A DNA stretch of 64,000 nt, taken from the NCBI GenBank assembly GCA_016212855.1, contig JACRDP010000015.1:1-64000 (forward strand), written 5' to 3'. The stretch is from Elusimicrobiota bacterium (GTDB lineage Bacteria > Elusimicrobiota > Elusimicrobia > UBA1565 > UBA9628). This document shows positions 1 to 64,000 of the stretch, in pieces. The notes beneath the pieces were generated by a model, which was given only the letters and a program-made list of their open reading frames with translations, was not told the DNA's origin and did not search any database. How positions within the stretch are numbered: position 1 is the stretch's first letter; every line of letters begins with the position of its first letter. Made by a program: the position numbers and the translations under genes.

Positions 1-30
1 GACCTGCGTGTCGTCCATGATGATCATCAT
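1..30 (-). CDS. 5' end of a gene running off the left edge (putative)
   Basis: On the minus strand an ATG at 30 opens a reading frame that reaches the window edge after ten codons (MMIIMDDTQV). A TAACTT box lies at 37-42 with exactly 6 nt between it and the ATG, the same -10-to-start spacing as other genes in this window. Ten codons do not allow a function to be assigned, and the open frame could be chance. Confidence 0.3.
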   Translation of the reverse strand, partial: MMIIMDDTQV

Positions 31-33
31 GGA
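14..33. repeat. 20-bp perfect palindrome
   Basis: The 20 bases 14-33 equal their own reverse complement, centred between 23 and 24. The palindrome coincides with the first codons of the putative minus-strand gene ending at 30, so it may be a by-product of the repeated ATG/ATC codons rather than an operator. Confidence 0.4.
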
Positions 34-76
34 TCCAAGTTAGCACGCCGCGCCGACGACGTCCTACCGCGCCTGC

Positions 77-132
77 TTCAGGCTCATCTTGCGTGAGAAA
101 CAGGCGTCTGTTCAGGCTCATGTTGCGTGAGA
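77..132. repeat. Two-copy 22-bp direct repeat, period 34 bp
   Basis: TTCAGGCTCAT-N-TTGCGTGAGA occurs at 77-98 and again at 111-132 with one mismatch. Each copy contains CTCA and TGAG arms that could form a short hairpin. The repeat lies just upstream of the promoter of the first response regulator. Two copies could be a tandem regulatory site or a small duplication; there is no third copy and no cas gene. Confidence 0.6.
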
Positions 133-144
133 CAAGTCTGCGAG

Positions 145-173
145 TTTCATGGGACCAGTATATTTAATAGAAT
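145..173 (+). promoter_or_regulatory. Promoter of the response regulator pair
   Basis: TTTCAT (145-150), a 17-bp spacer and TAGAAT (168-173) resemble a sigma-70 promoter. The ATG at 181 is only 7 nt downstream of the -10 box, so the transcript would have almost no leader. Confidence 0.45.
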
Positions 174-180
174 CGGCGTC

Positions 181-561
181 ATGGCGCGGATACTGCTCGT
201 CGACGACGAGCGCGACGTCGTCACTCTCATCAAATTCATGCTCGAAAAAGACGGGCACATGGTCATTGCGGCCTACGACGGCGCCGAGGCTCTCGCCAAG
301 GCGGGCGTCGAGCCGCGCGACGAGACCGCCGTGCCCCCCGAGCTCGTCATCCTCGACGTCATGATGCCGGTCATGGACGGCTATGCCGTGTATCAGCGCC
401 TGCGCGAGGACGCCCGAACAAAAGAAGTGCCCGTCGTCGTTCTGACCGCCAAGGGCGGCTCTCCCGCCATCGCCGACCCCGCGGCGAGCTACCTCGAGAA
501 GCCGTTCGATCCCAAGGCGCTGCGCGAATTGGTCGCGACTTTACTGGAGAAACGCTCATGA
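181..561 (+). CDS. Single-domain response regulator (CheY-like)
   Basis: A 126-residue receiver domain with no output domain. The acidic pair D8-D9, phospho-acceptor D59 (in LVILDVMMP), switch residue T89 and conserved K107 are all present. An upstream in-frame codon at 127 exists, but the receiver fold begins at the ATG at 181, so I use that start. It overlaps the next gene by 4 nt; that gene is a clear paralogue with the same longer loop before the phosphorylation site (EPRDETAVPPE here, EPVDPTSALPD there). Receiver-only proteins act as phospho-relay intermediates or bind partner proteins. The partner kinase is not in the window. Confidence 0.9.
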   Translation: MARILLVDDERDVVTLIKFMLEKDGHMVIAAYDGAEALAKAGVEPRDETAVPPELVILDVMMPVMDGYAVYQRLREDARTKEVPVVVLTAKGGSPAIADPAASYLEKPFDPKALRELVATLLEKRS

Positions 562-965
562 CCGCGATCATGGTCGTCGACGACGAACCCGATATCGTCA
601 CCTTGCTGCGCTTCACCCTCGAGCAGGACGGCCACGCCGTTTACGAGGCGGGCAACGGCCAGATCGCGCTCGAACGCCTGGGCCTCGAGCCCGTCGACCC
701 GACGTCGGCCTTGCCCGACCTGATCGTCCTCGACATCATGATGCCCGTGATGGACGGCTACCAGCTCAACATGCGCCTGCAGACCGAGCCGCGCGCCAAG
801 GACATCCCCATCCTCGTGCTGACCGCGAAGGGCCAGAAGATGCGCGACCTGTTCGAGATGGCCCCGAACGTGGCCGCCTACGTGCAGAAACCGTTCGACC
901 CCAAGATGCTGCGCGAGCTGATCGCCGGCATCCTCGCCTCCCGCGGAGAAAAAAAGAATGTCTGA
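558..965 (+). CDS. Single-domain response regulator, paralogue of the upstream gene
   Basis: A 135-residue receiver-only protein with D8-D9, phospho-acceptor D59 (LIVLDIMMP), T89 and K111. It is closely related to the preceding gene and probably arose by tandem duplication. Its ATG overlaps the upstream stop by 4 nt and its own stop overlaps the lysS start by 8 nt, so it should be translated in the same transcript as lysyl-tRNA synthetase. No DNA-binding or enzymatic domain follows. Function is inferred from family only. Confidence 0.9.
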   Translation: MTAIMVVDDEPDIVTLLRFTLEQDGHAVYEAGNGQIALERLGLEPVDPTSALPDLIVLDIMMPVMDGYQLNMRLQTEPRAKDIPILVLTAKGQKMRDLFEMAPNVAAYVQKPFDPKMLRELIAGILASRGEKKNV

Positions 966-2490
966 CGCGCCCTCGCCCAATCCGGTCGACGCCAGCGGCC
1001 TCGACAAGGTCATGGCCGACAAAAAGGCCAAGATCGCCGACATGCGCGCGCGCGGCATCGACCCTTTCCCCGCCCGCACCACGCGGCAGGACGACTGCGC
1101 GAAAGTCGTCGCGCTCGGCAAGGGGCTCTCCGGCGCCATGGCCTCCACCGAGGAGAAGGTCGCGATCGCCGGCCGCCTCGTCGAGCTGCGCGACATGGGC
1201 AAGTCCATCTTCGGCCGCTTGGCCGACCTCTCCGGCCGCTCCCAGGTTTATTTTAAAAAGGACGCGTTGCCCGAGGATGTCTTCAACCTGGTCAAGCGCG
1301 ACCTGGCCGTCGGTGATTTTCTAGCGGTCTCCGGCAAAGTCTTTTTAACCAAGACCGGCGAGCCCACCGTCGCCGTCGAAAACGCGGTCATGCTCGCCAA
1401 GGCCGTGCGTCCGCTCCCCGAGAAGTGGCACGGCCTGACCGACACCGAACTGCGCTACCGCAGCCGCCACCTCGACCTGATCTCGACTCCCGAGTCGCGC
1501 GAGGTCTTCATCAAGCGCGCCAAGATCGTTTCGACGATCCGTCGCGTCCTCGACGCCCGCGGCTACATCGAGGTCGAGACGCCCGTGCTTCTCGGCCAGG
1601 CGGGCGGCGCCTCCGCGCGGCCGTTTCACACCCAGCACAACGCCCTCGAGCAGGACATGGTCCTGCGCATCGCCACCGAGCTCTACTTGAAAAAGCTGGT
1701 CATCGGCGGCTTAGATCGCGTGTACGAGATCGGCCGCGTGTTCCGCAACGAAGGCGTCGACACGACGCATAACCCCGAGTTCACCATGCTCGAGGCCTAC
1801 GAAGCGTACTCCGACTACGAGGGCATGGCGACGTTGTTCGAGACCTTGCTGACCGAATGCGCCGCGGCCGTGGGCGCCACCGAGGTCGAATGGAAGGGCC
1901 AGAAAATCTCCCTGAAGGCGCCCTTTAAGCGCCTCTATCTCCCCGAGGTCTGGAAGGAACGCTGCGGCGAGCCCATCGAGAACGTCCTGCAGGGCAAGGG
2001 CTTCAACCGCCCCGGCTTGCTGAAGCTCGCCGAAAAGCTCGGCGTCGGCGCCGGCGAGAAGACCCCGAGCGCCAAGGTCTTCGACCGCATCATCGAAGCG
2101 AAGATCGAAGACCTCCTGATCCAGCCCACCTTCCTGCTCGACCATCCGACGGCGATCACGCCGCTGGCGAAGCTCAAGAAGGGCACCGAGTCGCTCGTCG
2201 AGCGCTTCGAGTGCTTCGCCGCGGGCATCGAGCTGTCCAACGCCTACTCCGAGCTCAACGACCCGCAGGACCAGCGCGACCGCCTGACCGAACAGATGAA
2301 GCAGAACGCCGCCGGTGACGCCGAGGCCGATCTTCTCGACGAGGACTTCATCCAGACGATGGAGGCCGGCATGCCCCCGATGGGCGGCATCGGCGTCGGG
2401 ATCGACCGCCTGACCATGTTCCTCACCGGGCGCGACTCGATCCGCGACGTGATCCTTTTCCCGACGCTGAAGAACGAAAAGGCCGCGTGA
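958..2490 (+). CDS. lysS: Lysyl-tRNA synthetase, class II
   Basis: Charges tRNA-Lys with lysine in the cytoplasm. The 510-residue length is normal for class II LysRS: an OB-fold anticodon-binding domain at about 60-170, then the catalytic domain. Class II motif 2 is visible as GRVFRNEGVDTTHNPEFT and motif 3 as GIGVGIDRLTMFLT near the C-terminus. The start ATG at 958 has a GGAG ribosome-binding site a few bases upstream and overlaps the preceding response regulator. The gene also overlaps the lolC-like gene by 4 nt (GTGA), so signalling, translation and lipoprotein-export genes share one transcription unit. Confidence 0.97.
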   Translation: MSDAPSPNPVDASGLDKVMADKKAKIADMRARGIDPFPARTTRQDDCAKVVALGKGLSGAMASTEEKVAIAGRLVELRDMGKSIFGRLADLSGRSQVYFKKDALPEDVFNLVKRDLAVGDFLAVSGKVFLTKTGEPTVAVENAVMLAKAVRPLPEKWHGLTDTELRYRSRHLDLISTPESREVFIKRAKIVSTIRRVLDARGYIEVETPVLLGQAGGASARPFHTQHNALEQDMVLRIATELYLKKLVIGGLDRVYEIGRVFRNEGVDTTHNPEFTMLEAYEAYSDYEGMATLFETLLTECAAAVGATEVEWKGQKISLKAPFKRLYLPEVWKERCGEPIENVLQGKGFNRPGLLKLAEKLGVGAGEKTPSAKVFDRIIEAKIEDLLIQPTFLLDHPTAITPLAKLKKGTESLVERFECFAAGIELSNAYSELNDPQDQRDRLTEQMKQNAAGDAEADLLDEDFIQTMEAGMPPMGGIGVGIDRLTMFLTGRDSIRDVILFPTLKNEKAA

Positions 2491-3707
2491 GCCTCGAGCT
2501 TTTCATCGCCCTGCGCTATCTCAAGGCCAAGCGCAAAGGCCTGTTCGCCGTCGTCACGACGCTCATCGGCGTGGCGGGCGTGACGGTGGGCGTCGCCGCG
2601 CTCCTCACGACCCTATCGGTCATGAACGGCTTCCAGACCGACATCCAGCGCAAGATCGTCGGGGCGCAGGCGCACATCACCATCCTCGGCGTGCGCTCCC
2701 AGGCCGATCTCGACGAGACCTTGGCGCGCGTGCGCTCCGACCCCGACCACGAGGCGTCCTCCCCCTTCGCGCTCGGCCAGGCGATTCTCACCGTGCGCGA
2801 CCGCTCCATTGGCGTCGTCGTCAAAGGCATCGAGCCGGCCGGCGAGTTCAAGGTCAACGATCTCGCCTCCAAGCTCACCTCCGGCTCCTGGGACATGATC
2901 GGCGGCGAAGGCAAAACCCCGGGCATCGTGCTCGGCGTCGAGCTCGCCGACCACCTGGGCAGCGAGGTCGGCGAGGAAGTCGTGCTCGTCTCCCCCAAGA
3001 GCGTGGCGACCCCGCTCGGGCTTCTCCCCAAGATGCAGCGCTTCCGCGTCGCGGGCACCCTGAAGACGGGTTATTACGAGTACGACAGCGCTACCGCCTG
3101 GACGAGCCTGCCCGCCGCGTCGAAGTTTTTAGGCGTCGACGCCGGCGCGTCGGGGATCGGCATCAAGCTCAAGGACCTGCGCCGCGCCGACGTGGCCGCA
3201 CGCCGCCTGCGCGAGGCCGTCGGCCTCTCCAAGCTCGTGCGCACCTACGCGCAGATGAATCAGACCTTGTTCGCCGCGCTCAAGCTCGAGAAGACGGTGA
3301 TGTTCATCATCCTGACCTTGATCACGCTCGTGGCGTCTTTAGGAATCGCCTCGACCTTGATCCTGCGCTCGGTGGAGAAGACGCGCGACATCGGCCTGCT
3401 CAAGGCCATGGGCGCCGGCCCCGGCCTCATCCGCCGCATCTTCCTCGTCGAGGGCTTCGTGATCGGCGGCTCCGGAGTTCTCATGGGCTTGGCTCTCGGA
3501 GCCCTGCTGACCTGGATCATCGGCAACTTCAAGATCGTGGAGCTTCCCGCCGATATTTATTACCTGTCGCGCGTGCCCGTCGACATGCGACCCTGGGACG
3601 TGGCCGCGGTCACCGTCATGGGCCTGCTGCTCTCCCTGCTCGCCACGCTCTACCCCGCCTCGCGCGCCGCCAAGGCCGATCCCGTGGAGGCCATTCACTA
3701 TGGCTGA
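2487..3707 (+). CDS. lolC: Lipoprotein-releasing ABC transporter permease (LolC/LolE family)
   Basis: Inner-membrane permease of 406 residues of the family that extracts lipoproteins from the inner membrane for passage to the outer membrane. An N-terminal transmembrane helix (about 20-45), a large periplasmic domain (about 50-270) and three C-terminal helices (about 275-400) give the MacB/FtsX-like layout typical of LolC/E. The GTG start overlaps the lysS stop by 4 nt, and the next gene is the matching ATPase. Only one permease is present, so it may work as a homodimer (LolF-like); this is inferred from the single copy here. Confidence 0.9.
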   Translation: MSLELFIALRYLKAKRKGLFAVVTTLIGVAGVTVGVAALLTTLSVMNGFQTDIQRKIVGAQAHITILGVRSQADLDETLARVRSDPDHEASSPFALGQAILTVRDRSIGVVVKGIEPAGEFKVNDLASKLTSGSWDMIGGEGKTPGIVLGVELADHLGSEVGEEVVLVSPKSVATPLGLLPKMQRFRVAGTLKTGYYEYDSATAWTSLPAASKFLGVDAGASGIGIKLKDLRRADVAARRLREAVGLSKLVRTYAQMNQTLFAALKLEKTVMFIILTLITLVASLGIASTLILRSVEKTRDIGLLKAMGAGPGLIRRIFLVEGFVIGGSGVLMGLALGALLTWIIGNFKIVELPADIYYLSRVPVDMRPWDVAAVTVMGLLLSLLATLYPASRAAKADPVEAIHYG

Positions 3708-4392
3708 GCCCGCGATCGTCGTCAAAGGCGTGAGCAAATCCTACGGCCACGGCGCGGCCGCGGTCTCCGTCCTGCGCGGCGTCGATTTCGAGGTCGCCTC
3801 GGGAGAGTTCATCGCGGTGCTCGGCCCCAGCGGCTCCGGCAAGTCCACCTTGCTGAATCTTCTCGGCCTCATGGACCGCCCCGACTCGGGCGACCTGACC
3901 GTGCGCGGCCGCCGCGCCGCCGACCTGGACGAGCTCGCGCGCGCGAAGCTGCGCTGCGCCCACATCGGCTTCGTTTTCCAGTTCGACTCGCTTCTGCCCG
4001 AGTTCACCATCCTCGAGAACACGCTCATGCCGGCCCGCCTCGCCATGGTCAACGGCCTGTCCGCCGAGCCCCTCGCCAGCGCGACCGCGCGCGCGACGAT
4101 GCTACTCGAATCCCTGGGCATCGGCGCCCTCAAGGACCGCTTCCCCTCCCAGACATCCGGCGGCGAGCGCCAGCGCGCCGCGATCGCGCGCGCCTTGATC
4201 AATAAACCCTCCGTCATCCTCGCCGACGAGCCCACCGGCAACCTCGACCGCGCCAACGGCGACCGCGTCTTCGCCGACTTCCGCCGCGTCGCCCGCGAGC
4301 AGGGTGCGGCCGTCGTCCTCGTCACCCATGACGAGCCCGCCGCCAAAGCCGCCGACCGCATCCTGCGCATGGCCGATGGCCGCCTCGCCTAA
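3700..4392 (+). CDS. lolD: Lipoprotein-releasing ABC transporter ATPase
   Basis: A 230-residue ABC ATPase with Walker A GPSGSGKST, signature SGGERQRAAIARAL and Walker B VILADEPTGNLD, followed by the switch histidine in VTHD. Length and sequence fit the LolD/MacB-type subfamily. It overlaps the permease gene by 8 nt, which supports a two-gene Lol module powering lipoprotein release. It suits the several predicted lipoproteins in this window (at 5927, 6462 and 12546). Confidence 0.92.
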   Translation: MAEPAIVVKGVSKSYGHGAAAVSVLRGVDFEVASGEFIAVLGPSGSGKSTLLNLLGLMDRPDSGDLTVRGRRAADLDELARAKLRCAHIGFVFQFDSLLPEFTILENTLMPARLAMVNGLSAEPLASATARATMLLESLGIGALKDRFPSQTSGGERQRAAIARALINKPSVILADEPTGNLDRANGDRVFADFRRVAREQGAAVVLVTHDEPAAKAADRILRMADGRLA

Positions 4393-5818
4393 GACGCTTC
4401 TTCCGCTTTTCCTCTCCTCCGTCTGGCTCTTTATTACTTTAGCGACCGGAGGACTCGCCCCAGCGCCCGCCTTCGCCGTTTGTCTCGCGGCGCTTTACGC
4501 GCTCTCCCGTCCCGGCAAGAATATTTTCGACGGTCATCCTGACGCCGCTCTCGTCCTCACGCTGACCGCCTTCTATCTGTCGACGTTCCGCTGGCACGGC
4601 GGCGACGACGCGCCCAACAGTCTGCTTCCGTTCTGCCTGCTGCGCCACGGCACCTTATCGCTCGATCCCGTGATCGACCCGTGGTTCGTCGGCAAGCTCG
4701 ACAACTTCACCGTCGTCCACCTCGGCCGGCGTCTGTCGACCTTTCCGGTCGGCCCGGCGATCCTGGCCTTGCCCGTCTACCTCGTGACCGCCCTTTCCGG
4801 CGTCGAAATCACCGAGCCCGCTTTGCACGGACTCTCGAAGCTCAGCGGCGCTTTACTGACCGCCCTGTCCGCCGCGGCCCTGCGCCGCGCGTTGCTCGGC
4901 CGCTGCTCGGATCGCTTCGCGCTGTCTTTGGCCTTCCTCTACGGCCTCGGCACCTGGGCGTTCAGCGTGAGCTCCCAGGCGTTGTGGCAGCACGGCCCGG
5001 CCTCGCTCGGAGTCGCGCTCGGGCTGTGGGGCTTCAATCGGCGGGGGTTCCGGTTCGACGCGCTCGCCGGCTTCGGCTTGGGGCTCGCGGTCGCTTCCCG
5101 TCCGGATACCGTATTCTTCGCCGTCGCCGGCGCCGCCTACGTCCTGCTCTTCGACCGTCAGCGTCTTCCCGGCTTCGCGCTCGGCGCGGCCATGCCCGCG
5201 ATTCTGCTCGGCGCGTACTGGCTGGCCTATACCGGCGTTCTGCGGCCGCCGGAGTTCGCGATCCAGTCGCGCCCGTTCCGCGGCTTCCAGCCCTCGGCGT
5301 TCTTCGGAATGCTCGTCAGCCCTACGCGCGGTATTTTTCTCTTTTTCCCGCCCGCCGTCTTCTCGGCACTCGCGATCCGGCGCTCGCGCGACGCGCTGAC
5401 GCGCCTGATGGCCGCGGCCTGCGCCGGAGTCTTCCTGCTGTTCTGCTTCCACAACGATTGGGTCGGCGGCTCCACGTTCGGCACGCGCTACCTCGCGTCC
5501 GTCGCGCTGGTTCTATGTTGGAGTCTAGCCCCTCTCGAGTCCTGGCTCGCGGCGTCCCGAGACCGGGCCCGAGCCTGGTCCGTCGCCGCCGCCGCCGCCT
5601 TCGTCATCCACGGCGCCGGCGCCTACTTGATGTGGCCCGGCTCCAATCAACTCCTCGCCGAGAAGGCCGAGCTATGGCGATGGACCTTGCACCCGCTCGC
5701 CAACGCCGTGACCCACGATGGGGCGCTGCGCTCCCTTCCTTTCCTCGCGCGAGCGCTGATCCTCATCGCCGCCGGCGCGCTCGCCTGGTCCGCAGCGCGA
5801 CGGCTCCAGACGAAATAG
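4376..5818 (+). CDS. Polytopic membrane protein, possibly a GT-C/PMT-like glycosyltransferase
   Basis: About 480 residues with roughly ten hydrophobic segments spread along the chain. I chose the ATG at 4376, inside the end of lolD, because the frame upstream of it only reads lolD out of frame and is not hydrophobic. Extracytoplasmic loops carry charged and aromatic residues (for example RWHGGDDAPN early in the chain, and HNDWVGGSTFGTRY late), a pattern seen in polyprenol-phosphate-dependent GT-C glycosyltransferases. The overlap with lolD suggests co-expression with envelope functions. I do not recognise the exact family, so the glycosyltransferase call is tentative. Confidence 0.75.
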   Translation: MAASPKTLLPLFLSSVWLFITLATGGLAPAPAFAVCLAALYALSRPGKNIFDGHPDAALVLTLTAFYLSTFRWHGGDDAPNSLLPFCLLRHGTLSLDPVIDPWFVGKLDNFTVVHLGRRLSTFPVGPAILALPVYLVTALSGVEITEPALHGLSKLSGALLTALSAAALRRALLGRCSDRFALSLAFLYGLGTWAFSVSSQALWQHGPASLGVALGLWGFNRRGFRFDALAGFGLGLAVASRPDTVFFAVAGAAYVLLFDRQRLPGFALGAAMPAILLGAYWLAYTGVLRPPEFAIQSRPFRGFQPSAFFGMLVSPTRGIFLFFPPAVFSALAIRRSRDALTRLMAAACAGVFLLFCFHNDWVGGSTFGTRYLASVALVLCWSLAPLESWLAASRDRARAWSVAAAAAFVIHGAGAYLMWPGSNQLLAEKAELWRWTLHPLANAVTHDGALRSLPFLARALILIAAGALAWSAARRLQTK

Positions 5819-5848
5819 CCGTCTGGCGGCGCATTGCTGATCATATCG

Positions 5849-5896
5849 ACTCTCCCTGGGGAGAGTTCGCGATCGATCGGGGCAGCAGGCCGATCG
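5849..5896. terminator. Two hairpins between convergent genes
   Basis: An 8-bp perfect inverted repeat ACTCTCCC/GGGAGAGT (5849-5866) is followed by a 7-bp inverted repeat CGATCGG/CCGATCG (5874-5896). They sit between the ends of two converging genes and are the only such structures there. Neither has a U-tract on either strand, so a bidirectional terminator is plausible but not certain. Confidence 0.4.
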
Positions 5897-5926
5897 GCGC
5901 GAGCGCGGCTCCGGCGTGACGGGTCT

Positions 5927-6445
5927 TCATTTCGCCGCCCGCAACTCACTGAGCGCGCGCTCGACGCCGGCGTAACGCGCGGGATCGGGAAGCGGAGCGA
6001 CGACCGCTTTCAAAGCCTGCTCGAGCGCGGACTTCGGCAAGCGGATCGTCACGACGCAGCCGCCGTCGGCCGTAAACTCCGACTTGCGGATCTCGGCGCC
6101 CGAGATCGCGTCGTTGACCCGCGCCTCGAGCGCGGAATCCGCCTCGAGCGCCCGGCGCACCGTGACGCCGCCCTCGAGCTTGACGCCCTTGATCATCGAG
6201 AGCAGCTCGTACTGCGCCTTGACGATCGCCGCGTCGCGCGCCAGCGCCTTGCGCTGGGTGTCGGTGGGCAAGGTCGGATCGGACGCGCCGATGCCGATCG
6301 CTTCCAGATAGGAGCCGCGATCCGGCTTCTGATCGATCGTCCCGTCCACGGTCCCGCCGTGCACGCGCCGCGTCACGCCGCCGCACCCCGCCAGGAGGCA
6401 CGCCGCCGCCAGCCCCGCCGTCGCGACCATCGTTCTCGATTTCAT
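5927..6445 (-). CDS. LPP20-like lipoprotein
   Basis: A 172-residue lipoprotein. The signal peptide ends in a classic lipobox (LLAGC, lipidated Cys near residue 21). The mature part resembles the LPP20/FlgT-N type of small outer-membrane lipoprotein, with a conserved region around AIGIGASDP and a stretch of alternating helices and strands. A strong GAGGAG ribosome-binding site precedes the ATG. It lies 16 nt downstream of the CsgG-like gene and so should share the riboswitch-controlled transcript. Family assignment is by pattern only; the molecular role is unknown. Confidence 0.75.
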   Translation of the reverse strand: MKSRTMVATAGLAAACLLAGCGGVTRRVHGGTVDGTIDQKPDRGSYLEAIGIGASDPTLPTDTQRKALARDAAIVKAQYELLSMIKGVKLEGGVTVRRALEADSALEARVNDAISGAEIRKSEFTADGGCVVTIRLPKSALEQALKAVVAPLPDPARYAGVERALSELRAAK

Positions 6446-6461
6446 ATTCGTTCTCCTCGTT

Positions 6462-7301
6462 TCAGCCTTCGCACAGGCCGTTCAAAACCTGGAGCTGCTC
6501 GAGTCCCCGGCCCAGTTCCGCGCGCTCCATCGCCGACAACGGGCTCGGCGCCGCGGCGTCGTAGCGCTCGCGCAGCAGCTTGTAGAACTTGCTCCGAAGC
6601 TCGGGGTCCTTGATCTCGGTCCCGGGGTTGCGCGTGAGCGAGCGCATCGAGAAGGACGGATCCTTGAGGCGCTCGGCCCAGTAGCGGGCCTTGAAATCGA
6701 GCATGCGGCGCTCGACCGCGTCGACGCTCGCCTGGCAGGAGGACCCGCCTTTGGGCGCGTCCTCAGGCAGTTCGGGAACCGGCACGACCCAGGTCGCGGA
6801 CTCTTCGGTCTGGGGGCGATCCTCCCAGTCCTTCTCCGTCTTCGCGCTGGAGGCGGCCAGCACCTGGGCGGTCTCCGTATTGATGAGGCGGGCGTTGACC
6901 TCGATGCGCTCTCCCTTAAGCTCCACCACGGTCCCGGTCAAGATCGCGTCCACGCCCAGCACCTTGCCCAAGGTCTTCACCGTGCCCGGGTCCATGATGC
7001 CGAACCCGCCCAGGCGCTGCTCCTCGAGCACTTTCTCCAGGAAGCGGCGCTCGACGATGTCCAGCTCGCCGCGGGCCAGGATCTGGATGACCAGGCGCTC
7101 GGAGACGATCGAGCCGGAGAAGGTCGCGTTGCCGCGGGGGCCGGTAAAGGGGACGACCGCTACGCGCTTGATCTTGTGGGAGGCGGCCGCGCCGGCGACC
7201 TCTTTAGCCAGGGCCTTGATGTCGTCGGCCGCGCCCGCCGTACAGGCAAGGAGCGCGATCGACAACTTAGCGGCGCAAACCGTCCGGAAGACCTCTCTCA
7301 T
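6462..7301 (-). CDS. CsgG/FlgO-like secretion or assembly lipoprotein
   Basis: A 279-residue protein with a short signal sequence and probable lipobox (LLAC, Cys20), followed by a CsgG/FlgO-type domain at about 30-165: strand-rich VAVVPFTGPRG, then a mutable regulatory-like stretch ending in GTVVELKGERIEVNARLINTETAQV. Family members form or assist outer-membrane channels and surface-polymer export. The C-terminal 100 residues are helical and unassigned. The start codon lies 6 nt from the end of a predicted c-di-GMP riboswitch with no clear Shine-Dalgarno sequence, so expression is probably set by c-di-GMP. Its partner lipoprotein is the next gene. Confidence 0.78.
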   Translation of the reverse strand: MREVFRTVCAAKLSIALLACTAGAADDIKALAKEVAGAAASHKIKRVAVVPFTGPRGNATFSGSIVSERLVIQILARGELDIVERRFLEKVLEEQRLGGFGIMDPGTVKTLGKVLGVDAILTGTVVELKGERIEVNARLINTETAQVLAASSAKTEKDWEDRPQTEESATWVVPVPELPEDAPKGGSSCQASVDAVERRMLDFKARYWAERLKDPSFSMRSLTRNPGTEIKDPELRSKFYKLLRERYDAAAPSPLSAMERAELGRGLEQLQVLNGLCEG

Positions 7302-7307
7302 AGCTCG

Positions 7308-7423
7308 GTGAGGTCACCGTTTCGGCGGCCCGGCCAGCTTGGCGCTTACGCGCCGTCAGCTCCGTCGGCTTTGCGGCCCCGGGTTTCCCCGGGTGTGCCC
7401 TTCTCGGCCAATGACGACCTCAC
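7308..7423 (-). ncRNA. Cyclic-di-GMP-I (GEMM-I) riboswitch
   Basis: Read on the minus strand, this leader has the GEMM-I plan. P1 closes perfectly (GTGAGGTC at 7423-7416 with GACCTCAC at 7315-7308). P2 has the conserved AGGGCAcACC, a GAAA tetraloop and GGGgCcGCAAAGCC. P3 begins CGGAGCTGA and ends AAGCTGGCCGGGCCGCC. The base before the GGC/GCC pair, equivalent to Vc2 G20, is G, which favours c-di-GMP over cGAMP. The aptamer stops 6 nt before the ATG of the CsgG-like gene. Motif recognition is by eye against the Vc2 reference; a covariance-model search was not possible. Confidence 0.85.
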
Positions 7424-7424
7424 T

Positions 7425-7453
7425 AGCCTAACAGACGGAATGTTTACCGTAAA
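7425..7453 (-). promoter_or_regulatory. Promoter of the riboswitch transcript
   Basis: On the minus strand TTTACG (7453-7448), a 17-bp spacer and TAGGCT (7430-7425) form a reasonable sigma-70 promoter. Transcription would begin at or just inside the first bases of the riboswitch P1 stem, so the aptamer forms the very 5' end of the mRNA. Confidence 0.6.
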
Positions 7454-7475
7454 TTCACCGCTGTGTTACGCGGTG

Positions 7476-8174
7476 TTACGGCTTGGTTACTTTGCGATCC
7501 TCTAGGAAGCAATAGCCGAAATTCTTCACATTAACGATCCTTTCGGCGAGGTCCGCGGGGAGGGATTTTTTCAGACGATTGAGCAGCACGTCCAAAGCGC
7601 GCGATAAACCGGGGTCTTCGACCCCTTCGACCATGCGGTACAAATCCTCGCGCGAGACCGGCTGGGGGCTCTTTTCCACGAGAATGTGGAACAAGGTGAA
7701 GCCCTTCGGCGTCAGGGCGGCGGTCGGGGCTCCCTTCCAGAGAACCTGGCGGTCGGAGATGCGCAGAATCAGGTCGCCCCGGACGAGAACGCCCCGGTCC
7801 TGCTGGGCGCGCCGAAACAGCGCGTCGAGCGTGGCCATCAGCTCCCGGGAGTTCTCCGACTTGCTCACGAAATAGTCCACGCCCTTCTCAAGGCCCTCGA
7901 CCTTCTCGCTCTTGTGGCCGGTGAACAGGACGACGGGCACGCGCGCCAAATCCGGAATGGCCCGCAGTTTTTCGCAGACTTGGGCCCCGTTCTGGTCGGG
8001 TAGAAAGAAATCGAGGAGGATGCAGTCGGGCTTGCGCTGCACGGCGCACTCGAGCGCCTCGGAGCCGGTCACCGCGTATTCGACCGAAGCATAGCCGGCC
8101 GCCGGAAACCAGACCTTGAGCAACTCGATCCAGCCCGCGTCGTCCTCGACGACCAAAATCCGCTCAGCCCTCAT
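7476..8174 (-). CDS. OmpR-type response regulator
   Basis: A 232-residue two-domain regulator. The receiver domain (about 4-120) has E10-D11-D12, phospho-acceptor D55 (CILLDFFLPD), FTGH with the switch Thr, and the conserved Lys in YFVSK. A winged-helix DNA-binding domain (about 135-225) follows, with LTPKGFTLFHILVEK and a C-terminal hairpin NVKNFGYCF. No histidine kinase is adjacent. A TATCAT box lies at 8183-8188, 8 nt before the ATG, so the transcript probably has almost no leader. It lies upstream of the riboswitch operon in the same direction but with its own promoter signals between them. Confidence 0.9.
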   Translation of the reverse strand: MRAERILVVEDDAGWIELLKVWFPAAGYASVEYAVTGSEALECAVQRKPDCILLDFFLPDQNGAQVCEKLRAIPDLARVPVVLFTGHKSEKVEGLEKGVDYFVSKSENSRELMATLDALFRRAQQDRGVLVRGDLILRISDRQVLWKGAPTAALTPKGFTLFHILVEKSPQPVSREDLYRMVEGVEDPGLSRALDVLLNRLKKSLPADLAERIVNVKNFGYCFLEDRKVTKP

Positions 8175-8202
8175 GCGGGCCTATGATAACAAAACCCCCC
8201 GG

Positions 8203-8245
8203 CTGATTTGGATCAATGCCGTTTTTTGGACCGATTTGATATCCT
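8203..8245 (+). promoter_or_regulatory. CRP/FNR-type box and -10 element upstream of ilvE
   Basis: CTGAT-TTGG-ATCAA at 8203-8216 differs by one base from the symmetric FNR consensus TTGAT-N4-ATCAA. A TATCCT -10 box lies at 8240-8245. With a start site near 8251 the box is centred at -41.5, the class II activator position, and no good -35 is present. The box lies between ilvE and the divergent response regulator, so it could affect either. Confidence 0.5.
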
Positions 8246-8282
8246 TTCTTCGTCGGCCGGAGCCCCGGACCCGGAGTAATAA

Positions 8283-9176
8283 ATGAAGATTTACATCGAC
8301 GGCAAATATTACGACAAGGACGACGCGAAGGTCTCCGTCTTCGACCACGGCGTCCTGTACGGCGACGGCATCTTCGAGGGCATTCGCGCCTACAACGGCC
8401 GCATCTTCCGGCTCGAGGACCATCTCCAGCGTCTCGAGGAGTCCGCGAACGCGATTCTTCTCAAGCTGCCGATCCCGATCAAGGAGATCGAGAAGGCGAT
8501 CATCGAGACCGTCCGCCTCAACGGCCTAAAAGACGCCTACATCCGCCTCGTCGTGACCCGCGGCGTGGGCGACCTCGGCCTCGACATGCGCAAGTGCAAG
8601 GCCGGCGCCACTTTGTTCATTATTGCCGACCGCATCGAGCTGTACCCCGAGGAGTTCTACGAGAAGGGCCTGACGGTGATCACGTCCACGATCCGGCAGA
8701 AGGGGCTCGACCAGGTCACTCCCGGCGTCAAATCCCTCAATTATTTAGCCAACATCCTGGCCCGGGCCGAGGCGACCGCCGCCGGCGCGCAGGAGGCCAT
8801 CCTGCTCAACGCGACGGGTCATGTCTCCGAGTGCTCCGGCGACAACATCTTCTACATCAAGGCCGGCAAAATCTTCACCCCGCCGACCTCCGCCGGCATC
8901 CTCGTCGGCGTGACGCGCAACGTCGTCATGGAGTTGTGCGAGAAGAAGCTCGGCAATAAAGTCATCGAGCGCAACTTCCCGCGCTACGATCTCTACTCCG
9001 CCGATGAAGTCTTCCTCACCGGCACCGGCGCCGAGGTCATCTCCGCCGTCAAGATCGACGGACGCGTCATCGGCAAGGGCACCTGCGGACCGACGACCAA
9101 GAACCTGATTAAACACTTCCGGGACTACGCGAACTCCTCGGGCACGCCGGTGTACGAAGCCGTCAAGGCCAAGTAA
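8283..9176 (+). CDS. ilvE: Branched-chain amino acid aminotransferase
   Basis: PLP-dependent class IV aminotransferase of 297 residues that interconverts valine, leucine or isoleucine with their 2-oxo acids using glutamate. The start is typical (IYIDGKYY..., then DHGVLYGDGIFEGIRAY). The PLP lysine is K150 in TPGVKSLNYL, and the phosphate-binding GVTR and GTGAE segments are present. A GGAG ribosome-binding site precedes the ATG. No other ilv genes are nearby. A D-amino acid aminotransferase is the main alternative in this fold, but the FEGIRAY and KSLNYL motifs favour IlvE. Confidence 0.93.
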   Translation: MKIYIDGKYYDKDDAKVSVFDHGVLYGDGIFEGIRAYNGRIFRLEDHLQRLEESANAILLKLPIPIKEIEKAIIETVRLNGLKDAYIRLVVTRGVGDLGLDMRKCKAGATLFIIADRIELYPEEFYEKGLTVITSTIRQKGLDQVTPGVKSLNYLANILARAEATAAGAQEAILLNATGHVSECSGDNIFYIKAGKIFTPPTSAGILVGVTRNVVMELCEKKLGNKVIERNFPRYDLYSADEVFLTGTGAEVISAVKIDGRVIGKGTCGPTTKNLIKHFRDYANSSGTPVYEAVKAK

Positions 9177-9179
9177 GCC

Positions 9180-9791
9180 TCAGGCGATCACCTCGGCGTA
9201 GCGGCGCAGCGCGGCCTGGTAGCCGTTCTCGTTGAACGCCTCCGCGTTGTCGTAAAAGGTGCCGAACAGCCGGTCGAAGCCGAAGAAGCAGATGCCGAAG
9301 TTCGTCGGCATGCGCCCCTCCTCCGAAAACCGCAGATGGTGGATGTCGTGCAGCCGACGGATTTTGCGGTACCAGACCCCGAGGACCGGATTCGTCGCCA
9401 TCCAGTAACCCTCCAGGTGCATCGAGTCGTGCATGTCGCCGAACATGAACTTTCCCCACAGCAAGGCCGCGGCCATGAACACCGCCTGGGAGGCCGCCGG
9501 AATCTTGAGGAGAACGCTGCACACGGCGACGGTACCCCCCAGAATCAGCACGATCGGCAGAAGCCACTCCGCCCCGATGCCGAGGAAGTCCCAGCGCCCC
9601 TCCACCGAGTCCTTGTAGGGCCCGGGCTGGCGCAGGGAGCGCCGCGGCCCGTAGATCTTCAGGTGGTGGATCATGTGGCCGCGCGACAGCCAGGCGATCT
9701 TTTCGCTGTGCAGAAGAATATGCAGGAAGTAGCCGACGGTTTCCGTGAACGCGCACCCGGCGGCGGCCGTCAACGCAAGCTTCAAAATCAT
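9180..9791 (-). CDS. Fatty acid hydroxylase / sterol desaturase superfamily membrane protein
   Basis: A 203-residue integral-membrane di-iron enzyme candidate. The histidine clusters expected for the family are visible: HILLH (about 24-28), HMIHH (about 39-43), HDSMH (near 122) and HDIHH (near 151), separated by hydrophobic spans. Family members hydroxylate or desaturate lipids with O2. A GGAGG ribosome-binding site lies 8 nt before the ATG. It is divergent from two soluble di-iron protein genes, and the 95-bp gap holds a sigma-54 promoter facing those genes. The substrate is not known. Confidence 0.85.
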   Translation of the reverse strand: MILKLALTAAAGCAFTETVGYFLHILLHSEKIAWLSRGHMIHHLKIYGPRRSLRQPGPYKDSVEGRWDFLGIGAEWLLPIVLILGGTVAVCSVLLKIPAASQAVFMAAALLWGKFMFGDMHDSMHLEGYWMATNPVLGVWYRKIRRLHDIHHLRFSEEGRMPTNFGICFFGFDRLFGTFYDNAEAFNENGYQAALRRYAEVIA

Positions 9792-9818
9792 GGGTGAAAC
9801 CTCCGAAGAAACCCGTGT

Positions 9819-9835
9819 TGCGACGAAACGGCCAG
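9819..9835 (-). promoter_or_regulatory. Weak sigma-54-like element facing the hydroxylase gene
   Basis: Read on the minus strand, CTGGCCGTTTCGTCGCA keeps the GG and GC dinucleotides 12 bp apart as in -24/-12 promoters, but several consensus bases are missing. It would make the divergent gap a two-way sigma-54 control region. Tentative. Confidence 0.25.
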
Positions 9836-9837
9836 CC

Positions 9838-9853
9838 TGGCACGATCGTTGCG
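9838..9853 (+). promoter_or_regulatory. Sigma-54 (-24/-12) promoter for the di-iron gene pair
   Basis: TGGCACG-ATCG-TTGCG matches the RpoN consensus TGGCACG-N4-TTGCW closely. The invariant GG (9839-9840) and GC (9851-9852) are exactly 12 bp apart. The predicted start site, near 9864, lies upstream of an AGGAG ribosome-binding site and the ATG at 9887. RpoN promoters require an AAA+ enhancer-binding activator, and none is encoded in this window. Confidence 0.7.
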
Positions 9854-9886
9854 ACGCGACGCCAGGCCCCCCTGGGCAGGAGAACC

Positions 9887-10921
9887 ATGCTCGAGACGAG
9901 AAAGCTCACCGTCGCCCCGCCGCCGCCCGCCACGCTCCAACCCAACGTCTTCCCCCTCGACTGGCCCGCCGGAGGCTCGATCACGCACGACCTGTTCGAG
10001 CTCGCCAAACGCGAGTCCTGGGACCCGGCGCGGCTGCCCTGGGAGCAGATCAAGGACTACAAGCTTTCTAAGGAAGAACGGCTCGGAATCGGCTACTGGT
10101 TCTCGCTGCTCGGCATATTCGACGCCGCCGCTCCGCCCGTGTTCGCGCACGCCCTCATCGAGATGTACAAGCATCACGAGGAGGACGGGGTGCGCAAATG
10201 CTTCTCGACCATATTCCGCGACGAGCTCAACCACGAGGAGATCTGTCGCTTCGCGACGCAAAGCTGCCTGCCCGGCGCCCCCCTGGGCCCCCTGCGCTGG
10301 GAGCCGAAGACGATCCTCGAGAAGGCCGCCTACTCGAACATCCAGTGGGGCTACTACAACGGCGGCCGCTACTGGGACGGCTACGTGGCCGCGCACGGAA
10401 AGTACCCGCTCGAGGTCCTGTTCACCTCGTTCCTCATGGGCGAGGTCGCGGCGACGACTCTTTTCGCCGAGATGGCCAAGGAGGCGAAGCTCCCGCTCTT
10501 TCGCCAGGTGTTCCACAATGTCTCGAAGGACGAGTCGCGGCACGCGCGGATGGCCCTGTACCTGTGCCAGCGCACGTTTCCGACGATGTCGCCGGAGCAC
10601 AAGGCCTTCGTCACCCGCCAGCTGCGGGCGGGCTTCATCTTCCTGTCGATGATCCTCTTCAAGCCGTTTCCGGGCAAGTTTTGGGAGCTGCCCGACGGCT
10701 TCATGGACAACCACATGATCCTCCAGGAAGCCGCGCTGTCGGCCGGGCTGGGCCTGGTCTCGATGAAGAAGCGCGAGGAGGCGTGGAAGAACGCGATGCT
10801 GAAGGTGAAGGCGACGATGGACAAGTTCGGCATCGAGTTCCCGGCCATGCCCGAAGTGGGGCTGTCGGGAGCCGAGGTGCCCGAAGGCGGGATTGAGGAC
10901 GGCCTGATCCCGGTTTTCTAG
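9887..10921 (+). CDS. Ferritin-like di-iron oxygenase/desaturase-like protein 1
   Basis: A soluble helical protein of 344 residues. Two carboxylate-histidine motifs of the acyl-ACP desaturase/R2/AurF type are visible: D112-E113-L-N-H116 and, 30 residues after E186, D215-E216-S-R-H219. I use the ATG at 9887 because an AGGAG site precedes it and the upstream in-frame segment is Arg/Pro-rich and lies over the promoter. The next gene starts 3 nt on and encodes a second di-iron protein, and the divergent gene is a membrane hydroxylase. A role in O2-dependent lipid or alkyl modification is inferred. The exact family is not recognised. Confidence 0.8.
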   Translation: MLETRKLTVAPPPPATLQPNVFPLDWPAGGSITHDLFELAKRESWDPARLPWEQIKDYKLSKEERLGIGYWFSLLGIFDAAAPPVFAHALIEMYKHHEEDGVRKCFSTIFRDELNHEEICRFATQSCLPGAPLGPLRWEPKTILEKAAYSNIQWGYYNGGRYWDGYVAAHGKYPLEVLFTSFLMGEVAATTLFAEMAKEAKLPLFRQVFHNVSKDESRHARMALYLCQRTFPTMSPEHKAFVTRQLRAGFIFLSMILFKPFPGKFWELPDGFMDNHMILQEAALSAGLGLVSMKKREEAWKNAMLKVKATMDKFGIEFPAMPEVGLSGAEVPEGGIEDGLIPVF

Positions 10922-10923
10922 TG

Positions 10924-11751
10924 ATGAGCGCGAAAGAAGACGGACTGAAAATCGGGTCGGCCCGGCACAAGCAGCTGCTCTGCCGCTTCTTCACGGACTC
11001 GTTCGTGAAGATCGACGCCGGCAACACACCCTGGCCGGAGCTGAGCTCCGAATCCGTCGCCCGGCTGAAGTCGCTCCCCGTCTGGGAGGAGGCGGTCAAG
11101 ACCGAGGCGACGACCGCGCACCTCGTGCAGACCTTCGGCCGGGAAATCCGGGACGCAGACCTCAGCGAGGCCATAACGATGAACGGCTTCGAGGAGGGCC
11201 GTCACGCGCTGCTTCTCGAAAACCTGACCCGCCGCTACGGCATCGATGTGCCGCATTTCGAGCCCGAGGCGACCGACGACGCGGAGTGGGGATTCCTCAA
11301 AGTAGGCTATGGAGAATGTTTCGACTCCTTCTTCGGCTTCGGGCTGTTCGCGCTCGCCCGCGACTCCGGCTTCTTTCCCCCGGACCTGGTGAAAATATTC
11401 GACCCGATCATGCAGGAGGAGGCCCGGCACATCATCTTTCACGCCAATTGGGTCGCCTACACGCGCGCGCAGAAGCCGAGCCTCGAGAAGATCGACTTCG
11501 CCTTCCGGGAAGGCATGGCCCTGTACGTGCAGACCATGAGCCGGGCCAAGACCGCCCTGCGCTTCAAGAACGACAACGCCCAGGACAATTTTACGATGGC
11601 CGCGCACTCCTCGTTCGGGGACATCTCCGCGCGGCGCTTCCTCGAGGTCTGCCTCGCCGAGAACGCGCGGCGCCTGGCCGCCTACGACCCGCGGCTGCTC
11701 CGTCCCGACTTCATGCCCAAGCTCGCGCGCGCCGCTCTCGCGGTCATGTGA
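10924..11751 (+). CDS. Ferritin-like di-iron protein 2
   Basis: A 275-residue helical protein with two E-E-x-R-H motifs (EEGRH near 92-96 and EEARH near 165-169) spaced like the two ligand sets of a four-helix di-iron site. It starts at an ATG 3 nt after the preceding stop; an overlapping GTG at 10921 is also possible. Translational coupling to the first di-iron gene is likely. It is not an obvious copy of that gene, so the two may form a hetero-oligomer or act in sequence. The substrate is unknown; the oxygenase role is inferred from motifs only. Confidence 0.75.
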   Translation: MSAKEDGLKIGSARHKQLLCRFFTDSFVKIDAGNTPWPELSSESVARLKSLPVWEEAVKTEATTAHLVQTFGREIRDADLSEAITMNGFEEGRHALLLENLTRRYGIDVPHFEPEATDDAEWGFLKVGYGECFDSFFGFGLFALARDSGFFPPDLVKIFDPIMQEEARHIIFHANWVAYTRAQKPSLEKIDFAFREGMALYVQTMSRAKTALRFKNDNAQDNFTMAAHSSFGDISARRFLEVCLAENARRLAAYDPRLLRPDFMPKLARAALAVM

Positions 11752-11756
11752 TTTGA

Positions 11757-11762
11757 TATTCT
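11757..11762 (+). promoter_or_regulatory. -10 box of xthA
   Basis: TATTCT ends 6 nt before the GTG at 11769, so transcription would start on the initiation codon and give a leaderless mRNA. No clear -35 is seen, and no Shine-Dalgarno sequence precedes the GTG. Confidence 0.5.
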
Positions 11763-11768
11763 GACGGC

Positions 11769-12536
11769 GTGAAACTCGTCAGTTGGAACGTCAACGGCAT
11801 CCGCGCCGTCTGGAAAAAGGGCTTCGGCGACTGGTTCAAGTCCGCCAAGGCCGACGTGGTCTGCCTGCAGGAGACCAAGGCTCAACTCGACCAGCTCGAT
11901 GAAGACGCCATCCACCCGTTCGGCTATCACAGCGAGTTTCACTGGGGCGAGAAGAAGGGCTACTCCGGGGTCGCCACCTTCTCCAAGGCCGCTCCCTCGA
12001 AAATCGAGCGCGGCTTCGACATCCCAAAGTTCGACAACGAGGGGCGCGTCCTCGTCACGAAGCACGGCGACATCACCCTCTTCAACATCTATTTCCCCAA
12101 CGGTAAATCCCGCGAAGAGCGCCTGAAGTTCAAGATGGGCTTTTACGAGGCGTTCCTCGGCGATGTCATCCCGCGCTATCGCAAGCGCGGCGACGACAAG
12201 ATCGTGATCTGCGGCGACGTGAACACGGCGCACAAGGAGATCGACCTGGCGCGCCCCAAGGAGAACCGCAAGATCTCCGGCTTCCTGCCCGAGGAATGCG
12301 AATGGATGGACCGCTTCCTCGCCGACGGCTTCATCGACACCTTCCGCGAGTTCGAGAAGGGCCCCGAGCATTACTCCTGGTGGGACCAGCAGTCCCGCGC
12401 GCGCGAGCGCAACGTGGGCTGGCGCATCGACTATTTTTTCATCTCGAAGAATCTGCGACCGCGCCTGAAGAAGGCGTTCATCCTGCCCGACGTGATGGGC
12501 TCGGATCACTGCCCCGTCGGCATCGAACTGGCCTGA
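11769..12536 (+). CDS. xthA: Exodeoxyribonuclease III
   Basis: Mg-dependent AP endonuclease and 3'-exonuclease of base excision repair, 255 residues. The EEP-fold signatures are intact: SWNVNGIRA at the N-terminus, LQETK with the metal Glu, GDVNTAH in the middle and GSDHCPVG at the end. The start is a GTG 6 nt after a TATTCT box. The gene follows the di-iron pair in the same direction but probably has its own promoter. It ends 9 nt from the convergent lipoprotein gene. Confidence 0.96.
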   Translation: MKLVSWNVNGIRAVWKKGFGDWFKSAKADVVCLQETKAQLDQLDEDAIHPFGYHSEFHWGEKKGYSGVATFSKAAPSKIERGFDIPKFDNEGRVLVTKHGDITLFNIYFPNGKSREERLKFKMGFYEAFLGDVIPRYRKRGDDKIVICGDVNTAHKEIDLARPKENRKISGFLPEECEWMDRFLADGFIDTFREFEKGPEHYSWWDQQSRARERNVGWRIDYFFISKNLRPRLKKAFILPDVMGSDHCPVGIELA

Positions 12537-12545
12537 CCACGGCGC

Positions 12546-13001
12546 TTACTTCGCGACCCAGATTTCCAACGGCTTCGCCGCCCCCTCGTGCGGGAACTTC
12601 GGCAGCGCCGCGGCGATCTCCTCGCGCCGGACCGTGTAATCCTGTTCGGGAAGGATCACGCGCAATCCTTTCACCGCCGGATCGGCGAGAACGGCCTCGA
12701 AGGCCTGCCACGTGCGCATCGGCTGGAACGACCGGCCGGGAGGTATGCGCTTCTTGTCGGTGTGAAGCACCATCACGGTGCCGATGTCTGAGCCCTCGAG
12801 TGAATACTTGATCACGTCGGGACCGGCCTTGACGTCGCCGTAGTTCTCTAGACCCGGGCCGAGAGCCTTGTTCAGCGCGGCGTAGGTGGCGGCGTCGACC
12901 TGGACGTACACTTCCTCGACGAACTGCAAGGTCCAGGCCTTGTTTTTCCCGCACCCGGCGCACGCGAGCGCCGCGATGAGGATCAGGGAGTGCCGCCGCA
13001 T
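12546..13001 (-). CDS. Small lipoprotein of unknown function
   Basis: A 151-residue protein with a type II signal peptide (MRRHSLILIAALACAGC, Cys17 lipidated). The mature domain has no motif I recognise; it is a mix of strands and helices without internal repeats. A TACCAT box lies at 13008-13013 with 6 nt to the ATG, suggesting a leaderless transcript. Upstream lie a CCTAGGC palindrome and a GGGAC-containing stem also seen in part before the exported-protein gene at 15467. Confidence 0.7.
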   Translation of the reverse strand: MRRHSLILIAALACAGCGKNKAWTLQFVEEVYVQVDAATYAALNKALGPGLENYGDVKAGPDVIKYSLEGSDIGTVMVLHTDKKRIPPGRSFQPMRTWQAFEAVLADPAVKGLRVILPEQDYTVRREEIAAALPKFPHEGAAKPLEIWVAK

Positions 13002-13007
13002 GCGACC

Positions 13008-13059
13008 ATGGTATCAGGAAAGTCCCACGAAAGCCTAGGCCGAATGACGGGACGCTTTC
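13008..13059. promoter_or_regulatory. Divergent promoter region with stem-loop
   Basis: Between two divergent genes, GAAAGTCCC (13018-13026) can pair with GGGAC-CG-CTTTC (13049-13059) around a loop that holds the palindrome GCCTAGGC. The -10 box of the minus-strand gene (TACCAT, 13008-13013) overlaps the base of this structure. The opposite gene has TAAGAT at 13098-13103. It may be a regulator site or a structured leader; function unknown. Confidence 0.35.
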
Positions 13060-13097
13060 TCCCCTTAGGTCCCGCGCGGCACGCGCCCCAAGCTCGA

Positions 13098-13103
13098 TAA
13101 GAT
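13098..13103 (+). promoter_or_regulatory. -10 box of the secreted nuclease/phosphatase-like gene
   Basis: TAAGAT is followed by 6 nt and then the GTG start at 13110, the same spacing as xthA. No ribosome-binding site is present. A leaderless message is predicted. Confidence 0.5.
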
Positions 13104-13109
13104 GCCTGC

Positions 13110-14114
13110 GTGCCCCGTGTTCTGCTCGTTCTGCTTTTTTTCTCGTTCTCGGCCCGCGCCCAGTACGTCGGCGCCGCGCCCGTCGAGCGCCAGGACGGCC
13201 TGCCCGATCTGTACCGCGATCTCTGGAGGCGACTGAAGGCTTTGCGGCCCACGCCTCCTCCTCCCCCCGGCGAGCTCGGCCGGATCGTCTCCTGGAACGT
13301 GCAGACTCTCGGCAAGAAGGCCTCGAAGTCCAAGAAGGACGCTTTGCGCTACGGCCTCGGCCGCGCCCTGATCGGCGCGGGTCCCGCCGTTCTCGCCGCC
13401 CAGGAGGTCGCCAACGACAAGGGCGCGGAGACGCTGACCCGGCAGCTCCCGGGAGAAGGGCGGGACTGGACGGTGAGCTTCCTCGACACCTCCGACGCGA
13501 TGAACAACGCGATCTTCACGAGTCCGGGCGTCAAGCTGAACTGCTCCGGCAACCTGATGCTCGAGGGCGTGCGCCACCCGCCGCACATGGCGCACCTGAC
13601 GGTGGGCGGCGCCGACTTCACCTTGCTCAGCGTCCACCTCAGCTACGACAAGGGCGACGCGGACTCCTCGGCGGCCGAGCTCAAGCTCATCATGAGCTGG
13701 GTCCGCACGCAGGCCGCCAAGCCCGGCGCCGATCCCGATTTCGTGATCGCCGGAGACTTCAACCTCGCGACGTCCCGGGGCAAGGCGCTCAGCGCGCGCT
13801 CCGAGGAGCGCTCCTGGACGCCCCTCGAGGACAGCCTCGGCGCGGGTTTCATCGCGCTCGTCGACGAACCGACCTCGCGCCACGGCCGCGAAGGCGTCGC
13901 CAACAACTACGACCACTTCCTGGTCAGCGACGACTTCCTCAACGAAGAGTTCGTCGTCGCCGGCGCCGTCGACACGGCCGAGGTCGTCGCGGCCGAGAAG
14001 CAGGCGGGCGGCCGCGCCTCCGACCACTTTCCGATCGCGCTGAGCTTCCGTCAGGCCGGCGCCGGGCGCGACGGCAAGCCCCTCGTCCTCGACGGCGCCG
14101 CGATCTGCAAGTAG
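13110..14114 (+). CDS. Secreted endonuclease/exonuclease/phosphatase family protein
   Basis: A 334-residue protein with a signal peptide (MPRVLLVLLFFSFSARAQ) and a DNase I/EEP-fold domain from about 50 to 320. The metal and catalytic motifs can be followed: SWNVQT, AAQEV, GDFNLAT, NYDHFLV and SDHFPI. Enzymes of this fold cut phosphodiester or phosphomonoester bonds; an exported nuclease for extracellular DNA is one possibility and a lipid phosphodiesterase another. The GTG start is chosen from the signal peptide and the TAAGAT box 6 nt upstream. It ends 6 nt from the convergent exported-protein gene. Confidence 0.85.
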   Translation: MPRVLLVLLFFSFSARAQYVGAAPVERQDGLPDLYRDLWRRLKALRPTPPPPPGELGRIVSWNVQTLGKKASKSKKDALRYGLGRALIGAGPAVLAAQEVANDKGAETLTRQLPGEGRDWTVSFLDTSDAMNNAIFTSPGVKLNCSGNLMLEGVRHPPHMAHLTVGGADFTLLSVHLSYDKGDADSSAAELKLIMSWVRTQAAKPGADPDFVIAGDFNLATSRGKALSARSEERSWTPLEDSLGAGFIALVDEPTSRHGREGVANNYDHFLVSDDFLNEEFVVAGAVDTAEVVAAEKQAGGRASDHFPIALSFRQAGAGRDGKPLVLDGAAICK

Positions 14115-14120
14115 CGGCGG

Positions 14121-15467
14121 CTACGGGCGAACGATCAGGCGGCCGGTGAGCCGCAGCCAGCCGCGACGCCAGAATCCGCCGCCCCCCCTCATCCCGCCGC
14201 GCTCGACCGCCGTGTCCGAGATCGGAATCGCCCTGGCCTCCGGCTGCGCGCCGAACAGGGCCATGATCCGGTCCCAACGCCCGATGCCGACGAGGCGCTT
14301 GACCGAGCGGCCGAAGGCGATCGTGCCGAGGTAAACCTCCCCGCCGTCGCCGTCGGAGAGATGGGCCTCCACCTTGAGCTCCTTCTCCTTGGAAAAGTCG
14401 AACACGCGCTGCAGCGGGGTCTTGTCCTTCTTGTCGGCGTCGAGACGCGCGCGCCAGGACTCGGCGATCGCAGCCGGCATCGTCTTTCCCGAAAGCAGGT
14501 CGCCCAAGGAAGGCTCCCAGAACGTCAGCTCGGTGCGGTCGTCGTGCTCGAGCGCCAGGCGCACGCGCCGTTCGCCCAGGTCGGCGACCGGGATCGGCGC
14601 GCCGAAGCCCTTGATCTCCGCAGGCAGCGGCTGTTTTGCGTCCATGAAGACGAGGCCGGTGTTCTCCTGCTTGCGCGCGAGGATGCCGGAGAACTGCGCC
14701 TCACCCGTCGTGAGCACGCGGATGCGGCTGACGCCCGGGGTCTTGGCGAGCTCGCGCAAGGTCGAGAGCTTTCGCCACCAATAGCGCAGGCCGAGGTCCA
14801 TGAGGCTTTGGGCCGTGATCATCGGCGGCAGCTTGACGATCTCGAAGGCGAGCACGCCCAAACCGGCCGTGACCGAGCCCGACGCGTGCCAGACGACGCC
14901 CGCTTTCACGAACTGGAAGGCCGTCTCGAGAGCGTAGTGCAGGACGCGCGCGACCGGGCCGAGCTCGACGGTCGCGTGCAGGGGCTTGGACAAAAGGTGA
15001 ACACGCGAGCCGGAGACCGGAGTCCTCGCTGCGTCGGGCGCGGCGGGCGGGAACGGGAGATCCGCCGCGGACAAACCGCCGCCCGCGAGCACGGGGGCCT
15101 CGGCGGCTTCCGCGCCGAGCGCGCGGGCCATGAGCTCGTCGGCGGCCCCGCGGGCCTCGGCGGCCGGAGCCGCGCTCAGATTGATCGTCTGAAATTGCGC
15201 GACCGCCGCGGCGACGGCGGGGAGCTTGAGGACTGACGGCGCGACGACCGGAACCGGGGCGATCGCCGGGGCCGAGGGCATCAGAGAAGGCAGCAGCGAG
15301 GGCGCCGACAAGGCCGGGGCCGCGAGAGCGGGCGCGCCCGGCAGGGTGACGAGCGGCGCGACGGGTCCCGAACGCGACAGCCCCGCGACGGGCAGAACGG
15401 CCCGTTGGGCGGCGGCCGGGAGGGCCGCGAGCAGGAAGGCGCCGATCAAAAGACGCTGAATGCCCAT
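14121..15467 (-). CDS. Exported protein with Pro/Ala-rich N-terminus, unknown function
   Basis: A 448-residue protein. A signal peptide (cleavage likely after LPAAA) is followed by about 70 residues rich in Pro, Ala, Leu and Val, then a mixed domain with two hydrophobic stretches (about 155-210) and a C-terminal part with Arg-rich end. I recognise no family. The first residues after the predicted cleavage site (AQR) and the low-complexity segment resemble those of the HExxH protein at 30701, suggesting a shared export or anchoring style. There is no clear ribosome-binding site. Confidence 0.65.
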   Translation of the reverse strand: MGIQRLLIGAFLLAALPAAAQRAVLPVAGLSRSGPVAPLVTLPGAPALAAPALSAPSLLPSLMPSAPAIAPVPVVAPSVLKLPAVAAAVAQFQTINLSAAPAAEARGAADELMARALGAEAAEAPVLAGGGLSAADLPFPPAAPDAARTPVSGSRVHLLSKPLHATVELGPVARVLHYALETAFQFVKAGVVWHASGSVTAGLGVLAFEIVKLPPMITAQSLMDLGLRYWWRKLSTLRELAKTPGVSRIRVLTTGEAQFSGILARKQENTGLVFMDAKQPLPAEIKGFGAPIPVADLGERRVRLALEHDDRTELTFWEPSLGDLLSGKTMPAAIAESWRARLDADKKDKTPLQRVFDFSKEKELKVEAHLSDGDGGEVYLGTIAFGRSVKRLVGIGRWDRIMALFGAQPEARAIPISDTAVERGGMRGGGGFWRRGWLRLTGRLIVRP

Positions 15468-15492
15468 CTGATTAAGTGTGCTTCCCGCCGCT

Positions 15493-15530
15493 ACTATAGG
15501 AAAGAGTCCTTGGTCCCGGCCCGGTGGGCC
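15493..15530 (-). promoter_or_regulatory. Promoter and GGCCC hairpin upstream of the exported protein
   Basis: On the minus strand GGCCC-ACC-GGGCC (15530-15518) forms a short GC hairpin, followed by GGGACC and then TATAGT (15498-15493). Transcription would begin roughly 18 nt before the ATG. Similar GGCCC/CCTAGG-rich sequence occurs upstream of other exported-protein genes here. Confidence 0.4.
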
Positions 15531-15561
15531 TAGGGCCTACTTCGCTCGAGCAGGCAGTCGC

Positions 15562-15918
15562 TCACTTGAAGTGGCGGGCCAGATGGCCCAATTCCCGGTA
15601 TCGAGCCAGGACGTAGAGCATGTACTGGTTGAGGGAAATGCCTTCCCGGGTCGCCAGGTTCAGGTAGTCTTCATGGAGTTCACGCGGCAGACGGAGCAGG
15701 ACTTTGCCGGCGGGACTTTTGGCGGCGAGAGGTTTGGGGACGCTCCATTTTTCAGACTTCGCCGTTTCGAGCCAAAGCTCGATGGCCGTATCCAATTCCT
15801 TGAGCGCCCGTTCGGAGGTTTTCCCGAACGCGGAGCAGCCGGGAAGCTCCGGCGCTAAAGCGATCCAGCCCCCGTCCTCCTTGCTGTAAAAAACCTTGCG
15901 CTCGTAGAGATCGATCAT
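15562..15918 (-). CDS. hicB: HicB-family antitoxin
   Basis: A 118-residue antitoxin of a type II toxin-antitoxin pair. The N-terminal half (about 1-60) is the degenerate RNase H-like HicB domain with FYSKEDGGWIALAPELPGC. The C-terminal half (about 70-110) is a ribbon-helix-helix DNA-binding domain (LLRLPRELHEDYLNLATREG). It overlaps the toxin gene by 4 nt, toxin first, which is the usual hicAB order. It probably represses its own promoter through the inverted repeat at 16173-16196. Base composition is clearly less GC-rich than the flanks. Confidence 0.9.
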   Translation of the reverse strand: MIDLYERKVFYSKEDGGWIALAPELPGCSAFGKTSERALKELDTAIELWLETAKSEKWSVPKPLAAKSPAGKVLLRLPRELHEDYLNLATREGISLNQYMLYVLARYRELGHLARHFK

Positions 15919-16172
15919 GTTCGCCGCCCCCCAATCGCAAGCCGGTTCTGGTCGATGCAGTCGAGCAACTGCCTCACTTGGTAGGCTTTCGCCGTTCCCC
16001 GGTCATTCTGGAAATTCATGATTCGTCTTGTCCCTTCGTGCGCGTAAATCCGGTGCGAACCCTTCTGGCGCCGCAGCCTGAACCCGAACGCCTCCGCGAG
16101 CCTGCAGAGGTCTGAAAATCGGAGGCCGCCGGGGTTACGTCGGGCCAACTGAAGGAGCTTGGCCAGCCTCAC
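15915..16172 (-). CDS. hicA: HicA-family mRNA interferase toxin
   Basis: An 85-residue toxin with the double-stranded RNA-binding-like HicA fold. The catalytic histidine is in GSHRIYAHEG (His about 40). Members cleave mRNA when not bound by HicB. The GTG start at 16172 is placed 6 nt after a CATACT -10 box with a consensus TTGACA -35, so the mRNA should be leaderless. Length is normal for the family. The protein sequence N-terminal to the core is slightly long but consistent. Confidence 0.87.
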   Translation of the reverse strand: MRLAKLLQLARRNPGGLRFSDLCRLAEAFGFRLRRQKGSHRIYAHEGTRRIMNFQNDRGTAKAYQVRQLLDCIDQNRLAIGGRRT

Positions 16173-16207
16173 AATGATAGTATGGGCGATATCATTATAT
16201 TTGTCAA
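16173..16207 (-). promoter_or_regulatory. hicAB promoter and operator
   Basis: On the minus strand TTGACA (16207-16202), a 17-bp spacer and CATACT (16184-16179) are followed by 6 nt and the GTG of hicA. The inverted repeat AATGATA (16173-16179) / TATCATT (16190-16196) brackets the -10 box, as expected for an autorepressor site of HicB. Confidence 0.7.
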
Positions 16208-16292
16208 CCCCGCACGCACCTCTTGAAGTTCCATGCCTTCGTACGATTGAGAGGGACGAAAAGTTCCATCCCCCCGGAATGGGTTCACTCTA

Positions 16293-16321
16293 TTGCCCTC
16301 GGCCTCCGTTCCGGCTATCCT
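16293..16321 (+). promoter_or_regulatory. Promoter of the small secreted protein pair
   Basis: TTGCCC (16293-16298), a 17-bp spacer and TATCCT (16316-16321) are followed by 6 nt and the ATG at 16328. The start site would coincide with the initiation codon. Upstream, AAGTTCCAT occurs twice, at 16226 and 16261. Confidence 0.6.
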
Positions 16322-16327
16322 TGGGAT

Positions 16328-16876
16328 ATGACTTTCCCCCTCTACCTGGCCCTCGCGCTGATCACCGGGCCGGCGCTCGCCGAAAATCCAAAGCCGCCAA
16401 AGAAAGCCTCGGCTCCGAAGAAGGTCGAAAGAACTTGGTCCTCACTGGTCGATCATATGATGACGCATGGCGCCGATCACAGTATTAACGCACCCGCCTC
16501 GCGAACGCTCGGCTACGACTCGGACAAAATCCCCGTCAAAGCGATGTATCTCGACCAAGATAAATCGAAAGACGGAAGAGAGCATTCCCTGATGATCGTC
16601 TACGACCTTGTCGATGGAAGACCGCGTCCGAAAGAAATGGTACTTGGTCGAATCAAGGTCGTCGAAAAGGACAAGATACAGGAAATCGTCAGCAACCGCT
16701 TGATATTGCGTCTCAACGGCGAACCGATCCGAGGCATGGGTGCCGATGGAATCGTCGGAGAGGTGAAGCAGCGGCCCCTGACGGCGGACACCCCGGAAGC
16801 AAAGAAGTTCCTCGCGGACGAGTCCTCGTTTTGGCTCAAACAGGTCGATTTGTCGAAGTTGGAAAATGACTACTAA
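16328..16876 (+). CDS. Small secreted protein of unknown family, copy 1
   Basis: A 182-residue protein with a signal peptide (MTFPLYLALALITGPALA). The mature protein has a Lys-rich linker and a domain carrying TWSSLVDHMMTHGAD, RTLGYDSD, DQDKSKDG and LNGEPIRGMGADGIVG. The same blocks occur in order in the next gene, so the two are tandem paralogues. I place the start at 16328, where the signal peptide begins and a promoter ends 6 nt earlier; the upstream in-frame segment is not signal-like. The less GC-rich composition, like the adjacent hicAB, suggests transfer. No function is known. Confidence 0.7.
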   Translation: MTFPLYLALALITGPALAENPKPPKKASAPKKVERTWSSLVDHMMTHGADHSINAPASRTLGYDSDKIPVKAMYLDQDKSKDGREHSLMIVYDLVDGRPRPKEMVLGRIKVVEKDKIQEIVSNRLILRLNGEPIRGMGADGIVGEVKQRPLTADTPEAKKFLADESSFWLKQVDLSKLENDY

Positions 16877-17429
16877 GACTCTAGTGGTCCTGCTTCTGCT
16901 GAGTTCGACCTTCGCTTCGGCGAAGCCACAAGCTGTTTCCCCCGCTTCCGCCAAAGACAGTAAAAAGCCGGCCAAGCAGGCGGCGCGAACTTGGAAAACC
17001 GTCATCGACTACGTCATGAAGAACGGCGCTGACGATGCGATCATAGCTTCGGCCGCTCGAACCATCGGCTATGGCTCAGATGCCGTCGATTCCAAGGCTC
17101 TCTGCATAGAAGACGATAAATCGAAAGACGGCTGGGAGCATGACATCGATATCGTTTACGAGAAAGACGACAAGGGGATTATCAAGCCTAAGGAGTTGGT
17201 CATAGGCACGATCAAGGTGAAGACGTCAGGAGAGAATCAGGAGATCGAAAGCTATCGCATCCGCGTGTCGCTCGATGGTTCTCCGATCAGGGGAATGCGC
17301 GCGACCGGCCTGGTCGGACATGTCGTTCAAACGCCGCTCCCCGGCGATTCTCCCGAGTTGCTAAGAATATTCAAAAAGGAAAGCTCTCTCTATCTCCGAG
17401 AGATCGAATTGACCTCGCTGACCAAATGA
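16866..17429 (+). CDS. Small secreted protein of unknown family, copy 2
   Basis: A 187-residue paralogue of the preceding gene, overlapping it by 11 nt. It has its own signal peptide (MTTKTLVVLLLLSSTFASA), a Lys/Ala-rich linker and the blocks TWKTVIDYVMKNGAD, RTIGYGSD, DKSKDGWEHD and LDGSPIRGMRATGLVG. The aligned core is shared throughout, while the N-terminal parts differ. The alternating charged residues (EKDDKG) suggest a solvent-exposed fold. It overlaps the following TPR gene by 4 nt, so the three genes may be one operon although GC content rises at that junction. Confidence 0.72.
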   Translation: MTTKTLVVLLLLSSTFASAKPQAVSPASAKDSKKPAKQAARTWKTVIDYVMKNGADDAIIASAARTIGYGSDAVDSKALCIEDDKSKDGWEHDIDIVYEKDDKGIIKPKELVIGTIKVKTSGENQEIESYRIRVSLDGSPIRGMRATGLVGHVVQTPLPGDSPELLRIFKKESSLYLREIELTSLTK

Positions 17430-18574
17430 GACATCTGCTCCTCGCCGTTCTGCTTCTGCCGAGCCCGGCTCAAGCCAAGAAACGGAATCTCGACAAAGCG
17501 GAAGAGGCCGCGCGCCAGGCCGAAGAGCGCCTCAAAACCCCCAACTTGACGCCCGCCGAAACCGCCGAAATCCGCCATCAAAAAGCCGCCGCCGTCGAGA
17601 AGATCGAAGCGATCGCCAGCGAGGATCCCAAAGACGTCGAGACTCAACTCGACGTGAGCAAAAGCCTGGCCTCCGTCGAGGAAGCCCCGCGCGCGATCCC
17701 CTACGCCGAGCGCGGCCTGGCCCTCGCCGAGAAGTCCGGCGACCCGAAACTGATCCGGACCGCTCTGCTCACCGGCTCCGAGGTGTACTACAAGGCGGGC
17801 AAGTACGAGCTCGCCGGCGAGCGCGCGCAGCGCATCCTCAAGGACAATCCCAAGGACCGGGACGCGCTGGCGCTGTACATGCAGGTCAAAGGCCGCACGT
17901 CCACGCCGTCGGGCTCGAATGGCGGCGGCTCGACGGCCGCCGCGCCCGCGGGCGCCGGCGTCGAAGCGAGCGCGACGGCGACCTCGCCCAAAGCCGCACC
18001 GGCGATGACGAACCCCGCCTCCCTCGAGGCCCGGCGCCATCTCGACGCCGGCTGGAGCGGCCTCACGCTCGATCCTGCGGCGGCGATGAAGCGCTTCGAC
18101 GCGGCCGTCGCCGCGGATCCGAAAAACGCGTCCGTGCACCTCGAGCGCGCGAAGGCGCGCCAGCAAACCTCGGATTTTCGCGGCGCGCTCGAGGATGCCG
18201 CCGTCGCGGCCTCCCTGCAGCCCGGCCTGGGCGCCGCCTACGCGGCGCGCGCCGAGGCTCTGCGCGGGCAGGGAAGGCCGGACGCCGAGGTCCTCGCGGC
18301 CTACGAACAAGCGGCGAAGCTCGACGGTGCTTTCACCGGAGCGTACCGGACCTTGCTGGCGAAGGTCGCCCAGCCCGCGTCGGCCGGCGGCAGCCAGGCC
18401 GCGAAACCGGGGTCCATGGGCGGTTCGGCTTCCCAGGGATCGCTGACGGAGCCGCCGATCGCTCAGGCCGGACGCGGTTTGGGCGCGCTCTTGGCCTTGC
18501 TCACGTTGGCCGCCGTCGTGATCGTCGCCGTTCTCAGGCGACGGTCAGACGAAGAAGGCTCTCGGAGCCGTTGA
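17426..18574 (+). CDS. Exported TPR protein with C-terminal membrane anchor
   Basis: A 382-residue protein: signal peptide (MRHLLLAVLLLPSPAQA), a coiled Lys/Glu/Ala-rich region (about 20-60), helical tetratricopeptide-like repeats (about 65-150 and 200-300), a low-complexity Gly/Ser/Ala linker (about 155-195) and a single transmembrane helix near the C-terminus followed by an RRR/Arg-Ser tail. TPR domains mediate protein-protein contacts, probably here in the periplasm. Its 3' end overlaps the convergent FAH-family gene by 41 nt. The partner is unknown. Confidence 0.8.
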   Translation: MRHLLLAVLLLPSPAQAKKRNLDKAEEAARQAEERLKTPNLTPAETAEIRHQKAAAVEKIEAIASEDPKDVETQLDVSKSLASVEEAPRAIPYAERGLALAEKSGDPKLIRTALLTGSEVYYKAGKYELAGERAQRILKDNPKDRDALALYMQVKGRTSTPSGSNGGGSTAAAPAGAGVEASATATSPKAAPAMTNPASLEARRHLDAGWSGLTLDPAAAMKRFDAAVAADPKNASVHLERAKARQQTSDFRGALEDAAVAASLQPGLGAAYAARAEALRGQGRPDAEVLAAYEQAAKLDGAFTGAYRTLLAKVAQPASAGGSQAAKPGSMGGSASQGSLTEPPIAQAGRGLGALLALLTLAAVVIVAVLRRRSDEEGSRSR

Positions 18575-19124
18575 GCCGCGCCTCGACGCGCGCGCCCGAG
18601 GCCACCGGCGCGACACCGGCGGGAGTCCCGGTGAAGACGATGTCGCCCTCGCTCAGGCCGTAAACCCGGTCGAGATGCTCGAGGATTTTCTCGACGCTGA
18701 AGATCATGTCCTTGGTCGAGCCGCGCTGTCGCGTCGCGCCGTCCACCGACAGCTCGAATTCCGCCGGAAGACTCAGCGGGACGAAATTGCCGACGGCCGC
18801 GAAGCCCGGCCGGCCCTTCGACGAAGTCCACGGCAGCCCCTTCTTCTTCGCTTCTTCTTGAAGGTCGCGCGCGGTGAAGTCGATGCCGACCGCCATCATC
18901 GGGTTCGGGCCGCAGGCCACGACCAGCTCGACCTCGTGGTCCACGCGCTTGCTGTCGGCGGGCAGGCGCAGGACGCCGCCGTCGAGAAGCAGCGACGACG
19001 CGGGCTTGAGGAATACGACGGGAGAAGCCGGGACTTCGCTGCCGAGCTCCTTGGCGTGCTCGGCGTAGTTGCGGCCGATGCACCAGATCGTGCCGGCGGG
19101 ACGGCTGAGTCCGGGAAGGATCAT
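18534..19124 (-). CDS. Fumarylacetoacetate hydrolase family protein
   Basis: A 196-residue single-domain FAH-fold enzyme, like YcgM/FAHD1. The start of the fold (IWCIGRNYAEHAKELG), the metal site (DHEVELVVACG) and the late FTGTPAGVAPV loop are conserved. Members hydrolyse or decarboxylate acylpyruvates or oxaloacetate, and also act as isomerases in aromatic catabolism; substrate cannot be chosen from sequence alone. The ATG is 7 nt after a TAAGAT -10 box that overlaps the -10 box of mcsA on the other strand. No aromatic-degradation genes are nearby. Confidence 0.88.
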   Translation of the reverse strand: MILPGLSRPAGTIWCIGRNYAEHAKELGSEVPASPVVFLKPASSLLLDGGVLRLPADSKRVDHEVELVVACGPNPMMAVGIDFTARDLQEEAKKKGLPWTSSKGRPGFAAVGNFVPLSLPAEFELSVDGATRQRGSTKDMIFSVEKILEHLDRVYGLSEGDIVFTGTPAGVAPVASGARVEARLNGSESLLRLTVA

Positions 19125-19131
19125 CGCAGGT

Positions 19132-19141
19132 ATCTTATAAT
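19132..19141. promoter_or_regulatory. Overlapping divergent -10 boxes
   Basis: Only 23 bp separate the start codons of the FAH-family gene (19124, minus) and mcsA (19148, plus). The minus -10 (TAAGAT, 19137-19132) and the plus -10 (TATAAT, 19136-19141) share two base pairs. Each gene would be leaderless, and polymerase bound at one promoter should exclude the other. Confidence 0.65.
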
Positions 19142-19147
19142 TAACGC

Positions 19148-19492
19148 GTGATCTGCCAGAACTGCGGCGCGCGCGAAGCCACCGTGCTCGTCCAAACCGT
19201 GATCCATAATCACGTGACGAAAACGGCCCTGTGCGCGGACTGCGCCGCGCGCCTCGAGCCGGAGCACCCGCTCGACGCGCTGATGGCGGCCATGCAAGGC
19301 CTGACGTTGCGCGGCCGCGCCCATCCGACGCGTTGCGCCACCTGCCGCACGTCTTTCGCCAACTTCAAGGAGAGCGGGCGCTTCGGCTGCCCCAACTGCT
19401 ACGAGCACTTCCGCGCGCAGGTGGAGGACCTCCTGCCGCGCGTGCACGCCGGCGCCTACCGGCACCGCGGCAAGACTCCGGGGAGGCGATAG
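19148..19492 (+). CDS. mcsA: McsA-like zinc protein, activator of McsB
   Basis: A 114-residue protein with two treble-clef-like zinc sites: CQNC...CADC (about 3-37) and CATC...CPNC (about 61-83). In Firmicutes McsA binds and activates the protein-arginine kinase McsB. The usual C-terminal UVR motif is missing, so this is a short form. The GTG start follows TATAAT with 6 nt between. It is immediately upstream of mcsB, which strongly supports the identity. Confidence 0.83.
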   Translation: MICQNCGAREATVLVQTVIHNHVTKTALCADCAARLEPEHPLDALMAAMQGLTLRGRAHPTRCATCRTSFANFKESGRFGCPNCYEHFRAQVEDLLPRVHAGAYRHRGKTPGRR

Positions 19493-19493
19493 A

Positions 19494-20540
19494 TTGCAGC
19501 TGCACAACATGCTGCGCTTCAAGACCGCCTGGGCCGAGGCCGCCGGGCCCGAGCACGAGGTGGTGCTCTCCACGCGCGTGCGCCTGGCGCGCAACCTGCG
19601 CGGCCCGTTTCCCGGCCATCTCGGCCCGCACACGCTCAAGAAGACCCTCGATCACGCCTTCGAGTCGATCCGGCTCGCGGGCGTCAAGAACGCGGCGTTC
19701 TTCAAGATGGGCGATCTGGACGCGACCGACCGGGAGTTCCTGGTCGAGCGGCATCTCGCGAGTCCGCTCTTGGCCGCGCATCCCGCCCAGCGCGGCGTCG
19801 TGGTGGGAGAGAACGAGACGATCGTCGTCATGGTCAACGAGGAGGACCACCTGCGCCTGGCCTGCCTCCTGCCGGGCCGCCAGCTGAAGGAGGCGCACGC
19901 CGCGGTCGACCGTCTCGACGACGGCCTGTCCTCGGTGCTCGACTTCGCCTTCCGCGACGATTTGGGCTACCTGACCGCCTGCCCGACCAACCTCGGCACC
20001 GGCCTGCGCGCCTCCTGCCTGGTCCACCTGCCCGCTCTGACCCTGACCGGGGCCGCCGGCAAGCTGCTCGAGTCGCTCGGCCGCGCCGGGCTCATCGCGC
20101 GCGGGCTGTACGGGGAAGGCACGCGCGTGATCGGGGATTTTTTCCAGCTCTCCAACGCGACCGGCTTCGGCCGCACCGAGGGAGAGATACTCGCCGCGCT
20201 TGAAAAGTCCGTGGGCTCGATCGTCGCCCGGGAGAAGGACGCGCGCGCGGCGCTCTCAACCGGGTCGGCCAAGGTCCGGCTTGAGGACGAAGTGCACCGC
20301 GGGGTCGCGCTGCTGGGAGCGGCGCGCCTGCTCTCCTTCGAGGAATGCCAGCAGCACCTCTCGCGCCTGCGCCTGGGCCTGGCCCTGGGCTGGAAGCTGC
20401 CCGCGGACCTCTCGATCGTCAACGAGCTGACCTTGTCCACCCAGCCCGCGCACCTCGACCTACTGGCGGAGAAGCACCTCGGCCCGCACGACCGCGACGC
20501 CCTGCGGGCGTCCTTGGTCCGCCGCCGCCTGAAGCCTTAG
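19494..20540 (+). CDS. mcsB: Protein-arginine kinase McsB
   Basis: A 348-residue kinase of the phosphagen kinase fold that phosphorylates arginine residues on proteins, marking them for ClpCP degradation in Firmicutes. Recognisable segments are VLSTRVRLARNLRG near the N-terminus, NEEDHLRL in the middle and TACPTNLGTGLRASCLVHLP with the active-site Cys. The TTG start has a good GGAGG site 7 nt upstream. ctsR and clpC are not adjacent, unlike in Bacillus. Its stop codon overlaps that of the convergent gene. Confidence 0.93.
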   Translation: MQLHNMLRFKTAWAEAAGPEHEVVLSTRVRLARNLRGPFPGHLGPHTLKKTLDHAFESIRLAGVKNAAFFKMGDLDATDREFLVERHLASPLLAAHPAQRGVVVGENETIVVMVNEEDHLRLACLLPGRQLKEAHAAVDRLDDGLSSVLDFAFRDDLGYLTACPTNLGTGLRASCLVHLPALTLTGAAGKLLESLGRAGLIARGLYGEGTRVIGDFFQLSNATGFGRTEGEILAALEKSVGSIVAREKDARAALSTGSAKVRLEDEVHRGVALLGAARLLSFEECQQHLSRLRLGLALGWKLPADLSIVNELTLSTQPAHLDLLAEKHLGPHDRDALRASLVRRRLKP

Positions 20541-21667
20541 TCCGGATCGTCGAACTTCTTGCCCTTGCGGGCCTTGATCTGGATCTTCTTGGGGAAGGTG
20601 TTGGCCAGGCAGAACGCCGCCTCGCCGAGAGGGCTGAGCTTGGCCTTCGCCCCGGCCTCTTCCTTCTTGTCGTTTTCGACGGCGAACAGCATCATCGCCG
20701 GCGCCAGGAACGGATAGAGGGCCTTTTGCATCACGGGCCGGTTCTCGTTCACCTTCAACGCGACCCCGCCCCATTCCGAGATGAAGGCGAAGGCGCGCAG
20801 CGCGCCCACGCGGATCTCCTCGGGCTCCTTGTCGTCGTGCCAGATCAGAGCCAGGAGCTTGGCCGTGCGCTCGGTGCGGTCCATCGTCGCCAAGGTCCCC
20901 ATCGCGTAGACGCGCAGAGGGATGGTCTGCTTGCCCTCGTCGGGCGGGTTGATCGTGACCGTCGCGGTCACGGACTTGTCCCGGACCAAGGCTTCGACTC
21001 GTTCGCGGAACCTTTCGAAGCTCGTGATCGAGCGGATGACCGACAGGGCCTCGAGGACGGTCTCGGGATGCTTCGACCCGAGCAGGAGGTTCAGGGTCTC
21101 GGCGACCGCGATGCCGGGCGCCGACACTGTCTTGCCGTGGCTGGCGTACTTCGGGGCGCCTTTGACGGGGTACTTCGAGTGCAGGCAGGAGGAGTAGCCG
21201 GCGCGCTTCTTGATCGAGTCGTCGAAGCCGCCCACGAAGAAGTTGCTGTAGTCTCCGAGCCCGACGATCATCGCGTAGGCGTTGACGCCGCAGGTGCCGA
21301 TCGTGCGGCCGCCGAAGTTGCCGCCGCCTTTGGCGTTGCTGATCGACCACTCGACGCGCCAGAGCAGATGCAGGTATTTCTTCTGGATTTCCTCGCTCGC
21401 GCCGTCGCTGATCCAGTCGGCCGCCGGAGGGATCAGGCAGATCTCGTCGAGCTTGCCGAGGTCGGAGGTCATCGAGATGTCGCGCCGCGACACGACGTCC
21501 CCCCACCAGGAGGTCTGAGGCGAGTGATAGTAGTAGCGGGGCTCCTCGGCCGGAGCGGCCGCTTCGCCCGGAGCGGGAGCGGCGGGGCCGGCGGCGGGAG
21601 GGCGAGGCTCGCCGGCGCGGGCGGACACAACAAGGAGGAGCGCGAGGAGGGACAGGAGGGGTTTCAT
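20537..21667 (-). CDS. Secreted protein of unknown function, HEAT-like C-terminal half
   Basis: A 376-residue exported protein. The start at 21667 is chosen because the signal peptide (MKPLLSLLALLLVVSARA) begins there and TATCCT lies 7 nt upstream. A Pro/Ala linker (about 20-42) precedes a conserved-looking block with RYYYHSPQTSWWGD. The second half is helical and may contain HEAT-like repeats (RVYAMGTLATMDRTERTAKLLALIW and following). The protein has several Cys residues (for example GTCGVNAY and SSCLHSKY) that could form disulphides. Family unknown. Confidence 0.68.
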   Translation of the reverse strand: MKPLLSLLALLLVVSARAGEPRPPAAGPAAPAPGEAAAPAEEPRYYYHSPQTSWWGDVVSRRDISMTSDLGKLDEICLIPPAADWISDGASEEIQKKYLHLLWRVEWSISNAKGGGNFGGRTIGTCGVNAYAMIVGLGDYSNFFVGGFDDSIKKRAGYSSCLHSKYPVKGAPKYASHGKTVSAPGIAVAETLNLLLGSKHPETVLEALSVIRSITSFERFRERVEALVRDKSVTATVTINPPDEGKQTIPLRVYAMGTLATMDRTERTAKLLALIWHDDKEPEEIRVGALRAFAFISEWGGVALKVNENRPVMQKALYPFLAPAMMLFAVENDKKEEAGAKAKLSPLGEAAFCLANTFPKKIQIKARKGKKFDDPD

Positions 21668-21717
21668 GGCCCCCAGGATAGACCCAAAACGGGCCGGAAA
21701 CAAGCCCGGCCGGAGCC

Positions 21718-21759
21718 TTGACCTAGGTCAATCCACCCCCCCGGTTGTCGTGCTAAAAT
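21718..21759 (+). promoter_or_regulatory. CRP/FNR-type palindrome and -10 box of pckG
   Basis: TTGAC-CTAG-GTCAA at 21718-21731 is a perfect 14-bp palindrome of the CRP/FNR/DNR type. TAAAAT (21754-21759) is the -10 box, with the ATG at 21765. A start site at 21765-21766 puts the palindrome centre at about -41, the class II activator position. No proper -35 is present, as expected for an activator-dependent promoter. Confidence 0.65.
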
Positions 21760-21764
21760 GGGAC

Positions 21765-23555
21765 ATGGTCACCATCAAGCACGCCAAGCTCAAAGCCTGG
21801 GTCGATGAGATCGCCCAGATCTGCACCCCCGACGCCGTCGTCTGGGTGGACGGCTCGGAAGCGGAGAAAAAGAGGCTCGAAAAGCGCGGCGTCGCGCGCG
21901 GCCAACTGATCCCCCTGGATGAAGAGCGGTTCCCGGGCTCGTTCTACAGCCGGTCGAACTCCAACGACGTGGCGCGCACCGAGCACCTGACCTATATCTG
22001 CACCAAAGAGAAGGAAGCCGTCGGCCCCACCAACAACTGGATGTCCCCGGACGAGGGCTACAAGAAGGCGCGCGAAATCCTGAAAGGCTCGATGAAGGGC
22101 CATACCTTGTACGTCATCCCGTTCTCGATGGGCCCCGTCGGCTCCCCCTTCTCCAAGATCGGCGTCGAGCTGACCGACTCGATCTACGTCGTGCTGAACA
22201 TGCGGATCATGACGCGCATCGGCACGAAGGTGCTGGAACAGCTTGGAACGGACGGGGAATTCGTGAAATGCCTCCATTCGAAAGCGGACCTCGACGTCAA
22301 CAAACGGATGATTTTGCACTTTCCCGAGGACAACACCATTTGGTCGGTGGGCTCGGCCTACGGCGGGAACGCGTTGTTGGGAAAAAAATGTTTGGCTCTT
22401 CGTATCGCGTCCTGGCAGGCCCGCAAGGAAGGCTGGCTCGCCGAGCACATGCTCATTTTGGGCATCGAGCAGAACGGCAAGACCGAGTACGTCGTCGCGG
22501 CCTTCCCCTCGGCATGCGGGAAAACAAACTTGGCCATGCTCATTCCTCCCGAAGGGTTAAAAGGGAAGGGCTATAAAATCTGGACCGTCGGCGACGATAT
22601 CGCCTGGCTGCGCGTCGGCCCCGACGGCCGCCTGTGGGCCTGCAACCCCGAGGCCGGATTCTTCGGCGTCGCGGTGGGCACCAACTCGAAGTCCAACCCC
22701 ACGGCGATCAAAACCGTCCAGAAGAACACGATCTTCACCAACGTGCTCCTCGGCGACGACCTGAGCGTGTGGTGGGAGGACGGCGAGGGCGCCCCGCCCG
22801 CCTCCGGCACCAACTGGGAAGGCAAGCCCTGGAAGCCCGAGTTCAAGGACAAGGACGGCAAGCCCATGCTCGGCGCGCACCCGAACAGCCGCTTCACCGC
22901 GCCCGCCGGGCAGTGCCCGTCGATCGCGCCCAACTGGGAAGACCCCAAGGGCGTTCCGATCTCGGCCATCATCTTCGGCGGCCGCCGCGAGCGCGTCGCC
23001 CCGCTCGTGTTCGAGTCGCTCGACTGGAACCACGGCGTGTTCCTGGGCTCGACCGTCGCCTCCGAGCGCACGGCCGCGGCCGTGGGCAAGGTCGGCGAGG
23101 TCCGCCGCGACCCGATGGCGATGCTCCCCTTCTGCGGCTACAACATGGGCGAGTACTTCGCCCATTGGCTCGAGATGGGCAGGAGCATCCCCAAGCCGCC
23201 GAAGATCTTCCACGTGAACTGGTTCCGCAAGAACGAGCTGGGCAAGTTCCTGTGGCCCGGCTACGGCGAGAACCTGCGCGTGCTCGAGTGGATCCTGGCG
23301 CGCGCGGCGGGCTCGGGCAAGGCCGTGAAGACGCCCATCGGCTTCGTTCCCGCGAAGGACGCTCTCGACCTGCAGGGGCTGAGCCTGGCGCCCGGAGCGC
23401 TCGACTCTCTGCTCGCGGTCAAAGCCGACGAGTGGACCGGCGAGCTCGAAGGCATCAAGACCTTCTACGAGACCTTCGGCGCGAAGCTCCCCAAGGAGCT
23501 GTGGAATCAGTTCAACGCGCTGAAGGACCGTCTCAAGACCGCCGTCACGGCTTAG
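21765..23555 (+). CDS. pckG: Phosphoenolpyruvate carboxykinase (GTP)
   Basis: Converts oxaloacetate plus GTP to phosphoenolpyruvate, CO2 and GDP, linking the TCA cycle to gluconeogenesis. About 596 residues, as usual for the GTP enzyme. The PEPCK kinase-1a loop is PSACGKTNLAML with the conserved Cys; other hallmarks are MGPVGSPFSKIGVELTDS and FGGRRERVAPLV. The start is the ATG at 21765, where the fold begins and a -10 box ends 5 nt upstream; an upstream in-frame extension overlaps the promoter. A perfect CRP/FNR-like palindrome upstream suggests redox or carbon control. Confidence 0.97.
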   Translation: MVTIKHAKLKAWVDEIAQICTPDAVVWVDGSEAEKKRLEKRGVARGQLIPLDEERFPGSFYSRSNSNDVARTEHLTYICTKEKEAVGPTNNWMSPDEGYKKAREILKGSMKGHTLYVIPFSMGPVGSPFSKIGVELTDSIYVVLNMRIMTRIGTKVLEQLGTDGEFVKCLHSKADLDVNKRMILHFPEDNTIWSVGSAYGGNALLGKKCLALRIASWQARKEGWLAEHMLILGIEQNGKTEYVVAAFPSACGKTNLAMLIPPEGLKGKGYKIWTVGDDIAWLRVGPDGRLWACNPEAGFFGVAVGTNSKSNPTAIKTVQKNTIFTNVLLGDDLSVWWEDGEGAPPASGTNWEGKPWKPEFKDKDGKPMLGAHPNSRFTAPAGQCPSIAPNWEDPKGVPISAIIFGGRRERVAPLVFESLDWNHGVFLGSTVASERTAAAVGKVGEVRRDPMAMLPFCGYNMGEYFAHWLEMGRSIPKPPKIFHVNWFRKNELGKFLWPGYGENLRVLEWILARAAGSGKAVKTPIGFVPAKDALDLQGLSLAPGALDSLLAVKADEWTGELEGIKTFYETFGAKLPKELWNQFNALKDRLKTAVTA

Positions 23556-23689
23556 ACGCGGTTCGGAGTTCTCCGCCGTCGTCTTGGCGTCCATCGGCTT
23601 TCCGTCATTGAGCCGTGGCGGCGGCCGCATGCACCGGCCCAGGACAGTTTTATCTTGAGATAATCATGTCTCCAAGTCATGGCTCGCCC

Positions 23690-23718
23690 TTGCCGTGAAC
23701 CCGGATTTCACTTATATT
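23690..23718 (+). promoter_or_regulatory. Promoter of the CPA2 antiporter
   Basis: TTGCCG (23690-23695), a 17-bp spacer and TATATT (23713-23718) form a good sigma-70 promoter; the ATG at 23728 would be about 3 nt into the transcript. The rest of the 172-bp gap upstream holds only a weak imperfect hairpin (23654-23676). Confidence 0.6.
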
Positions 23719-23727
23719 GTCTTCCTA

Positions 23728-24891
23728 ATGCCCGAACTCGACCTCGTCCGGGTCCTCGCCGAACTGCTCGTCATCCTCCTCAGCGCCAAGCTGTTCGGAG
23801 AGCTGGCCGAGCGCCTGGGCCAGCCCGCCGTCCTCGGAGAACTCATCGGGGGCGTCGTCCTCGGCACGGGCATTTTCACTTTCTTTCATCTCCACGACCC
23901 CACCCTCGCCCTCATGTCCGAGATCGGCGTGATCCTGCTCCTGTTCGAAACCGGCATCCACAGCGACCTCGGTCAGCTGCTCAAGGCCGGACCGACCGCC
24001 TCGGCCGTCGCCGCGATCGGCGTCGTCGTCCCGTTCGTCCTCGGCTGGGGCCTGATGATCGCGCTCGGCCGGGACGGCATGGAAGCCGTCTTCATCGGCG
24101 CGGCGTTGACCGCGACGAGCGTCGGCATCACCGCGCGCGTGCTCTCCGACATGGGCAAACTACAGCTCCCGGAGGCGCAGATCGTGCTGGGCGCCGCCGT
24201 TATCGACGACGTGCTCGGCATCATCATCCTGTCGGCGATACAGGGTATCGCGGCCTCCGGCTCGCTACAGTGGAGCGGAGTCATCAAGACGGTCCTCATG
24301 TCCGCCGGCTTTCTCGCCGCCGCGCTGTGGCTCGGCCCGCGCCTGGCCGACGGGCTCGTCAAGATCGTCCACCGCATGCGCGTGCGCGGCGTTCTGGTCG
24401 GCGCCGCGCTGTGCTTCGCCTTCGCCATGGCCCTCGCGGCGCGCGCGCTCGGCACGGCCATGATCGTCGGCGCCTTCACCGCGGGCATACTGCTCGCCCG
24501 CACCGATAAAAAGGAGGACATCGACGAGACCCTCCGCCCGGTCGTGGACGTTTTCGCGCCCGTATTCTTCGTCATGGTCGGCGCCAAAGTGAACCTATCC
24601 ATGTTCAATCCTTCCACCGCGGAGAACCGCGCGGTTCTGGCCCTGTCCGCCCTGCTCATCGTCGCCGCCGTCGCGGGCAAGATCGTCAGCGCTTTGGCCG
24701 TGCGCGAGAAGGGCCTCAACCGCTGGGCCGTGGGCTTCGGCATGATCCCCCGCGGCGAGGTCGGCCTCATCTTCGCGCAGGTCGGGCTCGCCGCGGGAGT
24801 CGTCGCGCCGCCGCTTTACGCCGCCGTCGTCGCGATGGTGATCGTCACGACCTTCATCGCGCCGCCTTTGCTGAAAAAATCCCTCAGCTGA
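23728..24891 (+). CDS. CPA2-family cation:proton antiporter (KefB/NapA-like)
   Basis: An integral membrane protein of 387 residues with about twelve transmembrane segments. CPA2 features include the N-terminal GELAERLGQPAVLGELIGG, the acidic pair in VIDDVLGIIIL, and a late GFGMIPRGEVGLIFAQVGLA segment. It has no cytosolic TrkA-type domain. Members exchange Na+ or K+ for protons to control pH and ion balance. I start at the ATG at 23728, the normal family N-terminus; an upstream GTG would overlap the promoter. Its 3' end overlaps the convergent GNAT gene by 8 nt. Confidence 0.92.
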   Translation: MPELDLVRVLAELLVILLSAKLFGELAERLGQPAVLGELIGGVVLGTGIFTFFHLHDPTLALMSEIGVILLLFETGIHSDLGQLLKAGPTASAVAAIGVVVPFVLGWGLMIALGRDGMEAVFIGAALTATSVGITARVLSDMGKLQLPEAQIVLGAAVIDDVLGIIILSAIQGIAASGSLQWSGVIKTVLMSAGFLAAALWLGPRLADGLVKIVHRMRVRGVLVGAALCFAFAMALAARALGTAMIVGAFTAGILLARTDKKEDIDETLRPVVDVFAPVFFVMVGAKVNLSMFNPSTAENRAVLALSALLIVAAVAGKIVSALAVREKGLNRWAVGFGMIPRGEVGLIFAQVGLAAGVVAPPLYAAVVAMVIVTTFIAPPLLKKSLS

Positions 24892-25435
24892 CCGGGCGTG
24901 CCATCGCGCTGAGCGTCACGCCGGGCGCGGCCTGCACCGTCGCCTCGGTCCGGAAGGCCATGCGTTCCCAGAACGGCGCCGCACTCGGGCCGCAGATCAC
25001 GTGGGCCGAAGGCACTCCCGCCTTGCGCAGGTCGGCGAAGAAAAACCGGATCAGCGCCGCGCCCGTGCCGAAGCCGCGGAAGTCGGCGGCGACGTTCATG
25101 TGCAGATGCGCGGGATGCTCGGCCCACAGCTTCACGAGCACGAGATGCGGAAAGAATTGGCGGGAGTCCGGCCGCGGGTTGAGCAGGCGCCTGCGCTCCT
25201 TCTCGAAGGACAGGGTGTCGGGGCAGCCGGTCAGGTAGCCGACGATCTTCTTGTCGTGGACGGCGACGAAGGTCCAATCCGGGCGCAGCTCACGGTAAGG
25301 GCCGATCCAATGCTCGGCGAAAGTCTCGCGCTCATCGTCGTCGACGGGATCGCCCTGACGTCCGGTGTCGGCGCAGAGAGCGGCGATTGCCGTCCAATCG
25401 GGCGTGCCGGCCTTGCGCAACGCCGGAGTCATCAT
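24884..25435 (-). CDS. GNAT-family N-acetyltransferase
   Basis: A 183-residue GNAT enzyme transferring an acetyl group from acetyl-CoA. The acetyl-CoA-binding segment is visible as HMNVAADFRGFGTGAALIRFFFADLRK, where the R/Q-x-x-G-x-G/A loop is RGFGTGA. A late Phe-Trp-Glu (APFWERMAF) is typical. The start at 25435 overlaps the Mpo1-like gene by 4 nt. Substrate unknown. Confidence 0.85.
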   Translation of the reverse strand: MMTPALRKAGTPDWTAIAALCADTGRQGDPVDDDERETFAEHWIGPYRELRPDWTFVAVHDKKIVGYLTGCPDTLSFEKERRRLLNPRPDSRQFFPHLVLVKLWAEHPAHLHMNVAADFRGFGTGAALIRFFFADLRKAGVPSAHVICGPSAAPFWERMAFRTEATVQAAPGVTLSAMARPVS

Positions 25436-25836
25436 TTCCCGGCGAGCTTTTCGGCCACGAACGCAGGGCCGATCAAGGCGTGGGACAGATTGTCGAGCAA
25501 CGCGGGCCGGTTCTTCTCGTACACTTCGTGCCCGTAGATCTGGAAGGTCCAGCCGATGACAAAGGCGGCCCAGGCGGACCAGCCCGGCAGAAATAGGCTC
25601 AGCGCCGCGCAAAAGACGATGAACGCCGTGATGAGCCAGCCGACCCGGCGGTTCCACATGAAATACACCGGGAGCGCCAGAATCGCGAGCGGGACCGGCG
25701 AGCCGATCTGCGTCCACTTCACGACCGCGAATACGATCAGCGGGATGCCGATCGTGTGCGTGCGTTGATTCCCCTCGGTCAGGTGATACGTGGCGTAATC
25801 CGCCATGAGCCGCCTATAATCGAAGAAGTTCATCAT
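25432..25836 (-). CDS. Mpo1-like 2-hydroxy fatty acid dioxygenase (DUF962)
   Basis: A 134-residue membrane protein of the Mpo1/YGL010w family, which in yeast is an Fe(II)-dependent dioxygenase in 2-hydroxy fatty acid alpha-oxidation. The histidines of the family are present in YHLTEGNQRTHTIGIP near the N-terminus and in QIYGHEVYEKNRPALL near the C-terminus, with three or four hydrophobic helices between. It overlaps ftcD and the GNAT gene by 4 nt each, so it is in the histidine-degradation operon. It is another oxygen-dependent lipid enzyme, together with those at 9.2-11.8 kb. Confidence 0.85.
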   Translation of the reverse strand: MMNFFDYRRLMADYATYHLTEGNQRTHTIGIPLIVFAVVKWTQIGSPVPLAILALPVYFMWNRRVGWLITAFIVFCAALSLFLPGWSAWAAFVIGWTFQIYGHEVYEKNRPALLDNLSHALIGPAFVAEKLAGK

Positions 25837-27317
25837 GCGCAGGCCGCCATGGTCTTATCGAGGCGCCCTTCCAAATCCTTCGACGCGGCCGCATCCTTTA
25901 GGCTGCCTATATTGATACGCACGTTCTCGGCCGCGCACAGCGCCGCGGCCCTGAGCAGGTGCACCGCGCAGTTGATGTCGGAGACGACGGCCGGGCTCGC
26001 GAGCGGAGCCGCGGCCTTCGCCGTCGCGAGCGCGCCGGCGGCGATCTGCGCGGTCTTCAGCGGAACCTCGGCCGCGTGCTTGAGCTCGGCCTGGATGCGC
26101 GCGGGGCGCGACGGATCGTCCTTCGGCAGCGACATCGCCTCCATGAAGCGGTCGAAGGCCGCCGCGTCGTCCTTGGCGAGCGCGTCGAACGTCTCGCGCA
26201 TGCCGCCGAGCGTCTTGAGCGCGGCCTCGAGCGCGGGCCGCTTGGCCTCGTCGAGCTTCTTCGACTTGAGCGTGATCCCGATCGCCATCTCCCCGAGCCC
26301 GCAGCCCATCGCGCCGGAGATCGCGGCCGCGGAGCCGCCGCCGGGCGTGGCGTCGGTGTTCGAGAGAGCTTCGCCGATGATCCGGCCCGCGGTCCGCCAA
26401 TCCGTGCCGCCGAGCGCGCCGACCGCCTCGAGGCGGTTCTCGAGAATCTGGACCTCGGGATGGAAGTTTTCGAGCTGGAGCGTCTCGAGCGCGAAGTCGA
26501 CCAGCGCCTGGCGCGGCAGGAGGCCGACGATCTCGGTGCTCTTGATGCGGGCCTTGTGCTCTTCGGCGAGCATCATCGTCTTGGCGAGCACGGTCGCCAT
26601 CGAGCTCTTCTTGTAGTCGGTCAGCACGGTCGAGATCTGCACCTGCTTGCGCGCCGCGAGATCGATTTCCTTGCCGCGGACGGCGGGGAGGCCGCCGCCG
26701 GAAGCGCGCACGCGCTTGGCGATGTCCTTACCCGCGACCATGTCGTGGGTGTCGAGATTAAGATTAAAATTCACGATTTGCTGACGCGCGCCGACCGCCG
26801 TCGCGCCCGCCGTGGGATGGATCGCGTTCGGCCCGAAGTCGGGCGCGCGGTCCGGGTCCTTGCCGATCAGGTCCCGCAGGCCCTCGAACTGGCCCTTGCG
26901 CACGTTCGCCAGGTCCTTGCGCTCCGGCCGTCGCGCCGCGTGATCGTATAGATACGTCGGAATATTGAGCTCGGTACCGATGCGCTTCGCCAATCGCTCC
27001 GCCAGACCCACGCACTCATCGATCGTAATCCCGGCCACGGGAATAAACGGAATCACGTCCACGGCGCCCATGCGCGGGTGCTCGCCCTTGTGCTTGGTGA
27101 GGTCGATCGTCTCCGCCGACTTCTTCGCCACGCGAAAACACGCCTCGACGCACGCGTCCGGCCCGCCGACAAACGAAAGAACGCATCTATGGTGGTCGGC
27201 GTCGATCTCCACGTCGAGAATCGTCACCCCCGCCGACTTCGCCGCTTCGACGATCGCCGCGACCTTCTCTTTATCGCGTCCTTCCGAAAAGTTGGGCACG
27301 CATTCCACAAGCTTCAT
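25833..27317 (-). CDS. ftcD: Bifunctional glutamate formimidoyltransferase / formimidoyl-THF cyclodeaminase
   Basis: Last step of histidine degradation: transfers the formimino group from N-formimino-glutamate to tetrahydrofolate, then cyclodeaminates it to methenyl-THF, releasing ammonia. The 494 residues have the full two-domain layout: formimidoyltransferase (1 to about 300; KLVECVPNFSEGRD at the start) and cyclodeaminase (about 330-494; DATPGGGSAAAISGAMG). A GAGGGAG ribosome-binding site is 8 nt before the ATG. It lies 10 nt from the aldehyde dehydrogenase gene and belongs to the hutI block. The one-carbon unit is conserved on folate. Confidence 0.96.
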   Translation of the reverse strand: MKLVECVPNFSEGRDKEKVAAIVEAAKSAGVTILDVEIDADHHRCVLSFVGGPDACVEACFRVAKKSAETIDLTKHKGEHPRMGAVDVIPFIPVAGITIDECVGLAERLAKRIGTELNIPTYLYDHAARRPERKDLANVRKGQFEGLRDLIGKDPDRAPDFGPNAIHPTAGATAVGARQQIVNFNLNLDTHDMVAGKDIAKRVRASGGGLPAVRGKEIDLAARKQVQISTVLTDYKKSSMATVLAKTMMLAEEHKARIKSTEIVGLLPRQALVDFALETLQLENFHPEVQILENRLEAVGALGGTDWRTAGRIIGEALSNTDATPGGGSAAAISGAMGCGLGEMAIGITLKSKKLDEAKRPALEAALKTLGGMRETFDALAKDDAAAFDRFMEAMSLPKDDPSRPARIQAELKHAAEVPLKTAQIAAGALATAKAAAPLASPAVVSDINCAVHLLRAAALCAAENVRINIGSLKDAAASKDLEGRLDKTMAACA

Positions 27318-27327
27318 ATAAGCTCCC

Positions 27328-28671
27328 TCAGATTGATTTCATCACGAGCGTCTTGGGTTCGGTGAAGTCTTCGATGGCGTAGCGGACGCCTTCGCGGCCT
27401 TCGCCGCTGTCTTTCATGCCGCCGTAGGGCATCGCGTCGGAGCGGAAGGACGGGATGTCGTTGACGATGAGCCCGCCGACCTCGAGCAGTTGGTAGGCGC
27501 GCTGGACGAAGGCGAGGTCATTCGTGAAGATGCCGGCCTGGAGGCCGTATTTCGAGGCGTTCATGCGCTCGAGCGCCTCCTCCCTGCTCGCCACCGCGTC
27601 GAGGGTGGCCACGGGGCCGAACGCCTCCTCGCAGGACAGCTTGCAGTCGGCGGGCACGCCTTCGAGCACGGACGGCGGGATCGTCAGGCCGTTTCTGGGC
27701 CCGCCCGTCCAGAGCTTCGCTCCCTGGGCTACGGCCTCCTTGAGCCACTCTTCGACGCGCAGCGCGGATTTTTCGTCGATGAGCGGACCGATGTCGGTTT
27801 TTTCGTCTTTCGGGTCGCCGACGACGAGGCACTTGATGTTCTCGACGAGCAGCTTGCGGAATTCGGAATGCACGCTCTTCTCGACGAAGATGCGCTGGAC
27901 CGAGATGCAGACCTGACCGGAGTAGTAGAACGCCCCCCACGCGCAGCGGGCGGCGGCCCAGGCCAGGTCGGCGTCGGCGGCGACGAACACCGCGGCGTTG
28001 CCGCCGAGCTCGAGGCAGGAATGAGCCTTCACGGCGAGCGACTTCAGCTTCCAGCCGACCGCGGTCGAACCGGTGAAGGAGAACACGCGGAAGCGCTCGT
28101 CGCGCACCAGCGCCTCGGCGGCGGGCAACGGGCCCGAGACCACGATCGCGGCCTCGCAGGGCCAGCCGGCCTCGACGAGCAGAGAGACGAGCTTCTCCGC
28201 GGTTTTCGGGCAGCGCGGATCAGGCTTGAGCACGAAGGGCAGGCCCGCGGCGACGGCCGGAGCGACTTTGTGAGCGACCAGATTCAACGGGAAGTTGAAC
28301 GGCGTGATGAACAAGGCCGGCCCGCGCGGCACGCGTTTGACCACGGCCCAGCGGCCCTCGAAGCCGGCGTCGAGATCGAGCGGAAGAACCTCGCCGCCGA
28401 TGCGGCGCGCCTCCTCGCCGGCCCAGCGCACGGTAAACGCGCCTCGCGCCGCTTCGCGACGCGCTTCTTTTAACGGTTTTTTGACTTCCTCGCAGATCAA
28501 AGCCGCGAACTCGGCGGCCTGGGCCTCCATCTTCTCGGCGGTCTTGCGCAGGATCGCGGCGCGCGCGCTCGACGACAGCGCGGCGACCTTGGACGCGGCG
28601 GCCGCGCAGCGCGCGGCGACGGCGGACGCGGAGGCCGCGTCCGTCAGTTCAAATCGAGCCAGTTCAGCCAT
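27328..28671 (-). CDS. NAD(P)-dependent aldehyde dehydrogenase
   Basis: An aldehyde dehydrogenase of 447 residues. The catalytic Cys is in YYSGQVCISVQR, the general-base Glu in LELGGNAAVF and the cofactor loop is FTGSTAVGWKL; PFNFPLNLVAHK is the oxyanion-hole region. I start at the ATG at 28671, preceded by AGGA; it overlaps the HAD gene by 28 nt. It lies between hutI and ftcD in the same operon, yet the hut pathway has no aldehyde step. It may process an aldehyde from another amino acid, or co-occur by operon convenience. Substrate unassigned. Confidence 0.9.
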   Translation of the reverse strand: MAELARFELTDAASASAVAARCAAAASKVAALSSSARAAILRKTAEKMEAQAAEFAALICEEVKKPLKEARREAARGAFTVRWAGEEARRIGGEVLPLDLDAGFEGRWAVVKRVPRGPALFITPFNFPLNLVAHKVAPAVAAGLPFVLKPDPRCPKTAEKLVSLLVEAGWPCEAAIVVSGPLPAAEALVRDERFRVFSFTGSTAVGWKLKSLAVKAHSCLELGGNAAVFVAADADLAWAAARCAWGAFYYSGQVCISVQRIFVEKSVHSEFRKLLVENIKCLVVGDPKDEKTDIGPLIDEKSALRVEEWLKEAVAQGAKLWTGGPRNGLTIPPSVLEGVPADCKLSCEEAFGPVATLDAVASREEALERMNASKYGLQAGIFTNDLAFVQRAYQLLEVGGLIVNDIPSFRSDAMPYGGMKDSGEGREGVRYAIEDFTEPKTLVMKSI

Positions 28672-29339
28672 ATCTTTAATTTCCTGAAGTCGCGAGCCAG
28701 ATGGTCCGGCTTCGCGGCGACGAGCTCCTTCCACTCCGAGTAGCCGGTGCCCACGGCGATCGTTTTGTAGCCGGCCCTCTTCCCCGCCGATACGTCGAAA
28801 GGCGTGTCGCCGATAATGTACACGTCTTTGGACGTAAAACTTGTGTGAGCCAATCTTTTGGCCCGCTCAACTCCTTTCTTGAGGAGCTGGTGGCGGTGAA
28901 AGGCGTCGGATCCGTAGCCTCCGAACATGAAGTAGGCGTTGAACCCGGAGGGCTCGAGCTTGATGCGCGCGCCCTTCTCCATGTTACCGGTGCCGAGTCC
29001 GAGGAGCACGCGCTTGTCGCGGCTCAGGCGCCGGAGCAAGGTCTTCAGGCCCGGCGGGATGTGATAGGTCCGGGTGCGCAGGGCCGACTGGACGTAGTAC
29101 GGCAGGAATTTGAGGTATTCGCGGTGCAGCTTCTCGACGGCGGCCGGCGTCGGACGCTTGCCTGTCGCGTTCCGGTAGGTCTCGCTGAAATTGTACAGGT
29201 CCGTTCGGCCGGCCAGCGACAGCTCGGAGCAGGCGTTTTTCTTCCCGTAGAGCTCGTACGCCGCGCGATTGAGCGCCTTGCGTCCGGCGCCGCCGCCGCG
29301 GATCAAGGTCCCGTCGATGTCGAAGAGGAGAACCTTCAT
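28644..29339 (-). CDS. HAD-superfamily hydrolase (phosphatase)
   Basis: A 231-residue HAD phosphatase with motif I LFDIDGTLI (nucleophile and acid Asp at about 7 and 9), motif II in GLGTGN, and motif IV IIGDTPFDVSAGKRAG. The cap domain is helical (about 15-85). Many such enzymes dephosphorylate phosphoglycolate or other small phosphomonoesters. The ATG at 29339 overlaps the hutI stop by 4 nt; upstream in-frame sequence lies wholly over hutI and is rejected. It is in the middle of the hut operon with no obvious pathway role. Confidence 0.88.
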   Translation of the reverse strand: MKVLLFDIDGTLIRGGGAGRKALNRAAYELYGKKNACSELSLAGRTDLYNFSETYRNATGKRPTPAAVEKLHREYLKFLPYYVQSALRTRTYHIPPGLKTLLRRLSRDKRVLLGLGTGNMEKGARIKLEPSGFNAYFMFGGYGSDAFHRHQLLKKGVERAKRLAHTSFTSKDVYIIGDTPFDVSAGKRAGYKTIAVGTGYSEWKELVAAKPDHLARDFRKLKIWLNWLDLN

Positions 29340-30586
29340 GACGCCTTGTACACGACCTCCCCGCGCTTCATGACCCAGCGCGTCTTCGGCGCGCCGAACC
29401 AGTAGGCGAGCTCGCGGTGATCCTCCGCGTCGAAGCAGGCGATGTCGGCGGTCTTGCCCGGCTCGAGCGAGCCGTGCGTGGCGCCCAGGCCCAGCGCGTG
29501 CGCGCCGTTGATCGTGGCCGACACCAGGGCCTCGGCCGGCGTCATCTTCATCTGCGTGCAGGCGATGGAGACGATCATGCGCATGTCGTGGCACGGGCAC
29601 GTGCCCGGGTTGAAATCGGTGGCGAGCGCCACGGCCGCGCCCGAGTCGAGCAGGCGGCGGGCGGGCGGATAGGGCTTGCCCAGGAAGTAGTTCGAGCCGG
29701 GCACGAGGCAGGCGACGGTCTTCGAGGCCGCGAGGGCGGGCAGGTCGTCTTCCGTGACGCAGTCGAGGTGGTCGGCCGTGACGGCGCCGTGCCTGAGCGA
29801 CGCGCCGAGCGAACCCATGCGCGAGAGCTGCTCGGAATGGACCTTGAGCTTGAGGCCCGCCTTCGCGCCGGCGGCGGCCACTTTGTCGAGGTCGCCGAGA
29901 TCGAAGTAGCCCTCCTCGCAGAACAGGTCCACGAACACCGCGAGCTTCTCCTGACCCACGCGCGGAATCATGACTTCGCAGACGCGATCGACGAATTCGT
30001 CCTTCTTGCCTTTGAGCTCGGGGGGCACGGCGTGCGCGCCGAGGAAGGTCGCGACGATCTCCAGCGGTCCGCGCGAGGAGACCGCGCGCATCGCGCGCAG
30101 CAGCTTGAGCTCGTTGTCGAGGTCGAGGCCGTAGCCGGACTTGGCTTCGATCGTCGTCGTGCCGGCGGCGATGAAGTCGTGGGCGCGCAGGCGCAGGCCC
30201 GCGACGAGATCCGCCTCCTTCGAGCCGCGCACGCCGTTGACGGTGGAGAGAATGCCGCCCCCGCGCCGCGCGATCTCCGCGTAGCTCTTGCCCGATACCC
30301 GGGCCTCGAAGTCGTCCAGGCGCGCCGCGGCGAAGACGGGATGCGTGTGAGCGTCCACGAAGCCGGGCATGAGCACCTTGCCCTCGGCGGACAGGATCTT
30401 GGCGCCCTTGGCCGCGGGATGGGCCAGCACGACCGGCTTGGGGCCCGCCGCGACGATCTGGTCCTTGTCGATGAGCACCGCGCCGTCGCGCAGGAGGCCG
30501 AGCCCGCCCTTGGCCGGGCCGGAACGGGGACCGTCCGGGCCGGCCATGGTCAGGACCTCGGAGGCGTTCAGAATCAAAGTCGCCAT
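29336..30586 (-). CDS. hutI: Imidazolonepropionase
   Basis: Hydrolyses 4-imidazolone-5-propionate to N-formimino-L-glutamate in histidine degradation. The 416 residues have the amidohydrolase metal site (PGFVDAHTHPVFA near residue 65), a later TTIEAKSGYGLD segment and an end typical of HutI (GALALGLG-like). It forms a block with HAD, aldehyde dehydrogenase and ftcD genes. It is divergent from the secreted HExxH gene at 30701 with a 114-bp gap. A TAGAAT box 10 nt before the ATG may be its -10. Confidence 0.95.
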   Translation of the reverse strand: MATLILNASEVLTMAGPDGPRSGPAKGGLGLLRDGAVLIDKDQIVAAGPKPVVLAHPAAKGAKILSAEGKVLMPGFVDAHTHPVFAAARLDDFEARVSGKSYAEIARRGGGILSTVNGVRGSKEADLVAGLRLRAHDFIAAGTTTIEAKSGYGLDLDNELKLLRAMRAVSSRGPLEIVATFLGAHAVPPELKGKKDEFVDRVCEVMIPRVGQEKLAVFVDLFCEEGYFDLGDLDKVAAAGAKAGLKLKVHSEQLSRMGSLGASLRHGAVTADHLDCVTEDDLPALAASKTVACLVPGSNYFLGKPYPPARRLLDSGAAVALATDFNPGTCPCHDMRMIVSIACTQMKMTPAEALVSATINGAHALGLGATHGSLEPGKTADIACFDAEDHRELAYWFGAPKTRWVMKRGEVVYKAS

Positions 30587-30668
30587 AGCGGCCCCTATTC
30601 TACGAAATGCGCCCCCGCGCCGTCGGCCGAAAGACCCAGCCGAAGCGGCCCCGAGGGCCCTGGCCGCG

Positions 30669-30694
30669 TTTACAGGAGGCGTTTACACTATGTA
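30669..30694 (+). promoter_or_regulatory. Promoter region and mini-ORF ahead of the HExxH protein
   Basis: TTTACA occurs at 30669 and again at 30682, and TATGTA at 30689-30694 ends 6 nt before the ATG at 30701. AGGAGG (30674-30679) is placed 10 nt before an ATG-TAT-TAG mini-ORF (30690-30698) whose stop lies 2 nt before the real start. Either a leaderless promoter or re-initiation after the mini-ORF could drive translation. Upstream lies a GGCCC/GGGCC hairpin near 30645-30660. Confidence 0.45.
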
Positions 30695-30700
30695 TTAGGA

Positions 30701-32302
30701 ATGAAACGAAGCTTGCTGGCGGCCCTGCTCATCGCCGCCGGCGCCGTCGCCGCCCCCGCCCAACGCATCTCTTTGCTGGCCCCGCTTTCCCCGGTCCCCG
30801 GGTCGGGAGTCGCCGGGGCCGCGCCTCTCTCTCAGTTGGAATACCCGATCGCGCTGAGCCTGTACACGCCCGGTTTGTCGGCCGCGTCGATACAACCTCC
30901 TTTCGGCGCCGTGCCCCTGGAGACGCCTCGCCCCTTGTTCCTTCGGGCGAGCGTCCCCAGCCTCGTTCCGGCCGCGTTGACCCCGCGTCAGATCGAGTCC
31001 GTGAAGCCCGGAATGCATTCGACCGCGAAGGTCATCGATGCCCTCCGCGCGCACGGTATCGAATCCGCGGGAATTTCAAAACTGGCCGGAGAAAACGGCA
31101 AGAACGCGCTCGAGTTCAATTTCATGTCGGCCGCTTCGCTCGGCGACGAAACGCCGGTTCCCCCGTCCGGAAGCGGCGACGCCTCGAATCTCCCTCCTCA
31201 GGACAACAACCGCCCGCTGCTCGACCGACTGCTCGAGCGCGTGACGCTCGACGACCGCGGCCGCGAGGACGAAAAACAGGCGCTCATGGACGCATTCAAG
31301 CACCTGCTCGCCACGCCCACCGGCGCGCGCTACGCCGAGGAGTTCCTCGCCGAGGGCCTCACGGCGAACGTGCATTTTGACGATTTCCCCGACTCTCAAC
31401 TTTATCTCGTCAACAACCGCAAAAAGTTTTACGCGGCCCAGGCTTATACCGATTGGAAGCCGGATGAGAACCGGCCGGTGGTCCGCCTCAACCGCCACTA
31501 CATCGACGGCGACCCCGACTATCTGCGCGAGTCGCTTCCCGCCGTCCTCGGGCACGAGCTGCTCGGCCACGGCCTCTTGTACGGCCGGGCGGCGAAGGAA
31601 GACCTCTACCTCGCGACCTTTTACCACGATCTCAACGAGACCTCGGCGCGCCTCATCGGCTGGGCGATCGACCATGAGCTCGACGGAAAATTCGAGGACG
31701 CCGGCGCCTGGAATTTCAGCCAGGACCCGGCGAACTACCTTACCCGGTTGAAGCTGAAGCTGCCCTATTACGCGGTCACATTCAACGCCGGCGAGATGGC
31801 CGACCCGATCGGCACCTTGCGCGCGCGCCTCGGCGTCGCCCGGGAGGGAATCGCGCGCGCCCAGCGCAACGTGGACTCGCAGAAGACCTGGCTCCCCGTC
31901 CTGGACCATTTCATCGAGGATCACGGCATCCCCGCGAGCCGCTTCGAGCTTCTGCGCAAAGAGCTGGCCGATCTCGAGGCGCACTACGCCGCCGAGGTCG
32001 CCAACGCCGAGGCCATCGTCAAGGAGGTCAGCGCGTTCATCGGACGCCTCGAAGCCGAGCCCGGGCGCGGCTCCGAGAACTATCTGAAAAAAGCGTCGGC
32101 CAACCCGTTCTTCAAGCGACTGGTCGAGGAGAACGAACGCCTGACGGCCCTCGTCCGGGGCATGGCCTCAGGCGGCTTCGTTCCCCCGCGCCCGCCGGCG
32201 CCGCGCCCCGCGGATCAGATCAGCTGGGACGAGTTCGAGAAGATGTACCGCGACGACATGGCCGCCGACGCCCATCGTTCCAAGAAGCACTGGAGCCGCT
32301 AG
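30701..32302 (+). CDS. Secreted HExxH-type zinc metallopeptidase candidate
   Basis: A 533-residue exported protein. The signal peptide (MKRSLLAALLIAAGAVAAPA) is followed by about 60 Pro/Leu/Ala-rich residues and then a mixed domain. A zincin motif HELLGHG lies near residue 286, followed about 25 residues later by NETSARLIGW, which could supply the third ligand Glu as in gluzincins. A coiled-coil region (about 365-450) follows. The HExxH motif sits in VLGHELLGHGLLYGR, a normal helical context. The upstream open frame is antisense to hutI and is not part of the gene. It separates the two hut blocks. Activity is inferred. Confidence 0.72.
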   Translation: MKRSLLAALLIAAGAVAAPAQRISLLAPLSPVPGSGVAGAAPLSQLEYPIALSLYTPGLSAASIQPPFGAVPLETPRPLFLRASVPSLVPAALTPRQIESVKPGMHSTAKVIDALRAHGIESAGISKLAGENGKNALEFNFMSAASLGDETPVPPSGSGDASNLPPQDNNRPLLDRLLERVTLDDRGREDEKQALMDAFKHLLATPTGARYAEEFLAEGLTANVHFDDFPDSQLYLVNNRKKFYAAQAYTDWKPDENRPVVRLNRHYIDGDPDYLRESLPAVLGHELLGHGLLYGRAAKEDLYLATFYHDLNETSARLIGWAIDHELDGKFEDAGAWNFSQDPANYLTRLKLKLPYYAVTFNAGEMADPIGTLRARLGVAREGIARAQRNVDSQKTWLPVLDHFIEDHGIPASRFELLRKELADLEAHYAAEVANAEAIVKEVSAFIGRLEAEPGRGSENYLKKASANPFFKRLVEENERLTALVRGMASGGFVPPRPPAPRPADQISWDEFEKMYRDDMAADAHRSKKHWSR

Positions 32303-32312
32303 GTGTTAGCGG

Positions 32313-32810
32313 CTACCTGAAGTTCTTGAACTGCAGATCCAGGTCGAACTTCCCGGCCTTGAGCACGTTCATCGTGGCCTGAAGCTCATCTTTCGACTTG
32401 CTCGTCACGCGCAGCTGGCCGTCCTGGATCTGCGCGTTGACCTTGAGCTTGTTTTCCTTGATCGCGGCCTGCATCAGCTTGGCCTTGTCGGTCGGAATGC
32501 CGCTCTGGATCGTCACGTCGATGCGCGAGGTCTGGCCGAGCGCCGCCTCGGGTTTCGCCTTCGTCAGGTTCTTGATGGGCAGGCCGCGCTTGGCCATACG
32601 GGTCAGCAGGACGTCGTAGACCTGCTCGACCTTGTATTCGTCGATCGCGCGGATGATCATCTTCTTGTCTTTGACGACGAGCTCGATGGTCGCGTTGGCG
32701 GCCTTGAGGTCGAAACGGTTCTGGATCTCCTTGATCGCGACGGCGATCACTTCGGACACGAGATTCAAGTCCACGTCGGACACGCAGTCGAAGGAAAAGT
32801 CGCTGGCCAT
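32313..32810 (-). CDS. yajQ: YajQ-family nucleotide-binding protein
   Basis: A 165-residue protein of the YajQ (DUF520) family with two ferredoxin-like lobes. The typical start (ASDFSFDCVSDVDL), the internal NRFDLKAANATIEL and the C-terminal LDLQFKNFR are present. In Xanthomonas and Pseudomonas such proteins bind c-di-GMP and modulate transcription factors. The ATG has a GAGG ribosome-binding site and lies 4 nt after the hutU stop, so it is co-transcribed with hutU and hutH. Together with the c-di-GMP riboswitch at 7.3 kb it suggests that this organism uses c-di-GMP. Confidence 0.93.
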   Translation of the reverse strand: MASDFSFDCVSDVDLNLVSEVIAVAIKEIQNRFDLKAANATIELVVKDKKMIIRAIDEYKVEQVYDVLLTRMAKRGLPIKNLTKAKPEAALGQTSRIDVTIQSGIPTDKAKLMQAAIKENKLKVNAQIQDGQLRVTSKSKDELQATMNVLKAGKFDLDLQFKNFR

Positions 32811-32814
32811 CAGG

Positions 32815-34464
32815 TTACCTCGCCATCGGGATTTTGAGAGAGCGGTGCTTGCGCGCGAAATTCTTGGCCGCCGGATAGCCCGCGTCGAAATGCCGGACGA
32901 CGCCGAGCCCGGGATCGTTGGTGAGCACGCGCTCCAGCCGCGCGCCCATCTCCTTCGTGCCGTCGGCCACCGTGACCTGGCCGGCGTGCAGCGAGTAGCC
33001 CATGCCGACGCCGCCGCCGTGGTGAAAGCTCACCCACGACGCGCCGGAGGCCGTGTTGAGCAGCGCGTTCAAGATCGGCCAGTCGGCGACGGCGTCGGAG
33101 CCGTCGCGCATCGCCTCGGTTTCGCGATTGGGCGAGGCCACCGAGCCGCAGTCGAGATGGTCGCGGCCGATCACGATGGGCGCGCCGACCTTCCTCTTCT
33201 TCACGAGCCAGTTCAGGCGGGCGCCCATCTCGGCGCGCTCGCCATAACCGAGCCAGCAGATGCGCGCGGGCAGACCCTGAAAGGCGACCTTCTGGCCGGC
33301 GAGCGAGATCCAGCGCTTGAGGCCCTCGTTCTTGGGGAAGGCTTTGAGCACCTCGCGGTCCGTCGTGCGGATATCCTCAGGATCGCCCGACAGCGCGGCC
33401 CAACGGAAGGGGCCTTTGCCTTCGCAGAACAAGGGACGGATGTATTCCGGAACGAAGCCGGGGATATCAAAAGCGTTCTTAACGCCGGCTTCAACGGCGC
33501 GGGCACGGATATTGTTGCCGTAGTCGAAGGTGACGGCGCCTTGCTTCTGGAGAGCGAGCATCGCGGACACGTGTTTTCCCATCGACGCGATGGATTTCTT
33601 CGTGTAGGACTTGGGATCTTTCCGGCGCAATGCCGCGGCCGAGGCGATGTCGTGGCCCGCAGGGATATAACCGTAGAGAGGGTCATGCGCCGATGTCTGA
33701 TCGGTCAGGATGTCGACCGGATAGCGCCGGCGAGCCAATTCAGGCAAGATTTCGGCGGCGTTACCAAGAAGGCCGATTGAAAGCGCCTCCCCTTTACGCT
33801 TTGCGTTTTCGAGACGAAGCAGAGCCTGGTCTAAATTCTCCTCGACCACATCGAGATATTTCGTCTTCAGGCGGAAGCGAAGCCGCGTCGGATCGACTTC
33901 GATTCCGAGGAAGGCCGCGCCATTCATCGTCGCCGCCAAAGGCTGCGCCCCGCCCATCCCGCCCAAGCCCGCGGTCACGACGGTACGGCCGGCGAGAGTC
34001 CCTCCGAAGTGCTTGCGCGCCGCCTCGGCGAAGGTCTCGTACGTGCCCTGCAAAATGCCCTGAGTGCCGATATAAATCCAGGACCCGGCCGTCATCTGGC
34101 CGTACATCATGAGCCCTTTCTTATCGAGCTCGTCGAAATGATCCCAGTTCGCCCACTTGCCCACGAGGTTCGAGTTCGCGATGAGCACACGCGGCGCCAT
34201 GTCGTGCGTCTTGAACACCGCGACGGGCTTGCCGGATTGGACGAGCAAGGTCTCCTCGTTGCCGAGGACCTTGAGCGACTTCACGATCGCATCGTAGCAC
34301 GCCCAATTGCGCGCCGCCTTGCCCCGTCCACCGTACACGACGAGGTCCTGCGGCCGCTCCGCCACCTCGGGATCGAGGTTGTTCATGAGCATGCGTAGGG
34401 CGGCTTCCTGCTGCCAGCCCTTGCAAGACATCGTCCGTCCGCGAGCCGCTCGAACGATAGCCAT
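32815..34464 (-). CDS. hutU: Urocanate hydratase
   Basis: Second step of histidine degradation: hydrates urocanate to 4-imidazolone-5-propionate with tightly bound NAD. The length, 549 residues, is normal. The NAD-binding [12 protein letters not shown] and the conserved [12 protein letters not shown] are present. I chose the ATG at 34464, which matches the family N-terminus; an upstream codon at 34479 is in frame but adds five unlikely residues. A palindrome lies 27-44 bp upstream of the start. yajQ follows 4 nt after the stop. Confidence 0.97.
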
Positions 34465-34490
34465 CTCAGTTATGCACAACCGGCCGTTTT

Positions 34491-34508
34491 AGTGTTGTCG
34501 ACAACACT
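34491..34508. promoter_or_regulatory. 18-bp perfect palindrome upstream of hutU
   Basis: AGTGTTGTCGACAACACT is its own reverse complement and is the only feature in the 68-bp gap between hutH and hutU. Its placement just ahead of hutU suggests an operator for a hut regulator of the GntR/HutC or another dimeric family. The regulator gene is not in the window. Confidence 0.55.
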
Positions 34509-34532
34509 TGGGACACCGGTTGTGGATAAGTC

Positions 34533-36035
34533 TCATATCTCGGCTGCATCGAATGCGCCGGACAGAACCAGCTCTCGTGCGGTCTCGAGCTTTCCCGAGA
34601 GGACCTCGTCGCCTTTGGAGGCCTTCACCTTGGAGCGGAGCACTTTAAGTCCCGCCTCGACACCATGACCCGACTTCAACGGTCTGTGGAACTCGACGGC
34701 CTGGGCGGCGCAGACGAGCTCGATGGCCACGACCTGGGCGGCGTTCCAGACGATTTTCTTGAGCTTCAGGGCGGACCACATGCCCATCGAGACGAAATCC
34801 TCCTTGTTGGCGGAGGTCGGCACGGAGTCGGCGGACGCCGGATGCGCGAGGGCCTTGTTCTCGGAGGCCAAGGCGGCGGCAGTGTACTGGGCGATCATAA
34901 ACCCCGATTCGACGCCGGGATCGCGGGTAAGAAAGGGCTTCAGGCGCGGCGCGGCGCCGGCGGTGACCTGGAAGGTGCGGCGCTCGGAGATATTGGCCAG
35001 CGCGGTCAACGCGCCCGCGGCGGAGTCGAAGGCGAAGGACAGGGCCTGGCCGTGGAAATTGCCGCCGGAGATGACGCGGCCGCCGGCGACGAGCGGGTTG
35101 TCGGTGACGGACCTGAGCTCCGTTTCTAAAATGCGGCGGGAGTCGGCGAGCCGGTCCCACACCGCGCCGTGCACCTGCGGGGCGCAGCGCAGCGAATAGG
35201 AATCCTGCACGCGCGGATCATCGACGACATGCGAGCGCCGGATCTCGGAACCGGCCAACAGCCGACGCAAAGAACGCGCGGCTGACGCTTGCCCGGGATG
35301 GGGCTTGAGGCGCGAGATGATGTCGTCGAAAGGGGCAGGCGTGCCGGTCAGCGCGTCGAGGCTCGCCGCGCAGGCGAGGTTCGAGGCGCGCCACACCCGT
35401 TCCGCCGCCAACAGCGCCAGCCCGCCGACGGACTGCATGGCCTGGGTGCCGTTGAGGAGAGAGAGCCCCTCTTTTTCGGCAAGAACAAAAGGGCTCAGTC
35501 CGACGGCCCTCAGCGCTTTTTCAGCCGAAACGCGACGGCCCCGGAATATAACGTCCCCCTCGCCAATGACGGCGAGGGCCATATGGGCCTGAGGAGCCAA
35601 ATCTCCGCTGGCGCCGACGGAACCACGGCTCGGAATCAACGGAACGATCCCTGCTTCCAACATACGCGCCAAATGACGGACTAAGTTAGGACGAACCCCG
35701 GAATAACCACGAGACAATTCATTAATGCGCAGGAAGAGGATGCCGCGCGCTTCGGCCGGAGACATCGGCTCGCCGACGCCGCAGGCATGCGAGAGAACGA
35801 GGTTGCGCTGAACTTGAGCCAGGCGATCCTTAGAGATGCGCACCGAGGCGAGTTCGCCGAAACCCGTATTGACGCCGTAGACGGGTTTACCCGTGGAGAG
35901 GATTTTCTCGAGCGACTTACGCGCCGACGCCACCTTGCGCATGGCCGAGGATGGGAGCGCGGCCTTGCGCCCGCCTTCGACGACGGCGGAAAGGCCTTCG
36001 AGCGTAAGGGCCGACGAGTACTTAAACGAGCTCAA
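34533..36035 (-). CDS. hutH: Histidine ammonia-lyase
   Basis: First step of histidine degradation: non-oxidative deamination of L-histidine to urocanate. About 500 residues from a TTG start at 36035. The MIO-forming Ala-Ser-Gly (142-144) is in GSVGASGDLAPQAHM; the family's YGVNTGFGELASVRI and FDSAAGALTALANISERRT are present. The frame is open further upstream, but that part lies antisense or out of frame within the thiolase gene, and known HutH proteins begin here. No ribosome-binding site is clear. It overlaps the thiolase 3' end by 14 nt. Confidence 0.95.
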   Translation of the reverse strand: MSSFKYSSALTLEGLSAVVEGGRKAALPSSAMRKVASARKSLEKILSTGKPVYGVNTGFGELASVRISKDRLAQVQRNLVLSHACGVGEPMSPAEARGILFLRINELSRGYSGVRPNLVRHLARMLEAGIVPLIPSRGSVGASGDLAPQAHMALAVIGEGDVIFRGRRVSAEKALRAVGLSPFVLAEKEGLSLLNGTQAMQSVGGLALLAAERVWRASNLACAASLDALTGTPAPFDDIISRLKPHPGQASAARSLRRLLAGSEIRRSHVVDDPRVQDSYSLRCAPQVHGAVWDRLADSRRILETELRSVTDNPLVAGGRVISGGNFHGQALSFAFDSAAGALTALANISERRTFQVTAGAAPRLKPFLTRDPGVESGFMIAQYTAAALASENKALAHPASADSVPTSANKEDFVSMGMWSALKLKKIVWNAAQVVAIELVCAAQAVEFHRPLKSGHGVEAGLKVLRSKVKASKGDEVLSGKLETARELVLSGAFDAAEI

Positions 36036-37167
36036 GGGCGATCGCGGTGGCCTCGCCGCCGCCGAGGCAGATGCCGGCGACGCCGCGCTTTCCGCCGCGC
36101 AGCTTGAGGGCGTTGATGAGCGTGACGAGAATACGCGCGCCCGAGGCGCCGAGCGGATGGCCGAGGGCCACCGCGCCGCCATGGACGTTGATCTTCTCGT
36201 GGGGCAAATTGGCGAGCTTGGCGACCGCGAGCGAGACGACCGCGAACGCCTCGTTCACCTCGAAGAGATCGACCTGATCGGCCGTCCAGCCGACGTTCTT
36301 CAAGAGCTTGGTCACCGCGCCGGCCGGGGCCGTGGTGAACCACTTCGGCTCCTGACTATGAGTCGCCCAGCCGACGATGCGCGCCAGCGGCTTCTTGCCC
36401 GCGGCACCCTTGGAGGACGCGAGCACGAGGGCCGCCGCGCCGTCGTTGAGCTTGGAGGCGTTGGCGGCGGTGATGGTGCCGTCCTTTTGAAACGCGGGGC
36501 GGAGCTTGGAAATCTTGTCGAGCTTGGCGCGGCCCGGCTCCTCGTCGAGCTCGATCCCATCGATGGAAACGATCTCGCTCTTGAACGCGCCCTTGGCCTG
36601 CGCGTCGATCGCGTTCTGGTAGGAGCGCACGGCCCACGCGTCCTGCATCTCGCGCGTGATCCCGTGCTCTTTGGCGCACAACTCGCCGCAGTCGCCCATG
36701 TGCACGCCGTCGTACGGGTCCATGAGGCCGTCGCGCAGGACGGAGTCGAGGAGCTTCGCGTCGCCGTAGCGGTATCCGGAGCGGGCCTTGTCGAGAAGGT
36801 ACGGCGCCTTCGACATGGACTCCATGCCGCCCGCGAGCGCGAGCTCCTGCTCGCCGAGCGCGATGCCCTGCGCGGCCATCATCACGGCCTTCATGCCCGA
36901 GCCGCAGACCTTGTTGACCGTCGTGGCTCCGACGGAGACCGGGATGCCCGCGGCGATCGCGGCCTGGCGCGCGGGCGCCTGGCCGATGCCGGCGGGGATC
37001 ACGCAGCCCAGGACCACCTCGCCCAGGTCGGCGGCGTTCACGCCGGCCTTGGCGATCGCGTCGGCGGCCGCCTTGCCGGCGAGCTGAGGCGCCGTGTAAT
37101 TGGCCAGGGCGCCGTTGATGGAACCGATGGGTGTGCGGGAGCCGGAGAGGATCAGAATGTCGTTCAT
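36022..37167 (-). CDS. Acetyl-CoA C-acetyltransferase (thiolase)
   Basis: A 381-residue thiolase that condenses two acetyl-CoA to acetoacetyl-CoA or cleaves it. Hallmarks are the acylated Cys in NKVCGSGMKAVMMAAQ, the late NVHGGAVALGHPLGASGA and the C-terminal GGKRGVAGICLGGGEATA. AAGGGG precedes the ATG by 6 nt. It lies 10 nt from the DUF3307-like gene and overlaps hutH by 14 nt. The presence of a thiolase next to hut genes may reflect feeding of glutamate or acetyl-CoA into central metabolism; this is inference. Confidence 0.94.
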   Translation of the reverse strand: MNDILILSGSRTPIGSINGALANYTAPQLAGKAAADAIAKAGVNAADLGEVVLGCVIPAGIGQAPARQAAIAAGIPVSVGATTVNKVCGSGMKAVMMAAQGIALGEQELALAGGMESMSKAPYLLDKARSGYRYGDAKLLDSVLRDGLMDPYDGVHMGDCGELCAKEHGITREMQDAWAVRSYQNAIDAQAKGAFKSEIVSIDGIELDEEPGRAKLDKISKLRPAFQKDGTITAANASKLNDGAAALVLASSKGAAGKKPLARIVGWATHSQEPKWFTTAPAGAVTKLLKNVGWTADQVDLFEVNEAFAVVSLAVAKLANLPHEKINVHGGAVALGHPLGASGARILVTLINALKLRGGKRGVAGICLGGGEATAIALELV

Positions 37168-37176
37168 GGAAGCCCC

Positions 37177-37893
37177 TTAAGCGTAATAAACGGCGCGCGC
37201 CGCCAGTCCGCAGAGGACGGCGACCGTCGCGCCGGTGTAGAAGGTGAAGGTCGTCAGATCGAAGAGCCGGCGCCGGCGCAGGAAGAACATCACGCCCAGC
37301 CATCCCGCGGCGAGCACGCCCGCGCCGAGGGCCGTGGGAAAAACGAAGCACAGGGCGAGGACGAGCCGCTCGGCCATCGCGAGATGTTTCTCGTCGTCGC
37401 CGGGATAGTCCGCGCCCTGCAGGTCCTTTTCGAGGAAATAGATCAGCACGGTGCAGGCGTGCGTGATCAGCACGAACAAGCAGCCCAAAACGGGCCATTT
37501 CTCGGGGAAATAGCTCGCGCTGGCCGCCGACGTGGCCGCCAGCGGCGCCACGGAGAAGATCACGGCGTAGTGGATGATCTGATCCCACGCGAAGAACACG
37601 GTGTTGTCGGGCATCCCGTACTTGAAGATCGTGAACACGCGCCACCAATCCTCGAGGTAGTGCGTGATGAAGATGATCGCGATGCACGACCAGCCGTTGA
37701 GTCGGAAGAACGCGTTCTCGATCCAGAACTCGTTGAGAAACGGCCAGGTGAGGATGAGGTAGGCGGCCGGGTGCATCGCGCAGTGCGCGAGCAGGCCCCA
37801 CTGGCTCGTGCGCTTCCAGCGGTTGATGAAGTTGGTCTGGAACGTGAAGTCGCAGAGCAGGTGTCCGAACAGCAGCCGCCAGAAAATATTCAT
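37177..37893 (-). CDS. DUF3307-like membrane protein
   Basis: A 238-residue polytopic membrane protein resembling DUF3307: an N-terminal LLFGHLLCDFTFQTNFINRW with the conserved His and Asp, and a later HYLEDWW. About six hydrophobic helices follow. Some family members are annotated as hydrolases, but function is not known. It overlaps the cyclase gene by 4 nt and lies 10 nt before the thiolase gene, so it is within the same operon. Confidence 0.75.
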   Translation of the reverse strand: MNIFWRLLFGHLLCDFTFQTNFINRWKRTSQWGLLAHCAMHPAAYLILTWPFLNEFWIENAFFRLNGWSCIAIIFITHYLEDWWRVFTIFKYGMPDNTVFFAWDQIIHYAVIFSVAPLAATSAASASYFPEKWPVLGCLFVLITHACTVLIYFLEKDLQGADYPGDDEKHLAMAERLVLALCFVFPTALGAGVLAAGWLGVMFFLRRRRLFDLTTFTFYTGATVAVLCGLAARAVYYA

Positions 37894-39956
37894 TTGGCCG
37901 TGAGGTTGAACACCTGGTCCCAGTCGTCGGGGGGCAGGGCCGCGTAGTCCCGGGACTGGCTCAGGTAGAGCTCGCCGGGGCCGTCGCCGGGCATGAGCTT
38001 GGCGAAAGCCTCGAAGCCGGAGAGGGCGTCGTCGTATTTCTTGGCGTAGAAGGCCGTGATCGCCTTCTCCCAGACGGGCATGGCTTTCGTCCAGCCGGCG
38101 TCCAGCTTGCCCTTTTCAGCCAGCGGCTCGTACACCGGCACGGGCGTGTCCTTGCCGACCACGCGGGCCCTGCCGAGGTAGCGGGCTTCGACGGCGCCCT
38201 TGGCCTGCTCGTAGGTCGTGCCGCTGACGATGATCTTGGAGCCGAAGAATTTATTGGCGCCCTCGAGTCGCGACGCCAGGTTGACCTCGTCGCCGATGAC
38301 GGTGTAAGCGAGCTTTCGCTCCGTGCCCGTGAAGCCGACGGCCATGTGACCGGTATTGATGCCGATGCGCACCGCCGGGGTCTCGGGCAGGCCCTTGTCG
38401 AGGTTCTTGTTCAGCTCGGTGAGCGCCAACTGGCAGTGCAGGGCGGAAATGATCGCGTCGGTCGCATGATTCTTGTTCTCGAGCGGAGCGTTCCAGAACG
38501 CCATGATGCAGTCGCCGATGTACTTGTCGATCGTCCCGCGCCGGTCGAGGATGACCGTGCTCAGAGCCGACAGGTATTTGTTCAGGAAGGCGATGAGATC
38601 TTCGGCGCTCATCTTCTCGGAGATCGTCGTGAAATGCGCGATGTCGAGGAATAACACGGTCATCTCGCGCTTCTGCGCGCCGAGTTTGGCCTTCTCGGGA
38701 TCGTTCGCCAGTTCCTCGACGATCTCAGGCGAGACGAACTGGCCGAACTTCGCTTTGATCAGCTGTTTCTCGGCGCCCTCGGTGAGCACTTTGTGCACGG
38801 TGAGCGCGAGGAAGCTCACGATCATGACCAAACCGGGGGCGACCGGATAGAGCATCGTGCCGCGCGCCGCCAGATGAAGGGAGCCTCCGAGCATCGCGGC
38901 CAAGGTCATCGCGACGGCGACCGCGCCCCACGCCGGGGAGAGATGGCGCAGGACGAAATACGGCAGCCAGGCGGCGACGATCACCAGCAGGAGCACGAGC
39001 AGACGGCTCGTGGCCGCGAGCGCGTCGCCGTTGAGGACGTTATCGATGGCGGTGAGATGGAATTCCGGTCCCGGGGTATGGGGATTGAACGGACCTGGGT
39101 AATGGTCGAAGTAGCCCGTGCTGATCGAGCCGATCATGACCAGGGAACCCTTCAATGCGTCTTTCTGCTCTTTCGAGAGCTTGTCACCGACTATGTCCAG
39201 GATCGAGATCGTGCGGTAGGGCGAGTAGACCACGTCGCTCTTGTCGCCGCCCGGATGACGGGGCCAATCGATGGGGCGCCGGAAATTCAGCACCGGGATC
39301 GGAACTTGGTCCGCAGGATTCTCCTTCTCGACCTGCTCGAGAGTCTTGTCCATGTAGCTCGCGACGGCGGCGGCGGGCAGGGACGCCGCGGGATGCCCCT
39401 TATGGATCGGGTCCTCGATCTCGGGATTGAAGAGAAGGAAGGTGCGGATGTGGCCGTCCTCGTCGAGGTGCGAGGCGATGGCCGGCGAGCCCAAGACCTC
39501 CGACGCGTCCTTGAGCGGCTTGATCGCCATCTGCACACGAACATTCTCGTCGGGCTTCTCGACGACGAACAGGTGGACGACCTTGCCGTGCTTCCGGGTC
39601 TGCGCGGCGAGTTCCGCGTCGCCTTCGCGCGGCTCGAAGAAGAGCACGTCGAAGAGAACGGTCTTGACGCCGAGCTCGCGCAGCTTGCCGAGCGCGGTCG
39701 CGTACACCTTGCGCGGCAGCGGGAAACCCAGAGCGTGCACCGTGTCGTCGTCCGCCGCGACCAGGATGATGCGCGGATCGCCGGTCTTGATGCTCGACTC
39801 GCGCAGGTTGAACGTGCTGTCGTGCCAGACGCGCTCGACCGAAGCGAACATCCCGTTGCTCGGAATGCCCACGAGGACCGGCACGTAGCCGATCCCGGCG
39901 AGCACGCAGAAGACCGCGCAGAAGCGCTTGGGGAAGGATTTTCCGAGCAGATTCAT
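37890..39956 (-). CDS. CHASE2-domain class III adenylate/guanylate cyclase
   Basis: A membrane-bound nucleotide cyclase of 688 residues. An N-terminal helix anchors a periplasmic CHASE2 sensory domain (about 45-320), three transmembrane helices follow (about 325-395), and then the class III cyclase domain (about 425-610). Metal-binding Asp residues are in VLFLDIAHFT and YIGDCIMAFW; the transition-state Asn-Arg pair is in DEVNLASRLEGA. A short TPR-like tail follows. The two CRP/FNR-type boxes in the window could be targets of a cAMP receptor. It overlaps the HEAT gene by 4 nt and the DUF3307 gene by 4 nt. Confidence 0.92.
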   Translation of the reverse strand: MNLLGKSFPKRFCAVFCVLAGIGYVPVLVGIPSNGMFASVERVWHDSTFNLRESSIKTGDPRIILVAADDDTVHALGFPLPRKVYATALGKLRELGVKTVLFDVLFFEPREGDAELAAQTRKHGKVVHLFVVEKPDENVRVQMAIKPLKDASEVLGSPAIASHLDEDGHIRTFLLFNPEIEDPIHKGHPAASLPAAAVASYMDKTLEQVEKENPADQVPIPVLNFRRPIDWPRHPGGDKSDVVYSPYRTISILDIVGDKLSKEQKDALKGSLVMIGSISTGYFDHYPGPFNPHTPGPEFHLTAIDNVLNGDALAATSRLLVLLLVIVAAWLPYFVLRHLSPAWGAVAVAMTLAAMLGGSLHLAARGTMLYPVAPGLVMIVSFLALTVHKVLTEGAEKQLIKAKFGQFVSPEIVEELANDPEKAKLGAQKREMTVLFLDIAHFTTISEKMSAEDLIAFLNKYLSALSTVILDRRGTIDKYIGDCIMAFWNAPLENKNHATDAIISALHCQLALTELNKNLDKGLPETPAVRIGINTGHMAVGFTGTERKLAYTVIGDEVNLASRLEGANKFFGSKIIVSGTTYEQAKGAVEARYLGRARVVGKDTPVPVYEPLAEKGKLDAGWTKAMPVWEKAITAFYAKKYDDALSGFEAFAKLMPGDGPGELYLSQSRDYAALPPDDWDQVFNLTAK

Positions 39957-40717
39957 TTCTTCACCTTGACGGGGGATTTGAGCCGGGACTTGAGCTGGGC
40001 GCGGGCGAACTCCATCATGCCGCGCGCGTTGGCGTCTTTCTCGCCTTTGATCGCTTTCTCGAGCTCGGCGATATTTTTCTCGTCGCCGACGAGGCCGGCC
40101 GTCTCGGCCGCCTGCAGGCGCGCGGTCGCATCAGGGCTCTTGAGCGCGGAGATTGCGACCGACAGACCCGACCGGTCGCCGCACTTGGCCAAAGAGGAGG
40201 CCGCCTGGAGACGCACACCGCCGTCCTTGTCGGTGAGGGCCGACATCAGCGCCGGGACGGCTTCCTTGGCGCCGATCTCGCCGAGCGAGGCGGCGGCCGT
40301 CTTGCGCGCGAGCGGGTCCGGATCGGAGAGCACGCCCGCCAGCGGAATCACGGCGGCGGGGGCGCGCATCTTCCCGAGGGTGCGCATCGCGGCGTGCCGC
40401 ACGGGGGCCTCCGCGTCCTTGAGCGCGCCGGTCAGAGGGCCGACGGCGACAGGATCGGGAACGTAGACGAGGGCTGTCGCCGCGGCCTGGCGCACGTAGG
40501 GATGCTGATCGGCGAGCAGCTTCAGGAGCGCCGGGACGGCCGCCGGATTGCGCGTCCCGCCCAGATCCTCGGCGGCCTGCTTGCGGGCCTGCGGCTCGGA
40601 AGACTTGGAGGCGGCGATCGCCGCTTTGAGGATGTCGGGGGCTTGAGCGCGGCACACGGACGCGTCTATCGCCGCTGATAAGAGGAAGGCGGCCGCGCAA
40701 AGCGGTCGAAGTCTCAC
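39953..40717 (-). CDS. Secreted HEAT-repeat protein
   Basis: A 254-residue exported protein with about six HEAT/PBS-lyase repeats of roughly 31 residues (for example PAAVPALLKLLADQHPYVRQAA and PVAVGPLTGALKDAEAPVRHAA). I chose the GTG at 40717, where the signal peptide begins (RLRPLCAAAFLLSA), because TATGAT lies 6 nt upstream and TTGAAC 18 bp before that. A longer in-frame ATG at 40753 would overlap this promoter. HEAT repeats bind proteins. The 3' end overlaps the cyclase gene by 4 nt, so the pair may work together in the periplasm. Confidence 0.82.
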   Translation of the reverse strand: MRLRPLCAAAFLLSAAIDASVCRAQAPDILKAAIAASKSSEPQARKQAAEDLGGTRNPAAVPALLKLLADQHPYVRQAAATALVYVPDPVAVGPLTGALKDAEAPVRHAAMRTLGKMRAPAAVIPLAGVLSDPDPLARKTAAASLGEIGAKEAVPALMSALTDKDGGVRLQAASSLAKCGDRSGLSVAISALKSPDATARLQAAETAGLVGDEKNIAELEKAIKGEKDANARGMMEFARAQLKSRLKSPVKVKK

Positions 40718-40723
40718 CGGGGG

Positions 40724-40753
40724 ATCATAGCGAGTCCCCCCCCGGCCGTTCAA
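40724..40753 (-). promoter_or_regulatory. Promoter of the HEAT-cyclase-hutH operon
   Basis: TTGAAC (40753-40748), an 18-bp spacer and TATGAT (40729-40724) are followed by 6 nt and the GTG at 40717. The promoter starts 15 bp from the long inverted repeat at 40769. Confidence 0.6.
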
Positions 40754-40768
40754 GTCATTCGTGTGAGT

Positions 40769-40845
40769 GGGTGTCAGGCTTCACTATTAACAATTCTCTT
40801 CAATTCAGCATTATGGAGAATTGTTAATAGTGAAGCCTGACACCC
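40769..40845. repeat. 30-bp perfect inverted repeat, MITE/REP-like
   Basis: Two perfect 30-bp arms (40769-40798 and 40816-40845, opening GGGTGTCAGGC and ending GCCTGACACCC) flank a 17-nt loop. The element is much more AT-rich than the chromosome around it. It lies between the stop of the giant gene and the promoter of the HEAT gene, where it would form a very strong hairpin in RNA. It has no coding capacity. It looks like a non-autonomous mobile palindrome, for example one moved by a Y1/RAYT transposase, and could also stop read-through from the giant gene. Confidence 0.8.
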
Positions 40846-40859
40846 TCTCTCCGTGAGAC

Positions 40860-43800
40860 TCAGTGGATGACGCCGATCTTGCGGATCGCGGTGGCGGTGC
40901 CGCCGGGGGCCTTGGCGCGGATGCGGGCGGTGTAGCCGCCCTTGGAGACGAGGATGCCGGCGTCGTTGCGGCCGTTCCAGGTGACGAAGTTCATGCCGGT
41001 CTTGCCGCCCTCGGAGCCGGGAGCCGCCGACAAGGTCTTGACCAGGTAGCCGAGGGCGTCGTAGATCGTGATCGTCACGTCCGCGTCGGCGTTGAGAGTG
41101 TAGGTGATCTTCGTGATGCCCAGGTCGCCGCCTTTGCGCGAGTCGAACGGGTTCGGGAAGTTGCTGACGCCGGACAGGATGGTGTCGCTCACGCCCGTGC
41201 CGGCGCTCTGCGCCAGCGGCGACCAGTTCGAGGTCACGCCCGCGCCGCTGATGGCGCGCACGCGGTAGGAGTAGAACTGCGACGCCTTGCGCGCGCCCTC
41301 GCCGGGGAAGGTCGGGTCGCCCACGTTGTAGGTGGTCAGGCGCGAGGCGACGACGTTGAGCGTGCGCCAGATCACGGTCTGAGCCAGATCTTTGGGATCG
41401 CCGCCGCGCTCCTGGAACTCGTATGCGGCCACGCCCGAGACGAGTTGCAAGGACGGAGACCACCTGACCGAGTACATCACCTTGCCCTGCTCGAGCGGCG
41501 TAGCCGCGCCGGGCGTCGTCGGGGCCCCCGGGTCGACGCGGTACACCCACATGGGCTGGGGCGGCGACATCGAGCCCGCCGCCGAGACGAACTGGGCGAA
41601 GAGGATGGCGCCGGAGTCCGAGAGCAGCTCGCCGGCGGTGTGGATGATCGGCGCGGAACCGCGCAGGCCGCGGCCGGTGAACGGCGCCGGGTCGCCGGAC
41701 TGGAAGACGACCTCGAGCGTGTTCGCGATCGTGCCTTTCTTGACGCGCATGATCTCCGAGCCGACATAGACGAGGCCGGGCAAGGTGAGAGAGGTCCAGT
41801 TGTCCACGTAGAAGAAGGTGGTGTCCTGGGTCAGCGGCGTGAGAATGCGCGTGATATTGGGCACCTCGAGGACGAGGTTGCCCAGAGTCGCGCCCGTGAT
41901 CGGCGCGCTGGCGGCCAGAACGCCGAAGTACGACGCCGCGGACAGGCCCGCGATGCTCGTCGCCGTCACCGACGACCACTTGTGGGTGATGCCGATCGGG
42001 TCGTCGTAGAAGCGGCCGACGGCGACCTGGTAGTAGCCGGACGTGCCGACGATGGGCAGGTTGAAGTTGAGCGAGCCGGCGCTCTTGGCCCACGCCGAGG
42101 GCGCCAGGCCCTGGCCGGGGTCGGCGGCGGTCTTGGCCAGGTTGCCCTGGTCGGCGACGTCGAGGCCGATGCGGAACTGCGGCTTGTTGGAGCCGGGCGC
42201 GAAAAGCACCAGGTCCACGATGCCGTCCTTGTTGATGTCGACGTCGAGGATGCCCGTGCCGGTCAGGTCGGTCGTGGGCGTGCCGTCGCCGAGCAGAGAG
42301 ACCTGGGTCGGGCGCGTGCTCTCGCCGATCTTGAAGTTGTCCGGCGCGCCGTCTCCGTTGACGTCGATGAGCGGCGAGGCGCCGGAGCCGCAGCCCGCGG
42401 GCCACGGCGTGCCGTCCGGGCAGATCCACTTGGTCTGATCCGGGATCGGATTCGCGTTGGCGTCGTAGCAGATGTTGTTGCGCGGGTTGACCGGGTCTTT
42501 GCCGTTGTTGCAGTTGACCGTGTCCACCTTCGCCCACGCGGGGAAGCCGAGCGCGTTGCCCGGGACGCCGGGGCCGGCGCGCGTGACGATGATCGGCGGA
42601 ACCATCGAGCTCACCGACACGCCCGGAACGGTCAGGGGCGCGATCAGCAGGGCCTTCGAGATGATCGGCGGCTGCTTGACCGGGTCCGGCGCGGCGACGA
42701 CGGGCGCGCCGTCGGGAGCGATGATGTCGACGAACTTCTCGAGCTGGAAGCCGAGCGTGTGCGTCAGGGTGTTCCCGCCCAAGCGGTCGATGTAGCCGAT
42801 GTCGGCGGTGACGAAGAAGCTCGCCGTGGCGGTCGTCACCCGCACGAACGGGAACGCGCCCTGGGTCAGGCTCACGAGCGCGACGCCGTTGGAGAACGCC
42901 CCGGCCGTCGAGACCGGCAGCACGCCGATCAAGGTGTCCAGGTTCGACGTGAAGACGCGGTCGCCGTTGTCGAGCCAGACCTTGATGAAGGACGCGTCGC
43001 CGTCGCCGGTGAGCGCGACCGAGGAGGTCGTGATCGTGCCGTGCTGCTTGAAGCGTATCTGCGAGACCGCGACGAAGTCGGACGTGGTCTTCATGTCCAC
43101 CTGAAGGACCGCGACGTTGGCGTCGCCCTGGCCCGCGCCCGACGGCGCCAGCGACACGCCGCTGACCTGCAGGGTGATCGGGTTGATCGCGACGTTGCTG
43201 CCGACGTACGGATAGGTCGTCGAGCCCGTGCCGAGCGGGTTGATCCGCGTGATGCCGGTCAGGAAGGACGGCAGGACGGCGTCGCCGCGCGGCATCACGA
43301 TCCACGAAGGATCGCGCACGGTCAGGTTGATCAGATCGTTCTGCACGGCCGCGTCGCCGATGTCGTAGGCCACGAAGAAGGCCTGCGCGGTCGGGCCGAT
43401 GAACTGGTCCGCATTTAAGGTAACGAGCGCCTGGACGTCCGAGTCGTTGCCCTGGTTGTACACGTCCACCTTGCGCACGGGCACGCCGACCGAGTGGTTG
43501 ATCGTCGGCGACGGGGCGGTGCCCAACAGGTCGCCGCGCGAGATGATCGCCAAGCAGGGCTTGCCGGTCGCGTTGTCGACGCCGGGCGTGAAGGCCGTCG
43601 GGCAGCCGGGGCCGGCGAAGGTCATCAGTTCGGCTCCGTTGAGCAGGATCTTGCCGCCGACGGCCGTTCCCGAGTTGTCGATGGGGAAGCCCTTCGTCGA
43701 GGTCACGACCAGGTCGAACGGCGCCGCGACGCTGCTCGAGACCGCGGTCACGAGCGTGGTGTTCACCTCGGAGATGTTGACGTCGTTGAGGTCGAGCGCG

Positions 43801-46800
43801 TCGTTCTGATTGATGTCCTTGAAGACGCGGATGAACTTGACGTTCGTGTTCCGGCCGAGAGGCTTGTTCGTATCCTGCGAGCCGCCGCCGCGCTCGACGC
43901 GCAGCGCGCGCCACGGCGCCAGAGCGATGTCCGTCGTCAAATTCATGCGCAGCATCGCCACGTTGGACTGGGCCTGCGTCACGCCTCCGATGCCCGCCGC
44001 GACGTCGTTGACGCCGAAGGTCACCTGCGAGATGACCTTCGTGATCGTCAGGAGCGGGTTCGATCCGAACGTCGGCGTGGAGAAGGCCACTATGTTGGGC
44101 ACCTGCAAGGTGACGTAGTTCGGATTGAGGATCGCGACGCCGAGCTTGTTGCCCTCGGCGGCGAACTGAGAGATGTCGTAGGTCAGGAAGTAGTCGGACG
44201 GCGTCGTGCCGACCAGGATCGGCTTCTTGAGCACGAGGGTCACCGTCGCCGAGCTGAACGTCTCGTTTCCGAAGGAGATCAGGTTCGGGTAGTCGCCGAG
44301 CGGGCCGGGCGTTGAGTCGGCGATCGTGAAGTTGCTGTTGCCGTCGACGTCCTGCCAGAGCTTGATGACGTTGACGTCGCTGTCGAGCGCCCCGTTCGCC
44401 CCGGTGCGGTCGATCTTCAGACGCGTGACGATCGCGGTGTTCCGGTCGGTGCGCAGGCGCAGGCGGAGCATGGCGACGTTCTTGGAGTTCTGGAACGCCG
44501 TGTTACCGGAAACCTGGTCGAAGTCGACCGTGACCGTGTTGATCGTCGGGGCCACCACGAAGGTCGGGCTCGCCACGGGCGTCGTGCCCACGAAGACGGT
44601 CGTGTGGCCGGCGTTCGTCGGCGTCAGCTTGAAGCGCGTGCCGTCGGGCACGTTCACGCCGGTGACCTCGTTGGGCGGGGTCAAGGTCGGGTGAGAGAAC
44701 TTCGCCGAGACCGACACGTCGAACGCCACGTAGAGCACGCTCGGCGTGGACGTGATCAACGTATAGCCCGGGGAGCCGATCTGCGCGTCGTTGAGCGCGA
44801 TCGCGATGCGCCCGGGCGCCTCCGGCGGCGCGCCGAAGTACGAGGCGCCGAGCAAGACGTCGCTGATATTCAGACCGGTCGCCGGGTCGCGGTGGAAGAC
44901 GCCGTCGGCCGATTTGTAGATCTTGACCGTGGACAGGTCGAGGTCGTCGCCGTTGAGGCCCAGCGGCAGCGAGCGGTTGAGCTTGAGCTCGCTGAGCTGG
45001 ACCTCGAAGCCTCCCGACGTCAGGTCCAGGCGCAGGGCCGCGAGGTTGTTCTGGCCCTGCTCGATCTGCGGCGCCAGGTACGTCCCCGTCGAGTGCGCGG
45101 TCGGCACCGTGTTCAGGTAGCCGCGGATGACGTTGACGATGCCGGTGCCGGCGGGGTTGACGTCGGTGTAGCCGACGATCTCGCCGTCGATGAGCATGTA
45201 GTCCGTCGCGCCGAGCGCGGGCACGGGCAGGCCCTGCGTCGAGCTGACGAGCCAGACCGGCTCGACCGTGCCGGCCGGGTTCACGCCGATCACCGTCTCC
45301 AAGGTCGGCGCCGGGTAGGTGCCGCTCGAGGTGCTGAAGTACGGCGTCGCCTTGACCGACATGACCTGCGGCGCGGCGATGATCGCGCGGACCTTGCCGC
45401 CGAACGGCAGGGGCGAGGCGGGATCGTAGCTGTTGGGCAGGGCCAGCGAGTTCAGGAACGGGTTGTCGGTCACGGGCGACAAGGTCGGCAAAGACGTCGG
45501 CCGCACGTCGACGCCGAGCGTGCGCGGCTGGAACGTGAACTGGTCGGTCGGACGCGCGGTGGCCGACATTCGCAGAGCGACGAAATAGCGCTGCGGCTGC
45601 GGCGCGAGCAGAGCCGTCACGATCTTAAGCGGCGGGTACAAGTTGATCTGCGAGACGAGCGGCAGGCCCTGGTAGTTGCCGAACGTCCCGGAGCCCACGA
45701 GCACGTCGTTGGTCGGGTTGAAGATGCCGTCGTTGTTGACGTCGAACCAGAGCTGCGTCTCGTCCACGTCGCCCGCGATCGAGCCGCCCTGCGTGGCCGT
45801 GCCGGTGGCGTAGACCAGCATCCAACGCCATGAGGCGTCGGCGATATCGGCCGACATATTGACCACCGCGACCGCGACCGTGCTCTTCTGCTGGAGGTAC
45901 GGGCCGAGCCCGCTGTCGATCGAGTCGAGCGCGGACATGCGCACGAGGTCGGCGTACTCGGCGAGGTTGGCCACGAACGAGATCGAGCGGCCGGGCGGCT
46001 GGACGCCGACGTTCGTCGTCGCCATCGTCTTCGGAGAGGCGATCTTGAAGTACGACGTCGTCGGGATCGCGATGCCGATGTTGGCCTGCGGCGACACCGT
46101 GGCGAGCGGGTTGATGTCGAAGGTGACGTAGTAGTCTTTCTTGCCGGTGTCGATGGTCTGCCCGCCGCCGCCGATGAGGCTCTGGATCGGGATGCGCGCC
46201 GGACCGGAGATCACGGTCCCCGTCGGGTAGTCCTGCGCCGCCGTGCCCTCCTGGGCGCGGTCGCAGTTCGTGTAGCGGTTGTTGCCCAGGTCGAGGCCGT
46301 GGCAGTAGACGACCTCCTTGAGCAGTTCGTTCGTCTGGTTGTCGTTGAGGACGAGGCGGCTCTCCTGGTCGTTCGGGAACGGGTTGTCCGACGGGAACAT
46401 CGTCGCGATGCCGATCACGTCGAGGTTGATGCCGACCAAGGTCCCGGTCGCGTAGAGCGGGATGGCGGTCGGCGCCGACGGGAACAGGTGCACGACGGCG
46501 TTGAGCGGGCTCACCTGCGAGTCGGAGGAGATGTCGAGCAGGCCGTCGCCGTCCTGGTCGAGCCACACCTTCACGTTGGTCACGTCGGAGGCCTTGTTGT
46601 TGAGGGCGAGCAGGGAGTTGTAGCCGCCGCCGCTGAGCATCGTCGACGGCACCCAGCGGTCGAGCTTGAGGCCCGACCAGTCGGCCGCGCCGGAGTTGAC
46701 GCGCAAGGTGACCTTGGCCACCGGCTGGTTCTTGTCGTTCTGAGAGACCTTCGACGGGATCGCGTCCGTCGCCACGGCGGAGGTGCTCGTGCCCTGACGG

Positions 46801-49800
46801 TTCCAGTCGGTCATGACGACCTGGTCGGGCGTCGCCATCACGACGACCTGGGTCGAGGCGATCGGCGAGAACGTCTTGACGACGCCGTTGCCCGCGAGCG
46901 GGACGATGTTCGCGTTCGAGATGCTCATGCCGTGCGTCTGCCCGGGTTCGGCCGAGGCGTCATAGTCGTAGACGAGGAAGTAGGTCTTCGTCGCGACGTC
47001 GATCGTGCCGTTGACTCCGAGCGGCGAGGGGATGTTGATCGCGGCCAGACGGGTCTCGCCCGGCGGGAACGTCGCCTCGGTGACGAGGCGGTCGATCGAG
47101 AAGTTCAGGATGCCGTCGCCGGGCGTCGTGACCTGGTTCGACTGCGTGTCCAGGTACAGCTTGACCTTGCTGATCGCGCTGTCGAGGCCGGTGCCGCTGT
47201 GGTTGACCGTGATCTTCGAGAGCGCGCCGGTGAAGCCGTCGGTCCACATCGACAGTCGCATCACGCCGACGTTCAGCGCGCCCTGGTTGACGTAAGTGTA
47301 GGTGGACAGGCTCAGCAGCGGCGGCTGCCACCACGCGTTGATGTCGTAGTCGCTGGTGCTGGCGGTCAGGACGTTGATCTGCGCGGGCTCGCGCTCGACC
47401 GACGACGTCGAGGTCTTGATCGGGAAGTTGTTCGACGCGACGCCGACCTGCGAGACCGGATCGAGCGTGATGTCGCTGGCGCCGATGATCGTGAGGCCGA
47501 AGCTGCGCGGCAGCTCGCCGTTGGAGTAGCCCGAGGACGCGATCTTGACCGTCACGAACATGAACTTGCTCTGCGCGGCGTTGATCGTCAGGTTGCCGAG
47601 CACCGGCGGCGGCAGGGCGTTGAGCGCGGTCTGGTTGTACGGGGGCGGGGCCGTGCCGAAGTACCAGGTTCCGGCGCCGTTGTAGACGGCGGTCGCGACG
47701 AACATGTCGGTGACGGGGTCGAAGCGGCCGTTCTGCGCCGAGGGATCATCGAGCCACAGCGCGACCTCGGTGACCTTGTTGGTGTCGAAATTGGTCTCAG
47801 GATCTCGTCGGTATACGCGCATGCCCTGCAACTCGCCGATCAGCGGCTGGCCGGACGGGAAGACGCGCATGTCCAGGCGCAGCATCGGGACCGGGTCCGG
47901 GGACGTCGGGACGTTGCCGTCGCCCTGGTTCAATGTGCGCTTCGTGACGCCGAAGGAGACCTTCGCCGGCGGAATCGGGCCGTTCGGCGGCGGGTTCGAC
48001 TCGGGCGCGAAGTCGGTGGGCGTGACGATGATGCCGGCGAGGACCACGTCCGGGTCCGAGCGCAGGGCCGGGTTCGCCGGCAGGCCGAAGCGCGCGCCGT
48101 CGTTCGTGTAGCCGAACAGCGACGAATCCTGGTAGTAGGTGGCCTGCACGTTCAGATTTTCAACAACGGTGTCGACGAGACCGAGGTTGACGTAGGAACC
48201 GGCCTCGGTGGGAGTGAAATTGTGGAAGGTCGCTCCGACCGGCAGGCTGCCGAGGTCGAGCAAGGAGACAGTGCTCGTCGAGCCGTTCGAGGCGAAATTG
48301 ACCGCGCCGGAGAAGATATTGCCGTTGGCGGCGTCACCGGCCGCGACGTTGCCGAACAGGTCTCGCGCCTTGACGGACAGCAAACCGGTAATTCCGACCT
48401 TGAGGGGGCTGGCCGCGGTGTAAGGATGATTGACCGAAAGGTACACGGCCCGGCCGGGCGTGATCTGATGGACCTGGGTGATCGGCGGGAACACCGCCGT
48501 GCCGCCTAACTGCGCCTGCGCCTGAACGGTGGCACCCCCCGCCAGGCGGCCCCACATATAGAACGGCCCCTGCGTGAGGCCGGCTCCGCCGGGGATCGTG
48601 ACGTCGATCTGGTTGCCGAACAGCGGCGTCCAGAAGCCCGAGGGCGAGGTCGCGACGATGACGGCCGTCGGGTCGATGCCGGCGTACAGGTCCTGGGTCA
48701 GGATCGTGTTGTAGCGGATGATGAAGGTCGACGAGGTCGACGTGACGTTGCCGAACTGGTCGAGCAGCTGCGCCGCGACGACGGTGTTCGTGGTCACGCC
48801 GGACTCGTACTGGACCGTCGTGCCGGCGATCAGGCGGCGCGGCGGGGTGGCCCAGCCGATCTGCGCCGGCGGGCCGGGATTGACGCCGTAGGTCGCGTAG
48901 CCGACCTCCCAGCTCGGGTACGTGACGCCCGAGGCGCTCAAAGTGTGCGAGCCGCCGCCGACCGTCAGCAAGGTATCGATGAGGTAGAAGGAGGTCGCCG
49001 ACTTGTTGACCTCGAGATTGACGACTCCGGGCGGGGGTCCGAAGTTGCCCGCCTGTCCGCCGGTCGAGAACGCGACCTGGCCGGAGGAGTTGCTGTTCAC
49101 GCCGAGCTCGATGTAGCCGAGGCCGAAGTCCTGGCCGGGGCGCACCGGCGACGGGTTGCCGAAGAAGTCGCGCGTCTCGATGAAGATCGGCTGGGAGGTC
49201 GTCCCGGCGAGCAAGGTCTGCGGCACGCCGGTCGACAGCGCGACGCGGTCGATCACGTCGGGGATGATGAACACGCCTTGATTACGTCCGAACAGGCCGG
49301 TCGCCGTGAGCCCGATGACGGGCTTCGTGCCGCCGATGAGAGAGTAATTCGTCGTCGCCGTCGTATCGAGGTAGTAGAACGTCGCCTGATACTGGCCGAG
49401 CGGGATGTCGACCGTCTGCGTCGAGGTCACGAAGAACGGCGCGAGCGTGCGCGAGCCGTTGACCGCGTCGCTCGAGCGCGAGAACGCGACGTAATCGTTG
49501 TAGCGCGAGGCCTGGCGCGTGACCGTCGTCAGGTTGACCGTGTAGGTCTGAGTCGCGACGATCGGGTTGTTGAAGAGGTCCTGAATCTGGGGCGTGAACT
49601 TGGCCAAAGTGGAACCGAAGTCCACGGTCTTGCCGGCCACCTCGCTGCGCGCGGGGTTGGCGAAGCCGACGTGATCGGAACCGACGGGATCGACGCGCAG
49701 CTGGTGGCTCAGCGCGATGGTTCCGCTCGTCAGGTACAGCTCGATCGTCCACAGGCCGGGCCGCGACCCCTCGCCCGTGTTCACCGCGGGCGAGGCGCCG

Positions 49801-52800
49801 GAATACGAGCTCATGCGGCTGTGGAAGCGGAAGGGCGTTTCCGCGCCGGTGAAGCCGTCGAAGATCGTGAAGTTCGGGATGAAGGTCGTGTTCGTGTTCG
49901 ACGGAACGCCCAGGTCGACGTTGCGGAAGCCATAGTCGCCCAGCGGGCTGCTCGTGCCCTGCGTGCGGCCGGCCGCGGTCTGGATCGCCTTTTCCGAGTT
50001 CGGCACTTTCAGCTGGATCAAGTTGTCGCCCTGGCGCGTCACGTTATTGAAGTCGTCCAGGCGCTGGATGACGTACTGGCCGCCGGCGCCGGCCACGTCG
50101 TCGATACCGGCCACTGCGGACGTCGGCGTCGAAACGAAGACGAGCTGGCTGGGCAGCCCGCCGATCGTCGTCAGCGCGCCGGAGATGTCCTTCTTCGCGG
50201 CGATGTACGGAGCGAGGTTCGACGGAGCCGTCATCGTGCCGACCCAGATGCGCGCGTAGTCGCCGGCCTTCGAGGAAACGTAGTATACGATCGGCGTGCT
50301 GACGCCGACTCGGCCGAACGCGTCGCTGATCACGGTCGTCGAGAAGCCGATGACGGGCTCGCCGCCGACCGTGATCGTGCCGGTCGCGCCGGACACCGTG
50401 ACGACCTGGACGTAGACGGTGGCGCCCGCGGTGATCGGATTGTCGAAGGCGTCGGTCAACTGGCCGGTGATCGCCGTGTTGCCCGGCGCGCTGGGCAGCA
50501 GCGAGCCGGCGGAGATGCTCGTGTCGTCCAGCGGAGCGGCCTTCATCGAATCGGGCGAGGCGGGTGTCACGAGGATCGTCGTCGGCGTGGTGAAGCCGGC
50601 GACCTCGCTGTTGACGACGCCGGGATTGGCCGTCTCCTCGGCGCGCAAGGTGCGCGTGCCGGCCTTCTTCAGCTGGGCGAAGCTCGTCAGCGTCATCTGA
50701 CCGACGGGCGGCGTTCCGGAGGAGAAGGTCACGTTGTTGGACGGCAGGAACGCCGGGTCCTGGTTGCCGCCGAAGAGCTCGGCGACGAAGGTCACGTTGC
50801 TCTTGTAGGCGTTCGGGCCCGTGGACAGGATGTTGCTGTACTGATCGTGGATCGTGAGCGCGCCGCTGAACGCGGCGCCGGCCGTGACCGACGCCGGCAA
50901 TCCGCTCCAGTGGATGTGGTGGGCCGGGCCGGGATGGACCGGGAAGCCGGCCGACGTCGCGTTGGGCCACGTCGACGCGGACGACGAGATCGTCGCGACG
51001 ATGACCGTATACCCCGTCGCGGTCGTCAGCGGCGTGAAGTTGAATTGGCGGTTGCCCAGAATCAGCAGCGCGAACGGCGGCGCGAGCGTGACGCCGGCCG
51101 CGGGGTCGAACGGGAAGTTCAGGCTCACCGTGGGCATCACCGCCGGCGGGTTCGTGTCCTGGTTCGGGCCGACCGGCAGGTCGGTGACCGGGTTGTAGAA
51201 CTGGTCGACGAGCCAGACGTCGCCGAGCATCGGCGGCGAGGTGACGATGTACGGGGTCGGCGTGTTGTCCTTGCCCGGCAGGCCCTCGGTCGGGCCCAGC
51301 AGGCGGCAGACCGCCCCGGGCAGGTAGTCGCACTTGCCGGGCTTCTGCGTCTCGCCGGGCAAGGTCACCTGGAGCGCGAACGCCGTCGAGGCGAAGACCT
51401 TGAAGGGCGCGGTGACGGCCGCCGGCGCCGACGCGAGACAGATGTTCGACGGGCCGTTGGCCGTGCACACCTGGTCGGGCACGGTCGCCTGCGGGAACAC
51501 GCGCACGACCGTGTTCGAGGCCTTGGTCACGAGCGCCAGGTTCGGCGTCCGGGTCATCGTCTGGAACGGCGCGCTGCCGCCGAGCGTCAGCGCCAAGGTC
51601 GACGGGTTGATGTCGTAGGTGTCGCTCGTGTTCAGGTACACCTGCGGGGGCGAGACGGCCACCGCGAGGTTCATGAACTGGTCGACGAGGTTGACCGTCG
51701 CGGTAAACGGGGTGCCCGCGGTCGGCGTCGAGATCGCGCCGGTCACGCCGCCGCTCGGGTAGTTGCCCGAGCCGGGAACCGCGGTCTGGCCCGGCATCAG
51801 CAGCTGCAGGCCCAGCGGGGCCGCCGCGATGACGCTGAAGGTCGAGGACTGCGGGTCGTTGGACAGGCCGGAGCCGCCGAAGTCGGAGGCGACGAGGTAA
51901 TGACCGGTCGCCGCGCGGTGCAGGTTCACCTTCATCACCGGCGTCAGGCCCGAGAGCGTGTTCACCGCCGCCGTCGCGATCGAGGGCGCGTAGGGGTCCG
52001 ACGGGACGATGAGCTGGACGACGAGCTGTCCGACGGGCGGGTAACCCGGCACCAGGTTGAAAAACGCGTCGACGACGCCGACCTGGACGTCGAAGGCCGG
52101 CAGGCCCGCCGTCTGCACGCCCGCCGTCCCGGACTTGCCTGTCGGCGAGCCCTGGCTCGGGGCCTCGCCGGGCAGGATGGTCAGCAGGCGCGAGGGCGTG
52201 CCGGCCAGAACGGGGATCGACGTCGAGTTGTCCGAGGCGAGCGAGGGCGTCGAGAGGCCGTCGACGAGTTCCGCGGTGAGGACGGTCGGAACGGCGGCCC
52301 GCAAAGTGACCGAGAATGTGGCCGACGTCGTGACGACCTGCGTCGTCGGCACGATCACCGCGAACGCGTCGTCGGCTCTGAGACGGATCTGCTGGGTGAC
52401 CCCGGGCGTCAGGTTCCAGAACGAGTCGGCGATGTCGACCGTCGCGTTGAACACGAAGCCCGCCTGCGCGGTGTACACGGCGCCCGTGCGCCCGTTCGTC
52501 GTCGAGCCGGGCACGCGCGACTCCGTCGGCGTCATCACGCGCAGGCGCGTGGGATTATTCGGCAGAAGCGTCATGCCGCCGGAGACGCCGTTGGACAACG
52601 CGATACCGCCGCCGCCGTCGGCCGAGGTCAGCACGCGCGTGCCGGCCGTGCGCAGGAGAATCGACCCGAGCGGGGCCGCGCCGGCCGCCATCGCGACGCT
52701 GCCGAGGCTCGGCACGAACGGATCGTCGCTCGTGAAGACGATGCTCGGCTTGGCGACCGTCGTGACCACGTTGTAGCGCGAGTCCGTCGCGTACGCCGTG

Positions 52801-55800
52801 GCGTTGAAGAACACGCCGGCGGTGGACTGCGTCACGGTGCCCGCGACGCCGAAGGGTGCCACGTTCTTGCCGGGCACCAAGGTCTGGCCGGGCAAAGCCA
52901 CGATCATGCGGTCCGGCGTTCCGGGGATGACGGAGACGTTCGACACGGTCTGGCCGGTCAACACGGGGAAGAGCACGTCGTTGTCCACGCCGCTGACGAC
53001 GAGGTTGCCGGTCGCCGCGCTCGGCAGGAAGCCGGCGAAGATGGTCTGGCCGAGGGCCAACGACTGCGGCGCCGGGATGCTCGCGTAGGGGTCGTTGGCC
53101 GAGAGCAGGACCTGACGACCGTCCACCGCCCGGTTGTTGTACAGGTCGACCGCGCGCAAGGTCACGCCGTAGGCGGTGCCCGCCGTCAACGTCGACGGCG
53201 AGCCCGTCTTGCCGGAGAGCGTGCCCTCGGCGTACGTCTCGCCGGGCATCTGCACGAGCAGGGACAGCGGCGTGTTGGCCTGAACCGCGATGCCGGAGAC
53301 GGTGTCCGTGCTGAGATACGTGCCGGTCAGATTCGTGTCGGTGATGCGCAGTTGCATTCCGGCGTTGCGCGTGACCGGGACGAAGGCCATCGTCGTCGTG
53401 CCCGCGACCAAGGTGCGCTGATACGGGTTCGGAGCCAGGCCGCGCAGTTGGATGTTCGGGTCGTTGAGGAAGTCGAGCTGGACGAGAGGCATCGTGACGC
53501 TCGAAGTCAACGGCATGAACGGCGTCGTCGCCTTCACGACGTTGAACCAGTCGTCCGTCATGTTCAGCGTGATCGTCGTGGTCACGCCGGCGGTCAGCAG
53601 GGCGGGTGCTGCGACCAGGCGGCCGCCGGTCGTCGGATTCGAGTCGTAGGCGGGCTTACCGGGCCCGGCGACCTGGCCCTCGACGATCATCTGCAGCTTG
53701 GTCGGCGGCGCCCACCAGACCGTCGCCGGGTTCGGAGTGATGTAGTTCGAGGTCGCGCCCGGCAGCGACGCGGACTGGGCTTGAAAAATCTGCGTACCCG
53801 CGACGACGGGCGTGAAGACGAAGCGCGTCGTGCCGAGCTGCAAGGTCTGCGAGATCGAGCCGGTGAAGGCGTCGCTGAGGACCTTGGCCGTCACCGGCAG
53901 GGCCACCGACGTGTCGTCGTTGTAGAACGGATCGACCGCGAACACGCGCAGGGCGATCGTCGAGCCGGCCTGCACCTGGTCTTGAGCTCCGAGCATTTTG
54001 CCGAACGGAGCGACCGCGAACTTGCCCTGCACGCGGATGTCGTTGGGCAGGAGTGCTACGAGGCGGTCGGCCGGCTGGCCGACGACCACGACCGGCGTCG
54101 CCGGGTTCGACGCGTTCGGGAAGGGGCCCGAGCCGGTGGATTGGACGACCTGGCCGACGACGTCCGCGGTCACGAATATCCGGTTGAAGCTCGCCGAGCC
54201 GGTGATCGCGACGGCCTGGTCGGGGCTGACGCTGTCGTTGTTCGGGTCGCTGGGGTCGCTGACCCAGACGGTTGTGACCGAACCGGGGTCCACGTTGTAA
54301 AAGTCGTCGGTCACGTTCGCGCAGTAGACCACGGTCTGGCCCGCGGTGCGCGCGCGCGGCGAGCCGGAGCGGCCCTCGGAGCCGACCGTGACCACGCCCG
54401 GCGCCGCCTGCTGGCCGAGCGGGTCGCAGTCGGCGATCAGCTGAACGCGCGTGCTGGGCTGGCGATTGATCGTCAGGTTCGCGACGCCGAACAGGGCGGC
54501 GTTGTCCGACTGCTGGACGCGCAGTATGCGGGCGCCCGCCTTGCGCATGCGAATCGTGAAGTTGCGCGTACCGTTGTGGAGGATGGCGTCGAAGATGGAA
54601 TCCGCCGGCAAGCCGTGCAAGCTGTCGGAAACCAGATCATCGTCCGAGGTCTCGGGGCCGCCGGTGCCGTCGACCATCAGGAAGTGCACGGTGCCGGAGT
54701 AGCTCGACGCGACGCCGCCCGTGCCGCCGAGACCGTCGCGCGCGGTCACCGTGATCGTCTCGTCATTACCGGCGGTGCTCGGGTCCGACGAGAGGCTGAT
54801 CGAGAAGCTTTGCGCGACGCCCGAGACGAAGAAGCGCGGGCCGTTCTGGATCACGCTCTGCTGGTTGCCGGCATTGTCGGTCGCGCGAATCCACGACACG
54901 TACGGATCGCCGCGCACCCAGCAGGGATCGGTCGGGATCGGCCGCGGGCAGGTCAGGCCGTCGTACTGCCAATTGCCGAAGGCATCGGTGAAGGCCGCCG
55001 GGACGAAGACCGGACCGCCCGACGCGGCCACCCAGGTCGAGCCGTTCCAGAAGAAGCCGGTCGCGTCCCAGCCGCCGAAGAGGACCGGGCCGCCGACGAT
55101 CAGCGGGACGGTGTCGCGGAAGACGACGACGTCGATCGCGCCCTGGTGCCAGCCGAGCGTCGGCACGACGCCCACGCCGGAGCCGTTGATGCCGGCGCTG
55201 AAGCCGGGGTCGTTCGAGCCGCCGATCAGGATCTTGGTGTCGTCGTAGGTCGTCAGGTTCACCGGGTTGACGACGGACGAGTTAGGCCGGTCGGTGTCGA
55301 ACAGGAAGCGCGACGAGCCGACGATGTTCTGCACGTTGCCGATGTTGTCGGTCGCCGACGACTTGACCAGGTAGTGGTGCGTCGTCGAGAACGCCAGCGA
55401 ACCGCTCGTAAACGTCCACGACGACGGGAACAGGTTCGTCGGCAGGATCGGCAGCCAGAATTCCGGCGTGGACGCGAAGCTGGTGCCGTCGAAGTACTTC
55501 GTCGTGTCCTGGTCGAGGATTGAGAGCGAGACGGCGGCGACCGAGCCCACGTCGTCGACGGAGGTGCCCGACAGGTTGGTCAGGCTCCTGTAGCCGGAGT
55601 TGTTCAGCGGCGACACCGGCGCCGAGGTCGGCGGCACGTTGTCGAAGCGGAACGTGCGCGTCGTGAACACGACCTGCGCGTTGCCCGCGCCGTCGAGCGC
55701 GCGCGAGACGATGTTGAACACGTGTCCGTTGGCGCTGTCGTGCGTGCCCTCCTTCCAGGCGTAGTTCAAGGTGCCCGGGTTGGCGAAGTCCGGGATCTGC

Positions 55801-58800
55801 ACGGAGTTGTACGTCCACGGGTTGATCGTCGCGGGCGGGCCGGCCGAACCGCTGACCGACCAGAAGCCGGAGTCGGTGAGCTGCCAGTGCGGGGTCGCCG
55901 GCGTCCAGTAGTAGGTCGAAGGTCCGCTCAGGTACCACATCTTGATGCCGACGTCCGTGATCGGCGACGTGTTGTCGGTCGACGTGCCGTTGATGACCGC
56001 CATCGTCGAGTAGGTCACGCCGTCGGCCGGCGGATACAGGATGCCGGACGCGGGACGCGTCGCGTCGAAGCTGAAGGTCGAGGAGACGATGTTGTAGTTG
56101 CCGGCGGCGTCGAGCGCCTGGACCTCGACGTTGAGGTTGTTGTTGCTGTCGGGCCACGGGATCGCCGAGGAGTCGAAGGTCCAGGTGAAGACGCCCGCGA
56201 CCGAGGTCGAGTCCACCGAGTTGTTCCACAGATCCGGGAAGCCCGGGAAGGCCGAGGTCACCCAGCCCGTGCCGTTGACCCAGTACTGGTTGACCGTGAC
56301 GTCGTGAATGCGCACGCGCGGGAAGGCCACGTTGAACGCGCCGGGCGCGGTATCCGCCGCGGTGCCGGAGATCAACGGCAGCGAGCTGTAACGGATGCCG
56401 TTGGCGGGCAGGGCGACCGCCACGGTCGGCGAGGACACGTCGAAGCGGAAGAGGTTGGCCGTCGTCGCCGTTTGCGTGTTCGTCGCCAGGTCGAAGGCGC
56501 GCGCGGAGATTTCATACAACAGACCGTCCTGAAGACCGCCGGGCGTGTTGTCCGCCGCCGGCAGCTGGGTCGCCTTGGTCCACGGCGTGCCCGCGACCGC
56601 GCCGAGCCAGGACGCGTCGGTCGTGCAGTTCGCGCCCCACGCCCCGCCGCCCCAGCAGTCTCCCGCCGCGTTGCGCTTGATCTGAACCTGGCTGCCGGCG
56701 ACGCCCGAGGGCGCCACGCCGGGGTCGGAGGCGACGCCGGTCACGCTCGGCAAGGTCTTGCCGAACGTGTTGTTCGCCGGGACCGAGACCGTGGCGGCAG
56801 GCTTGCTCGTGTCCCACTTGACCGTGATCGCGGGCACGATCTGTTCGAGGCCGGCGGTGTTGATCGCCTTGACGAAGAGGTTGTAGTTGCGGCCCGAGGA
56901 GGCGGCCGGCACGGGGGCCGCGGTCGAGAAGGTGTAGGCCGGGGACGGGGTCAGGACCGTCGTCGGCGTCCATATCGCCGTCAGCGACGAGAAGGTCGAG
57001 AACGCCGGGTCCCAGTACATGTTCGTGTCGCCTTCCTGGTAGGCGATCGACGTTCCCGTGACTCCGAACGAATCGTTGGCGGTGCCGGACACGGTAAAGG
57101 CGGCGCCGAGGTTGCCCCCCGCCGCCGGCAAGGCGGGCGGGACGAGGATCGCGGCGCTGGGCAGGTTCGTGTTGTACGAGAACGTGATCGACGACGTGGT
57201 CGGCACCGAGGTCAGGTTGCCCGCGGGCGTCGCATTGTCGCGCGCGCGCACCGTGACCTTGTACGAGTACAGAGAGGTCAGCGGAGGCGCGTTGACGTCC
57301 CAGAACGTCGAGATCTGGTTGAAGTTCCCCGCCCGGTCGGCCCCGGTCAACGGGTAAAACGTGACGGGGCAGCCGGCCGCGGTGAAGGTGCCGCCCGCGA
57401 TCGTTCCGTTCCAGCAGCCGGCGCCCGGCGACGTCTCCTGGATCGCGACCTCGATCTGGCTCGCGTTCGACACGCCGGCGAGCGCGTCCGCCGCGGTGCC
57501 GCGGATCTTGGACAGGCTCGAGATGATCGAGCCGTCGTTCGGGGCCGTGAACACGGCGACCGGGCCGACGAGGTCGACGGTCACCGTCGACGTCTTAAGC
57601 GGGTCGTTGAACGACTCGGTGTTGCCGCCGGGGACCGCGTCGTCGACGCCCGAGGTCGTGATGTAGTACGAGACGCCGTGCTGCAGACCCGAGGGCGTGT
57701 TGTTGGCCGGCGGCAGCGCCAAAGTGTTCGACATCGTCCAACTCGAGACGTGGATCTGGATGCCCTCGGCCGTCGTCAGTTCGGTCGGCGCGGGCGAGAA
57801 GCCGGCGCCCGTCCAGTACGTGTTGTCGGTCAGGCGCACGATGCGCAGGCGCAGGTTCGCGATCGTACCGCTGGCGGTGACAGGCTGGTCAAAGGCCGTG
57901 CCGGTCAGCTGGGGCAGGGCCGAGATCGTCGAGAACGAAATCGGCAGGCGGACGTCGGTCACCGGCGGGTCGATGTCGTAGACGACCGTCTGCGTCGAAT
58001 AGGTCGTCGACATCGTGCCCGCGCCGTTGAACGCGCGCGCCTCGACGCGGTAGGTCTCGCCGGTGACGTGGGGCAGGCCGCTCGACAAAGTCCAGGCCGT
58101 CCACGCCGGGATCGACCCAGTGGCCGCGTTGAACCACGCCGTCTCGGGCGCGACCGACGGATCGATGTCGAACGGATGGCCGCCGGCGGGATTGGCGAAG
58201 CGGTTGACGCCGGTCTGGCGCAGGATGCGGACCTGGACCAAGGACAGCGAGGTCGGGATGGGGTCGTTGGCCGTGCCCTGGAGCGTCGTCAGGTCGCGGC
58301 GGCGAACGCCCGTCGTCGGCACCGTGACCAGGACCGTGGGCACGCCCGTGTTGTACGTGAACGTGTTCGAGCTTACGCCCGAGCCGAACACGGTCTGCGT
58401 GTTGCCCGCGTTGTCCGTCGCGAGCGCGGTCACGCGGTAGCTGCGCGTCGTCAGGTACGGCGAGCCGGGCCCGGGCGCGAACGTCCAGGCGCCGGGCGCG
58501 CCGCCCGCCGCGATGAAGTTCGGGCAGGGAAGGTTGAAGGCGTTGCCGATCGGGTTGTAGCACAGGCCGGTGTCCAAGCGCTCGATCGACACGGAGACGG
58601 TCGAGACGTTCGTCCCCCCGAGCGGCCCCGCGCCGTCGGGATCGACGTCGCTGGAGCCGCCGGTCAGCACGAAGTTGCCGGTCTTAAACCCGCCGTCCAC
58701 GGGATCCGTGATGGACGCCGTCGCGCTCGAACGGTCGAAGCGGAAGCCGAAGTCCTGATCGCGCTGATTGCCGGCGCGGTCGAGTGTGCGGGCGCGCAAG

Positions 58801-61800
58801 GTGTAAAGCGCGCCGTCGACGAGAGACGGATACGCCCACGACCAGTTGTCGAACGCGCCGATGACGTAGGAGCTCGTCGAGAAGAAGGTCGGGACGCCGC
58901 CGGTGAAGGTCGCGCCGTTGTACCAGTTGCCCAGGCCGGCGCCCGAGGAGATCGCCAGCGACAGGCCGTACACGCCGGCCGGCGCGTCGGTCGCGGTGCC
59001 TGCGATGTTGCCGAGAGCCGGGCCGAGCGCGCCCACGGACGGCACGGTCAGGCCCGCGGTCGCCGCGTTCACGTCGAAGGTGAACGCCGCCGAGGACAGC
59101 GCGGTCTGCACGTTGTTCGCGAGGTCGGTCGCCGAGGAGCGCAGGACGTAGGTCGCGGCCTGCACCCAAGGCTGGACCGGGAAGGCGTACGACCAGCTCG
59201 TCGTCGAGCCCTGCGCGCCGAACCAGAACGGGCAGGGCAAGGTGAAGGCGTTGATCGCCGGGTTGTAGCAGTTGCCGCTCACCGAGTCGGACAGGGTGAG
59301 CTGGACCGTGGAGACCTGGACGTTGTCGTTGGACACGCCGGAGAACGAGGGCACGGAGTTGCGGAATGTCACGTCGAGCGGGCTCGAGATGCCGGCCAGC
59401 GGCGCGGAGTCGTCGAAGGTGAACGTCGACGACTGCGCCGAGTTCCAGGCCTCGCCGTTGCCGCTCGGGCCCGCGTCGTCGAGGCCGGACACGGTCAGGT
59501 AGTAAGACACGCCCGAGATCAGGTCGGCGGGGCCGACCGGCGGGATGCGGATCGCCGCGATGGCCCAACTCGAGGTGAAGACCGTCACACCCTGCGCGGG
59601 GCCCAGGTCGACGACGGACGAGCTCCAGTTGCCGGCGCTGAAGCCGTCCCAGTACTTGCCGTCGCTGAGACGCTTGAGGCGCGCGCGCATCTGCGCGACG
59701 ACGCCGGGGTTGCCCAACGGATAGTCATTCGTCGTGCCGGTGATCGCGGGCAAGGTCTTTATGATGGATCCATTGGCCGGCACGGAAACGCCGGATTGCG
59801 GCGCCGCGTTGTCGTACGTGATCGTGCGCGTCGCGTACGGCACCGAGTAGGTGCCGGCCTGGTTGCGCGAGCGGGCGACGATGTCGTAGATATCTCCGTT
59901 GACGAAGGGCACCGCGCTCGAAACGTTCCAGCTCGTCCAGTCCACGGCGTAGGTCGCGTCGAACCAGGCCAGGTCGCCGTTGACCAGGTTGAAGTTCAAG
60001 GCCGCGGCCGGGTTCGCGAAGACGGCGCCGGCCGTCTGCAGGACACGCAGTTCGACCTTGTTCACGGTGTTCGGCGCGGTCGCGCCCGAGGTGCCGGCGA
60101 TCGTCGCCGGGATGCCGAGTGCCTGGCGCGGCGGCGCCGCGGTCGGCGTCACGATCGCGACGCCGGGCAGCGAGGAGTCGAAGCTGAACGTGATCGGCGC
60201 CGCCGGGATCTCGGTGTTGCCGTTCGCCGCGCCGACGGCCTTGTCCTCGGAGAACACGTCGAGCGTGTAGCTCAGGCCGCTCATCCAGGTCAAGGTCGGG
60301 GTGGACGACGTGTAGCTCCACGAGTTGCCGATCAGGTTGTAGACCGCGGTGCTCTGCGTGACCGACCCGGTCCACGTGCTGGTCAAGTGGTTCCAGTAGT
60401 TGCCCGTGTCCAGGCGCCGGAGCGTGAACTTGACGGTCTTGATGCCGGCGCCGTTCGCGGCGAACGGGTCGTTCGTCGGGCCGGTCAAGGTCGGCGCCGT
60501 CGCGAGGAAGGCCCCGGGCGCCGGGAAGCTCACGGAGGAGACCGGCGAGGAGCGGTCGATGTAGAACTGGGTCAGCTGCGCCGGCGTCTCGCGCTGGAGC
60601 GCATAGTTCATGCCCACCGACTGCAAAGTGAACGTCGTGTTGTTGATCGGGGTCCAGTCGGGCAGAAAGTCGCCGTTGACGGGGTACGTCCACAGCCCCG
60701 CCGCGGGAGTGACCGTGCGCGTATTCGTGGTGGTCGCGGGCACGCAGCTCACCCAGCCCTGGCCGACGCCCCAGCACTGTCCGGTATCCGCGCGCTTGAG
60801 CTGAAGCTCGACCGCGATGGCCGGGCCGGTGCCGGGGTACGGGCCGTTGGCCGTGCCGCCGAAGCCGTTGAGGATGTTGTAGTACTGGTTGTTCGTCGGC
60901 GCGGTGATCGCGGTGACCGCCGCCGGCGGCTGGAAGCGGGCGCGCGAGTAGGACGCTTCGCCGGAGACGGGCATCGGGCGGGTATTGCCCGCCTTGTCGC
61001 TGGCGCTCGAGCTGAGGATGTAATACGAGCCCACGAACAAGTTCGAATCGATCGTCCCCGACAGGAACTGCCAATCGGGAATGGCCGGGTTATAAACGGT
61101 CGCGTTCCAGACCGGCGTGCCGGGGACCCAGGTGTTGCTCGTCGCGTTCCAGTACGAGCAGGCGTTGGGATCGAAGTTGCCGGCGTTCACGCAGTCGTTT
61201 TGAATCGCGAGATACACCGCGTTCACGTCCGAGGACGAGGCGTTGATCAGCGGGTCCAAGGCCGTGCCCGTGATCGTGCCGAGGACCGTCGTGTCGAGGC
61301 CGTCCGGCGGCGTGGTCACGCCGGAGTTGGGCGGCGTGCCGTCGAAGGCGATCGTGGCGCGCGAGACGAAGTAGTTCGGGAAGGCGCCGGCGTTGCCCGC
61401 GAGATCGGTGGCGATGGCGCGGATCGCGTACTGGCGGCCGTTGGGCGAGGCGTCGCCGCGCACGATGTCCACGCCGGTCGGGAAGTTGAACAAAGTCCAC
61501 GAACTCGAGTACACCACCGCGGTCGTACTGACCGGAGCGACCTGCCAAGTCGTGCCGTTCCAGTACCGGTTGCCGCCCGGGATCGCGTGAGCGACGGAGG
61601 CCAGGTCGGAGATGTCCTCGATCTGCAGGCGCACCTCGGACAGGCCCGAGGTCACGCCTCCGCCGACGAGAGGCTCGGTGAAGGAGCCGGAGGACAAGGC
61701 CAAGGTCGCCGTGCTGATCCAGTTGCCGTTGGACGGGCGCAGCAAGGTCGACGTCGGCGTGGAGCGGTCGACGATGAAGGTCGTGGTGGACAAGATCGAC

Positions 61801-64000
61801 TCCTGGAAGCCGAGCAGGTCCTCGGCCCGCGCGATCATCTGGTAGCGGTAACCGTCCGCGAAGGCGCCCTCGCCGATCGACCCGCCCTGGCTGGCGAAGG
61901 TCTGCACGGTCTGGATCGCGCCGCCGAGAGTCGTGGGCAGGTTGAAGCCTTGGTCCACGACCGTGAACGTCGAGCCGTCCCAGTAATGCGGGTTGCTCCC
62001 CGCATCGAGCTGCACGGCCTTCATGCGCACCTCGAACAGGCCGATGCCCTTGGTCGCGGCCGCGCTCTGGTCGTCAGCGGTGCCGGTGACCGGCGTGATG
62101 TTTCCCGGCAACGCGGTGTTGTCGCCGGGATACGTGAAGCCCGAGACCGGCTTGTGGTAGTCCAAGCGCAAAGTCTTGCCCGTGCCGATGGTCGGCACGC
62201 CCGAACCCCGGTTCTCATTGCCCGCGGCGTCGATGCCGCGCGCGTAGAACTCATACGACAGAGGAACGGCCTGGCCGATATTGATCGCGTTCGACAGGTT
62301 CGCGTTTGTGAACGACCAAGAGGACGCGAAGATCTGCGCCGGGAGCCAGCAGGTGCCCGCGTTGAAGGACACGAAGGCCGAGCCGTCCCAGTACGAGCCG
62401 AGCGGGTTGCGCACCGCGATCAACATCTGCGTCAGCGCGGAGCCGACCGAGCTGTACGTGCCGGTCGAGCGGACGAAGGCGGTCGCGTAGCTCTGATCGA
62501 TCGGCGTCACGATCGTCGTCGTCGGCGCGAGCGCGTCGAAGTCGAAAGTGTAGCTGACCAACGTCTCGACGTTGCCGGTCTTGTCGGTCGAGCGCAGATC
62601 GACGGTATACTTCTCACCGTCCTGCCAACCGGGCAAGGTGTCACCAGCGGGATTTGACGGCGGGTATGTCCACGAGGCGGGGTCGACCGTCGTCGTCGAC
62701 ACCGTGCGGAAGGCGACGGGAACGTTGAAAGATCCGCCCTGCCAGTATTGGCCGTCGGAGAACCGGCTGATCGCGATCTCCACCTTCTCCAGGCCGGACT
62801 TGGCCTGCGTGGACGGAAACAGCACCCAGTCCAGCGCGGTGCCCGACAGCGGCGTGCCCGCGAAGCTCGCCGGGTATGCCGGCTGATTAGGAACGGCAAT
62901 CGTCGTCGAGGGCTTGTTGACGTCGTATTTGAACACCACCGGCGCGCCGAGCCCGGAGTCGTTGCCGGCCTGATCGATTCCTCCGACTTTGACCGTGTAC
63001 TGCTTGTTGTCGAGCCACGCCGGCGCGGCATACGTCCACGGGTTCGTGGAGACCGCGGGCACCGTGCTGGCCGTCGCGGTCCAGGAGCCGTTCCAGTAGA
63101 GGGTCGGCGAGTCGGAGATGTCCTTGATCTCGATGTACACGCTGGCGACGCCCGCGGGAGAGTCGTTCGACGTGCCGCGCACGGTGACAAGCGGGCGCGC
63201 CGTGCCGTAGTTCGGATACGCGGGCATCGGCGTGGAGATCACGACGCTGGGCCCCACCTGGTCGAGGACGTACTGCGCCGTCGTCGGAGTCTCCAGGTTG
63301 CCGGCGTTGTCCTTGGCCTGGATCGCGATGCCGTACGGCGTGCCGTCGCCCTGGGTGATCGTCGGGAACGAGTGCCCGGTCGTGCCGGGGTAGTCCCAGG
63401 CCACCGTGCCGGAGGAGCCCGTGATGGTGACGGGCAACTGCACCGGCACGTCGGGCGTGCCCGTGTTCCAGCCGCCGCCGCTCCAATAGTAGCTGCTCGC
63501 CCCGACCACGTACCAGACGCGCAGGTAGTAGGTGGCCGCGCCGGACAGGTCGGAGTTCGACGTGCCCGAGATCGCGTTCAGGTCGTGCAGGAAGCCGGTC
63601 ACCGGCGGGTTCTGTACGACGGAGATGGGAGGATTGTCGTCGACCTTGAAGTCCACGAGGCTCACGTTCTGCGTGAAGGTGTTGCTCAGGTTGCCGACGA
63701 TGGAGCCGGCGACGTCCTTGGCGCGGTCGCGCGCGCGCGTCTTCGCGTGGTACTGCCGCTCGTTGACCCAATCCGCCGCGGTAAAGAGGACCTGCCAGGT
63801 CGCCGTGCCGGCGGTGACGGTCAGCCACTGCGCGGCCTCGACCGTGTTCGAGGAGAACTTGGTGCCGTTGGCGCTCGGCGGCTGGTTCACGACGCCGGTG
63901 TAGTAGTAGCTCGTGTTGCCCTGCACGTACCAGATCACGTTCTGCACGGTCTGCAGGGCGTCGTTGGCCGGGTACAGCGCCGCCTCGGGGTCGGAGGCCG
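40860..64000 (-). CDS. Giant multi-repeat surface protein, N-terminus beyond the window
   Basis: One open frame spans 23.1 kb (at least about 7,713 residues) and is still open at the right edge, so the start is not seen. Zone 1 (about 54,820-64,000) has about 23 Ig-like modules with a FD..P..I.GT..D opening and a YW or C..C pair. Zone 2 (about 48,000-54,820) has about 17 invasin/filamin-like modules marked by [TVS]AG and D-x-[FYW]-x-N. Zone 3 (about 42,600-48,000) has about eight modules with NVAMLRL and Ca-loop-like DxDxNG motifs. After an FG-GAP/fibronectin-like stretch, the last 110 residues form a FlgD-like Ig domain (FPNPF...TWNGRNDAG), often a sorting tail. It is probably an adhesin or surface fibre. 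Confidence 0.9.
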   Translation of the reverse strand, partial: ASDPEAALYPANDALQTVQNVIWYVQGNTSYYYTGVVNQPPSANGTKFSSNTVEAAQWLTVTAGTATWQVLFTAADWVNERQYHAKTRARDRAKDVAGSIVGNLSNTFTQNVSLVDFKVDDNPPISVVQNPPVTGFLHDLNAISGTSNSDLSGAATYYLRVWYVVGASSYYWSGGGWNTGTPDVPVQLPVTITGSSGTVAWDYPGTTGHSFPTITQGDGTPYGIAIQAKDNAGNLETPTTAQYVLDQVGPSVVISTPMPAYPNYGTARPLVTVRGTSNDSPAGVASVYIEIKDISDSPTLYWNGSWTATASTVPAVSTNPWTYAAPAWLDNKQYTVKVGGIDQAGNDSGLGAPVVFKYDVNKPSTTIAVPNQPAYPASFAGTPLSGTALDWVLFPSTQAKSGLEKVEIAISRFSDGQYWQGGSFNVPVAFRTVSTTTVDPASWTYPPSNPAGDTLPGWQDGEKYTVDLRSTDKTGNVETLVSYTFDFDALAPTTTIVTPIDQSYATAFVRSTGTYSSVGSALTQMLIAVRNPLGSYWDGSAFVSFNAGTCWLPAQIFASSWSFTNANLSNAINIGQAVPLSYEFYARGIDAAGNENRGSGVPTIGTGKTLRLDYHKPVSGFTYPGDNTALPGNITPVTGTADDQSAAATKGIGLFEVRMKAVQLDAGSNPHYWDGSTFTVVDQGFNLPTTLGGAIQTVQTFASQGGSIGEGAFADGYRYQMIARAEDLLGFQESILSTTTFIVDRSTPTSTLLRPSNGNWISTATLALSSGSFTEPLVGGGVTSGLSEVRLQIEDISDLASVAHAIPGGNRYWNGTTWQVAPVSTTAVVYSSSWTLFNFPTGVDIVRGDASPNGRQYAIRAIATDLAGNAGAFPNYFVSRATIAFDGTPPNSGVTTPPDGLDTTVLGTITGTALDPLINASSSDVNAVYLAIQNDCVNAGNFDPNACSYWNATSNTWVPGTPVWNATVYNPAIPDWQFLSGTIDSNLFVGSYYILSSSASDKAGNTRPMPVSGEASYSRARFQPPAAVTAITAPTNNQYYNILNGFGGTANGPYPGTGPAIAVELQLKRADTGQCWGVGQGWVSCVPATTTNTRTVTPAAGLWTYPVNGDFLPDWTPINNTTFTLQSVGMNYALQRETPAQLTQFYIDRSSPVSSVSFPAPGAFLATAPTLTGPTNDPFAANGAGIKTVKFTLRRLDTGNYWNHLTSTWTGSVTQSTAVYNLIGNSWSYTSSTPTLTWMSGLSYTLDVFSEDKAVGAANGNTEIPAAPITFSFDSSLPGVAIVTPTAAPPRQALGIPATIAGTSGATAPNTVNKVELRVLQTAGAVFANPAAALNFNLVNGDLAWFDATYAVDWTSWNVSSAVPFVNGDIYDIVARSRNQAGTYSVPYATRTITYDNAAPQSGVSVPANGSIIKTLPAITGTTNDYPLGNPGVVAQMRARLKRLSDGKYWDGFSAGNWSSSVVDLGPAQGVTVFTSSWAIAAIRIPPVGPADLISGVSYYLTVSGLDDAGPSGNGEAWNSAQSSTFTFDDSAPLAGISSPLDVTFRNSVPSFSGVSNDNVQVSTVQLTLSDSVSGNCYNPAINAFTLPCPFWFGAQGSTTSWSYAFPVQPWVQAATYVLRSSATDLANNVQTALSSAAFTFDVNAATAGLTVPSVGALGPALGNIAGTATDAPAGVYGLSLAISSGAGLGNWYNGATFTGGVPTFFSTSSYVIGAFDNWSWAYPSLVDGALYTLRARTLDRAGNQRDQDFGFRFDRSSATASITDPVDGGFKTGNFVLTGGSSDVDPDGAGPLGGTNVSTVSVSIERLDTGLCYNPIGNAFNLPCPNFIAAGGAPGAWTFAPGPGSPYLTTRSYRVTALATDNAGNTQTVFGSGVSSNTFTYNTGVPTVLVTVPTTGVRRRDLTTLQGTANDPIPTSLSLVQVRILRQTGVNRFANPAGGHPFDIDPSVAPETAWFNAATGSIPAWTAWTLSSGLPHVTGETYRVEARAFNGAGTMSTTYSTQTVVYDIDPPVTDVRLPISFSTISALPQLTGTAFDQPVTASGTIANLRLRIVRLTDNTYWTGAGFSPAPTELTTAEGIQIHVSSWTMSNTLALPPANNTPSGLQHGVSYYITTSGVDDAVPGGNTESFNDPLKTSTVTVDLVGPVAVFTAPNDGSIISSLSKIRGTAADALAGVSNASQIEVAIQETSPGAGCWNGTIAGGTFTAAGCPVTFYPLTGADRAGNFNQISTFWDVNAPPLTSLYSYKVTVRARDNATPAGNLTSVPTTSSITFSYNTNLPSAAILVPPALPAAGGNLGAAFTVSGTANDSFGVTGTSIAYQEGDTNMYWDPAFSTFSSLTAIWTPTTVLTPSPAYTFSTAAPVPAASSGRNYNLFVKAINTAGLEQIVPAITVKWDTSKPAATVSVPANNTFGKTLPSVTGVASDPGVAPSGVAGSQVQIKRNAAGDCWGGGAWGANCTTDASWLGAVAGTPWTKATQLPAADNTPGGLQDGLLYEISARAFDLATNTQTATTANLFRFDVSSPTVAVALPANGIRYSSLPLISGTAADTAPGAFNVAFPRVRIHDVTVNQYWVNGTGWVTSAFPGFPDLWNNSVDSTSVAGVFTWTFDSSAIPWPDSNNNLNVEVQALDAAGNYNIVSSTFSFDATRPASGILYPPADGVTYSTMAVINGTSTDNTSPITDVGIKMWYLSGPSTYYWTPATPHWQLTDSGFWSVSGSAGPPATINPWTYNSVQIPDFANPGTLNYAWKEGTHDSANGHVFNIVSRALDGAGNAQVVFTTRTFRFDNVPPTSAPVSPLNNSGYRSLTNLSGTSVDDVGSVAAVSLSILDQDTTKYFDGTSFASTPEFWLPILPTNLFPSSWTFTSGSLAFSTTHHYLVKSSATDNIGNVQNIVGSSRFLFDTDRPNSSVVNPVNLTTYDDTKILIGGSNDPGFSAGINGSGVGVVPTLGWHQGAIDVVVFRDTVPLIVGGPVLFGGWDATGFFWNGSTWVAASGGPVFVPAAFTDAFGNWQYDGLTCPRPIPTDPCWVRGDPYVSWIRATDNAGNQQSVIQNGPRFFVSGVAQSFSISLSSDPSTAGNDETITVTARDGLGGTGGVASSYSGTVHFLMVDGTGGPETSDDDLVSDSLHGLPADSIFDAILHNGTRNFTIRMRKAGARILRVQQSDNAALFGVANLTINRQPSTRVQLIADCDPLGQQAAPGVVTVGSEGRSGSPRARTAGQTVVYCANVTDDFYNVDPGSVTTVWVSDPSDPNNDSVSPDQAVAITGSASFNRIFVTADVVGQVVQSTGSGPFPNASNPATPVVVVGQPADRLVALLPNDIRVQGKFAVAPFGKMLGAQDQVQAGSTIALRVFAVDPFYNDDTSVALPVTAKVLSDAFTGSISQTLQLGTTRFVFTPVVAGTQIFQAQSASLPGATSNYITPNPATVWWAPPTKLQMIVEGQVAGPGKPAYDSNPTTGGRLVAAPALLTAGVTTTITLNMTDDWFNVVKATTPFMPLTSSVTMPLVQLDFLNDPNIQLRGLAPNPYQRTLVAGTTTMAFVPVTRNAGMQLRITDTNLTGTYLSTDTVSGIAVQANTPLSLLVQMPGETYAEGTLSGKTGSPSTLTAGTAYGVTLRAVDLYNNRAVDGRQVLLSANDPYASIPAPQSLALGQTIFAGFLPSAATGNLVVSGVDNDVLFPVLTGQTVSNVSVIPGTPDRMIVALPGQTLVPGKNVAPFGVAGTVTQSTAGVFFNATAYATDSRYNVVTTVAKPSIVFTSDDPFVPSLGSVAMAAGAAPLGSILLRTAGTRVLTSADGGGGIALSNGVSGGMTLLPNNPTRLRVMTPTESRVPGSTTNGRTGAVYTAQAGFVFNATVDIADSFWNLTPGVTQQIRLRADDAFAVIVPTTQVVTTSATFSVTLRAAVPTVLTAELVDGLSTPSLASDNSTSIPVLAGTPSRLLTILPGEAPSQGSPTGKSGTAGVQTAGLPAFDVQVGVVDAFFNLVPGYPPVGQLVVQLIVPSDPYAPSIATAAVNTLSGLTPVMKVNLHRAATGHYLVASDFGGSGLSNDPQSSTFSVIAAAPLGLQLLMPGQTAVPGSGNYPSGGVTGAISTPTAGTPFTATVNLVDQFMNLAVAVSPPQVYLNTSDTYDINPSTLALTLGGSAPFQTMTRTPNLALVTKASNTVVRVFPQATVPDQVCTANGPSNICLASAPAAVTAPFKVFASTAFALQVTLPGETQKPGKCDYLPGAVCRLLGPTEGLPGKDNTPTPYIVTSPPMLGDVWLVDQFYNPVTDLPVGPNQDTNPPAVMPTVSLNFPFDPAAGVTLAPPFALLILGNRQFNFTPLTTATGYTVIVATISSSASTWPNATSAGFPVHPGPAHHIHWSGLPASVTAGAAFSGALTIHDQYSNILSTGPNAYKSNVTFVAELFGGNQDPAFLPSNNVTFSSGTPPVGQMTLTSFAQLKKAGTRTLRAEETANPGVVNSEVAGFTTPTTILVTPASPDSMKAAPLDDTSISAGSLLPSAPGNTAITGQLTDAFDNPITAGATVYVQVVTVSGATGTITVGGEPVIGFSTTVISDAFGRVGVSTPIVYYVSSKAGDYARIWVGTMTAPSNLAPYIAAKKDISGALTTIGGLPSQLVFVSTPTSAVAGIDDVAGAGGQYVIQRLDDFNNVTRQGDNLIQLKVPNSEKAIQTAAGRTQGTSSPLGDYGFRNVDLGVPSNTNTTFIPNFTIFDGFTGAETPFRFHSRMSSYSGASPAVNTGEGSRPGLWTIELYLTSGTIALSHQLRVDPVGSDHVGFANPARSEVAGKTVDFGSTLAKFTPQIQDLFNNPIVATQTYTVNLTTVTRQASRYNDYVAFSRSSDAVNGSRTLAPFFVTSTQTVDIPLGQYQATFYYLDTTATTNYSLIGGTKPVIGLTATGLFGRNQGVFIIPDVIDRVALSTGVPQTLLAGTTSQPIFIETRDFFGNPSPVRPGQDFGLGYIELGVNSNSSGQVAFSTGGQAGNFGPPPGVVNLEVNKSATSFYLIDTLLTVGGGSHTLSASGVTYPSWEVGYATYGVNPGPPAQIGWATPPRRLIAGTTVQYESGVTTNTVVAAQLLDQFGNVTSTSSTFIIRYNTILTQDLYAGIDPTAVIVATSPSGFWTPLFGNQIDVTIPGGAGLTQGPFYMWGRLAGGATVQAQAQLGGTAVFPPITQVHQITPGRAVYLSVNHPYTAASPLKVGITGLLSVKARDLFGNVAAGDAANGNIFSGAVNFASNGSTSTVSLLDLGSLPVGATFHNFTPTEAGSYVNLGLVDTVVENLNVQATYYQDSSLFGYTNDGARFGLPANPALRSDPDVVLAGIIVTPTDFAPESNPPPNGPIPPAKVSFGVTKRTLNQGDGNVPTSPDPVPMLRLDMRVFPSGQPLIGELQGMRVYRRDPETNFDTNKVTEVALWLDDPSAQNGRFDPVTDMFVATAVYNGAGTWYFGTAPPPYNQTALNALPPPVLGNLTINAAQSKFMFVTVKIASSGYSNGELPRSFGLTIIGASDITLDPVSQVGVASNNFPIKTSTSSVEREPAQINVLTASTSDYDINAWWQPPLLSLSTYTYVNQGALNVGVMRLSMWTDGFTGALSKITVNHSGTGLDSAISKVKLYLDTQSNQVTTPGDGILNFSIDRLVTEATFPPGETRLAAINIPSPLGVNGTIDVATKTYFLVYDYDASAEPGQTHGMSISNANIVPLAGNGVVKTFSPIASTQVVVMATPDQVVMTDWNRQGTSTSAVATDAIPSKVSQNDKNQPVAKVTLRVNSGAADWSGLKLDRWVPSTMLSGGGYNSLLALNNKASDVTNVKVWLDQDGDGLLDISSDSQVSPLNAVVHLFPSAPTAIPLYATGTLVGINLDVIGIATMFPSDNPFPNDQESRLVLNDNQTNELLKEVVYCHGLDLGNNRYTNCDRAQEGTAAQDYPTGTVISGPARIPIQSLIGGGGQTIDTGKKDYYVTFDINPLATVSPQANIGIAIPTTSYFKIASPKTMATTNVGVQPPGRSISFVANLAEYADLVRMSALDSIDSGLGPYLQQKSTVAVAVVNMSADIADASWRWMLVYATGTATQGGSIAGDVDETQLWFDVNNDGIFNPTNDVLVGSGTFGNYQGLPLVSQINLYPPLKIVTALLAPQPQRYFVALRMSATARPTDQFTFQPRTLGVDVRPTSLPTLSPVTDNPFLNSLALPNSYDPASPLPFGGKVRAIIAAPQVMSVKATPYFSTSSGTYPAPTLETVIGVNPAGTVEPVWLVSSTQGLPVPALGATDYMLIDGEIVGYTDVNPAGTGIVNVIRGYLNTVPTAHSTGTYLAPQIEQGQNNLAALRLDLTSGGFEVQLSELKLNRSLPLGLNGDDLDLSTVKIYKSADGVFHRDPATGLNISDVLLGASYFGAPPEAPGRIAIALNDAQIGSPGYTLITSTPSVLYVAFDVSVSAKFSHPTLTPPNEVTGVNVPDGTRFKLTPTNAGHTTVFVGTTPVASPTFVVAPTINTVTVDFDQVSGNTAFQNSKNVAMLRLRLRTDRNTAIVTRLKIDRTGANGALDSDVNVIKLWQDVDGNSNFTIADSTPGPLGDYPNLISFGNETFSSATVTLVLKKPILVGTTPSDYFLTYDISQFAAEGNKLGVAILNPNYVTLQVPNIVAFSTPTFGSNPLLTITKVISQVTFGVNDVAAGIGGVTQAQSNVAMLRMNLTTDIALAPWRALRVERGGGSQDTNKPLGRNTNVKFIRVFKDINQNDALDLNDVNISEVNTTLVTAVSSSVAAPFDLVVTSTKGFPIDNSGTAVGGKILLNGAELMTFAGPGCPTAFTPGVDNATGKPCLAIISRGDLLGTAPSPTINHSVGVPVRKVDVYNQGNDSDVQALVTLNADQFIGPTAQAFFVAYDIGDAAVQNDLINLTVRDPSWIVMPRGDAVLPSFLTGITRINPLGTGSTTYPYVGSNVAINPITLQVSGVSLAPSGAGQGDANVAVLQVDMKTTSDFVAVSQIRFKQHGTITTSSVALTGDGDASFIKVWLDNGDRVFTSNLDTLIGVLPVSTAGAFSNGVALVSLTQGAFPFVRVTTATASFFVTADIGYIDRLGGNTLTHTLGFQLEKFVDIIAPDGAPVVAAPDPVKQPPIISKALLIAPLTVPGVSVSSMVPPIIVTRAGPGVPGNALGFPAWAKVDTVNCNNGKDPVNPRNNICYDANANPIPDQTKWICPDGTPWPAGCGSGASPLIDVNGDGAPDNFKIGESTRPTQVSLLGDGTPTTDLTGTGILDVDINKDGIVDLVLFAPGSNKPQFRIGLDVADQGNLAKTAADPGQGLAPSAWAKSAGSLNFNLPIVGTSGYYQVAVGRFYDDPIGITHKWSSVTATSIAGLSAASYFGVLAASAPITGATLGNLVLEVPNITRILTPLTQDTTFFYVDNWTSLTLPGLVYVGSEIMRVKKGTIANTLEVVFQSGDPAPFTGRGLRGSAPIIHTAGELLSDSGAILFAQFVSAAGSMSPPQPMWVYRVDPGAPTTPGAATPLEQGKVMYSVRWSPSLQLVSGVAAYEFQERGGDPKDLAQTVIWRTLNVVASRLTTYNVGDPTFPGEGARKASQFYSYRVRAISGAGVTSNWSPLAQSAGTGVSDTILSGVSNFPNPFDSRKGGDLGITKITYTLNADADVTITIYDALGYLVKTLSAAPGSEGGKTGMNFVTWNGRNDAGILVSKGGYTARIRAKAPGGTATAIRKIGVIH

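Follow-up and report, generated by a model that had tools for sequence, protein, structure and literature searches.

In the GEMM-I riboswitch Vc2, a translational OFF switch, ligand cannot be bound without the P1 helix, and in the cGAMP riboswitch of Geobacter pilM a strand that stabilises the aptamer is common to aptamer and terminator, the device being an ON switch (both from the part of PMC9262584 available to us). In the add riboswitch of V. vulnificus, a translational ON switch, P1 nucleotides become part of a hairpin domain that forms without ligand and sequesters the start codon, a known example of an ON switch that conceals a start codon by strand exchange (excerpt of PMC5847336). Tte preQ1-I, SAM-III and preQ1-II are grouped as direct-occlusion riboswitches in the available portion of PMC10907184.

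The locus described here lies on the minus strand of a 64,000-nucleotide stretch of Elusimicrobiota DNA, the whole of which is called the window below. As judged from its sequence, it shares with Vc2 and pilM the aptamer fold and the ligand-contact residues, and differs from them in that the competing strand is formed by early codons of the gene, no terminator was found, and Vc2 is translationally OFF. The likeness to add would be a ligand-free hairpin over the start region that uses a P1 strand, which at the window locus is a predicted one; in contrast, add belongs to another aptamer class and hides a Shine-Dalgarno sequence, whereas the window locus has none and the partner strand is formed by codons 3–6. 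Direct-occlusion riboswitches also place the aptamer near the start region, but they are OFF with ligand and contain the ribosome site within the aptamer, a reading that we do not favour for the window. Unusual for GEMM-I are a partner strand formed by coding sequence, the lack of a Shine-Dalgarno motif, and the occurrence, among related species, of three output forms with the same sensor and gene. A search of the open literature, with subscription papers mostly outside its scope, returned no account of this arrangement.

The earlier note had proposed a GEMM-I aptamer at this site and a covariance search with Rfam RF01051 as the check. In cmscan the model matches positions 7409–7321 (minus strand) with 53.1 bits (E 1.5e-07) against a gathering cut-off of 35, confirming the assignment, and this is the sole Rfam match over cut-off within the window; the genome carries two more GEMM-I copies besides this locus. 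In Vc2 numbering, G at position 20 favours c-di-GMP over cGAMP. By family the element is a c-di-GMP-I aptamer, and its predicted ligand is c-di-GMP. The residues G20, A47 and C92, named as ligand contacts of Vc2 in the accessible text of PMC4744006, correspond to G7399, A7372 and C7325 in a hand mapping onto the cmscan alignment, and all three are intact.

Complementarity alone defines a P1 helix of 8 bp between GTGAGGTC (7423–7416) and GACCTCAC (7315–7308), in which GACCTC (7315–7310) is extended by A7309 and C7308; the helix is shorter if the 5′ end lies downstream of 7423, with 2–3 bases of the 5′ strand lost if transcription starts near 7421–7420. Together with CGG at 7319–7317, GACCTCAC forms what we call the exchange strand (7319–7308). 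The 3′ strand of P1 ends at 7308, so that the helix occupies positions −7 to −14 relative to the ATG. The original description of an aptamer ending 6 nt before the start codon is correct for this strand but not for the Rfam core, which ends 19 nt before the ATG. A possible promoter was recognised by eye immediately upstream (TTTACG at 7453–7448, a 17-nt spacer and TAGGCT at 7430–7425); the six closest relatives carry the promoter-like arrangement TTTACA-17-TAGACT, and similar motifs are visible by eye in G224 and G226. A strict consensus promoter scan listed none at 7425–7453.

The putative target gene (7301–6462, minus strand) encodes a CsgG/FlgO-like outer-membrane protein of 279 aa, with Pfam matches to CsgG (2e-11) and FlgO (8.5e-07). 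Its ATG (7301–7299) is the only one near the start of the reading frame, the other in-frame starts being a TTG at codon 13 and the next ATG at codon 103, and start positions agree across 7 close orthologues. The leaders of 7 of 7 close orthologues contain none of the Shine-Dalgarno motifs GGAG, GAGG and AGGA upstream of the ATG. Among the 33 genes of the window, the set on which this statistic was computed in place of a whole-genome one, such a motif precedes 9 first starts, compared with 13% of random positions. After a 16-nt gap the FlgO-like gene is followed by a gene for a 172-aa, lipoprotein-like product (6445–5927, minus strand; LLAGC by eye), which gave no Pfam or NCBIfam match and is possibly in an operon with it.

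The sequence GAGGTC in the 5′ strand of P1 recurs, as first reported, at 7295–7290, that is, in codons 3–4 of the frame starting at 7301. GACCTC at 7315–7310 is complementary both to this copy and to 7421–7416, so P1 and codons 3–4 compete for it. The match is longer than first noted: CGG (7319–7317) can pair with CCG (7287–7285, codons 5–6), giving an alternative helix of 6+3 bp whose coding partner strand spans 7295–7285 in the predicted fold and whose topology recurs in 9 orthologues. The ATG falls in its 14-nt loop. Some folds also pair the 3′ strand of the aptamer itself with the coding sequence, up to codon 11. A search of the 170 bases downstream of the aptamer showed no intrinsic terminator in the window or its six closest relatives, and a consensus terminator scan of window positions 7150–7520 was equally negative. 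The proposal that there is no separate expression platform is fair insofar as the searches showed neither a terminator nor a Shine-Dalgarno motif; coding sequence would then serve as the platform.

At the window locus alone, the six-base match is explained by chance. When the start of the gene was randomised, 13% of nucleotide shuffles and 69% of synonymous recodings gave a match of 6 bp or more between its first 36 nt and the leader. In duplex energy the start region is 4th among the 33 window genes, 16 of which, the FlgO-like gene included, have at least 9 pairs enclosing the start. A test in which the leader segment was left free was not significant (P 0.32 by shuffles, 0.49 by recoding), and all tests of this locus together span P 0.06–0.74. 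Because the match is ordinary at a single locus, the observation from which the analysis started cannot by itself carry the interpretation.

Support for the start-codon hairpin, which is not significant at the window locus alone, comes from comparison with relatives: nine of 20 orthologues with GEMM-I have it. In these, the ATG-enclosing helix is built from five distinct sequence pairs: GACCTC/GAGGTC, GACCTC/GGGGTC (with one G-U), GACTCC/GGAGTC (five species), GAACGTG/CACGTTC and GCTGAAGG/CCTTCAGC. The change from GACCTC/GAGGTC in the window species to GACTCC/GGAGTC in the G015 group is a double compensatory one, and G014 is intermediate between the two via its G-U pair. In G224 and G226 the helices are unrelated in sequence, 7 and 8 bp long, and P1 is just ~3 bp by eye. 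The predicted ligand-free fold is dominated by the ATG-enclosing hairpin in 8 of the 9 orthologues, with mean pairing probabilities for the helix of 0.67–0.99 in the eight relatives (3′ ends +30 to +90). The window RNA, at 0.06–0.92 (+18 to +90, three 5′ ends), is the weakest of the nine. When five leaders were paired with five genes in all 120 ways, the pairing of each leader with its own gene ranked 1st by summed duplex energy; taken singly, 2 of the 5 (G014, G015) prefer their own gene.

The outcome of statistical tests of this helix varies with the measure used. For five loci that were picked from 11 tested, after their hairpins had been seen, free-segment capture gave combined P values of 0.001 (shuffles) and 0.002 (recodings) with the best 6-nt leader window, and of 0.0045 (shuffles) and 0.058 (recodings) over all pairs. 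Coding capture in the other six loci was 0.00–0.14 for the four of the pre-ATG hairpin type (described below), 0.33 for G228 and 0.80 for G022. By longest helix or duplex energy, shuffles gave P 0.0013–0.024, and 0.0009 in a further run, while the summed values did not reach significance by synonymous recoding (P 0.18, 0.13 and 0.39), so that much of the signal could stem from the encoded amino acids and from codon bias. Two smaller P values obtained with a fixed segment (2e-5 and 8.5e-4) were set aside as biased, since the segment had been chosen after being seen. Overall, its presence in nine orthologues, the five sequence solutions and the double change speak for conservation of the start-codon hairpin.

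A protein search over 340 genomes of the phylum identified a close FlgO-like gene (E ≤ 1e-40) in 31, and GEMM-I precedes it in 20 of these. The 20 include G230, whose aptamer scores 31.7 and is thus under the Rfam cut-off, and G226, which has two FlgO-like genes in tandem with the aptamer ahead of the first. The remaining 11 are G012, G021, G035, G227, G175, G181, G199, G201, G202, G221 and G222. In 9 of them RF01051 had no match at cut-off at the scanned FlgO loci; for G227 no aptamer is listed on its two FlgO contigs, one FlgO-like match lying at a contig end, and G199, whose locus was not fetched, is counted as lacking GEMM-I in the 20 of 31. Species at 65–67% protein identity have retained the aptamer, its distance to the ATG and the promoter-like motifs.

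The output devices of the 20 loci fall into three types. Nine (G000, G014, G015, G016, G006, G018, G005, G224 and G226) pair leader and codons in a helix that encloses the ATG. In four (G229, G233, G234 and G230) the aptamer 3′ strand forms a perfect pairing of 10–12 bp with the leader just before the ATG (shuffle P ≤0.0005), and the coding region pairs no better than shuffles. Four others have a hairpin and T-run before the gene, and these hairpins use the aptamer 3′ strand in runs of 9 bp (G036; shuffle P 0.003), 5 bp (G037; 0.49), 9 bp (G041; 0.003) and 8 bp (G017; 0.017). The last three, G022, G228 and G010, match none of the types clearly. Two FlgO-linked aptamers, L050 (G036:C40) and L093 (G041:C32), have by eye an A in place of G at Vc2 G20, the change associated with cGAMP-binding GEMM-Ib riboswitches. 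Judged by their sequences, the loci most likely represent an order-wide riboswitch family ahead of FlgO-like genes that exchanges the 3′ side of its aptamer.

Folding of window RNAs of increasing length suggests when such an exchange could take place. For RNA starting at 7423, the probability of P1 is 0.88 with the 3′ end at +18 and 0.10 at +24; that of the coding helix is 0.06 at +18, 0.75 at +24, 0.33 at +30 and 0.89 at +36, the value at +30 ranging from 0.20 to 0.33 across 5′ ends. With the 5′ end at 7421 or 7420, P1 at +18 drops to 0.33 or 0.00, so the true transcription start matters. The predicted order, P1 and then the coding helix, would be suited to a choice made during transcription, though the model is unsteady. 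When the aptamer core alone was enforced, the coding hairpin still formed, so the model by itself does not show release by ligand. Under the same constraint, P1 differed from the coding hairpin by −1.3 to +6.3 kcal/mol, with a cost above zero in 11 of 13 cases (seven orthologues with two assumed starts each, without the shorter start of G014), and ligand must therefore pay for P1.

Based on these observations, we consider the window element to be a GEMM-I riboswitch that acts on translation by ligand-ON strand exchange, with a probability of roughly 0.55. Aptamer and P1 would form first as the RNA emerges. With c-di-GMP bound, P1 would persist and leave the start codon, 6 nt further downstream, accessible. 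In the absence of ligand, codons 3–6, once transcribed, would capture the 3′ strand of P1, perhaps with an extension to codon 11 via the aptamer's 3′ strand, and so enclose the ATG in the loop of a hairpin; the hairpin would hinder 30S binding and undo the aptamer. This mechanism is favoured by the lack of a terminator and a Shine-Dalgarno motif at the locus, the P1 data, the pilM precedent and the order of folding. Of the ON switch that the earlier note had predicted, the start-codon hairpin is supported by the relatives, and the direction of the switch is something that we infer, from the use of the aptamer 3′ strand in terminator or pre-ATG hairpins of relatives and from the requirement of Vc2 for P1.

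The main rival is an OFF switch by occlusion, in which P1, held by c-di-GMP 6 nt upstream of the ATG, blocks the ribosome and the match to codons 3–4 is incidental. Its position at −7 to −14 does put P1 inside the ribosome footprint, the window's own codon match is not significant by itself, and Vc2 offers a translational OFF precedent within GEMM-I (PMC9262584, in the part available). We nevertheless regard occlusion as unlikely: eight orthologues retain a strong predicted ATG-enclosing helix via different sequences, and the four pre-ATG pairings and four terminator-like hairpins use the aptamer strand in a way that ligand would be expected to undo. Distinctly less probable is an aptamer that works mainly on transcription or mRNA stability, for instance through access of Rho or RNase after failed translation, with the start hairpin assisting; the hairpin and T-run between aptamer and gene in four relatives would fit such a role, but neither the 170-base search in the window and its six closest relatives nor the consensus scan of 7150–7520 yielded an intrinsic terminator. 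A relic aptamer, or one whose ligand binding has no regulatory effect, with start hairpins that are chance products of GC-rich DNA, is very improbable given the retention of aptamer, ATG distance and promoter-like motifs at 65–67% protein identity, even with start-enclosing hairpins as common as 16 in 33 window genes.

Returning to ligand-ON strand exchange, a broader scheme can be put forward tentatively, at rather less than even odds. One orthologous GEMM-I would follow the same logic throughout this order of Elusimicrobiota, giving up its 3′ side without ligand, and only the partner strand would vary: a terminator, the leader before the ATG, or the coding sequence. In the window's clade, a start without a Shine-Dalgarno sequence would be governed purely by a hairpin shared with codons 3–11, and the first residues of the protein would be partly dictated by the switch. 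The loci would then form a natural series in which sensor and gene are constant and the output device differs among related species, and the window locus would be a simple example of coding sequence that may also act as expression platform. If this is true, platform searches restricted to the region upstream of the start codon miss some.

GEMM-I aptamers were also seen at other genes. At G000:C25:24420-24500 (L001) and 26 related loci, the aptamer lies 1–14 nt before an in-frame ATG of PorV-like genes, with a P1 partner seemingly in codons 1–3 by eye; among these 27 loci, which were sorted by a motif, 20 have a hairpin and T-run 79–155 nt after the aptamer. Outside the window, at G000:C10:76346-76425 (L086) and in relatives, GEMM-I lies ahead of a gene for a GLDVRD-type secreted protein. 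The long hairpin downstream of this aptamer has a loop, CGGGA(C/T)AGAGGGG, that by eye is conserved across genera, both where the stretch is readable as coding and where it is not; a script search of the G000 locus found no hairpin with a T-run. Terminators inside PorV-like and GLDVRD coding regions were considered and set aside: in pairwise codon comparisons across seven species, the PorV stretch has 131 non-synonymous differences to 17 synonymous ones, unlike a coding sequence, which leaves its reading frame unproven. Four further aptamers (L101–L104) contain ~50 extra bases within the first hairpin. Elsewhere in the window, a 7,695-aa open frame at 63947–40860 (minus strand) is a candidate giant surface protein; it matches bacterial Ig-like domains weakly and has a FlgD Ig-like domain close to its end.
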